Source: Candidatus Saccharimonadota bacterium (GTDB lineage: Bacteria > Patescibacteriota > Saccharimonadia > Saccharimonadales > UBA4665). Taken from it: a stretch of DNA of 42,946 nucleotides. The DNA lies in NCBI GenBank assembly GCA_014377695.1, contig JACMPA010000024.1, forward strand, positions 1 through 42,946, read 5' to 3'. Made by a program: the position numbers and the translations under genes. Positions 1 to 42,946 of the stretch are shown here, piece by piece (the first letter of the stretch is position 1; every line of letters begins with the position of its first letter). The notes under the pieces were generated by a model. It made no database searches and had not been told where the DNA came from. It saw only the letters and a list, made by a program, of their open reading frames with translations.

Positions 1-71
1 ACTTTATGGTACAATCACCCCTGTTGATGCTCGACTTTGTAGTCACGTTTAACAGTACATATAAGATTCAA

Positions 72-146
72 GCGGGTGTAGTACAGCGGTTAGTATACAA
101 GTTTTCCAAACTTGGGATCGGAGTTCGATTCTCCGCACCCGCACCA
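72..146 (+). tRNA. tRNA-Gly (anticodon TCC), CCA encoded
   Basis: Acceptor GCGGGTG/CACCCGC, anticodon arm CAAGT-TTTCCAA-ACTTG, T-arm GGAG-TTCGATT-CTCC, terminal ACCA. Confidence 0.95.
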
Positions 147-186
147 TTTTTTTCGCATTCTATAATCGTTCGGTATAGTTAAGTCC

Positions 187-957
187 ATGTTTATCAGCAT
201 CGCATTTGCCCAGTTTGGCCTTGGTTGGATGTTTATCTATTGGCTGTTAGCTGCTGATCGCGGACCAAAAGAGCCCCGAAAGCTACTTATACTATCAGGC
301 GTGTTTGGAGCCTTGGCCTGTGCCGGTGCACTCGCACTAGAGCTAGCCTTTTTACCCGACGCCCTTACCGGCGTTCCAAGCGATCTATCGACGACTGGAT
401 TACTAGGCGGCAGTTTATTGATTGGCCTCATTGAGGAAGGCTGCAAAGCTTTGCCGCTCCTAGCATTCCTAGTGTTGACCAAATCGATCGACGAAGTAAC
501 TGATGGCATTATTTTCTTCGGTATCAGCGGTATGGTTTTTGGGGTCATCGAAGACATTAGTTATGCTTTTAGCCTAGGACCTGCGGCTGGTATTGGCAAA
601 ATAATTACCGGGCCATTCATTCACGCCGGGTTCAGTATTTTGGTCGGCTGGACGCTGTCGAGTGCAATCATTCAAAAGCGCGTATGGGTACTGCCCGTAG
701 CTGGATTTGCTGCAGCAGTAGGCCTGCATGGGCTGTATGACTTTGGGCTGTTCTACGGCAGCGTTCTTAGCATCCTGATGTCGCTGGCTATCACTATATT
801 TGTAAATCTTAACATCTTTTGGTTGATGCGCGTCTCCAAGCGCGCCGATGCAAAACTCGGCATTGCCGCTGATGGGGCTAATCTGTATTGCCGCAACTGC
901 GGTCGGCCAAACCCTCAACATTTCGTGTTTTGCCCCTACTGCGGACAGCGGACATAA
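187..957 (+). CDS. PrsW-family intramembrane metalloprotease with C-terminal zinc ribbon
   Basis: Multi-TM; EEGCKA, GVIED and HGLYD motifs typical of PrsW; C-terminal CRNCG...CPYCG zinc ribbon. Confidence 0.8.
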   Translation: MFISIAFAQFGLGWMFIYWLLAADRGPKEPRKLLILSGVFGALACAGALALELAFLPDALTGVPSDLSTTGLLGGSLLIGLIEEGCKALPLLAFLVLTKSIDEVTDGIIFFGISGMVFGVIEDISYAFSLGPAAGIGKIITGPFIHAGFSILVGWTLSSAIIQKRVWVLPVAGFAAAVGLHGLYDFGLFYGSVLSILMSLAITIFVNLNIFWLMRVSKRADAKLGIAADGANLYCRNCGRPNPQHFVFCPYCGQRT

Positions 958-1015
958 CCAGTTCGTAATCATAACCAACATTGACAAGCTCCCTGTAAAA
1001 CCATAGTCTGAGGCT

Positions 1016-2248
1016 ATGAAATGTGTACAATGTGGGCATCAATTAACGCCAGGCGCGCCGTTTTGTGGAAACTGTGGCGCACTTGCGTCGTCCACAAATC
1101 AAACGACATCCGCGGCTCCAATGCAGCCGATTGTCCAAGCACAATTTAACCCGGTACAACCTCAGCCGGAGTATAGCCAACCAGCGCCGTACAGCCCGGT
1201 ACAGCCGCTGCAGCCACAACCACTGAGTCCGCTGGACCCGTATCAGCAACCGTCGCAGTTCCAACAGCCAATAGCATCGAATCAGCCGTTCCCTAACCCA
1301 GTATATTCGACTGCGCCGCTAACATCACAGCAATTTCAGCCGCTTTCCGCTCAGTTTAATCCCTCTATGCCACAGTCCCCGATGACACCACCAACGCCTT
1401 CACAATTTCAGACGTATAACACAGCACCTATGCCGCAAATGCCTGGCCCAGCCAATCCGTTCCAAGGGCAAATAAGTAATAAAAACTACCTAGTGACCTT
1501 CTTGCTCGCAAACTTTTTAGGAATATTTGGTGCTGATCGCTTTTACACCGGGCAAATCGGTCTGGGCTTACTCAAATTATTCACATTCGGCGGTTGCGGT
1601 ATATGGGCGTTTATCGATACCATCTTGGTTTTGGCCGGTAGCCGCAAGGACAAATACGGTCGTGAACTACACGACCGTCAGAAGAATGTACGACTATCCG
1701 TAATCATATTTATTGTGAGCTTTGTGGTTGGCAGTGTTGGTAATGTTCTGGCGATAGTACTCACGAGTCAATATTCTTCAACTTCCAATAGTTCCTCACT
1801 TTTGTCAGGAGCTAGTACTGACACAACCTCAGCCACCAAGCCGATTGGAGCGACTTTTGACCTAACCGACCAAAAAAAGAACCCCCTGAGCGTTACTGCT
1901 ACCCGCTATTATGACAACGCTACTGGCGCTACTAAGCAAGACACCCCGGGCGCCGGCAAACGCTACTTAAGTATCGAATTTACTATTAAGAACACCGGCT
2001 CACATGCTATTTACGAATTGCCGAATGTAGATGCGACTGCCCTCGACAACAAGGGCCAAAAGTACCGACCTGGCTTTGGCGCGACACTCGAATGCCAAGG
2101 CGAAAAAACTGGCGTTGCCAATCCAGCACCCGGCCAATCTAGCACTCTCTGCGTGACATTCGAAGTTCCCACGGGCACCTCTATTACTACAATTAAATTT
2201 GCCCCTAGTTCTGGATTTGCCGATAACGCTGCTAACTGGACCATCTAG
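1016..2248 (+). CDS. Zinc-ribbon, Pro/Gln-rich linker, TM2 domain, DUF4352-like C-terminal domain protein
   Basis: N-terminal CVQCGHQL...CGNCG; FLGIFGADRFYTGQIGLGLLKL TM2 signature; C-terminal extracellular domain resembling DUF4352. Confidence 0.75.
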   Translation: MKCVQCGHQLTPGAPFCGNCGALASSTNQTTSAAPMQPIVQAQFNPVQPQPEYSQPAPYSPVQPLQPQPLSPLDPYQQPSQFQQPIASNQPFPNPVYSTAPLTSQQFQPLSAQFNPSMPQSPMTPPTPSQFQTYNTAPMPQMPGPANPFQGQISNKNYLVTFLLANFLGIFGADRFYTGQIGLGLLKLFTFGGCGIWAFIDTILVLAGSRKDKYGRELHDRQKNVRLSVIIFIVSFVVGSVGNVLAIVLTSQYSSTSNSSSLLSGASTDTTSATKPIGATFDLTDQKKNPLSVTATRYYDNATGATKQDTPGAGKRYLSIEFTIKNTGSHAIYELPNVDATALDNKGQKYRPGFGATLECQGEKTGVANPAPGQSSTLCVTFEVPTGTSITTIKFAPSSGFADNAANWTI

Positions 2249-2259
2249 CGTCAACTTCC

Positions 2260-2592
2260 ATGACTAAGCGCCAGCTTGCGCTCGAAATACTAAGCCTCAG
2301 CAGTCCCCGCGGCCGCCTACTCGCGTTCAGCCTGGCAACTGTCGCTATATACTTTAGCCATTACCACTGGCTGGATCATCTATCAATTTGGGGGCACCTC
2401 GGCATCCCCTCACCCTCTATTGGACTAACTCGTGCGTATTGGCTGCTTATCCACGGTCATCCAGTTGCTTCCTGGCATCGAAATCCCTTGATATATTTAG
2501 TCCTTGCCGTTGGTATCCCACTGTTACTCATGGATATGCTGTGGCTCACCAATGATCGCCACCGAGCCAAACTACCTACATCCATGGTATAA
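2260..2592 (+). CDS. DUF2752-like small membrane protein
   Basis: GLTRAYWLLIHGHPVASWHRNPL resembles the DUF2752 core but the CPxCG cysteines are replaced (SPSIG). Confidence 0.6.
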   Translation: MTKRQLALEILSLSSPRGRLLAFSLATVAIYFSHYHWLDHLSIWGHLGIPSPSIGLTRAYWLLIHGHPVASWHRNPLIYLVLAVGIPLLLMDMLWLTNDRHRAKLPTSMV

Positions 2593-2602
2593 TCACCTCT
2601 GT
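2586..2602 (+). promoter_or_regulatory. tRNA-Arg promoter -10/leader motif GGTATAATCACCTCTGT
   Basis: Extended -10 TGGTATAAT; same 17-mer occurs before tRNA-Gly (8-24) and tRNA-His (6131-6147). Confidence 0.7.
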
Positions 2603-2614
2603 AAAACAGTACGT

Positions 2615-2691
2615 GCCCTGATAGCTCAGCTGGATAGAGCAGAGGACTTCTAAGCCTAAGGTCGGTGGTTCGAATCCACCTCGGGGCACCA
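2615..2691 (+). tRNA. tRNA-Arg (anticodon TCT), CCA encoded
   Basis: Acceptor GCCCTGA/TCGGGGC, T-arm GGTGG-TTCGAAT-CCACC, loop CTTCTAA, terminal ACCA; anticodon stem has two non-canonical pairs. Confidence 0.9.
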
Positions 2692-2753
2692 TACTACTTA
2701 TGCTTAACTTGGTATCGTATTTAAGCTAAAACTTACTCTGTTATAGTTAAAAG

Positions 2754-3392
2754 ATGATAGAAGTTATTCATTATCAAAATGAAGATGTAGACAGAACGTT
2801 TGAAGCGGATATTTTAAAATACTATGATGAAGCTAAGGCTCTTCTACCCTCCATTCCTCCAACTTTGAAAATATACTTTAGTGACTACGGCATACTCGAT
2901 TATTGCGGCCTTGGTGGATACGCATATGCTCATGACATAATTACGCTATCTATCGACCCAAATTTTAAAGATAAGCTTACACAGCTTAATTCTATTCGCC
3001 CTACCATTTTTCATGAGTCTTTTCATCTGTTTCAAGATTTTACAGGAGAGAGTAAGATTTATAGCGCACTTGAAGGTGCGGTATACGAAGGTATGGCAAC
3101 TGTTTTTGAGAGAGACCATGCTGATACTTTTGAACCATACGGAGATTACCGCAAGACTGAAGTTAGTAAGCTAGAATCGTGGACACAACAACTTAGATCA
3201 TTTGGCCCTGAATATCAGAATGAAGAGATATATAGGGCATGGAAGTTTTATCATCCTGAATTAAAGGAGCAATGGATAGCATATAAAGTGGGAACTTGGA
3301 TTACTGATCAGGTTCTCGCTAAACATAATCTTACCGTCATGGATCTCAGTACTAAATCGGCGGCCGAAGTAATTAAACTATACGAGCAATAA
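2754..3392 (+). CDS. Putative Zn-dependent protease (DUF2268-like zincin)
   Basis: HESFHLFQD is an HExxH motif; soluble 212-aa protein. Confidence 0.5.
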   Translation: MIEVIHYQNEDVDRTFEADILKYYDEAKALLPSIPPTLKIYFSDYGILDYCGLGGYAYAHDIITLSIDPNFKDKLTQLNSIRPTIFHESFHLFQDFTGESKIYSALEGAVYEGMATVFERDHADTFEPYGDYRKTEVSKLESWTQQLRSFGPEYQNEEIYRAWKFYHPELKEQWIAYKVGTWITDQVLAKHNLTVMDLSTKSAAEVIKLYEQ

Positions 3393-3421
3393 AGTTCTAA
3401 CTTGGTATAGAATGCTGCACC
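3391..3421. repeat. Dispersed repeat copy AAAGTTCTAACTTGGTATAGAATGCTGCACC
   Basis: Near-identical to 4217-4247 (AAAGCTCTAACTTGGTATAGAATGCCACACT). Confidence 0.7.
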
Positions 3422-3625
3422 AACAACGATTCTTTCAAACTTGCGCCCTTATACTCAACGTTCGAACCTTTGTTCGAATAAAGTGTCGTGTGGTGCGCCA
3501 TTTCCGCAAAGATACATTTTCATCTGATATTTTGGTTCTGATGTTTGATAGACCAGGCTGGAAATAGCAACCTTTCAACTCATGATTATCTCGTAATGAG
3601 AATTAGATGAGTTATAATTTTTCAC

Positions 3626-4198
3626 ATGCATACAATCAGCTTCGCTACTTCCAATAAAGAAAAACTATTAATTGCTCAAACCGTTTGTGGGCAAGCCAGT
3701 ATTAAAGTTCAGCAAGAATTCATAGATATTGATGAAATCCAAGGCGAAGACGCAGAGGTTATAGTAAAAGATAAAGCAATGCGAGCTTACAGCTCATTGG
3801 GTAGACCGGTAGTCGTTAGTGACGACACATGGAACATCCCTGCCCTAAATGGTTTTCCGGGCGCTTACATGAAATCTATAAATAGTTGGTTTACGGCTGA
3901 AGATTTTTTAAGACTAATGAGCGGTGTCGAAAATAGAACGGTCATTCTTCATCAATACTTAGCGTTTACAGACGGGGTAAAGATTGAGATATACAAAAAC
4001 GATATACCCGGAAAGATAATTATTGAAGCTAGAGGTGAAAATAAGAAGTCACCTAATATGTCAGTCATCGTACTAGATTCTGATAATGGCAAAACTATTG
4101 CTGAAGTTTTTGAACAAGGGGAGGTTGCCGTCGCTGAAAGATATAAAAATCGCCGTGACGTCTGGCATCAACTCGTTAAAAAACATAGCTTCAAATAA
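3626..4198 (+). CDS. Ham1/RdgB-family non-canonical purine NTP pyrophosphatase-like protein
   Basis: SFATSNKEKLLIAQ N-terminus, VVVSDDTWNIPALNGFPGAYMK core of the ITPase/Ham1 family. Confidence 0.75.
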   Translation: MHTISFATSNKEKLLIAQTVCGQASIKVQQEFIDIDEIQGEDAEVIVKDKAMRAYSSLGRPVVVSDDTWNIPALNGFPGAYMKSINSWFTAEDFLRLMSGVENRTVILHQYLAFTDGVKIEIYKNDIPGKIIIEARGENKKSPNMSVIVLDSDNGKTIAEVFEQGEVAVAERYKNRRDVWHQLVKKHSFK

Positions 4199-4216
4199 GT
4201 CTCTTAATTGAAAATT

Positions 4217-4247
4217 AAAGCTCTAACTTGGTATAGAATGCCACACT
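4217..4247. repeat. Dispersed repeat copy AAAGCTCTAACTTGGTATAGAATGCCACACT
   Basis: Second copy of the 3391 repeat, just upstream of the LysE-family gene. Confidence 0.7.
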
Positions 4248-4251
4248 GCTT

Positions 4252-4851
4252 ATGCTTTTTAATTTGATACAAAACTTTTGGCTTGGATTTGTTATTACCG
4301 CAACTCCAGGCGCAGTATTAGTAGAAGCCCTGCGCAGGTCAATTGGCACTGGTAATTACTTAGTTATATTTTTGGCAGGTAACTTTATTGGTATGACAAT
4401 AGTTATTATGCTGGCTTTTTTTGGAATTTCGGTACTGCAAGATAGTGTTACCGGCAACCTATTCTTTCTAATTAGCGGCTCAATTTTAATATACATTGGA
4501 GTATTGGCTCTGGTGGCCAAGCCTCACAATCAAAAGTCCAACACAATAGTTAAGCATTCGGAGGTGAGATCGCTACTAACCGGCATAACTTTGGCGGTGG
4601 CTAATCCGCTCAGCTTCATCTTTTGGCTCTCATTGATTGGTGGATTACGCAGCGACAATACCCCTTCTATGACCTTGCTTGATATTTTAGCAGTCATGTT
4701 TGGGGCTTTGGCTGTCTTCGTTATCCTAATTATTCTAGCGAAAAACCTAAGATCAGTAATCACCCTTCAGCGTGAGCGAATCTTATCTCGTGTATTTGGT
4801 ACCATTATTACTTTTTACGGGCTAGCAATTCTATATAAGTCTGTCGCGTAA
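4252..4851 (+). CDS. LysE/RhtB-family translocator
   Basis: ATPGAVLVEALRRSIGTG motif and about 6 hydrophobic helices. Confidence 0.75.
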   Translation: MLFNLIQNFWLGFVITATPGAVLVEALRRSIGTGNYLVIFLAGNFIGMTIVIMLAFFGISVLQDSVTGNLFFLISGSILIYIGVLALVAKPHNQKSNTIVKHSEVRSLLTGITLAVANPLSFIFWLSLIGGLRSDNTPSMTLLDILAVMFGALAVFVILIILAKNLRSVITLQRERILSRVFGTIITFYGLAILYKSVA

Positions 4852-4932
4852 TCTGGTTCGAACCTCAGCCAGTGCGCTGCACTGTACTAGTTATCCCCAG
4901 ATACATTACATTCTTTTGATACTATGTAAACT

Positions 4933-5511
4933 ATGAACCGGATCATACTCGCTAGCCAATCTCCACGCCGTGCAGAGCTGTTGTCAAAATTAGGTGTGAA
5001 CTTCGAAACAATTCCTAGCAACTTTGAAGAGCACTTAGATGAATCTAAAACACCGCAAGCCGTCGCCAAAGAGCTAGCTTTTGGCAAGGCTCTTGATGTT
5101 GCCAGAAAGAATCCTGATGCTTATGTTATTGGCTCAGATACAGTGGTAGCTCTCGGTATTAGACAAATGGAAAAACCAATAGATCTTAATGATGCTCGTG
5201 AAATGCTAACTTGCCTAGCAGGTAAAGATAGTATCGTTACTACAGGATTGGCCGTGGTTTGTATCGATAAGGGAATCGAACTTTTAGACGAAGTCACTGT
5301 GCATGTTTTTTTCAAACCCAACTCGGATGAGATACATGAATTGCGTGAAGCTTACTTAGCAACCGGCGACTGGAAAGACAAAGCTGCCGGTTATGGAATC
5401 CAGAGCGGCGCAGGCCCGCTTATAGATAGAATTGATGGGGAGTACGACGCAATTGTCGGCTTGCCGACTGATCTACTGCGAGTTATGCTTTCCAAGTTAA
5501 ACTTACTGTAG
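4933..5511 (+). CDS. maf: Maf-family nucleotide pyrophosphatase
   Basis: ILASQSPRRAELLSKLGVNFE, SDTVVAL, DKAAGYGIQSGAGPLIDRIDGEYDAIVGLP signatures. Confidence 0.92.
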   Translation: MNRIILASQSPRRAELLSKLGVNFETIPSNFEEHLDESKTPQAVAKELAFGKALDVARKNPDAYVIGSDTVVALGIRQMEKPIDLNDAREMLTCLAGKDSIVTTGLAVVCIDKGIELLDEVTVHVFFKPNSDEIHELREAYLATGDWKDKAAGYGIQSGAGPLIDRIDGEYDAIVGLPTDLLRVMLSKLNLL

Positions 5512-5621
5512 TTCTGTCTTGGCTCTATACAAAATAGTGCGCCGGTTTTGGTGCATCGTCATAGTAGATGTTCATAAATTTCAATCTATGCTTATACACC
5601 TAGGTGAACCAGTAGCACAAA

Positions 5622-5786
5622 TTAAGCTGTAACAATTGGCTCGTAGGAATTGCTTTTAAAAGTATTAAATTCAGAATTCTTGCGATTTCCATCTTCGTAG
5701 GTAACACCGGAAGGCGGATCACAGACAAGGGACGAGATAACAGCTGCCAAAAAGCCTGCAATCAGCAACTGCAGTCTAGCTCTCAC
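5622..5786 (-). CDS. Possible small membrane/secreted protein (54 aa, GTG start)
   Basis: Hand translation MRARLQLLIAGFLAAVISSLVCDPPSGVTYEDGNRKNSEFNTFKSNSYEPIVTA; TM-like segment; below the ORF-track length cutoff. Confidence 0.35.
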   Translation of the reverse strand: MRARLQLLIAGFLAAVISSLVCDPPSGVTYEDGNRKNSEFNTFKSNSYEPIVTA

Positions 5787-6130
5787 AGATTTACTATCAC
5801 GGTTAGAGCCTATGCCGAGAAGTTAGGCTGTAACCGGTGATTTAGTTTGATTGTTTTGGCGAATTATCTTTTGGCTTGTTGGCGAAATCATGAAGTTGAA
5901 CCAACATTTGTTCATAAGTCATAGTTAATGTCTCTTTCTGTTTTAGATAACAGTGCTCTTACAATAAACTTGAGTAAGAATGTTAGTTGTAAGAATTATT
6001 ACCATATGCGCTCTATCACACATTAGTTGCATTGGTCACACTATGCGCCGTATTTTTCGGGGGGGGCTACTAAATTAACTACTAGGTTGCCGTAATACAA
6101 AACTAATCTTTGCTTTGCGTCCGTAATTCG

Positions 6131-6147
6131 GGTATAATCACCTCTGT
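6131..6147 (+). promoter_or_regulatory. tRNA-His promoter -10/leader motif GGTATAATCACCTCTGT
   Basis: Identical 17-mer to 2586-2602. Confidence 0.7.
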
Positions 6148-6202
6148 TTTACAGCATAGTTCAACAGCGCAAGACAGTAAGCTTCTATGCGCAGAATTCT
6201 AT

Positions 6203-6280
6203 GGCGGACTTAGCTCAGTTGGTTAGAGCGTCGGGTTGTGGTTCCGAAGGTCGGGGGTTCAATCCCCCTAGTCCGCCCCA
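6203..6280 (+). tRNA. tRNA-His (anticodon GTG) with G-1:C73, CCA encoded
   Basis: 8-bp acceptor GGCGGACT/AGTCCGCC, anticodon arm TCGGG-TTGTGGT-TCCGA. Confidence 0.95.
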
Positions 6281-6290
6281 AGTCGAATTT

Positions 6291-6320
6291 AAAAAAAAGA
6301 CCTCATATGAGGTCTTTTTT
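6291..6320. terminator. Bidirectional rho-independent terminator
   Basis: AAAAAAGACCTC-ATAT-GAGGTCTTTTTT between tRNA-His (+) and the cupredoxin gene (-). Confidence 0.9.
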
Positions 6321-6384
6321 ATGTCGAACGACTATGGGCGAACTAATATCCTGGCACATTGCCAAATGTATTTAGTGAGCTCGA

Positions 6385-6780
6385 TTACTCCGTGACAGTA
6401 ATGGTGCCCTTCATGTAAGGGTGTGGTGCGCAGTGATATGCATATGTACCAGCTTTTGTGAACGTAAAGCTGTAAGTGGCGTTCTTGGCCATATCAGGGC
6501 TATCTGGCGCACTATCCAACTTTGTGTCAGCAGTAACAGTGTGTACGACCGCGTCTTCGTTAGTCCAGGTGACTTTAGTGCCAACTTTAACCTTAAGGTC
6601 GTTTGGACCAAACATGTAGCTTTTGATGCTGACTGCGTTGTCCGACGCGGTCCTTGATGCAGTACTCGTCGTAGTAGCCTTGTCACCAGATTTGCTACCG
6701 CCCATAGATACGATTCCAATGAACAACGCGATGATAACTACGAGCCCAATGCCAAGTCCAACTACTTGATTCTTCTTCAT
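6385..6780 (-). CDS. Membrane-anchored cupredoxin/plastocyanin-like protein
   Basis: N-terminal TM anchor; VVHTVT and YHCAPHPYMKG provide His/Cys/His/Met type-1 copper ligands. Confidence 0.88.
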   Translation of the reverse strand: MKKNQVVGLGIGLVVIIALFIGIVSMGGSKSGDKATTTSTASRTASDNAVSIKSYMFGPNDLKVKVGTKVTWTNEDAVVHTVTADTKLDSAPDSPDMAKNATYSFTFTKAGTYAYHCAPHPYMKGTITVTE

Positions 6781-6871
6781 ACACTTCTTTCTTTATAAAG
6801 CGATTACAGAGCGAGGGAGCGAGTAAGGCTGTTGCCCTATTCGCTCCCTCGATATCTTTACTTGCTAGGTA

Positions 6872-7570
6872 TTAGAACTTAGCTGGGAACTGAGTGACGA
6901 TACCGCCAGCCAGTGTGCTGAACAAACCTTCGATGTGGTCGTTTGCCATGTTGAGCTCTTTTTGCTCTTCGGCGTAGTTACCAGCAACGTGGAAGTCAAT
7001 CATCTTAGCAGTCATGAGAACGTGGTCGTTCAATGCACCTTCAAGAGTTGCTTCTGGTAGGTTTGGGTTAGCCTTAGCCAAGTAAGCGGCTAGTGGCTTG
7101 GTGTAGTTGGTGTTGATAGAATCAAGCGCAGCGGTCTTACCGGCAGCGTCGCCAGTCTTCCCAGCTACAGCGTACTTAACGAATTCGTCGAGGTGGAGCT
7201 TCCAAACAGTATTGAAAGTAGTCTCGGCGTCTTTGCCGTACACACTACCGACTGCAGCACCGATGTCGGTACCGTTCGAATAGAGAGCAGCACCGCTTGC
7301 AGCGGCACCTGGTGAACCATCAAGCGCGTCAGCGACGGCTGCTTGGGTTAGGATCATGTGCTCGACACCGTATTTAACAAGTGTTGAGCGTAAGTCTGCT
7401 GACTTTGTAGCTGAGCTAGGAGCTGCAGCTGATGCAGTCTTCGTCATGCTGTCACTTTCGTTACCATTGTCCATAGCCTTGGTAACGCCGAAACCGACGC
7501 CCAAACCTACGACGAGCGCTACAACTGCAGCTATGGCAGCCATACTATTCATCTTCTTTGGTTCTTCCAT
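6872..7570 (-). CDS. Membrane-anchored helical-bundle protein, possible metal-related function
   Basis: Signal anchor, then two similar helical repeats (VEHMILTQAAVADAL / LNDHVLMTAKMIDFHV); adjacent to cupredoxin. Confidence 0.5.
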   Translation of the reverse strand: MEEPKKMNSMAAIAAVVALVVGLGVGFGVTKAMDNGNESDSMTKTASAAAPSSATKSADLRSTLVKYGVEHMILTQAAVADALDGSPGAAASGAALYSNGTDIGAAVGSVYGKDAETTFNTVWKLHLDEFVKYAVAGKTGDAAGKTAALDSINTNYTKPLAAYLAKANPNLPEATLEGALNDHVLMTAKMIDFHVAGNYAEEQKELNMANDHIEGLFSTLAGGIVTQFPAKF

Positions 7571-7610
7571 TATCTTACTCCTTAGCCGAATTACTGGCGT
7601 TTAATGTTAG

Positions 7611-7622
7611 GTAGCTTAATTA
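7611..7622. promoter_or_regulatory. Putative MarR operator GTAGCTTAATTA
   Basis: Upstream of the 7570 gene; its reverse complement occurs at 8149-8160 upstream of marR. Confidence 0.5.
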
Positions 7623-7688
7623 AATTACTTAAGTAGTTTTAAGTCAACCGAAATTTCCTTAAAAGGTTACTTTTACAGCGACTAAGCT

Positions 7689-8114
7689 TTATTTAGCGTT
7701 GTCGATGATGGTTGTCAGCGTTTTTTGAAATGTGCTGATTTCGTCGTGAGACAGCCCTTCCAGCAGAATGCCTATTTCGGCATTAAGCTTGGTCTCGATC
7801 TCGCTTACCAGCTTCTTTCCTTTGGCATTGGCAACTAAGATGCGCACACGACCATCAGTGTGGTGTAATACGCGACTAAGTAGCCCCTGTTCTACCAATT
7901 GATCAGCTAGCATCGTGATCATAGGTGGCTTAACTCCTAATTGCTCGGCAACAACCGATGATCGCACGCCATCAACAGCTTTACTGACAATACTAAGGAG
8001 TGACCAGAGTGTTGGATTTAAATCATAGGTATCTAATATGTCGTACACGCGGCCTCGAACGAGCCGATGGGCTTTAGTAAAGAGCATTCCGCTGAGATAA
8101 GTTGGATTAGACAT
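7689..8114 (-). CDS. MarR-family transcriptional regulator
   Basis: Winged-helix pattern: SSVVAEQLGVKPPMITMLADQLVEQGLLSRVLHHTDGRVRILVANAKGKKL. Confidence 0.88.
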   Translation of the reverse strand: MSNPTYLSGMLFTKAHRLVRGRVYDILDTYDLNPTLWSLLSIVSKAVDGVRSSVVAEQLGVKPPMITMLADQLVEQGLLSRVLHHTDGRVRILVANAKGKKLVSEIETKLNAEIGILLEGLSHDEISTFQKTLTTIIDNAK

Positions 8115-8148
8115 GATGTAATAGTGCTATACTGATTATAAGGTTTGA

Positions 8149-8164
8149 TAATTAAGCTACTTAA
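8149..8164. promoter_or_regulatory. Putative MarR operator TAATTAAGCTACTTAA in divergent intergenic region
   Basis: TTAAG-CTA-CTTAA inverted repeat; reverse complement of 7611-7622 embedded. Confidence 0.5.
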
Positions 8165-8185
8165 CTAATTCTACCCTAAATATTT

Positions 8186-8830
8186 ATGACAGTCAACAAC
8201 CCCTCACAATCGCGAACTGCGCTCACCTGGACCGCGTGGTCCTTGGTCACTGTTGTATCGATACTCGCTTTGTATGCCTGGGCAGATAGTATGGGCGGGC
8301 AATTTGACTCATTATCGAGTTACACTATCTTTCCCGTATTAGGACTTTTAGCGTTTAGTATTATGTGGTCGCATTATATGGTGGCTGAAATCAAAAGAAT
8401 CGTAAAAAGTGACGCGCCACTCAAAGAATATTTCAACTGGACCGGCTATGCTGTCTTGGTCCTCATACTATTACACCCCGGCATACTGATCTACCAGCGA
8501 TTTCGCGACGGCTATGGGTTACCTCCTGGGAGCTACAAGAGCTACGTCGCACCCGGCATGGGCTGGATAACCCTTCTAGGCTCAGTTAGCCTACTCGTAT
8601 TCTTATCATATGAATTGAAACGGTTCTTTGACAAAAAGAAGTGGTGGCCCTATTTCCTAATCGTAAACGATGCAGCAATGCTCGCTATCCTGTATCACGG
8701 GCTCAAGCTCGGTACACAGCTGCAATTACCATGGTTTAAGTACGTTTGGTACTTTTACGGAGTTACTTTAATCAGTGCGCTGATTCACAAGTACGTACTT
8801 CGGGCCCAACCACGTCCGGTGACGCAGTAG
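8186..8830 (+). CDS. Ferric-reductase-like/cytochrome b-like transmembrane protein
   Basis: Six hydrophobic segments with spaced His residues (WSHYM, LLHPGILIYQRF, LYHGLKLG). Confidence 0.6.
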   Translation: MTVNNPSQSRTALTWTAWSLVTVVSILALYAWADSMGGQFDSLSSYTIFPVLGLLAFSIMWSHYMVAEIKRIVKSDAPLKEYFNWTGYAVLVLILLHPGILIYQRFRDGYGLPPGSYKSYVAPGMGWITLLGSVSLLVFLSYELKRFFDKKKWWPYFLIVNDAAMLAILYHGLKLGTQLQLPWFKYVWYFYGVTLISALIHKYVLRAQPRPVTQ

Positions 8831-8953
8831 TAAGCTATACTATTCAAGTATAAACGTATTACTACTGAGTCTGGTTAAGGGTATACGTTCAAGCACACTC
8901 TACTTAGCTGACAGCTTTTAGTACCATGACTGATTAACGAAGGAAATTATTAG

Positions 8954-10786
8954 ATGAAACTATTTTTTACCACCGCCCGATACTACTGGCAGCTTAGTTT
9001 TGCAGTATTTGCCGCAATTCTTGCCCTGGCACTCCAATTTACCGGCTTAGAGCAAGCCACTAATTGGGTATTAGCTGGCGCAGCCCTGCTATTATGCGTG
9101 CCTTTAATAGCCGGTATGTGGGATGACTTCCGCAATGGTTCGTACGGTTTAGACATTCTGGCGCTCACGGCCATCATCGCATCAGTTGCGTTAGGCGAAC
9201 AGTGGGCTGCCCTAGTTGTCGTCCTTATGCTAACAGGCGGTCAAATGTTAGAAGATTATGCTGAGCGCCGAGCGCACCGTGAACTAACCGCTTTGCTGGC
9301 TAGGGCTCCACAGCATGCTCACATCCTTCGAGGGCGAAAAGTTGTGGACGTAGCAGCGAGCGATGTTCGACCGGGCGATAAGCTTATCATTAAGCCTGGC
9401 GAGACGGTGCCGGTTGACGCCGTAATTATCGAAGGTGCCAGTAGCTTCGATGAATCATCACTGACCGGTGAAAGCTTGCCGGTAGAAAAACAAGTAGACG
9501 GCACCATTTTGAGCGGCAGTGTTAACCTGGACGGCGTACTTACAGTAAAAGCATTACACAGCGCTGCCGATAGTCAGTATCAACAGATTGTGCGTTTAGT
9601 AGAAAACGCTGCATCCAAACAAGCACCATTCATCCGACTTGCCGATCGCTACAGTATTCCTTTTACCGTCACATCATTCATAGTAGCCGGCGCCGCCTGG
9701 TATATCGGCAACGACCCGATCCGTTTTTTGCAAGTAATCATTGTTGCCACCCCTTGCCCGCTACTATTAGCTGCGCCAATTGCATTGATATCCGGCATGA
9801 GTCGGGCCAGCAAGCAAGGCATAATTGTCCGCACCGGCTCAGCGCTTGAGAAGTTAGCTGAGGCCAAAACGTTTGCTTTTGACAAAACAGGTACGTTAAC
9901 GACGGGTGAGCCTGATGTTAGTGACGTCATAGCACTTAAGCCATACAGCAAAAACGAAGTCCTGGGGATGGCTGCTAGCCTCGAGCAGGGTTCGGTCCAT
10001 ATTCTAGCTCGCGCAATAGTACGGGCAGCCGAAGCTAAAGGCTTTAGTTATACCAAAGCCAAGCATACCCAAGAATCAAACGGCCAGGGCATTGTAGGTA
10101 TGCTGCACGGCAAACAAGTAATTGTTGGTCAATATAGCCTAATGGAACTACATGGTATACAAATACCAGCGGAACATCATGTAACAGCCACTGTGGCATA
10201 CGTCGCATCTGCTGGCGAGCTGGTCGGCATCATATCGTTTAAAGATGAGCCGCGCCCTGAAAGTAAGGCGACTATCGAGCAACTCCGTTCATTTGGCATC
10301 AAAAAGTTCTTGATGATCACCGGTGATAACAAAACAACGGCCCAGGCCGTGGCCAAAAAAGTCTCAATTGATAAAGTGCAAGCCGGCGCAACGCCGGGCG
10401 ACAAACTCCGAGCAATCGAAGCCCTCAACGATAGACCAGTCGCCTTCGTTGGTGATGGCGTCAACGATGCACCCGTGTTGACTGCGGCTGACGTCGGTAT
10501 TGCACTCGGCGCTCGAGGCTCAACAGCCGCCAGCGAATCAGCCGATATCGTTATCATGAGGGACAACATTCAAGATGTTGCTCGCGCCGTAGCAATCGCC
10601 AAGCGCACGTTTGGCATTGCTCGCCAAAGTATTATCATTGGCATACTGCTTAGCTTTGTTCTGATGGGCATGTTCTTTACCGGAAAGTTCCCGCCGTTAC
10701 TAGGAGCTGTATTACAGGAAATAGTCGATGTATTTGTTATTTTTAACGCCCTGCGAGCTCACAGCGGTGGTAGACAAACTAATTAG
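8954..10786 (+). CDS. Heavy-metal translocating P1B-type ATPase with TPC motif
   Basis: TGES, VATPCPLLLAAP, DKTGTLT, GDGVNDAP; no N-terminal HMA domain. Confidence 0.95.
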   Translation: MKLFFTTARYYWQLSFAVFAAILALALQFTGLEQATNWVLAGAALLLCVPLIAGMWDDFRNGSYGLDILALTAIIASVALGEQWAALVVVLMLTGGQMLEDYAERRAHRELTALLARAPQHAHILRGRKVVDVAASDVRPGDKLIIKPGETVPVDAVIIEGASSFDESSLTGESLPVEKQVDGTILSGSVNLDGVLTVKALHSAADSQYQQIVRLVENAASKQAPFIRLADRYSIPFTVTSFIVAGAAWYIGNDPIRFLQVIIVATPCPLLLAAPIALISGMSRASKQGIIVRTGSALEKLAEAKTFAFDKTGTLTTGEPDVSDVIALKPYSKNEVLGMAASLEQGSVHILARAIVRAAEAKGFSYTKAKHTQESNGQGIVGMLHGKQVIVGQYSLMELHGIQIPAEHHVTATVAYVASAGELVGIISFKDEPRPESKATIEQLRSFGIKKFLMITGDNKTTAQAVAKKVSIDKVQAGATPGDKLRAIEALNDRPVAFVGDGVNDAPVLTAADVGIALGARGSTAASESADIVIMRDNIQDVARAVAIAKRTFGIARQSIIIGILLSFVLMGMFFTGKFPPLLGAVLQEIVDVFVIFNALRAHSGGRQTN

Positions 10787-10819
10787 CCGCGCTGTCGTCG
10801 CTAAGGTACTATCGGTTAG

Positions 10820-11455
10820 TTATGCCAGCTGCGTCAGAATAACCGCTACTAGTAGCGGCGCCAACAGGTTATCTAGTCCACCAACACCTACGTTTTCAAC
10901 TGCCGTAGCAGCTAGTGCGATCACTGGCACCAAAAACAGCGCTAGTCGCATGGTATCTGCGCTGTAACCAAACAATATGGCTGCCGATATTACAAAGAAC
11001 GTAGCGGTACCTATGACCGTTTTGGTGTGACCAAACACGTGGTAACGCCACCGCTCTTGTTTTACGCCGTATTCGACCCCGACGATGGCTGCCATGCCAT
11101 CTGCTACAGCCATCTGAAGCAACGCAGCGGCGTAAATGCCTTTACTGTGGGTTATAAATGTCAATAGTCCGACAGTGAGGGCGAAGAAAAATTCACCATA
11201 TGTTGGACGTTGGACGCTATGAATCGCCGAAAAGATATTGAATACCTTGGACAGTAGTACCGCGACCAAGAACCCGACGCTCAAAATGCGGATCTGATGC
11301 CAACTTAGAAAGAAGGGCCAAAAGGCCACAAAACTACCGACGGTAATGTGGACGAATTTTCGCCCGACTTCGCTCGACATGTAACCCCGGCGCCAGCCAA
11401 ACTCCGACAAGCATAACAGTATAAACACGGCTACAGCTGCAAGAATAAATGCCAT
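10820..11455 (-). CDS. Dolichol/phytol kinase-like membrane protein
   Basis: GRKFVHITVG, VADGMAAIVGVEYG, HTKTVIGTATFF, ENVGVGGLDNLLAPL. Confidence 0.75.
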   Translation of the reverse strand: MAFILAAVAVFILLCLSEFGWRRGYMSSEVGRKFVHITVGSFVAFWPFFLSWHQIRILSVGFLVAVLLSKVFNIFSAIHSVQRPTYGEFFFALTVGLLTFITHSKGIYAAALLQMAVADGMAAIVGVEYGVKQERWRYHVFGHTKTVIGTATFFVISAAILFGYSADTMRLALFLVPVIALAATAVENVGVGGLDNLLAPLLVAVILTQLA

Positions 11456-11539
11456 TGACTCTATTGTACGCCACCTTTGCTGCGAATTAAGCTGTTTGAA
11501 GAGAACTATAGTAGAGCGTCCTCGCTATATAAGGTCGTA

Positions 11540-12520
11540 TTCTTGGCATCATAAAGAATGATTTGCAAGACCTTGAAGCGCTCTATGCCGATACCCAAAT
11601 TTGTGCCAAGCTAGTTGGCTTGCAGTATGTTTAAACTAGCAAAACTGGGTATGGGCGACGCAAAAGTGATGATGAATACAAGCTAATCAAAATAACTAAA
11701 CAAATGTTTAGTAATGTATTTGAGAACCCTTTCTACTGCGGTCTTACTAGTATGGGAACAATATCGTTAACCTAATTGAGATCTATAACTTCTTTCCGCT
11801 GATTACCACAGATGGATATATAGCACTCAATGCTCAAGTATCTACTGACTTAAGTAAGTCTCCAACGGTAAAAACTGATAAAAACCAACGACTTAATTAT
11901 GGTCTTCTACGTGGAAAGGTTATTTGTGATTTTTGCGACGCACCTATGCAGTATCATAATACTCAACTCGAGCGTGGAAAGCACGCTGGTAAATGGTCAA
12001 TAAGGTATGACTACCGGAATAAGGATGAATCCTGACGCCATCACAAGGAAACACAACGGGATCGTGGTATTAAAATAGATAAAAGCATACGAGCTAAATT
12101 CGTACTATCAGCTGTTGAATGGGAAATACACGCTACCAAGAAAAGCAAACGAGCGTATGAGATATATACAGCCCAGTAACGAGTCTTGCTACTCAACTTA
12201 CTATCACTAAACGTAAGCTAAACAGGTGTTGATAGACGATGAAAATCGTCTATCAAGGTACTCAGACCTACCTGTAGAAGACCGTGAAGCGTATGAACGT
12301 TACCATAGCGGCACCTTGAACACCATGAAAACCTTATAAACGAAGCAAAGCAAGCTATCAAAGCGAACATTAACAGATTAGAGGAATTAAAAACTGCATT
12401 ACCGGCAGGGATTTTATCCAGTACCCGACGCTCTAGTTGAAGCGATGAATATATTCATGCATCCTGCGAGTATTGCAAAGATTATCTTCTGGAGTGCGGT
12501 AAATCAACTACGAAAAGGCC
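11540..12520 (+). pseudogene. Decayed large serine recombinase (zinc-ribbon and C-terminal portion)
   Basis: Frame-broken fragments: GYGRRKSDDEYKLIKITKQMFSNVFENPFYCG; NYGLLRGKVICDFCDAPMQYHN; FVLSAVEWEIHATKKSKRAYEIYTAQ; several stops/frameshifts. Confidence 0.75.
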
Positions 12521-12543
12521 CGACTCATTTGCAGTTGTTTTAT

Positions 12544-12620
12544 TGGTCGGGGTGGCGAGATTTGAACTCACGACCTCGTCGTCCCGAACGACGCGCGCTA
12601 CCAAGCTGCGCCACACCCCG
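12544..12620 (-). tRNA. tRNA-Pro (anticodon CGG), CCA encoded
   Basis: Reverse complement CGGGGTG...CGTCG-TTCGGGA-CGACG...CACCCCGACCA. Confidence 0.95.
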
Positions 12621-12706
12621 ACAAACGCCATCTGATAGCCAGACCCTACAAATACATAAACCTCTACGAGCGCAGTGGAAGCGTACTGCCTCAGCCGCTT
12701 ACCAAA

Positions 12707-12731
12707 CAAAAAGCCCATCATACGATGGACT
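12707..12731 (-). terminator. Rho-independent terminator after tRNA-Pro(TGG)
   Basis: Minus strand AGTCCATC-GTAT-GATGGGCT followed by TTTTG. Confidence 0.7.
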
Positions 12732-12738
12732 CTTTGTT

Positions 12739-12815
12739 TGGTCGGGGTGAAAGGACTCGAACCTTCGACCTGTCGGTCCCAAACCGACCGCGCTAGCCAA
12801 CTGCGCCACACCCCG
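12739..12815 (-). tRNA. tRNA-Pro (anticodon TGG), CCA encoded
   Basis: Reverse complement CGGGGTG...GTCGG-TTTGGGA-CCGAC...CACCCCGACCA. Confidence 0.95.
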
Positions 12816-12887
12816 AGGCAGTACTAAGCTATTCTAGCAAATAAACAATCCGTTTAACAGGGTGATTGGGCACTGGCTCCAGATACG

Positions 12888-12918
12888 CAAAACCGCGGCC
12901 ATGATGGCCGCGGTTTTG
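12888..12918. terminator. Strong hairpin/terminator
   Basis: CAAAACCGCGGCC-ATGAT-GGCCGCGGTTTTG downstream of the 12940 gene (-). Confidence 0.85.
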
Positions 12919-12939
12919 TACATTGTGTAGATCTAACTC

Positions 12940-14496
12940 TTAGGTTGGATTGTTTGTGAGTAAACCGTTCTTGAAGGCTTCTAAGCGATCGCCCGTCAGG
13001 ACCGTGGCAATGCCCGCAGTATTGTTCCACATGCAGGCCCATGCGAACATCGGCTCTGCCTTGATGGCATTCATACCTTCTGTGATCGCTTTAGCTTCCT
13101 CTCCGTTAAACTCACCGACTCCTAAGGCTTTGACACCGCCGACACGTTTTGCCCATGCGGCCATGTTCTTCATCTTAGGACCGGGGCCTTCTGATCCGAC
13201 TTTATTTTGGTAGGTGTCAGCAGCGATGACGTCTGAAACAGCGATGACACTCTTTGGAATATATGCGGCAATTTCCGCATCGGTGTAACCGTTTGCCTGG
13301 TTTGACCACCACCACCCGTTGCCAATAACACCGACTTTGATGTTATTACCCGCCGCCTTGATGATAGGCAGTGCGTGTACTTGCATGTCGGCCCAATCCT
13401 TGGCGGTACCATCTTTGGCAGGCTCATGGTGCAGAGCTACGAATTTTTCACCAGGAATCGCATTGAGTTTAGCTACCATGGCCTTCATGCTAGCATCGGC
13501 GCTACCGTCGGCTACCTGCCGCCATGAGTAAGGAGTAACCTTGAATGAGATGATAGGTATCATCTTGTCGTTGATAGCACGTTGCACCAGACTAAAGTTG
13601 GAGTCAAAGCCGGTGTAGAAGATGCGCCGGTATTTAATATGCGCCGGACCACCTACTTCTTTCAATCGCGTGTCCCAGGTGCCGGCTGGAGCGGACATAC
13701 CGAATCTTTCACCGCTTGCTGCTGTCGGAGCGGCAGCTACCGTTACAGCTGCAGTCTTGGTAGCTACGGGGCCGCTATCTTGGCGGCAGCTGAGTGTAAA
13801 GCTTGTCGTAGCAGTCAATACACCTGTCGTCCACGTCTTAGCCGCGGTATCAATTGGGCCGCCAGGCGTGACCGAACAGCTGTTACCCGTAGATGCCCAC
13901 GACAGTACGGTTGTATTGCCGTTTGCGATTGACGCAGGATTGGCCGTGAAACTACTGATAGTCGGTGCTGTGGCAATCACACCGCCACTTACCGCTTTCC
14001 AATCCTGTGCAGTCGTACCATTGCAAGTGTAAATCTGCATCAATGTCTTGTCTACTTGCAGGTTTTTGGGGATATCTAGACATAGACCGGATGGATTGCT
14101 GACGATCTTTCGAGCTGCAGCATCAACCGTCCAGTTCTGCAGGGCTTTACCGTTACAGGCCTTTAGGACGACGGGAGCTGAAACCAGCTGGCTTTTAGCC
14201 GCTAAACAGTACCCGTTGGAGTTGACGATGGTCGAACCTTTGACAGTCCACTTCTGTGCACCGGCATCTGCCATACAGTGATACTCCTCGATGGGGTTAT
14301 CTTCCACTTTGAGATTGCTCTGGTTGTTCAAACACTTGCCATTAGCATTTACGATCGTCTGGGCGGCAACTGCAGCCCGAGAGGTGAAAACGTAGTATGA
14401 ACCGCCTACGGCGATCAATACTACGGTCAGGACGCCTAAGAAGACATGATCGAAGCCGTCTTGGTTGAGTTTTTTAAAAGGTAATTTTATTTTCAC
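12940..14496 (-). CDS. Membrane-anchored ricin-B lectin (CBM13-like), Ig-like, GH26-like glycoside hydrolase
   Basis: N-terminal anchor; three QxW motifs (QKW, QNW, QDW); TIM-barrel-like C-terminus with FVALHHEPAKD and LGVGEFNG. Confidence 0.75.
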   Translation of the reverse strand: MKIKLPFKKLNQDGFDHVFLGVLTVVLIAVGGSYYVFTSRAAVAAQTIVNANGKCLNNQSNLKVEDNPIEEYHCMADAGAQKWTVKGSTIVNSNGYCLAAKSQLVSAPVVLKACNGKALQNWTVDAAARKIVSNPSGLCLDIPKNLQVDKTLMQIYTCNGTTAQDWKAVSGGVIATAPTISSFTANPASIANGNTTVLSWASTGNSCSVTPGGPIDTAAKTWTTGVLTATTSFTLSCRQDSGPVATKTAAVTVAAAPTAASGERFGMSAPAGTWDTRLKEVGGPAHIKYRRIFYTGFDSNFSLVQRAINDKMIPIISFKVTPYSWRQVADGSADASMKAMVAKLNAIPGEKFVALHHEPAKDGTAKDWADMQVHALPIIKAAGNNIKVGVIGNGWWWSNQANGYTDAEIAAYIPKSVIAVSDVIAADTYQNKVGSEGPGPKMKNMAAWAKRVGGVKALGVGEFNGEEAKAITEGMNAIKAEPMFAWACMWNNTAGIATVLTGDRLEAFKNGLLTNNPT

Positions 14497-14620
14497 TGTA
14501 AGATTCCCTACTTTATAAGCATTAGCATATTGATAATGCGACTTTACAGTTCGTGCTGCCTGTTGTCAATAGTATAATGTTGTGAGAACAATAACGGCTG
14601 TTGGGGAAAACTTAACGTGC

Positions 14621-15424
14621 TTATTTTCCGGCGATAATGTCGCGAATAGGTTCGACGGCAATTGCCAGTCCGGTCCCGTCATCGGTATGTATCAGAAGGG
14701 CATTGAACTGTAATGGGCCTTCGGTTTCGAGGACGTTTCTAGTCTGTATACCATCACGCCAACGCGGTATCACACTCGTAAGCTTTACGCCCAGACTAGA
14801 GTCGAGAGAGCCACACATGCCAACATCAGTTTGGTGTGCCGTACCGTGTGGTAATACCCGGGCATCGTTGGTTGGGACGTGCCAATGATCGCCAACAACA
14901 GCAGTGACCCGGCCATCAAGGTAATGCCCCATCACTACCTTTTCACTACTGAAATCCCCGTGAACATTTACGACAGTTGCTACCCGCTCAACTGCAGCTT
15001 GTGATTCAAGTATGCGATCGATTACTTGTATTGGATTGTCTACTGGCTTGTCGGCATCGCGACCGACGATCTTGCCAAGCAAGCTGATAATCAAAACTTT
15101 GCCGGACAGGGTAGTAACGTACTTGAAGCCGGGCCCTGGGCATTCGTGCATATTGGCTGGTCCGGTTACGGGCATATCATTATTACGTAACATGCTAAGC
15201 GTTTCTTTGTGCGCTGTCGTGTGATTGCCACCAGTGAAACCATTGACTCCTGCGTCCAGTAATCGTTTATAATCCGCGTGGCTTAAGCCTTTGCCGTTCG
15301 TGACGTTCTCCGCCTGAGCGATCACCACATCAATCCCCTGAGATTTTCGTAGCTCGGGCAGGACACGCTCAACTGCTTGGATGCCCATTTCGGCCATAAC
15401 GTCACCAACATATACTATCTTCAT
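14621..15424 (-). CDS. ymdB: YmdB-family metallophosphoesterase
   Basis: YVGDVMAEMGIQAV, GGNHTTAHKE, VNVHGDFSSEKVVMGHYLDGRVTAVVGDHWHVPTNDARVLPHGTAHQTDVGMCG. Confidence 0.9.
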   Translation of the reverse strand: MKIVYVGDVMAEMGIQAVERVLPELRKSQGIDVVIAQAENVTNGKGLSHADYKRLLDAGVNGFTGGNHTTAHKETLSMLRNNDMPVTGPANMHECPGPGFKYVTTLSGKVLIISLLGKIVGRDADKPVDNPIQVIDRILESQAAVERVATVVNVHGDFSSEKVVMGHYLDGRVTAVVGDHWHVPTNDARVLPHGTAHQTDVGMCGSLDSSLGVKLTSVIPRWRDGIQTRNVLETEGPLQFNALLIHTDDGTGLAIAVEPIRDIIAGK

Positions 15425-15459
15425 GTGTATATTCTACTCGATTGCGTTGTAACTTGTAA

Positions 15460-16113
15460 CTAGCTCATAATACCCGAGAACGCACTGTACCCTGGCTCTG
15501 CCGTCACTCCATTCAATGGGCTCAATGTTTCAGCCAATGTTTCGAGCAATATTCGATGCTCAATGAGAGCCGGCATAGTATGTGGGTAGCCCCTGGAGCG
15601 TGGCATATTAAGCATGTAGTTGGTGCCGCTGTATATATTGAGTGTTCCTGAGCTCATTCCAAGCAAAGGTCCCGTGCCGGCTCGTAACGACCAGGCGTGC
15701 GCATCACCTTGTCGATGTATTTCGGTTTGCTGGAAGGTAACTGCTTTTTGTACCGAGTTCAGGACATAGTCTTTGATCAAAACACTTCTACCAAGCGTGA
15801 CTGGCTCACGGACGACATCATTCACGATTACCCTGGTCAGCCTGCCGTGATCGGGCACGTTTTCACGACATATAAACACGATACGATCACCATTATCTCC
15901 AGCGTGTTCAATCGGGTGCTTATGAAGTCCTTCGGCAGAATCGCCCTCTGGCAACAATCTATCGACGAGGGAACCTACAGTTCTGTATGCTTCTGAACGG
16001 GCGAGCTTTTCATGTTCGGGCGTATCGGACAGTCGCAAGGTTAATGAATCGAAAATCAGATCAGTTTGTGTAAATCTTTCAGTGCTCTCAAAGCCATTCA
16101 TGACCGTCTCCAT
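15460..16113 (-). CDS. Hypothetical protein between rny and ymdB
   Basis: Long ORF on the operon strand; no recognised motif. Confidence 0.6.
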   Translation of the reverse strand: METVMNGFESTERFTQTDLIFDSLTLRLSDTPEHEKLARSEAYRTVGSLVDRLLPEGDSAEGLHKHPIEHAGDNGDRIVFICRENVPDHGRLTRVIVNDVVREPVTLGRSVLIKDYVLNSVQKAVTFQQTEIHRQGDAHAWSLRAGTGPLLGMSSGTLNIYSGTNYMLNMPRSRGYPHTMPALIEHRILLETLAETLSPLNGVTAEPGYSAFSGIMS

Positions 16114-16122
16114 TTAAAATTT

Positions 16123-17631
16123 CTATTTAGCGAATTCAATGGCGCGAGTTTCACGAATGACGTTTACTTTGATAGTACCAGGGTATTGCATGCTTGATTC
16201 AATTTTGGTTGCAATATCGCGAGCTAGCTTGATAGCGCTGAGGTCGTCCACATTTTGTGGTCGGACAAACACTCGGACTTCACGACCAGCACTGATAGCG
16301 TAGGACTTTTCGATCCCACTAAAGCTGTTCGCAATGTTCTCGAGATCTCTCATGCGTTCGACGAAGTTTTCGGCGCTCACATTACGGGCACCGGGGCGGG
16401 AGGCACTAATTGCATCACACACCCGGACAATCAACGCTTCAACACTTGTTGCATCAACATCATCATGATGCTGTTCAGCCGCTAAAGCAACTTCTTCGGG
16501 TGCACCATATTTACGTAGCATCTCACCACTAATGTGGTGGTGCTTACCTTCCATTTTGTGCGATAAAGCCTTACCCAAGTCGTGGACAAGCGCCGCATAC
16601 TTAGTTGTCTTGATGTCCGCACCAAGCTCTTCAGCGATTATACCGGCAATGTGAGCCATCTCGGTACTGTGCTTGAGCACATTCTGTCCGAAGCTAGTGC
16701 GATATTTTAATTCACCAAGTAGGTGTAACACTTCTTTTGGAATACCAATTACGCCAACTTCACGGGCAGCGTCCTCGCCAGCGCGAATGACTTCTTTTTC
16801 GACATTCTTTTGGGCCTTTTCGACAATCTCTTCAATACGTCCCGGATGAATACGCCCATCCTTCATGAGCATCTCGAGCGCCATACGGGCTACTTCACGA
16901 CGAACTGGATCGAACGAGCTTAGTACGATGTAACCGGGGGTATCATCAACCATAATATCTACTCCGGTAGCACGTTGTAGGGCTTGGATGTTACGACCTT
17001 CTTTGCCAATGATTCGGCCCTTCATCTCTTCGTTTTCCATCTTAAGGCTCGTTACGGTGCGCTCAGCCGTGACTTCACTGGCCATGCGTTCCATGGCAGT
17101 TGCAATAACGAGCGCAGCCCGATCTTCGGCATCTTCCTTGGCTTCGTTCTGCAGCTTATTGACCAACCCAACGAGATCTTGCTTGATATCACGCTCGGTC
17201 ATTTCCATTAGTTTGTCAGCTGCATCCGACTTCGATAGTTTAGCGATTTTCTCTAGTTTATCCTGCTGTTTAATGCGGATGTCACGAATCTCGTTTTTGA
17301 GAGCCTCAACTTCGTCTTCGCCACGGCGAAGACCCTCATTACGTTTGTCGAGCTCATCGAGTTTTTTATCAAGCGAACTTTCACGCTGAATTAAGCGGTT
17401 CTCGAGGTCTTTAATCTCACGGCGGCGGGCTTGTTCATCGCGGCGGGCTTCCTCGGCCACCTGGGCGGCTTGCTCACGAGCTTGATCGAGTAATTTGTCA
17501 CTCTCTTTTTTGGCCTTTGATAATTCTTTGGAAGCTTCGTCCTGGGCGGAGCCAATCTTCCGTTGCATAATTACGGTGTTGGCACCAAAGCCAGCAACGA
17601 TTCCAATAACAGCGAGCAATGCAGGTAGCAT
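16123..17631 (-). CDS. rny: Ribonuclease Y
   Basis: N-terminal TM, coiled coil, KH domain GRIIGKEGRNIQALQRATGVDIMVDDTP, HD domain AALVHDLGKALSH. Confidence 0.97.
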   Translation of the reverse strand: MLPALLAVIGIVAGFGANTVIMQRKIGSAQDEASKELSKAKKESDKLLDQAREQAAQVAEEARRDEQARRREIKDLENRLIQRESSLDKKLDELDKRNEGLRRGEDEVEALKNEIRDIRIKQQDKLEKIAKLSKSDAADKLMEMTERDIKQDLVGLVNKLQNEAKEDAEDRAALVIATAMERMASEVTAERTVTSLKMENEEMKGRIIGKEGRNIQALQRATGVDIMVDDTPGYIVLSSFDPVRREVARMALEMLMKDGRIHPGRIEEIVEKAQKNVEKEVIRAGEDAAREVGVIGIPKEVLHLLGELKYRTSFGQNVLKHSTEMAHIAGIIAEELGADIKTTKYAALVHDLGKALSHKMEGKHHHISGEMLRKYGAPEEVALAAEQHHDDVDATSVEALIVRVCDAISASRPGARNVSAENFVERMRDLENIANSFSGIEKSYAISAGREVRVFVRPQNVDDLSAIKLARDIATKIESSMQYPGTIKVNVIRETRAIEFAK

Positions 17632-17836
17632 ATGCGTCCTTTCTATCGTCAGATAGACACACGAGTGGCATCGCTATCACTTCTCTAGCCACCTTAACCT
17701 GTTTAGTCTGTGCAATCTATCTGGTATTCGAGTTAAATTTAAGAATTCGGTATTTTTGGATTACAGTCTCTCAAATGTAATTCCTACTGATAAATATACG
17801 CCGTTTGCTTAGGCATCGTCAATCACCGAAAGCCCT

Positions 17837-18226
17837 TTAGGACCATATTCGAAGTAGGTAAAACCGTTTACGTCTTGTGACGTTTGAATTATTTGCTGCG
17901 TCAGCGATAGCGGTTGGCAGTACGTCGGTCGGTTGAATAGCTAATAATCGTTGCTGCTGCATTGCTGCCTGACGGTGTAACACTTGTGATCGTTGCAGTC
18001 TCTGGCCTGGGACTACCGGCGCAGTATTCTCATTGAACACCGACTGACTGGCCGCTATCACATCTTGAATGAGTCGCCCTGGAGCCGGAGTTATGGGCTG
18101 TTGGGTATGTATATGGTGGCTGGCTATAACATCATGAATCGGCTGCCCGATGCGGACATGCAGACCTGACGCGTGCTGTGGTAATCGTTGATGATTTTGA
18201 CTCATCTGCTTAATAACCCCACTCAT
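17837..18226 (-). CDS. Hypothetical Gln/Pro-rich protein, coupled to sortase (possible frameshift near C-terminus)
   Basis: ATGA overlap with sortase stop; alternative frame 17809-17937 reads as protein-like. Confidence 0.5.
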   Translation of the reverse strand: MSGVIKQMSQNHQRLPQHASGLHVRIGQPIHDVIASHHIHTQQPITPAPGRLIQDVIAASQSVFNENTAPVVPGQRLQRSQVLHRQAAMQQQRLLAIQPTDVLPTAIADAANNSNVTRRKRFYLLRIWS

Positions 18227-19407
18227 ATAGATTGTTCCTCTAATTTGGCAAAGACACCGATGCGTTGGCTGAATTCCCCTTTTTTGGAATCATATTTGCC
18301 GCCACAGGTTATTAAGTTCAGCCCAGACTTAGTTGCATCAATTGGACGAGATAGTGCGTTCATATCTACTGCATCAACTGGATATGTAACACTTTTGACC
18401 ACTGTATATTCTAATTTCTTACCATCACCTCGTTCGATTTCGATAGAATCACCAGCTACTAGATTCTTTATTCCGTAGAATACCCCGTTTGTGGTCCAAC
18501 TCGAGACGTGGCCATCAATCAACGTTGCTCCAGGCTCGCCTGGCTTAGCACTGGAACTATAGCGAGCTGTGTCAAAAACATTCGTTGGCGTGGCAAGTGC
18601 TCCATCCTTAGTAATACCTACCTGTAACACTCGTGCTAAAACGCCTAGCTTAGAAATACGAATATAGCGCGCCGCGTCTGGAGCAACCTGATACGATCGT
18701 AGAGTCTCAGCGGTAACTGGGGCAGTACTGGGCGCATTATCGACGACCGCACCTTCAACTGAATCAGTCGTTGTAGCCGGCGCAGCTTGTGCGATGCTAG
18801 CCCGAGCAGCTTGCGCCTGCGCCAGGCCATTGCTCTGGAAACCCTTACACGTTATGCCTAGCCCAATCACCAGCACTACCGCCGCCATACCCGTCAGCAG
18901 CTGCTGCTGCAACGGCATAGCTTTGACTGCCCGAAGCACACGCCTCGTGAATGCGCGCGGTTTTAGTTTGAATAATCTAACTCCCGGGCGAGGGGGCTTT
19001 GCCGGTGGTGCGAATGTACGGTGTATTTCGACCCTTTCCGGCACCGGAACATCCGACCACGCTATTTCTGACTCGGGCCGGGTTGTTTGTACAGTGACGG
19101 GTTGGCGCATTGAAACCTCCGAAGGTTCTGGCTTTTGCAGATCAGCTGGAGCCGGCCCAGGATTGCCAGGCATCTGCGTATGCGCTTCGACCAAATTATT
19201 CGGCATCGCTCCTGGTGCGGGTAGTTGCGTCGGTGCATTAAGTGCAGCTGGGAACTGAAACCCTGGAACCTGTGAGACGTCTTGAAATAATTTACGAGAA
19301 TGCCCAGCAGTTGGCCGTGGAACATACATAGCAGATTCAACAGCATGACTAAGCGGGCGCAGTTGCGCCCGCGGCGTAAAGTCATTGATCAATTGCTGTC
19401 CCGGCAT
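18223..19407 (-). CDS. Sortase with long proline-rich cytoplasmic N-terminus (class F-like)
   Basis: TM segment, then sortase domain: TLIDGHVSSW (His), LNLITCGG (Cys), FSQRIGVFA (Arg). Confidence 0.85.
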   Translation of the reverse strand: MPGQQLINDFTPRAQLRPLSHAVESAMYVPRPTAGHSRKLFQDVSQVPGFQFPAALNAPTQLPAPGAMPNNLVEAHTQMPGNPGPAPADLQKPEPSEVSMRQPVTVQTTRPESEIAWSDVPVPERVEIHRTFAPPAKPPRPGVRLFKLKPRAFTRRVLRAVKAMPLQQQLLTGMAAVVLVIGLGITCKGFQSNGLAQAQAARASIAQAAPATTTDSVEGAVVDNAPSTAPVTAETLRSYQVAPDAARYIRISKLGVLARVLQVGITKDGALATPTNVFDTARYSSSAKPGEPGATLIDGHVSSWTTNGVFYGIKNLVAGDSIEIERGDGKKLEYTVVKSVTYPVDAVDMNALSRPIDATKSGLNLITCGGKYDSKKGEFSQRIGVFAKLEEQSI

Positions 19408-19428
19408 GATTATTTCTGTTTGATGGCG

Positions 19429-20517
19429 TTAAGGTCGGCTAGCTATGCCGCGTGTGACTCGGGCAACACCAAGGATACTTCCTGCCGCCAAGAGAGTTAT
19501 TACTAATGAGAGTATCGGCTTAGAAGGGTTGAGATTGAAGCCCGTGTTTGGGGTGCCTGGTGTAGTCGTGGTAGCAGCGGTCGTAGCTGCCCCTGCAACG
19601 GCGTGTATATCACCGCTGGGCGTACTAGTAGTATTGTCAGTGCTCTCATTAAGTACTGCACCACTGTTTGCAGTGGTAAGCTTGAACCCTGGGCCGTGTA
19701 GTGAGCCTTTGACATGTACAACCGTGCCATCAGTCACTGCCACGTTTGTGTCACCACTCAAGTTGATGAGTCCCGTTAAGTTGAGCACCGTGCCAGTACC
19801 GGTCGGGGTACCAAAGTCCAATGTACCACCAGCCGAAGTAATTGGCGTCGAAAGCGTATACGTAGACACGCCAGAATTTTGGAATGCGTCGTAGGCAAAC
19901 GTAGCACCACTAGCAACGGTTACGCTAGATAGTGTGGCATCTGCCGAACTTCTAGCTTGCATCTGTAAGACACCGCTAGTAACTGTCATTGACCCCGTCA
20001 TCGTGACAGGACCGACAAATGAGAGCGAGCCGTCCGTTCCGTTGAGTGTTACTGAGCCAGTTCCACTCACCGTACCGGTCAATATTAGTACGTTGCTGTT
20101 ACTGAGTGTCACCGCTCGTGCACCGTTTACCACGACGTCATTGGCAATTGAATTAGAACGATCCGACGTATCCGTGATGTCGCCACCCAAGGTAAAAGCC
20201 GTGCCACTAATGGCATATCCAGCACTACCCGTGCCACTGAAGGTAATCGAGTTGAAGGTCGCTGCGACTAAATCGTTTACTGGGGTTAGATTCGTTGCCG
20301 TTACTGGGAATATCAAGTCATTAGTGTCTAGAGCAGTCGGTGCCGCACTGTTGCAACCTGACCAGTTCGTAGCGGTACTAAAGTTAGAGTCTACTCCACC
20401 GCCAGTCCACACACAGCTGTAGGTTGCCGCATGTGCAATGCCTGGCATCAGTAAGGTAATAAGTGGTGCGGCGGCAATGATACCAGCGGCCATTAATCCA
20501 CGGAGTCTTCTCAGCAT
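19429..20517 (-). CDS. Secreted beta-helix/autotransporter-repeat-like surface protein with PNTG sorting signal
   Basis: Signal peptide ending AHA; repetitive T/S/G beta-structure; C-terminal TPGTPNTGF, hydrophobic helix, RVTRGIASRP tail. Confidence 0.8.
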   Translation of the reverse strand: MLRRLRGLMAAGIIAAAPLITLLMPGIAHAATYSCVWTGGGVDSNFSTATNWSGCNSAAPTALDTNDLIFPVTATNLTPVNDLVAATFNSITFSGTGSAGYAISGTAFTLGGDITDTSDRSNSIANDVVVNGARAVTLSNSNVLILTGTVSGTGSVTLNGTDGSLSFVGPVTMTGSMTVTSGVLQMQARSSADATLSSVTVASGATFAYDAFQNSGVSTYTLSTPITSAGGTLDFGTPTGTGTVLNLTGLINLSGDTNVAVTDGTVVHVKGSLHGPGFKLTTANSGAVLNESTDNTTSTPSGDIHAVAGAATTAATTTTPGTPNTGFNLNPSKPILSLVITLLAAGSILGVARVTRGIASRP

Positions 20518-20623
20518 GATGTTCGTCTCATCTTTCTGTTTGTTTTGAATTGTATTTTTGATTTGATTGGATGTGTATGAATTTTATATCCTGCTCGAGC
20601 TTAGTGTCAAGCTTTTCGAATAT

Positions 20624-21025
20624 TTACTTTTTTTGAGCAGTGATATGCGGAAGGGCACCGTATTCAGGCATGGCGATACTCTCGGTTTCGCCGCACAGTA
20701 ATCGAGTGATACCTGCCTGTAACCACTCTGGGTCTTCATTGGATACTATCGGAATACTCAGGCTGTAAGCCAGCGCATTGGCAACTGTGATACCAATGCG
20801 GAGACCCGTAAAACTACCTGGACCCTTAAAAGCCACAATGCCCTCGATGTCGTGGAGATTTCTATAATTATCTTTCAAAAGCTGCTCCAGTGTCATATGC
20901 AGCGTCTCGGCTAATTGGCGATGAGCCTCCCAGGTGTGATAGGCGAGTTGTTCACTATTACTATACAAACCTATCTCCGCTTCCGGTTTATCAGTCCGAA
21001 TCGTAATAATTAACATGTTAAGCAT
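20624..21025 (-). CDS. tsaB: TsaB (t6A biosynthesis), short form
   Basis: VAFKGPGSFTGLRIGITVANALAYSLSIPI. Confidence 0.9.
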   Translation of the reverse strand: MLNMLIITIRTDKPEAEIGLYSNSEQLAYHTWEAHRQLAETLHMTLEQLLKDNYRNLHDIEGIVAFKGPGSFTGLRIGITVANALAYSLSIPIVSNEDPEWLQAGITRLLCGETESIAMPEYGALPHITAQKK

Positions 21026-21494
21026 TATCCGGTATTAGGTAGGCTAATGAATCGGGATACAAAAGTTCAAGTTCGCGCGTTGTATCACCGGTGTTTCTGA
21101 TGTTAATCGTTACACGCTCAACGGGCAATACGTTTTCAACGATATTGGCCCACTCCACGACCACCACGCCCTTTCTGTCGCCTACAGCCTCAGCGAGCTC
21201 ATTTGCAACGATTCCCGGATCAGTTAAGCGGTAGAAGTCAAAGTGATACATTATTTTGTCTCCCGACACATACTCACGGGAAATCGTGAAGCTTGGACTA
21301 GCGACTGCATCCGCACTACCAAACCCTTTAGCAAGAGTTTTTACGAATGTTGTTTTGCCGCCGCCGACGTCACTGACGAGTTCAATAACCTCACCACCAC
21401 GCAAACGGCTACCCAACGACTCGGCTAGGCGTGCGGTGTCGTCTAAGCCGGTGGATGAAGTTCGCCAAATCAAGTCGGTACTCATATACACCAT
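21018..21494 (-). CDS. tsaE: TsaE (t6A biosynthesis ATPase)
   Basis: GEVIELVSDVGGGKTTFVKTLAKGFG, SPSFTISREY, MYHFDFYRL, VVVVEWANI. Confidence 0.93.
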   Translation of the reverse strand: MVYMSTDLIWRTSSTGLDDTARLAESLGSRLRGGEVIELVSDVGGGKTTFVKTLAKGFGSADAVASPSFTISREYVSGDKIMYHFDFYRLTDPGIVANELAEAVGDRKGVVVVEWANIVENVLPVERVTINIRNTGDTTRELELLYPDSLAYLIPDNA

Positions 21495-22827
21495 ATGCTA
21501 CCGCGAGTCCGGCCACCACCGCAAGTATCCATGGGTGAATCGGAGTGAGCTGCTCCGCCTCAGTCGGTGTAGTAGCGTTCGCAAGCGTTGCAGTCTTAGG
21601 TGCCTTGCTGATCGTGGCGCCCTTTACTGCAGCAGCATTAGTCTTCGTAGATTTAGTTTTAGATGATGCACCAGTCGAGGTCGATGCTTGGGCAATCGTA
21701 TTACTTTTGCCGGGTGTTGGCTGCAGTGTCCAGTACCACGTTCCTTTGGCTACAGCCCAACTTTGGCCATCCTTGGCAGTCCCGTACTGATCGGTTTGCG
21801 TAAGCAGTGCACCGAGTGGATCAAGCAAATCCGCTGCACCCGAGGTATTACTCAGGCTCAAACCAGTGTCGGCAGAGTAGAAGGCCACGAACGAACTAGC
21901 CGCCAGTGATGTTCCGGCTGGGAATGTATAGCTGTGTTTAGTTGTCGCGCCGGTCTGGAGAATAAATCCACTGAGATCGAATGATTTTTGGTTCGGATTA
22001 TACAGCTCGATAAATTCATCACTTGTATCTGTACCGGTGCCCATTGGATTGGGCAAGACTTCGGTAATTTGAGGAGGCGCGAGACCAATATCACTTGCGG
22101 GAATTACGGGTGTTGGTGATGTAGATGCGCTGTCATCAGCCGCAATGCTCAAAATAACCGCTGGCGGCCCAGCTGCGCTATTTGGCCAAGTATACGTTTG
22201 CAGTGTAGTCGTACCGCCAGTTAGAACCTGGGGTACATTCAAGGTACAGTTCGCAAAGCTACCGACCGCCCAACCCGTACCAGCAGTAGTTGCATCGTGA
22301 TACCAAACTGCTAACGCCAAAGTGCCCTCCTTGCGCAGATCCAAATTATCGATCACTGGTGTCTTGTCGGTTGTACTTGGCTTAATCCAGTTAACGCTAT
22401 CAATCGTCGTAAACGTTGAGGTATTCTTATCGATGTTTATAAGTTGGCGAAGTTGTAATGCGCCTTTCGTGTCGCTAAGGCTAACCGAGAGCTTAGCAGT
22501 GTAGACCGCATCACAAGTTTGAGCGGCATCGCTCGTAAACAGTACTGCTTGGCCGCTCTGAAGTGCTATTGCTGGCATTTGTTGGGTCGGCACGATGTTT
22601 GTAGCCGTATCATTACTTGAATAACCCAGCCAGTAAGCACTCAGATCAGAAATCGCTTGATTAGCTCGTACTACAATAAACTCATCACCTGTAATTTTGA
22701 CTTCTCTGATACTTACAGCAGGTAGCGCAGGGGCCGGAGTACTGACAGCGTTGGTAGTGACCGGTAGTGAGAGCACAAGCAAAAACGCGGCAATCACCCC
22801 TGCTGTTATCTGCTGCATTACTTTCAT
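21409..22827 (-). CDS. Secreted lamin-tail (LTD) domain protein with C-terminal TM anchor
   Basis: Signal peptide; ITEVLPNPMGTGTDTSDEFIELYNPNQKSFDLSGFILQ LTD core; earlier diverged LTD-like copy; C-terminal TM. Confidence 0.8.
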   Translation of the reverse strand: MKVMQQITAGVIAAFLLVLSLPVTTNAVSTPAPALPAVSIREVKITGDEFIVVRANQAISDLSAYWLGYSSNDTATNIVPTQQMPAIALQSGQAVLFTSDAAQTCDAVYTAKLSVSLSDTKGALQLRQLINIDKNTSTFTTIDSVNWIKPSTTDKTPVIDNLDLRKEGTLALAVWYHDATTAGTGWAVGSFANCTLNVPQVLTGGTTTLQTYTWPNSAAGPPAVILSIAADDSASTSPTPVIPASDIGLAPPQITEVLPNPMGTGTDTSDEFIELYNPNQKSFDLSGFILQTGATTKHSYTFPAGTSLAASSFVAFYSADTGLSLSNTSGAADLLDPLGALLTQTDQYGTAKDGQSWAVAKGTWYWTLQPTPGKSNTIAQASTSTGASSKTKSTKTNAAAVKGATISKAPKTATLANATTPTEAEQLTPIHPWILAVVAGLAVAYGVYEYRLDLANFIHRLRRHRTPSRVVG

Positions 22828-22833
22828 TGCGAG

Positions 22834-22857
22834 TGATTTTAGGACATCCTAAAATCA
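22834..22857. repeat. 24-bp palindrome TGATTTTAGGA-CA-TCCTAAAATCA
   Basis: Perfect 11-bp arms just upstream of the LTD gene start. Confidence 0.8.
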
Positions 22858-22933
22858 TATGCAAGCAGCAGCGGTTTGTAAAATGACTGGCATTTGAGTC
22901 ATTTCACTCGACGGACTGAGCTATACTAGGGGT

Positions 22934-23179
22934 ATGAACCCGAAACAACTACAACTCAACTTCTTAGTACCAACAGTTTGTATGGATGGCACGAGTGTCT
23001 TTATATCTGTTGACGGTGATATCCCGCGTTTGGACTTTTTTCAAGTCCGTAGCGAGGACGACCAGCATGTTCATGCCGACGTCGTTGCCTCGATACGGTT
23101 GACCGACATCGAACAACTTAAAGGCCTGCAAGACAGCATCGCCCAAACTATCAAAAATCACGCCGAGCGCGAAAAATAG
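22934..23179 (+). CDS. Small hypothetical protein (DUF3467-like?)
   Basis: 81 aa; -10 TATACT 6 nt before ATG. Confidence 0.6.
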   Translation: MNPKQLQLNFLVPTVCMDGTSVFISVDGDIPRLDFFQVRSEDDQHVHADVVASIRLTDIEQLKGLQDSIAQTIKNHAEREK

Positions 23180-23194
23180 CGATATACTACGCAT

Positions 23195-23710
23195 ATGCTG
23201 CAGTTAAGCGCCGCGATAACCAATCGACCTGTGATGAGCCTCCGTACTGGTGGCCAAGTAGCAACTGCCGTTACACCGATTATCAACCCTGACAATCTCA
23301 AAATAGAGGGCTTTTACTGCAATGATCTCTTCGAAAACAAAGAACTCATCCTGCTCTACCAAGATATCCGCGATATTATTCCGCAGGGAATTGTCATTGA
23401 TGATCATAACGTACTAGTTGAGGAATCTGAGTTAGTACGCCTGCGTAAGGTATTGGAACTACAGTTTGAATTAATTGGTAAACCAATCGAAACTGTTGAT
23501 AAAGAAAAGGTTGGTAAAGTAGGAGATTTCGCCGTTGAAACCGGATCGATGACTATTCAAAAACTGTATGCCAGCCAATCGATTATACGAAGCTTTACGG
23601 GGGGTAGTTTGAGTATAGATCGCTCACAGATTGTTGAAATCACCCAAAAGAGGGTCATTATCAATGAACTACTAAAGCGGGCCCCTCTGCCTGCTGCGGG
23701 CATTGCTTGA
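23195..23710 (+). CDS. PRC-barrel domain-containing protein
   Basis: LRTGGQVATAVTPIINPDNLKIEGFYC and IGKPIETVDKEKVGKVGDFAVE PRC-barrel-like repeats. Confidence 0.7.
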   Translation: MLQLSAAITNRPVMSLRTGGQVATAVTPIINPDNLKIEGFYCNDLFENKELILLYQDIRDIIPQGIVIDDHNVLVEESELVRLRKVLELQFELIGKPIETVDKEKVGKVGDFAVETGSMTIQKLYASQSIIRSFTGGSLSIDRSQIVEITQKRVIINELLKRAPLPAAGIA

Positions 23711-23718
23711 TCCATTAT

Positions 23719-23750
23719 CTAGCATTGTAATACTAGTATTACAATGCTAG
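23719..23750. repeat. Perfect 32-bp palindrome CTAGCATTGTAATACTAGTATTACAATGCTAG
   Basis: 16-bp arms with no spacer. Confidence 0.9.
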
Positions 23751-23788
23751 TGCTTGTTTGTCAACGATTTGTCTGGTATACATTTTAG

Positions 23789-23968
23789 ATGAAACTTTTC
23801 CTTGGGCTACTGTTTGTCTTCGGCGGTTACTACTTTGCGCTAACCAGCATGGCCGACTCTGCAATGAGCCAGCTTTCTGGCATACAGGCGCAATATAGCG
23901 CTGCCTCGAGTACTGCCGATAGTTGGGCGGCCGGGGACACTTCCGCAGACTTCGTGAGTGCTCGTTAA
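23789..23968 (+). CDS. Small membrane/secreted protein (59 aa)
   Basis: MKLFLGLLFVFGGYYFALTSMADSAMSQLSGIQAQYSAASSTADSWAAGDTSADFVSAR; TGGTATACA 6 nt upstream; just below the ORF-track cutoff. Confidence 0.6.
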   Translation: MKLFLGLLFVFGGYYFALTSMADSAMSQLSGIQAQYSAASSTADSWAAGDTSADFVSAR

Positions 23969-24052
23969 GCTGAATACAGGGCGATTGTCTTCTGGCTGGT
24001 TAAACCAGATTGCGTGCCAGTGACGCGCAGCATGTAGTTGCAACACCTGAAC

Positions 24053-24667
24053 TCAAGCCTCTTCGGCCAACTCCTCCAAGGCATGTTTGATATCACCATA
24101 CCCGAAGCCTTGTCGCGCTAAATATTGCATCAGTTTTAAATCATCCTCACGGAACTTAGATTGCTGCCGCTTACGAGTGATGATGTCCTTGAGCATAGTT
24201 GGTTCATCAGTTTCGTCTTCACCAAGTGCCTGTTGAATAGTTTCGCTTGCAATATGCTTCTTTTGAAGTTCTAATTGGATTTTTCGCTTGCTTGAAGAGC
24301 GGAGCAGCCGTCGATCGTGCACAAACATCTCAGCAAACTTGGCGTCATCAAGCATGCCAATTCTAGTGAGCTTGTTCGTAATTTGTTCAATGAGTGGTGC
24401 AGGGAAGTCCTTGCGCTTCATATAGAGCTGCATCTCCCAAGCGCTACGCGGCCGCATGGCCGCGTATCTTAACGCCAAGCCATATAGCTTGTCGTTGTCC
24501 GATAGCAGCTTATAGGCCTGCAGCTTTGCCTCATCTAGCTCTTGGCCGATGGCGATTCCACTATCCAGCAAACCGTTCTCGCTCAAGCCAAACGAATAGA
24601 TCTCATCCACAAAGACAGAGTAGCGCCTTTTTCTTTTAACCTGTTGGGTTATCTTAGTGATTTTCAT
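24053..24667 (-). CDS. recX: RecX regulatory protein
   Basis: RSAWEMQLYMKRK, downstream of recA on the same strand, LARQGFGYGDIKHAL. Confidence 0.88.
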   Translation of the reverse strand: MKITKITQQVKRKRRYSVFVDEIYSFGLSENGLLDSGIAIGQELDEAKLQAYKLLSDNDKLYGLALRYAAMRPRSAWEMQLYMKRKDFPAPLIEQITNKLTRIGMLDDAKFAEMFVHDRRLLRSSSKRKIQLELQKKHIASETIQQALGEDETDEPTMLKDIITRKRQQSKFREDDLKLMQYLARQGFGYGDIKHALEELAEEA

Positions 24668-25248
24668 TAAACCACTGCATCAAATTCGAGTAGCTTGAGC
24701 ATCGAAGGCAGCTCCGTAAGGTCAGATGAACCGCCTAGATGACCACCCCCATCAATAACGATGAATTTGCCGTTCAGCTCGCTACAGATCTGGCGCGCGA
24801 CATCTATAGAGCAATACGGATCGTCACTGCCATGCACGAAATAAAATGCGTCACATTTACTTCTTATAAACTCCCAGTCGAACCCATTCGGAGAAAAGAG
24901 ATGGTCAAACTGACCAGACTCATACCAGCTTGCGTCAATAATACCCGGTGAAAGTTCCGTAAAGCTGGCTATCAGGACCGCTGCTTTAATGTGCGGGCAT
25001 CTATCATCCATCAGAAAATTAAAGACAGTAGTAGCCCCTGAAGAATGCCCGAAAAGCACATTTTCCGTGAAGTCCCAGTCTTGGTCGAACAAGAAGTCAT
25101 TGTACACCTGACGATTAGGCGTAGTATTCTTCGGAAGCTCTGGGTGCAGCACCGCGAAACCGCGGTGCTGCAGGCTCTGAGCCAGCCAAGGCTGCCAAAA
25201 TTCGTTTGGATTATTACCAGTACCGTGAAGAATGACTGCCTGCTTCAT
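24667..25248 (-). CDS. RBBP9/YdeN-type alpha/beta hydrolase
   Basis: VILHGTGNNPNEFWQPWL, FGHSSGATTVFNFL, HGSDDPYC, GGGHLG. Confidence 0.8.
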   Translation of the reverse strand: MKQAVILHGTGNNPNEFWQPWLAQSLQHRGFAVLHPELPKNTTPNRQVYNDFLFDQDWDFTENVLFGHSSGATTVFNFLMDDRCPHIKAAVLIASFTELSPGIIDASWYESGQFDHLFSPNGFDWEFIRSKCDAFYFVHGSDDPYCSIDVARQICSELNGKFIVIDGGGHLGGSSDLTELPSMLKLLEFDAVV

Positions 25249-25252
25249 TTAG

Positions 25253-26296
25253 TTATACCTTGGCGGTTTCAGCTGCGGCAGCATCCGTTACCTTGGCGGC
25301 AATTTCTTCCATGACTTCTGGGTTGTCCTGGAGGTATTGCTTCGCAGCCTCACGTCCCTGCCCGATTTTGGCGTCGTTGTAGGCAAACCAGGCGCCAGAT
25401 TTTTCCACGATGTCGCGGGCGGTTGCTAAGTCCAGAATGTCACCGGTACGACTGATGCCTTGGTTGTACATGATGTCGAACTCCGCTTCGCGGAACGGCG
25501 GTGCGATCTTGTTCTTGACTACCTTGACCCGAGTTCTGTTGCCGATAATGGCATCCCCCTGTTTGATCTGACCAATGCGGCGGATGTCGCAGCGGACTGA
25601 GGCGTAGAACTTGAGCGCGTTACCGCCGGTAGTCGTTTCTGGGTTGCCGAACATGACACCGATCTTCATACGCAGCTGGTTAATGAATATAACAGTCGCT
25701 TTACTACGCGAGATGACTGCGGTGAGCTTCCGAAGCGCTTGGCTCATCAAACGAGCTTGTAGGCCCATCTGTGCATCACCCATGTCGCCTTCAATCTCGG
25801 CGCGTGGTACTAATGCAGCCACGGAGTCGACGACGATTATGTCGACGGCGTTAGAACGAACCAGTGTTTCGACTATCTCGAGTGCTTGCTCGCCGTTGTC
25901 AGGCTGGCTAAGCAGCAAGTTCTCGACGTCCACACCGATGCGCTTGGCGTAGCCTGGGTCGAGAGCGTGCTCAGCATCGATAAATGCAGCCGTCCCCCCT
26001 GCTTTTTGACATTGAGCGATTGCATGGAGCGTAAGTGTGGTCTTACCAGATGATTCTGGTCCATAAATCTCGATAACGCGCCCCTTTGGAATGCCGCCGC
26101 CGAGAGCGAGGTCAAGTGAGATCGAGCCAGTAGGAATGCATTCAACCTTGGTTGCATAGGCTGAACCCATCTTCATGATGGATCCTTTGCCAAATTGTTT
26201 TTCGATTGTTTCTAGGGCTAGGCCGAGAGCCTTGCTCTTGCCATCACTACCAGAGGTGTCTTGGATTGTCTTGTCCTCAGTATTCTTCTTTGCCAT
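25253..26296 (-). CDS. recA: Recombinase A
   Basis: [67 protein letters not shown]. Confidence 0.99.
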
Positions 26297-26409
26297 TCGT
26301 TTATCCTTTCGTAGTGCGTAGGGAGCTAAAACTCACCTGCAAATTAATGTTGTGCCCACAGGTATATCAAGCATTCAGCAAACAGCGCAACCAAATTTCC
26401 ACATTAATT

Positions 26410-26440
26410 ACATTTAGGGAGGACAGTCCTCCCTAAATGT
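26410..26440. repeat. 31-bp palindrome ACATTTAGGGAGGAC-A-GTCCTCCCTAAATGT (REP-like)
   Basis: Perfect 15-bp arms; core GGGAGGACAGTCCTC is repeated on the other side of the RAYT gene. Confidence 0.85.
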
Positions 26441-26453
26441 TTTCTACCGTATT

Positions 26454-27065
26454 TTAGTTCGCTAATTCTTGTTTCAAAATGTCCATTAACTTCTTTTGTT
26501 CTACATAGTCTTCCATAAAGATCAAGTATTGTTCTGGTGTTTTAAAAAGACTTATGATGCGTTTTGGTCGAATCCAGGCTACCTCATCGCGTTGCAAATA
26601 ATACGTCAAACTAGAGTACTCATATTCCCGCCACGCCTTAGGATTAAGGTGTATATAACGTGATATGTGTTCTAGGTATGCCGGGTCACTAATCATCGAA
26701 GCTTTATAGCGTGACTCAAATAAAGAGCCGGAGCGCCTATACTTTTTATTAAAATAATGACTGTAGCTCGTGAGCACACTTTGCATGAATTTCGACATCA
26801 TCCCTGGCTGATGCTGATATATCAACAAATGGAAATGATTTGGCATCAATACGTAGGCTAGCAGTTCGACCTTGTTGAAGAAATTGGGGTACGGTATGCC
26901 ATAGGGATCTTTTGCCTCTTGTGGTGACAAATACCGCTCGAATAAGTTTAGAAAAGTAATGTAATCTTGTTCATCAATGAAAACACGATGCTTACTATGC
27001 CCGCGAGCATAGACATGCTGATAGGTGTCGGCAACATCTTGCTTAGTGGCATTTTTCCGTGGCAT
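26454..27065 (-). mobile_element. REP-associated tyrosine transposase (RAYT; Y1_Tnp HUH family)
   Basis: YQHVYARGHSKHRVFIDEQDYITFLNLFERYL, LLAYVLMPNHFHLLIYQ (HUH), SLFESRYKA, ISRYIHLNPKA. Confidence 0.9.
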
Positions 27066-27080
27066 ATGGCTAAGTATACG

Positions 27081-27098
27081 TTGGGAGGACAGTCCTCA
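27081..27098. repeat. REP-like palindrome TGGGAGGAC-A-GTCCTCACA (degenerate arm)
   Basis: Shares GGGAGGACAGTCCTC with 26410-26440. Confidence 0.8.
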
Positions 27099-27189
27099 CA
27101 AATTTACAACAAAGATACTGCTTACGTTTTATGGCTGTGACTGCTAAAATGTGGCCAGGATGGGTGAAGTTTAAAACTCCGAAATAAAC

Positions 27190-28992
27190 ATGCGTATACC
27201 AGATTCGTTGGTGGAGAAATTGTTGAATGCAACCGGCAGGTTCACTGCCGAACAGTTAACAACGCTCCGCGAACAAGAACAACAAGAAAAGAAGCCGTTA
27301 CAAGATTTGGTTATCAGTAACAACCTGCTTACCGAGAAGGAGTTAACCAAGCTGTACGCTGATGAGATCGAAGTGCCCTTCATCGAGCTCAATGCTAAAG
27401 AAGTTAAGCGTGAGATCCTTAAAGCTTTGCCAGAACGTATCGCCCGCCAATACCGCTCAGTAGTATTCGAGGCCGAGAAAGATGGTGAGATATCGATTGC
27501 AATGGAGGATCCGGATGACATCCAGGCCCTAAACTTTTTGCACAAACAGCTCGGGAACGAGCTCAAGATATTTATTGCCCCGGCCACGATGATCCAAGCA
27601 ACCCTGGATCAATACCGTGGCAACATCAGTAGTGAGCTTACAAAAGTTATATCCGATGAAGCGGCTGCCGATGTCGAAGAAGAAGTTGTCAGTGAAGACG
27701 AAGTCGCTGAAGACTCACCGATTGCCCAGACAGTGAATTTGATTATTGAATATGGTGTGAAGGCGAACGCAAGCGACATTCACATCGAACCGCGTGAAGG
27801 TTTCGTTATCGTACGTTACCGCATCGATGGCATGCTGCGCGAAGCCAACAAGCTCCCCCGTAAAGTATTAGGTGCCCTTGTTTCACGTATCAAAATCCTC
27901 AGTAATTTAAAGATTGACGAGCACCGCGCGCCGCAAGATGGTCGCTTTAAAGTAGAAGTCGGTGGACTAACCTACGCCCTTCGCGTCTCTACCCTGCCGA
28001 TTGTCGATGGTGAAAAGGTCGTTATGCGTATTTTGAACGAATCCACCAAGGCGGCGACCTTCGAGGACTTAGGATTCTGGGGTGATGCCCTAAAGAGCTT
28101 GAAGCACGCTATTGCTCAGCCGCACGGCATGGTGCTCGTGACTGGACCGACTGGTTCAGGCAAATCAACGACGCTATTTAGCGTCCTAACCATGCTCAAT
28201 ACGCCCAACGTAAATATTTCTACAGTGGAAGACCCGGTGGAGTATCGGGTGGTTGGCGCAAATCAGGTCCAAGTAAATCCAATCGCCGGCATGACTTTTA
28301 CGAACGGTTTACGCGCCCTACTGCGCCAAGACCCGAACATCATCATGGTTGGTGAGATCCGTGACGGCGAAACTGCTGACTTGGCCGTGCAGGCAGCACT
28401 CACAGGACACTTAGTGTTCAGTACCCTTCACACTAATAACGCCGCCACCTGTTTACCTCGTCTATTAAACATGGGCGTCGAGCCCTTCTTAATTGCATCA
28501 ACGGTCCGCGTCGTGCTCGGCCAGCGACTCGTCCGGCGACTCTGCTCGCACTGCCGCGAGGCATTCGAACCCGACGCAACGATGCTTACTCAAATTGATA
28601 AAATCTTCCACCTGCAAGAAACCGGCATTATGAAAAAGCTCCAAGTATATGAAAAAGAGGCTTTGGCCGACGGCATTGGCAAAGGCATGAAGTCGACCGC
28701 TGACGAGTTAAGTACCAGTGATCACGGTATTGGCCGCCTATTTAATGCGCATGAGGATGGTTGTGAGAATTGCAATCACACTGGCTACCGTGGCCGGATC
28801 GGTATTTACGAAGTACTCAACAACACTGAGACTATTCAGCATCAGATTGTTGGCAGCAGCACCAGTGATTCCATCGAAAACTTAGCTATCAAAGAAGGCA
28901 TGGTAACGATGCAGGTTGATGGGTTAGTCAAAGCCCTCCGCGGCGAGACTACCATCGGCGAAGTACTTAGGGTAACGGCACAGGAAGCATGA
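27190..28992 (+). CDS. pilB: Type IV pilus assembly ATPase PilB
   Basis: N-terminal MshE-type domain; GPTGSGKSTTLFSVL, RQDPNIIMVGEIRDGETADLAVQAALTGHLVFSTLHTN; CSHC...CENC zinc motif. Confidence 0.97.
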   Translation: MRIPDSLVEKLLNATGRFTAEQLTTLREQEQQEKKPLQDLVISNNLLTEKELTKLYADEIEVPFIELNAKEVKREILKALPERIARQYRSVVFEAEKDGEISIAMEDPDDIQALNFLHKQLGNELKIFIAPATMIQATLDQYRGNISSELTKVISDEAAADVEEEVVSEDEVAEDSPIAQTVNLIIEYGVKANASDIHIEPREGFVIVRYRIDGMLREANKLPRKVLGALVSRIKILSNLKIDEHRAPQDGRFKVEVGGLTYALRVSTLPIVDGEKVVMRILNESTKAATFEDLGFWGDALKSLKHAIAQPHGMVLVTGPTGSGKSTTLFSVLTMLNTPNVNISTVEDPVEYRVVGANQVQVNPIAGMTFTNGLRALLRQDPNIIMVGEIRDGETADLAVQAALTGHLVFSTLHTNNAATCLPRLLNMGVEPFLIASTVRVVLGQRLVRRLCSHCREAFEPDATMLTQIDKIFHLQETGIMKKLQVYEKEALADGIGKGMKSTADELSTSDHGIGRLFNAHEDGCENCNHTGYRGRIGIYEVLNNTETIQHQIVGSSTSDSIENLAIKEGMVTMQVDGLVKALRGETTIGEVLRVTAQEA

Positions 28993-30263
28993 AATTCTTT
29001 TATAAAGCACTCAAGGATGGCAAAGCTATTACCGGGCATGGTGAGGCTAAAAACAAGGAAGCATTTGCCGCAAATTTAAAAAAACAAGGTTTGCACCCAT
29101 TAGTCATCAAAGTTGACAAGGCAAAAGGTGGTGGCTTCTTTGGACCCTCTAAGAAAATAAAGCTCTCTGATCTAGTAATCTTTACTCGTCAACTTTCAAC
29201 GATGATTTCGGCCGGCGTGCCATTGGCCCGTTCTTTGTCGGCGCTACAAGCTGATTCCGAGAGTTTGTATTTACGTGAAGTCGTTGCCGGCATAACTCAC
29301 GAAGTCGAGGGTGGAGCACCACTTGGTGACGCGTTTGCGAAATATCCAAATGTGTTTAGTGAGGTATACGTGAACATGGTCCGCGCCGGCGAAAACGGCG
29401 GTATCCTTGATGAAATCCTCAAACGCTTGGCAACTCAGGTTGAACAGGACGCTAGTATACGTAAAAAGATTAAAAGCGCCATGATGTATCCGATTGTAAT
29501 CTTGAGTGTTACCGTGCTCGCATTTTTTGGCATCATGCTGGTCATCGTACCTAAGCTGGGCGCGATTCTCACTAGCTTAGGTGGCCCGAATGCTAAATTG
29601 CCAATTTACACACAGTACATGCTTGATGTCAGCCAGTTTTGCGTCAGCTCATCTGTTATTCGGCACATTCCACTCATTGGTATGATTCCTGGGCTCAATA
29701 AACTCCCTAACCTATTCTTCATATTGGGGCTTGGAGTAGTCGCGGGGATATACTTCCGTCGTTACATCAAAACACCACGTGGTAAGTTCTGGTTCCATGG
29801 CATGCTGCTACGGTTACCTATCTTCAAAACAATCATTTTAAAGATAGCCATCGCGCGCTTTTCGCGAACCTTTGCCTCACTAATGTCATCCGGCGTGAGT
29901 GTACTTGATGCATTAGCCGTAACCGGTGGTGCCATCGGTAATAAAGTGATCGAAAAAGAACTAAAGGACGCGGCACAGGCCGTACGCAACGGTAAACAGC
30001 TCAGCGAGCCCCTAAGCGAGAGCAAACACTTCCCGCCAATCGTTTCGCAGATGCTTGCCGTCGGTGAAGAAACCGGTCAGACCGACACCGTACTTTTGAA
30101 GGTTGCCGATTTCTATGAAGAAGAGGTTGGCACGATGATTGATGGCCTGGCGGCCATCATTGAACCAGTGATGATTATCTTCCTGGGTGGTGCGGTCGGC
30201 CTGATCGCCGCTAGTGTGATGGGACCAATCGCCTCACTATCAAAGAATATCGGTAGTAGTTAG
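28989..30263 (+). CDS. pilC: Type IV pilus inner-membrane platform PilC
   Basis: VIFTRQLSTMISAGVPLARSLSAL, ARFSRTFASLMSSGVSVLDAL, IEPVMIIFLGGAVGLIAASVMGPI; ATGA overlap with pilB. Confidence 0.96.
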   Translation: MKFFYKALKDGKAITGHGEAKNKEAFAANLKKQGLHPLVIKVDKAKGGGFFGPSKKIKLSDLVIFTRQLSTMISAGVPLARSLSALQADSESLYLREVVAGITHEVEGGAPLGDAFAKYPNVFSEVYVNMVRAGENGGILDEILKRLATQVEQDASIRKKIKSAMMYPIVILSVTVLAFFGIMLVIVPKLGAILTSLGGPNAKLPIYTQYMLDVSQFCVSSSVIRHIPLIGMIPGLNKLPNLFFILGLGVVAGIYFRRYIKTPRGKFWFHGMLLRLPIFKTIILKIAIARFSRTFASLMSSGVSVLDALAVTGGAIGNKVIEKELKDAAQAVRNGKQLSEPLSESKHFPPIVSQMLAVGEETGQTDTVLLKVADFYEEEVGTMIDGLAAIIEPVMIIFLGGAVGLIAASVMGPIASLSKNIGSS

Positions 30264-30298
30264 CACAACAGTTCGGTGCTATCAGTGGTGATAAAAGC

Positions 30299-30326
30299 TT
30301 GACGCCGTACCGGTTATGCTTATAAT
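30299..30326 (+). promoter_or_regulatory. Near-consensus sigma70-type promoter for the pilin gene
   Basis: TTGACG - 16 bp - TATAAT. Confidence 0.65.
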
Positions 30327-30395
30327 CATGTACAGATACTTTATCTCGTATAAAGGTCATAAGTAAAAATATTATTTTAAGGAGGGTGGGTCCTT

Positions 30396-30857
30396 ATGAT
30401 CTCACTGAAAAAACAAAACAAGGGCTTCACAATTGTGGAACTTTTGATCGTAATCGTCGTTATCGGTATCTTGGCCGGTCTCGTGATTACAACGTACAAC
30501 GGTATTCAACAAAAGGCGCGCAACACCGAGCGCACAACGGACCTTAAGACATTCCAAAGCCAGTTAGAGGCCTACAACGCCAACAACGGCCGTTACCCAA
30601 CGTCTACCGACCTGGGCACCAACAGCGGAACCAATGTCACCTGGACTGCGGCTAACCTGAAGGGAATGGATAAAGAGACTCTCCGTGATCCTAAGGGTTC
30701 AGACTTCTCTTTGGCTACTGCTTCTACGGCGAACAAGTACGCCTACGCACCGACACCACTTGGTTGTGACAACGCAACCACTGACTGTGCGGCCTACAAG
30801 CTGACTGCTAAGCAAGAAGGCAGCACTACAGACATTACTGTCGACAGCCTGAACTAG
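30396..30857 (+). CDS. Type IV pilin-like protein
   Basis: KGFTIVELLIVIVVIGILAGLVITTYNGIQQKARNTERTTDLK; very strong SD AAGGAGG. Confidence 0.95.
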   Translation: MISLKKQNKGFTIVELLIVIVVIGILAGLVITTYNGIQQKARNTERTTDLKTFQSQLEAYNANNGRYPTSTDLGTNSGTNVTWTAANLKGMDKETLRDPKGSDFSLATASTANKYAYAPTPLGCDNATTDCAAYKLTAKQEGSTTDITVDSLN

Positions 30858-30875
30858 ACAGTTCACGCTCCTACC

Positions 30876-30903
30876 AAAAAGCCCGGGTTTACCCGGGCTT
30901 TTT
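30876..30903 (+). terminator. Rho-independent terminator after the pilin gene
   Basis: AAAAAGCCCGGGT-TT-ACCCGGGCTTTTT. Confidence 0.93.
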
Positions 30904-30988
30904 CATGGCTCAGCTTCAGCGTGCTTGTTGCATATAAACATAAGCCTTTCTGGTATACTTAGCACCAGAGAAAAGAGACAATTGCTAG

Positions 30989-32071
30989 ATGGGCAGCACA
31001 ACTAAAACCAATTATTTTTTCAAACACAAGCCGCTATTCGGTCTCGATATTGGTGCTGGCTCCCTAAAGGTGATGCAGCTGGATGCGGAGACGCTAGGAG
31101 CCAAACCGACCATAATCGGTTATGGCACGACTCATTTTGACCGCACAGCTATTGATAACGGCGAGATTGTCCAACCAGAGGTTGTAGCTAAAGCTATGGT
31201 TGCTATGTTCAAAGATGGACTTGTCGGCGACATCACTACTCGACGCGTGGCCATGGCCCTGCCAGCTTACCGGACCTTCACGCGAGCTATTAGCCTATCG
31301 TCCCTCAAACCCAAGGAATTGGCTGATGCCGTCCAGTTAGAGGCTGAGCAATACATCCCGATGCCGATCGAAGAACTCTACCTCGATTACTCGATTATTC
31401 GATCCGACAAAGAGACGACCGAGGTTTTTGCGGTCGCGGTCCCTCGAAAAATTGTTGACTCTTACTTAACCCTGGCCCGTATTCTAGGCTTGGAAGCGGT
31501 GTTAGTCGAAACAACCCTCGGTGGTTGTTCGCGGTTATTCTCTGTTGATAAACAGAGTGCTGGCGCCAGTGTCATTATCGACTTTGGCTCGCAGTCGTCA
31601 GACATCAGCATCTTCGACAAAACTATTTTGGTAACGGGTACCGTTCAGGGCGGCGGCGCAGTATTTACCAGCTCCATCAAGTCAAAGCTAAATGTTACAC
31701 AAGCTGAAGCAAATATAATCAAAAACAAATATGGACTCAGCCTCAGCAAAAAACAGAAGGAAATTAAGGATGCTCTAACGCCGACACTCGATCAGATCGT
31801 CAAAGAAATCCGCCGGATGATCCGGTACTACGATGAGCGCTATGGTGCAGACAAACCTGTTACGCAAGTTATCACGCTTGGCGGTGGCGCAAACATGCCA
31901 GGACTAACCGAATACATGACCGAAGCGTTACGATTGCCTGTTCGACATTGTGAACCGTGGCAGTATTTTAGTTACAAAAAACTACAGATACCAAGTACGG
32001 CTGACAAACCGATGTATGCCACCGCCGCCGGCTTGGCTTTAATCAACCCCAAAGAGGTGTTGAAATCATGA
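30989..32071 (+). CDS. pilM: Type IV pilus assembly protein PilM
   Basis: FGLDIGAGSLKVMQL, LKPKELADAVQLEAEQYIPMPIEEL, VIIDFGSQSSDISIF. Confidence 0.93.
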   Translation: MGSTTKTNYFFKHKPLFGLDIGAGSLKVMQLDAETLGAKPTIIGYGTTHFDRTAIDNGEIVQPEVVAKAMVAMFKDGLVGDITTRRVAMALPAYRTFTRAISLSSLKPKELADAVQLEAEQYIPMPIEELYLDYSIIRSDKETTEVFAVAVPRKIVDSYLTLARILGLEAVLVETTLGGCSRLFSVDKQSAGASVIIDFGSQSSDISIFDKTILVTGTVQGGGAVFTSSIKSKLNVTQAEANIIKNKYGLSLSKKQKEIKDALTPTLDQIVKEIRRMIRYYDERYGADKPVTQVITLGGGANMPGLTEYMTEALRLPVRHCEPWQYFSYKKLQIPSTADKPMYATAAGLALINPKEVLKS

Positions 32072-32115
32072 GTAGCTTTCAACCGACTACAATTCAAATT
32101 GGTGGTGCAGCTTAA
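32068..32115 (+). CDS. 15-aa mini-ORF MSSFQPTTIQIGGAA bridging pilM and pilN
   Basis: Starts in ATGA overlap with pilM stop, ends in TAATG overlap with pilN start. Confidence 0.45.
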   Translation: MSSFQPTTIQIGGAA

Positions 32116-32711
32116 TGATCAATTTGCTGCCCCCAACTGTCAAAGAAGATTATGTCTACGGCTCACGCAACACGACACTACTACACTGGGCCCTCGCGAT
32201 TATGGTTGGGCTCGTTGGGCTTGGTGCAATCACTACATACGGTATGGCAACCTTGCAAAAATCATCTAATTCGTACAGTGCACAGGTCATAACTGCAGAA
32301 CAGCAGCTCGCTGATCAAAATCTACAAGGTACTGAAAAGCAAGTAAAAGAACTCTCTAGTGACTTTAAATTAGTTGTACAAGTATTATCAAAGGAAGTAT
32401 TATTCTCGAAGTTGCTCAAACAAATTGCGACGGTCATACCTTCTAACGCCATCCTAACTGGGCTCACAATCAACCAAACTTCTGGCGGGATCGATATTTC
32501 TGCTGCAGCTAAAGATTATGCCACTGCCACCCAGCTACAAGTTAATTTAGAAGACCCTGCCAATAAAATATTTTCTAAAGCCGACATTCTCAGCATTACC
32601 TGTACCAACTCGGCTCAAAATGCTGAGTATCCTTGCGCGGTTCAAATTCGGGCACTGTTTGCGAACAGCAATCCCTACTTGTTTATCAACAGCAAAGGCA
32701 CGACCAAATGA
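32115..32711 (+). CDS. pilN: PilN-like pilus assembly protein
   Basis: MINLLPP start, single TM, Fimbrial_PilN-like periplasmic domain; follows pilM. Confidence 0.82.
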   Translation: MINLLPPTVKEDYVYGSRNTTLLHWALAIMVGLVGLGAITTYGMATLQKSSNSYSAQVITAEQQLADQNLQGTEKQVKELSSDFKLVVQVLSKEVLFSKLLKQIATVIPSNAILTGLTINQTSGGIDISAAAKDYATATQLQVNLEDPANKIFSKADILSITCTNSAQNAEYPCAVQIRALFANSNPYLFINSKGTTK

Positions 32712-33352
32712 GTACTAAGCGCGTCTATTACATCATGATTGGACTTGTAGCCGTATTATTCATTGGTGTGATTGGTGGCACGTATCAAGTCAACAGTTTA
32801 CTCAAAAGCAAAGCAAAACACCTGGTTGATTTGAAGCTTCAGAGCCAAGTGATAGCTAGTCAACAAACCGGCTTACAGAATGCCAAAAAACAGGTTGCCC
32901 AGTATGCAGGCTTTGAAGCAACCGCCAAAGCAATTGTGCCGCAAGATAAGGACCAAGCTCAGGCAGTGCTGGAAATCACTAAGCTTGCTGCCGCTAGCGG
33001 CATTACAAGACTAAGCTCGGTAACCTTTCCACTCTCGACTCTTGGTGGTGTAGCTGGCGCTGGTGCTAGTACGCCACCTTCCGGCGCAGCACCTTCCACG
33101 GCAAGCCCAAAGACTTCCCTAACCCAATTGCTGCCTGTTAAAGGTGGTAGTGCTGGATTGTATAGTCTGCAAATCACTATTCAGCAAACATCCGAGGCCA
33201 CCATACCGTACAGCCAATTCATAACTTTCTTGGAAAAGCTGGAACAAAACCGGCGTACTGCCCAGGTATCAAGCATAGTTTTGCAGCCCGATAACCTTCG
33301 CCCTAACATGGTAGCCTTTACTCTAGTTATCAACGAGTTTATTAAGCCATGA
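32708..33352 (+). CDS. pilO: PilO-like pilus assembly protein
   Basis: TM plus coiled coil; ATGA overlap with pilN (start MSTKRVYYIMIG preferred over the longer ORF). Confidence 0.75.
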   Translation: MSTKRVYYIMIGLVAVLFIGVIGGTYQVNSLLKSKAKHLVDLKLQSQVIASQQTGLQNAKKQVAQYAGFEATAKAIVPQDKDQAQAVLEITKLAAASGITRLSSVTFPLSTLGGVAGAGASTPPSGAAPSTASPKTSLTQLLPVKGGSAGLYSLQITIQQTSEATIPYSQFITFLEKLEQNRRTAQVSSIVLQPDNLRPNMVAFTLVINEFIKP

Positions 33353-33651
33353 ATGAAATGAATTTAGAATCCTTTAAGGAAAAAGTTCTCGATTTCATCG
33401 AGAACGTTAAGCGCTATACAGTAATTCTATTCTGCCTGTTCTTTGCCGTTATTTACGGTTTCATTGTATACCGGGTTCAAGTCCTCAATAGCAGCGAACC
33501 GTCATTGACAGATGTTGCCACCAAAAGTCAAACAGCTTCCGTTCCGCACATTGACCCCAAGGTACTGAGTCAACTGCAGCAATTGCAGGATAATAGTGTG
33601 AGCGTAAAAACGCTCTTCAGTGACCTACGCAGCAATCCATTCCAGGAATAA
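33349..33651 (+). CDS. Small membrane protein at the end of the pilus operon
   Basis: ATGA overlap with pilO; single TM, 100 aa. Confidence 0.7.
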   Translation: MNEMNLESFKEKVLDFIENVKRYTVILFCLFFAVIYGFIVYRVQVLNSSEPSLTDVATKSQTASVPHIDPKVLSQLQQLQDNSVSVKTLFSDLRSNPFQE

Positions 33652-33696
33652 TCTAGTCCTGCTTGAGCGCCACCTGTGGGCTCACTGTGCATACAT

Positions 33697-34305
33697 TTAC
33701 TGGCTAGTATTGGATGTGTTGATCGTAGTGCGACCGAGCCGCTGATTCTCGTTCATGAACTCTTCATGTGCTTCGATAATGTCGATGGCGCATTTTTGTG
33801 GTGATGGGCAGTAAGGAAACTGGAATTTAGAATGCTCGCCGGCAGTTTCAACTTTGAGCGTACCGTAACCAAATATCGTCTGCAGAATACTACTTTGTTC
33901 AAAAGTGACGTCTTCTAAATTCTCTAGGCTGAGCTGACTGGTCTGTTTATGGAATAAACTGGTCTGCTGGACCTGCGTGATGCTATCACTGGTAACAATC
34001 CAGCGATTACCCCGGTAGATAATAACTGCAATATACCCAAAAAGCGATATTAGTACTGCCACGGCTACTGCTGCAACGAAGGCATACGTTTTGTCAGTAG
34101 CGCTCAGATTTGGTATGAGTGTCGGCAAATAGCCAATGAACCCGAACAGTAACAGTAGCAAGATTCCACAGGTTGCATACACGCCGATCAAGCCGATAGG
34201 ATGGCGCTTGAGGCTACATACAACCCGTTCACCCGGGCTCATCACCCGCAGCGGGTTATCTTCTTCGTTCTCTCGTGATAGTCGTGTTGTATCTGTTGGT
34301 TCCAT
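33697..34305 (-). CDS. PH-domain (bPH2/YdbS-like) membrane protein
   Basis: Two TM helices then RWIVTSDSITQVQQTSLFHKQTSQLSLENLEDVTFEQSSILQTIFGYGTLKVETAG. Confidence 0.8.
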   Translation of the reverse strand: MEPTDTTRLSRENEEDNPLRVMSPGERVVCSLKRHPIGLIGVYATCGILLLLLFGFIGYLPTLIPNLSATDKTYAFVAAVAVAVLISLFGYIAVIIYRGNRWIVTSDSITQVQQTSLFHKQTSQLSLENLEDVTFEQSSILQTIFGYGTLKVETAGEHSKFQFPYCPSPQKCAIDIIEAHEEFMNENQRLGRTTINTSNTSQ

Positions 34306-34319
34306 AATACTTGCCTAAA

Positions 34320-35351
34320 TTATACCAGGTTTACATCTCCCGATGATTGCTTCGGTGGCCTACCAAGGTGCACATAAGCCTTATTAGTCACCTTGCGACC
34401 GCGTGGTGTCCGTTCGAGTAAGCCGATCTGCATCAAATATGGCTCGATGAAGTCTTCAATCGTGCTGCGCTCCTCAGCAGTCAGTGCAGCAATTGTCTCA
34501 ACGCCGACTGGACCGCCATCATAGCTTTCGATGATGGCGCTCAGCAACATACGATCAGCGGGATCAAGCCCTAGTTCATCAACTTCGAGTAAATCTAGCG
34601 CTTTAGTGCTAATTGGTAGATCAATAATGCCGTCACCGTTTACGTCGGCATAGTCGCGCACCCGTTTGAGGAGCCGGTTGGCAATACGGGGCGTTTGCCG
34701 ACTTCGTTCAGCTAGCTTGAGGGCCGCCGGTTCGTGTATTTTGATATCGAGAATCCCCGCTGCTCGAGCGATTACCTGTTGCATGTGTTCGTTGCTATAA
34801 AACTCTAAACGATGCGTATGACCAAACCGATCTCGCAGTGGTGCTGCCAATGCTCCGGCGCGCGTTGTGGCACCGATCAGCGTAAACTGTGGCAAGTCCA
34901 ACCGCATTGAACGGGCTGAGGGACCCTTACCGAGAATAATATCCAATTTGTAATCTTCCATCGCACTATAGAGTACTTCTTCGACGCTGCGGTGTAACCG
35001 GTGAATTTCATCAATAAATAATATGTCACCGTCCTGAAGGTTGGTAAGCAGGCTCGCTAGATCCCCAGCTCGTTCAATAGCTGGCCCAGAGGTAATTCGT
35101 ATCTGGGCGCCCATTTCGTTGGCAATCACGCTAGCCATGGTTGTTTTACCAAGTCCCGGTGGGCCGTATAAAAGCACGTGATCCAGCGCTTCACCGCGCT
35201 TTTTGGCGGCAGTAATAGCCAGTTGCAGGTTTTGTTTTAGACGGTCTTGACCGATGTAACTCTCAAAATTATGCGGCCTTAATTTATTCTCGAGCTCCTG
35301 TTCTTCAGGAGTCTCATCTTGGACAGCAGCACCAACAATTCGTTCTATCAT
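34320..35351 (-). CDS. ruvB: Holliday junction helicase RuvB
   Basis: [65 protein letters not shown]. Confidence 0.98.
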
Positions 35352-35396
35352 TACTGTTTAGTATAGCGCAATATACTTACGCTTGTCGCAAAGAGA

Positions 35397-36212
35397 TTAC
35401 GGCGCACGCGACGGATCCCAACAAGTACGGAGGTCGCGGTCTAGGCCAGCAAGTCGCGTCATGTCCGCTTCATTTAATTCAAAGTCGAATATTTCGGCGT
35501 TTTCTTTAACCCGGCTTGGCGTAACTGATTTAGGTAAGACTACAAGGTCTTTTTGTACCAACCAACGAAGCATTATCTGGGCAAAGGATTTGCCGTACTT
35601 CTGGGCAAGCTCCTGTAACAGTGGCTCTTCGGCACCTGCTCTGGCGTGAGCGAGGGGCGAATAGGCTTCAACAGCAATGCCGTTCTCCTTACAGTACGCC
35701 AGTAGTTCTGGCTGCTGCAAAAATACATGCAGCTCCACCTGGTTAACGGCGGGCATTGCGGCGGCATATTTTTTCATTTCTTCTAAGTGTCGAATGGTGT
35801 AGTTGCTGACACCAATAGTCTTGGCCTTACCGGCCGCCTTCATTTCTTCGAGAGTTTTCCAGGCTTTTTTACGCATCAGGGCAACTGGAAAATGTAATAG
35901 TACGAGGTCGACATAGTCCGTTTGCAGTCGGTCGAGCGACTTCTCGAAACTAGGTTTTGTATGACCAATCGTTATGTTCTCGACACGGATCTTGGTTGTA
36001 ATCCATATGTCCTCACGTTTCAACCCGTGGCGCTTCCATGCTTCACCCAGGTAATTCTCATTGCCATACACTTGAGCGGTGTCGAAATGCCGGTAGCCGC
36101 TGGCGACGGCTGCGTCGAATGAGACGTTAAACTCTTGCTGCGAAACTTTCCACAACCCAAGCCCTATTTGGGGTATCGAACTAGTTTCATCGAGTTTTAT
36201 GTTTGGAATCAT
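35397..36212 (-). CDS. Aldo/keto reductase
   Basis: GYRHFDTAQVYGNE, YVDLVLLHFPV, IGVSNYTIRHLEEM, EAYSPLA. Confidence 0.92.
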   Translation of the reverse strand: MIPNIKLDETSSIPQIGLGLWKVSQQEFNVSFDAAVASGYRHFDTAQVYGNENYLGEAWKRHGLKREDIWITTKIRVENITIGHTKPSFEKSLDRLQTDYVDLVLLHFPVALMRKKAWKTLEEMKAAGKAKTIGVSNYTIRHLEEMKKYAAAMPAVNQVELHVFLQQPELLAYCKENGIAVEAYSPLAHARAGAEEPLLQELAQKYGKSFAQIMLRWLVQKDLVVLPKSVTPSRVKENAEIFDFELNEADMTRLAGLDRDLRTCWDPSRAP

Positions 36213-36216
36213 CGGT

Positions 36217-36792
36217 TTAGCCTTTCAGCGCTAATTTGATACGTTCTTCTACTGGTAGCTCTGGATCAATCTTCTGCAAGGCGACCGTGGCATCTTGTGG
36301 GGAGTAACCAAGGCTTATCAAGGCCTCAGAAGCCTCATCCTGGGCATTTACACCAGGCCGACCGACAATGTTCTCGGCCGCGTCGGTACTAATTAGCCCG
36401 ACTTTATCGCGCAGCTCAACCACGATCTGTTCAGCGGCTCGTTTGCCAACCCCTTTAGCAGATTGCAGAAGCTTCACATCGCCGGCCGCGATAGCACCGC
36501 GCACACCTGGGGCAGTACCAATATCCAGAACAGCTAAAGCTACCTTAGGACCAACATTCTTAACGCCCAGCAACTGCTCAAACAGTGCTTTAGTATCGAC
36601 CTGTACGAACCCAAACAGGTCGTAGCTTTGTTCGCGGATATGCTCGTGGATATAAAATTTAGCAGAATCACCAGTATTCATACGGCTAAAATCTTCAGCA
36701 GTAACCTGTAGGCCGTAGCCTACACCGTTCACATCGAGCACCACCATATCGTGTAGCTTCTCACTCACTACGCCGTTAAGTGTCGCGATCAT
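36217..36792 (-). CDS. ruvA: Holliday junction protein RuvA
   Basis: MIATLNGVV, VGYGLQVT, LFEQLLGVKNVGPKVALAVLDI, AKGVGKRAAEQIVVELRDK. Confidence 0.97.
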   Translation of the reverse strand: MIATLNGVVSEKLHDMVVLDVNGVGYGLQVTAEDFSRMNTGDSAKFYIHEHIREQSYDLFGFVQVDTKALFEQLLGVKNVGPKVALAVLDIGTAPGVRGAIAAGDVKLLQSAKGVGKRAAEQIVVELRDKVGLISTDAAENIVGRPGVNAQDEASEALISLGYSPQDATVALQKIDPELPVEERIKLALKG

Positions 36793-36892
36793 AAGATTTT
36801 ACTAACTAGCAGTACATCGCTTCTTGATATAGGAACATTCATACATCTATTATGGCACAGCCAGCTTACAGTCAATGAGTTATACTGGAATA

Positions 36893-37579
36893 ATGAAAAA
36901 TGGCCTTAAAAAAGAAATAGTCCACGAAGCAAAGGTACCTAAACCTGCAGCGCGAAAACAGCTGACAGTTTTTAGCAATAGATGGGTACTATTTTTGTCT
37001 GGCTTGGTTCTAGCAACACTCGTAATACTCAGCGTACGGTTCTTTACTTATTCTATTAATCACACGCATTATCATGCCAACTTCGCTGTGTATATCAACG
37101 GTCAACGTGAAGACTTCAAAGCCCCTCAGTATTACGAAGAGATTGCTGCTTGTACCGTGAATGGAACTATCGTGCCAGCTCAGCGGGCACACATGCACGA
37201 AAAGGTTAATTCGGTCGTCCATGTGCACGACGATGCGGTCACCTGGGAACAATTCTTTAACAACATTGGTTGGACGCTTGGCCCTAACTTCATTCAAAAC
37301 AATGAGCGCGTGTTGTATGTGGCCGACGACACTAACAAACTCAACATAGTATTAAATGATCAAAACCTGACTGATTTAACCTCGATCGCCAATGAGGTCA
37401 TCAAAAGCGAAGACCGATTGCTGATCAGCTTTGGGGCAATTGATGACGACACCCTGAATAACGAATACGAAACTGTGGCAAAGTCGGCACATCAGTACAA
37501 CATGTCTAACGACCCCGCTAGCTGTTCTGGCGTAATGGACCACGTTAGGACCTCCGACCGCCTCAAGCACTTGTTCTAA
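36893..37579 (+). CDS. Single-TM extracytoplasmic His-rich protein
   Basis: TM then HTHYHANFAVYING and AHMHEKVNSVVHVHDDAVTWEQFF; ORF-track start is 36875, but the second Met fits the -10 spacing. Confidence 0.7.
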   Translation: MKNGLKKEIVHEAKVPKPAARKQLTVFSNRWVLFLSGLVLATLVILSVRFFTYSINHTHYHANFAVYINGQREDFKAPQYYEEIAACTVNGTIVPAQRAHMHEKVNSVVHVHDDAVTWEQFFNNIGWTLGPNFIQNNERVLYVADDTNKLNIVLNDQNLTDLTSIANEVIKSEDRLLISFGAIDDDTLNNEYETVAKSAHQYNMSNDPASCSGVMDHVRTSDRLKHLF

Positions 37580-38049
37580 TATTTGCCGGTTTGGGCTTGG
37601 GTAAGCGCGGCCGCGATTGCGTCCGCACAATCGTCTGGTTTTGGAACTTCTTGTAAACCTAGGATCACGCGTACCATTTCTTGGATCTGCTTTTTGTCAG
37701 CTTTACCGTAGCCAGTCACGGCCATTTTGATTTGCAACGGGGTATACTCGAATATTTCAAGTCCAGCTTGTTTCCCACATAGCAGTACTACGCCACGGGC
37801 TTGCGAAACGGTCATAGCTGTCGTCACGTTCTTAGCGAAGAACAGCTTTTCGACCGACATGATTGTCGGTTTGTTGCTGGCAATTATCTCTGATAGTTCC
37901 TCGAAAATCGTTACTAAGCGTACCGCGTCGTCCTCATGCACCGGTGTACGAATCACGCCGGCATCCACCAGCGTCGCTTTACCTTTATCTACATCGATAA
38001 CGCCAAAGCCCAGGATTCCAGTCCCAGGGTCGATCCCAAGTATCCTCAC
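37576..38049 (-). CDS. ruvC: Holliday junction resolvase RuvC
   Basis: ILGIDPGTGILGFGVID, VEKLFFAKNVTTAMTVSQARGVVLL, DDCADAIAAAL. Confidence 0.96.
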   Translation of the reverse strand: MRILGIDPGTGILGFGVIDVDKGKATLVDAGVIRTPVHEDDAVRLVTIFEELSEIIASNKPTIMSVEKLFFAKNVTTAMTVSQARGVVLLCGKQAGLEIFEYTPLQIKMAVTGYGKADKKQIQEMVRVILGLQEVPKPDDCADAIAAALTQAQTGKY

Positions 38050-38693
38050 GATACGACCGTTTCTTCACTACCATCACCGTCAATAATTAGCACTTCGCCG
38101 TCAGTGAGTGCCATATGGGATATCTGAGCTTTTTCCATGGCATCGACTGCTTTCTCAGCGGCATCACTTGCAGGGTGATCGGACATGTAATGTGGTACGA
38201 AGACGTATTCCAATATTCCAAGCCCCGATGTCACAGCGGGCACGCCATATACTTGCTGTACTACTTCGGGATCGTCCATGACAGCTAACGGTCCAAGCGT
38301 CGGCGACAGGACGCAAGAGCCGGCGCTGGATCCTGCGTACAGGAGCGAATCATCGCGTATACGCGTAACAAGTATTCTGTCGAGTCCACTGAGTTGCATA
38401 GCGGTTCGTAAGAGGAATGTGTTGCCCCCTCCGACATAGGTTACGCCAAATAGCTGGAACTTTGCCGCAAGCTCACCCGACTTTCCGAAGTAGTCACGTA
38501 GATCAACTTCCTCCGGCTCAAAACCGAGCTCGCGGAGCGTAGCCAACTGTTCATTACCCTTTACAGTGCGTTGCTCTGTGGCCTGATAATCGTAAGCATT
38601 CATAATGGAAGCAACTTTCAGATTAGCACCAGCGAGTTTAAGTATTTCTTCTGGTCGATTTCCGAAGCCATATGACGATAGATACAGTTTCAT
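38046..38693 (-). CDS. Peptidase E-like (S51) serine peptidase
   Basis: YVGGGNTFLL, YAGSSAGSCVLSPTLG, VPHYMSDHP. Confidence 0.88.
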   Translation of the reverse strand: MKLYLSSYGFGNRPEEILKLAGANLKVASIMNAYDYQATEQRTVKGNEQLATLRELGFEPEEVDLRDYFGKSGELAAKFQLFGVTYVGGGNTFLLRTAMQLSGLDRILVTRIRDDSLLYAGSSAGSCVLSPTLGPLAVMDDPEVVQQVYGVPAVTSGLGILEYVFVPHYMSDHPASDAAEKAVDAMEKAQISHMALTDGEVLIIDGDGSEETVVS

Positions 38694-38700
38694 TCTGCCC

Positions 38701-39423
38701 CTAAAGTAACGATTCAGCTATATCGAAATTGACGTGCGTGTTGACGACGTCGTCACAGGCATCGAGGGCGTCCATTAAGCGCATAATTTTCCCAGCAGTG
38801 GCTTCGTCGGTAACTTCCACAGTATTGCCAGGGACATAGGTTAATTCGGCTTCGGTAATTTCCAGTCCTGCTGCCTTCAAGGCATCACGGACTTTAGCCA
38901 GGTCAGTTGGGTCGGTATAGATGAGGCTAGACCCATCATCGTCCTGGACATCGCTAGCGCCTGCGTCAAGGGCCTGCATCATCAACTCGTCTCCGGTGCC
39001 AGTTACGCGAATAACGCCCTTACGGTCAAACTGGAAGGCCACAGCCCCCTTCTCAGCAATATTACCCCCGTGTTTGCTGAATGCCAGCTTTACTATCGGA
39101 TACGTACGATTCAAGTTATCGGTCGCAACTTCGACCAGGATGGCGACGCCCTGCGGGCCATAACCCTCATACAACACTTCCTGCATCTGAGCAGCCGATT
39201 TGTCCTTAATGCGATCAAGGGCCCGCTGCACGTTGGCCGACGGCATATTAGCGGCCTTTGCCTTATCAATTGCTAAACGTAGCGAAAAATTGGTGTCCGG
39301 ATCGATACCGTCACGGGCGGCCATGGCAATGGCATGGCCGAGTTTGGTGAACACGGCGCCACGGGCAGCGTCTTTGGCGCCTTTTTCACGCTTGATTGTT
39401 GACCACTTGGAGTGTCCGCTCAA
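38701..39423 (-). CDS. yebC: YebC/PmpR-family regulatory protein
   Basis: MSGHSKWSTIKREKGAKDAARGAVFTKLGHAIAMAAR, YEGYGPQGVAILVEVATDNLNRT. Confidence 0.97.
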   Translation of the reverse strand: MSGHSKWSTIKREKGAKDAARGAVFTKLGHAIAMAARDGIDPDTNFSLRLAIDKAKAANMPSANVQRALDRIKDKSAAQMQEVLYEGYGPQGVAILVEVATDNLNRTYPIVKLAFSKHGGNIAEKGAVAFQFDRKGVIRVTGTGDELMMQALDAGASDVQDDDGSSLIYTDPTDLAKVRDALKAAGLEITEAELTYVPGNTVEVTDEATAGKIMRLMDALDACDDVVNTHVNFDIAESLL

Positions 39424-40888
39424 AATCTGTCTCCTTGCTTTTCTTCTCTGTTATTGTATCACTTTCTGACATGTCTGCCTTGCGCTTCAGAGCCAGCACC
39501 AGCGATCCGACTACCACATACCAACCAAGCATTTGCTTCGTTGAGAAGCCAATGCCTTCCTTGAATGCATACGGAACATGACTCAGTAGATTTGCTACAT
39601 CGAGCATATACGTCATAAGGAGCGTAGCTGGCCAAGCGAACCAGCCCGCAACAGGTGCGAGCAACATGCCGGCCAGTCCGGCAATAAGCGTCAGGAGCAT
39701 GGCAAGTGGGATAAAGGCGACCACCAGCACGTTGGCTATAATGCCCACGAACGACATCTGACCAAACGTATGCAAAATATAGGGTAGGGCCATTATTTCG
39801 GCACAAATACTTTCGAGTGCAACACAGGCGATGATTGATTCCTTCCATCGTGCACTCCAATTGACCTGCAGCAGCGGGGCTAAAATCATGACCCCGAAAA
39901 AGGCTAGGAATGATAAATACCAGCCGATATCGGACCACACATAATACGGATTGGCATAGGCAGTTATAGCTGCTGCGAACAATAGTAATATGAGCGGCTT
40001 GAATTCGCGACCGTAGTAGGCGGTTGCAATACTTAACAAGCTAACTATCGCGGCACGGACAATACTAGCGCTGGTGCCAGCAAATAACAAAAACAGCACT
40101 ATTAACCCGAGCGAAAGCAGTAGTTTTAAACGTTTCGACCGCTTCCCTGCAACCTTATCGGCACTCCGAAGCAAGATGGTCATATTGTAGCCGCTGGCTG
40201 CTACGATGTGCGTCAGGCCGACCATGAGGAGGCTCTGGGTCACTCCGGGAGGCAGAGTGTTTCGCTGCCCGATGAGCAGACCCATCCCAAACGAGGCCAC
40301 TGGTTCGGGCAGTGCCGATTGTACGCCGGCGGTAAACCGCCGGCGTAGCTCGTTTACCAACGAATTATGATGCTCGACCAGGGTCATTTGTCCAAAACTC
40401 ATTCGCCCCTGGTATGATCCAAGAGAGGGCCGGAGTTTACCGGCCACCCTAATTTCGTCACCTGCGAACACCGCGTTCAGGCCAAAACCACTAATGCTCA
40501 CTTTGCCGGTTAACCGCTCACCGGTGCTATCAATAATCACGTGCTTCGTATCAAAGGTCAGCTGTTTGGATTTACCGTATGCCGCATCTTGGCTAGCAAT
40601 GACGGTTACTGTTCCCTTTTGCCCGTAATAGTTATCGAACCGCGCTAACTTATCCTGATATAAGCCACCCCGCCAGAATCCTAAACTAGCCGCAAACAGT
40701 ACCACCCAAAGTAATGCCATGACCGATCGCTTACGCAGACCCAGCAGCACTGGTGCGAGAAGTATCCACCAGTAGTGCGCATCGATGTGCCACGATTTTG
40801 AAAAGCCGGCAGCCAAAAGGAAGACTGCACAGAACACAAATAGCAAGCTAGTCCTTCGCAGTTTACAGGCCAACAGCTTGCGCATCAT
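39386..40888 (-). CDS. comEC: ComEC/Rec2-family DNA uptake channel, truncated form
   Basis: GMGLLIGQRNTLPPGVTQSLLMVGLTHIVAASGYN plus many TM; no C-terminal MBL domain. Confidence 0.92.
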   Translation of the reverse strand: MMRKLLACKLRRTSLLFVFCAVFLLAAGFSKSWHIDAHYWWILLAPVLLGLRKRSVMALLWVVLFAASLGFWRGGLYQDKLARFDNYYGQKGTVTVIASQDAAYGKSKQLTFDTKHVIIDSTGERLTGKVSISGFGLNAVFAGDEIRVAGKLRPSLGSYQGRMSFGQMTLVEHHNSLVNELRRRFTAGVQSALPEPVASFGMGLLIGQRNTLPPGVTQSLLMVGLTHIVAASGYNMTILLRSADKVAGKRSKRLKLLLSLGLIVLFLLFAGTSASIVRAAIVSLLSIATAYYGREFKPLILLLFAAAITAYANPYYVWSDIGWYLSFLAFFGVMILAPLLQVNWSARWKESIIACVALESICAEIMALPYILHTFGQMSFVGIIANVLVVAFIPLAMLLTLIAGLAGMLLAPVAGWFAWPATLLMTYMLDVANLLSHVPYAFKEGIGFSTKQMLGWYVVVGSLVLALKRKADMSESDTITEKKSKETDFERTLQVVNNQA

Positions 40889-40980
40889 GATGCGCCGAAT
40901 TTTAGCAGACCACGTTCATCAAACCATGAGCGAAACTCGACTCACGACCATATAAGCACCTTAATTTAGCTGACTAGGCG

Positions 40981-41382
40981 CTACACAGCTCGTGGACGAC
41001 GGATAGTTAGCAGCCGTACGATGCCAAAGGCGACAAGTGAGTATACTAGCATCGCAACTAATGTCGATAGTTCGAATTTTGCCACGCCCAGCGTTTGGTC
41101 GTAACTGAATATACCAAAGAATGGTGCGGCAAATGGATGGCTGAGCGAATAAATAAAGTTTACGAAGCCGTTTGCTTGATTAGCGCCCAGCAGTATCAGT
41201 ACAAATCGGAAAGCCAACAGCGTCAAGACAACGCCAGTGATGAACCAAATGATTCTGACGGCAGTGTTGGTTGTATCCGCTTTATCTGTTGGGGCGGGCA
41301 TGTCGTCAACGGTTCGGGTTGTCTTAGTTGTTGCAAAACCGTCACTATCAACTTCTTGGACTCGTTGTATTTGTTCTGTCAT
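40981..41382 (-). CDS. YggT-family membrane protein
   Basis: LLAFRFVLILLGANQANGFVNFIYSLSHPFAAPFFGIF. Confidence 0.7.
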   Translation of the reverse strand: MTEQIQRVQEVDSDGFATTKTTRTVDDMPAPTDKADTTNTAVRIIWFITGVVLTLLAFRFVLILLGANQANGFVNFIYSLSHPFAAPFFGIFSYDQTLGVAKFELSTLVAMLVYSLVAFGIVRLLTIRRPRAV

Positions 41383-41535
41383 AGTAAATCTCCGTTATGT
41401 TGCAGATTATAGTACAAGCGGAACGGCCGTACTGTAAGAATTATTGCCAAGTTTAAGCTAACTCTCAGCTTTTCGACATATTGCCATTAGTATTAGTTCT
41501 AAGTAGAACTACGTGTTCTGAAGCCATGTGTATGT

Positions 41536-42111
41536 TTATAGGTCTCGCCGGATGGACTCCAATGCTCGCAGCCCCCTTTCGATTTCGGGGAATCTGAGTT
41601 CCAAAGAGTAGTACAAAGCTGTTTTGTCGAGCGCCTCTGAACTCAGATCGGGCAAAACGGGTGTGCTGTCGTGATATGGCTCATGGCCGTATAGACGTCC
41701 GCCTTCAGAGCGAAACGCCCCAAACACCACGATGTGAGGATGATCTGGTATGCCATGGCCTTCTATATGTTCTACTGGGCTGCGGTGACTAGGTTCAGCT
41801 TCGACCTTCAAGTCAAGATCTACGTTTCGCCGTAGTAGTACCTCACCAATTGCATCGGCAACGTAATGAAGTTTTTGCCGATCAGTAGGCGCTAAATCGT
41901 GAAAGTAAGCTCGCTTGCCTGGTGTCCCGGTGGCCGGTGCCACCATAAACTGATCAGTAAACTTCGGAAACGGATCTAAGGCGGCCATTATTCCGTGGTC
42001 GGGACTGAAGAATACTGGCCGTATTTTTGGTTTACCGGGCACCTCGAATTGTTCACGCTTGACGCGCTGCCATTCGGCTTCAAATTTTGTCTGTGGTAGC
42101 TTGCTCGTCAT
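41536..42111 (-). CDS. Hypothetical protein, possibly HIT-like
   Basis: GHGIPDHPHIVVFGAF weakly resembles HIT motifs. Confidence 0.35.
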   Translation of the reverse strand: MTSKLPQTKFEAEWQRVKREQFEVPGKPKIRPVFFSPDHGIMAALDPFPKFTDQFMVAPATGTPGKRAYFHDLAPTDRQKLHYVADAIGEVLLRRNVDLDLKVEAEPSHRSPVEHIEGHGIPDHPHIVVFGAFRSEGGRLYGHEPYHDSTPVLPDLSSEALDKTALYYSLELRFPEIERGLRALESIRRDL

Positions 42112-42148
42112 TGGTAATTTCGCACTCCGAGTAGATTAAAAGGTGTTG

Positions 42149-42946
42149 CTACGCAGGAATCATATCAAACGTATCAGGATTCGGACCATTACGGCCGGCT
42201 TCACCCTTATCCAGCGCATCGATAGCCGACATCTCGTCCGGGCTCAGTTCAAAGTCGAAGATATCGAAATTCTCAGCAATACGCTCTGGCGTGGAGGACT
42301 TCGGGAAAATGATGAAACCGTGCTGGATGTGCCAACGCAAGGTCACCTGAGCTGCTGATTTGCCGTGCGCGTCGGCAATAGATTGCAGTGCCGCGTCTTC
42401 CAGTACATCGCCTTGGGCAATTGGTGACCAGGCTTCAATGGCAATCCCGTTGTCTTGGCAGAACTGGACAACCTCGCGGTTTTGGAAGTAAGGGTGCAGC
42501 TCGATCTGATTGACTGACGGCTTCTCACCTGTTTCATCCATCAGCTTTTGCAAATGTGAGACTTGAAAATTAGATACACCAACGGAGCGCGCACGTCCTT
42601 CTTTCTTGAATTCAAGTAACGTGTTCCAGGTTTGAACAAAGTCGCCGTCGTATTTCGTTGGCAGTGGCCAATGAATAATGAATAAATCAATGTAGTCATC
42701 ACCAAGTTTTTCTAATGTCTCGGCGAAGGCTCTACGGGCAGCTTCTGGTTCATGGTGTCCATTATTGAGCTTACTCGTGATATGAATTTGCGATCGGTTA
42801 ATGCCGGAATTTTTGACTGCCTCGCCTACCTGCTGTTCATTCTGGTACATTTCGGCAGTATCAATATGCCGGAACCCGGCTTCAAGCGCTGTACCGATTA
42901 CTTCCGCTGCGTTTTCTGGTTCAATTTGATACACCCCGAACCCAAG
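42149..42946 (-). CDS. Aldo/keto reductase, 5' end cut by window edge
   Basis: Open frame reaches the edge (LGFGVYQIEPENAAEV); HIDTAEMYQNE, IDLFIIHWPLP, VGVSNFQVSHL, EAWSPIAQG. Confidence 0.92.
   Translation of the reverse strand, partial: LGFGVYQIEPENAAEVIGTALEAGFRHIDTAEMYQNEQQVGEAVKNSGINRSQIHITSKLNNGHHEPEAARRAFAETLEKLGDDYIDLFIIHWPLPTKYDGDFVQTWNTLLEFKKEGRARSVGVSNFQVSHLQKLMDETGEKPSVNQIELHPYFQNREVVQFCQDNGIAIEAWSPIAQGDVLEDAALQSIADAHGKSAAQVTLRWHIQHGFIIFPKSSTPERIAENFDIFDFELSPDEMSAIDALDKGEAGRNGPNPDTFDMIPA

Follow-up and report, generated by a model that had tools for sequence, protein, structure and literature searches.

Between recA and a pilB-like gene of a Candidatus Saccharimonadota bacterium lies one RAYT-type transposase gene with a similar palindrome on each side. 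Is this a REPtron, that is, a RAYT gene with its cognate REP palindromes, is it a mobile element bounded by its ends, or is it a gene that no longer moves anything? Most work on REPtrons concerns Proteobacteria and Cyanobacteria, and in the open-access literature that was searched we found no description of a RAYT from Saccharibacteria or the candidate phyla radiation. The window, meaning the whole stretch of 42,946 nucleotides that was analysed, is contig C10 of a genome of 819,554 bases (89% complete), and was compared with a set of relatives containing one genome per species. Genome sizes in the family are about 0.4–1.5 Mb. Our results make it very probable that the locus is a single-copy REPtron, whose palindromes were moved or copied in the past, mostly as REPINs.

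The transposase and its two flanking palindromes

According to an initial annotation, REP-like palindromes flank a RAYT gene that sits between recA and a pilus operon. The gene and the palindromes lie at the coordinates given there, the neighbours are as described (Table 1), and matched palindromes also occur on both flanks in relatives. The gene is the only one in the whole genome with a Y1_Tnp domain (41.8 bits, cut-off 23), and there are no near-identical copies of the kind left by insertion sequences. Its product scored 44.9 bits against the NCBIfam equivalog NF047646 (REP_Tyr_transpos), under the curated cut-off of 80, and had no match in PHROGs. The pilB-like product is likewise under the equivalog cut-off of the NCBIfam PilB model, with 547.7 bits. 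The neighbourhood of recA and pilB is kept in relatives both with and without the RAYT. Elsewhere in the window, positions 18226–19407 encode a protein resembling class F sortases (102 bits with NCBIfam, under cut-off).

Table 1. Features of the RAYT locus, in window coordinates
Feature	Position	Strand	Description
recA	25253-26296	minus	ORF; downstream neighbour of the RAYT, same direction
3' flanking REP	26410-26440		ACATTTAGGGAGGACAGTCCTCCCTAAATGT; perfect 31-nt palindrome with 15-bp arms
Core of 3' flanking REP	26421-26429		GGACAGTCC
RAYT-like Y1 HUH transposase gene	26454-27065	minus	203 aa; NHFH and YIHLNP motifs; Pfam Y1_Tnp
Promoter-like site	27073-27101	minus	TTGTGA-17-TATACT from consensus scan; spacer holds the 5' REP core
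5' flanking REP	27083-27097		GGGAGGACAGTCCTC; core identical to the 3' copy
Perfect palindrome within 5' flanking REP	27085-27097		13 bp
pilB-like ATPase gene	27190-28992	plus	ORF; divergent neighbour of the RAYT

The motifs of the RAYT (NHFH, LFES and YIHLNP) correspond to the NH[YF]H, F[EQ] and Y[IV]HLNP set listed for TnpAY1 subclass 2.1 (Table 1 of PMC6006769), a resemblance of catalytic motifs that comes from motif comparison only. The combination of HuH and Y---NP motifs, a low copy number, and flanks belonging to a palindrome family dispersed in the genome is that of TnpAY1 class 2. A phmmer search against the PDB gave no match, but a fold search did. The AlphaFold2 model built from four sequences (pLDDT 75, pTM 0.75; other models were lower) was closest to 4ER8 (TM 0.50/0.60, rmsd 2.9), a structure of the E. 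coli RAYT in complex with a REP hairpin, followed by IS200/IS605 transposases.

The 15-mer GGGAGGACAGTCCTC is present on both sides of the gene. As single-stranded DNA, the 3' palindrome folds with −13.6 kcal/mol (z = −8.3), and none of 200 shuffles was equally stable, while the whole degenerate 5' site folds weakly (z = −1.4). Neither the flanking palindromes nor the dispersed ones carry GTAG or GTGG at their foot, where the outer residues here are GGGA, and the exact GGGGWSAS motif is absent from the RAYT flanks, which read GGGAGGACAGTCCTC. The 3' palindrome was ruled out as a terminator because it lacks a T run, and an intrinsic terminator sought at the RAYT was not found. The 5' REP likely falls inside the RAYT promoter. 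The placement of the promoter-like site, suggestive only, would predict a nearly leaderless RAYT mRNA; sites from the consensus scan were no more numerous than in shuffles.

Flanking palindromes among relatives

The RAYT is found in 14 of the 93 genomes of the family, in 13 of these at the recA-pilB address, and it is absent from most others; two of the genes (in G017 and G022) are cut by a contig end. Other material occupies the same place in some relatives, where recA-pilB gaps of 776–1201 bp have no RAYT match (L091, L092, L102, L103, L110). At E ≤ 1e-20, homologues were present in 71 of 393 genomes sampled from the class, distributed over 44 of 153 genera, and a search among GTDB-species relatives returned distant proteins only, 27–35% identical. 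Some genomes encode several paralogues, for example seven in G017 and three in G024, which are divergent, have their own palindromes each, and are not recent duplicates.

The association between gene and palindrome was analysed at 40 RAYT loci for which both flanks were available; they come from relatives spread over one GTDB class. At 35 of these loci the 5' and 3' flanks have at least 12 nt in common, compared with 4.4% of cross pairs, and the longest common word has a mean of 18.1 nt (8.3 nt for cross pairs). None of 5000 permutations of the flanks reached the observed sum (p < 1/5000). Furthermore, a GG-N5-CC core is identical on both flanks in 31 of the 40 loci, allowing for the reverse complement, although the cores themselves are many and distinct. 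The centre of the 5' core lies at a median of 41 nt upstream of the RAYT start codon and the 3' core at a median of 28 nt past the stop. Since the gene in relatives is accompanied by a matching palindrome particular to them, enzyme and repeat have evolved together. This comparative flank evidence is decisive for a RAYT-palindrome system.

The earlier reading, in which GGAG beside a GGAC/GTCC hairpin serves as the REP tag, is not borne out by the same comparison. Outside the core, the residues differ between lineages (TTTATAGG, CTATAGG, TTTTCAGAGG, CTAAGGG) but stay self-complementary, and GG-N5-CC alone is constant. In the 3' palindrome of 11 complete orthologues, positions 5–10 from the centre are paired in 10–11 of the 11, with two to three pair types at each position. 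This covariation of the arms was not taken by itself as selection on structure, because template switching could also keep palindromes perfect.

Of the 40 relatives, 39 retain intact active-site motifs. The exception is the RAYT of G027 (L034, G027:C53:12842-13450), a full-length ORF that has lost both the HUH and the Y---NP motifs (PSYAH; YIHVVP). Its 5' palindrome is also unrecognisable, and the locus looks like a naturally decayed REPtron.

Dispersed copies, empty sites and matching types

By itself, the 9-bp core shows no enrichment in the window (seven matches with one mismatch, 9.5 expected), and because it is no rarer than chance, the argument was built on the longer word together with its copies. 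The 13-mer GAGGACAGTCCTC occurs seven times in the genome and never in the reversed control, while GGGAGGACAGTCCTC with up to three mismatches occurs 34 times, compared with six in the control (palindromes counted on both strands). The genome-wide count proposed in the initial annotation, for which a lack of further copies would have spoken against a REP system, thus yielded five dimers besides single copies. The dimers are inverted pairs of 41–42 bp on contigs C15, C32, C5, C11 and C28 (alignment GGGAGGACAGTCCTCTAGCTATnGCAGGAGGACTGTCCTCCC). As two inverted REPs with a short spacer, intergenic and repeated, they are REPINs by definition. They fold as long hairpins (z = −6.4 and −7.4 for two of them). 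A covariance model recovered the same five as full dimers (E 1e-14 to 6e-12) and, weakly, the single copies at 26417–26433 and on contig C34; having been built from those five REPINs, it serves as a completeness check and not as independent proof.

All five REPINs are intergenic and close to the stop codons of ordinary genes, which is the usual position of REPs (PMC3733652). They lie at the junctions of a glycosyltransferase with an R3H-KhpB-like gene, a DnaQ-like exonuclease with a class-II tRNA synthetase, an unnamed gene with a PDDEXK gene, ileS with rplU, and hisS with an unnamed gene. The single copy on C34 is located within mnmA, in frame. With a total of five dimers and about five singles, the copy number is low, so that the amplification must be either weak or old. 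Single palindromes of the "double-foot" kind could derive from a dimer by central deletion, as has been proposed for subclass 2.4 (PMC6006769).

Empty sites, which the initial annotation had suggested to look for, are present in relatives at two REPIN junctions and at mnmA, the remaining junctions being uninformative. The stop codons of the glycosyltransferase and khpB-like genes are separated by 50 bp here, the REPIN making up 42 bp of this, and almost abut in G078 and G015. From hisS to the next gene there are 78 bp here, compared with 0–6 bp or an overlap in G008, G024, G066 and G078. In mnmA, about eight extra in-frame residues are found at the REP relative to G012, the only genus-mate in the set. 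G012 has neither the RAYT nor AGGACAGTCCT, and its recA-pilB gap measures 285 bp, compared with 894 bp here. The empty sites support past insertion of the palindromes, or else their loss in relatives, with the RAYT as the presumed agent. At the ileS-rplU junction, a REPIN site here, G012 has two small ORFs that look toxin-antitoxin-like by eye (L175, G012:C3:28880-29700).

Within the family, the word AGGACAGTCCT has 63 copies in the 14 genomes with a RAYT and 15 in the 79 without, compared with six for the reversed controls in all 93. Per genome, there are 22 copies in G016, 13 in G017, 11 in G022, nine in G000 and four in G019. One exception is G084, where no RAYT was detected and which holds five of the 15 copies; this genome also has a REPIN-like element bearing other arms (L051, L220-L222). 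The core GGACAGTCC defines type 1 and the core GGACGGACC type 2. The type-2 word TAGGWCSGWCCTA is found in seven genomes; in six of them a RAYT has the type-2 core on its flanks, and in G021, G027 and G028 its sole copy is the RAYT flank itself.

The match can extend to the arms. Scattered copies with the outer arms of the genome's own RAYT flanks, namely TTTTCAGAGGACAGTCCTCTGAAAA in G017, TTTTGGGAGGACAGTCCTCCCAAAA in G016 and TTAATAGGACGGACCTATTAA in G015, are the clearest extended matches. G016 has two palindrome sub-families, TTTTGGGAGGACAGTCCTCCCAAAA and GTGAAAGGACAGTCCTCGCAC (L203-L219), of which only the former matches its RAYT flanks. In addition, L206 of G016 and L238 of G017 are REPs apparently at corresponding places with arms of each genome's own type, suggesting a concerted change of REPs within genomes.

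The recA-pilB address holds two main allelic RAYT lineages, each with its own REP core. The type-1 RAYTs form one clade (support 97/96), while in a tree of the PilB N-terminal region their hosts are split between two strongly supported groups. Judged from these trees, REP type tracks the RAYT tree and not the PilB tree. Forcing the host group G000, G011 and G015 together in the RAYT tree was rejected by the AU test (p = 0.0035, a value that is somewhat optimistic because the group was named after both trees had been seen). The conflict points to an exchange of gene and palindrome together, or to an ancient duplication with differential loss, either of which would fit.

Competing explanations and known systems

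By analogy with the E. coli TnpAREP, which binds folded single-stranded REPs, cleaves at their foot and needs GTAG as well as the stem (PMC8266576), we propose that the RAYT would recognise the single-stranded hairpin of a palindrome with a GG-N5-CC core, here without GTAG, and that its catalytic tyrosine would nick near the hairpin foot. Recognition, choice of strand, cleavage and mobilisation would then all be functions of the RAYT. The palindromes would have been moved or copied mostly as REPINs of the observed length, mainly to sites just downstream of stop codons, and the RAYT may regulate its own expression via the promoter palindrome.

The palindromes could instead be the ends of a self-mobile IS200/TIR-type element in which the transposase gene itself is moved, with the dispersed palindromes as remnants of excised or deleted copies. 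Di Nocera et al. described such self-mobile elements with palindromes as their ends under the name "TIRtrons" (PMC3733652), and the palindromes on both sides of the gene in most relatives would fit, as would genomes with several paralogues that each have their own ends. However, this genome has a single copy, within-genome paralogues are too divergent for recent duplicates, and 13 genomes keep the gene at one address. Moreover, most of the dispersed copies are exact inverted dimers or single palindromes with matched arms, and not gene fragments, all of which makes a self-mobile element quite improbable. An origin of the palindromes in replication errors, by quasi-palindrome correction or template switching, with the RAYT nearby only incidentally, is far less credible still. 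Because template switching is enough to maintain perfect inverted repeats, arm covariation is no proof of selection by itself, yet such an origin leaves unexplained why copies match at both ends of the gene, a pattern for which the flank permutation test strongly disfavours this origin, and why the same core and arms are found genome-wide only in genomes with a matching RAYT.

A domesticated RAYT that moves nothing, its palindromes kept as regulatory hairpins for RAYT autoregulation and for the transcript ends of neighbours, is more plausible than either, but in our view unlikely. The lineage-specific insertions at three sites indicate past movement, and the lack of an intrinsic terminator at the RAYT also argues against it; on the other hand, in many relatives the promoter and the 5' palindrome overlap, REPINs stand just after stop codons, the arms covary, and the RAYT has long been retained at one locus. 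Domestication is, in any case, compatible with a REPtron and does not exclude it. Beyond this locus, one could imagine a class-wide RAYT lineage of reduced-genome bacteria, in which tag-less symmetric GG-N5-CC hairpins and the enzyme form a specificity cassette, two core lineages were exchanged between genera at recA-pilB, and the 5' palindrome provides dose feedback at the promoter; we put this forward tentatively, as an idea that may well not hold in full.

That this is a real REPtron/REPIN system with a tag-less palindrome, a variant of known REPtrons, is well supported. It shares with the RAYT/TnpAREP REPtrons of E. coli, Pseudomonas and Stenotrophomonas (PMC3116915, PMC8266576, PMC6006769) a class-2 Y---NP HUH transposase of low copy number flanked by palindromes, the dispersal of these palindromes between genes as inverted pairs, a palindrome specific to each RAYT, and the fold nearest to 4ER8. 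It differs from them in its symmetric GG-N5-CC palindrome, whereas known REPs carry GTAG (PMC8266576, PMC6006769), in the F[EQ] that usually replaces the W motif, and in its very few copies and small genome. The TIRtrons (PMC3733652), whose TIRYT transposases correspond to subclass 2.1 (PMC6006769), have the same catalytic motifs, and in some of them the TIRs are self-complementary and make up dispersed families arranged as dimers. Unlike these, the protein here has 203 aa (median 238 there) and no C-terminal HTH-like domain, the Pfam search having found Y1_Tnp alone, and the flanks contain no exact GGGGWSAS motif. The class-1 TnpA of IS200/IS605 has the Y1 HUH fold and a hairpin-flanked gene as well, but carries Y---Q in place of Y---NP, and the single copy here is unlike such elements.

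The REPtron described here resides in a 0.8-Mb genome, although REP-type tnpA genes are reported to favour large genomes (PMC6006769). For subclass 2.1, which equals group 1 of Bertels, no neighbouring REPs were found (PMC6006769, Table 1), and because the motif set seen here was earlier filed as this subclass without REPs, the subclass boundary may need revision. With so many RAYTs naturally paired with a GG-N5-CC core, a ready series exists for studying how hairpins are recognised and whether a tag is needed.
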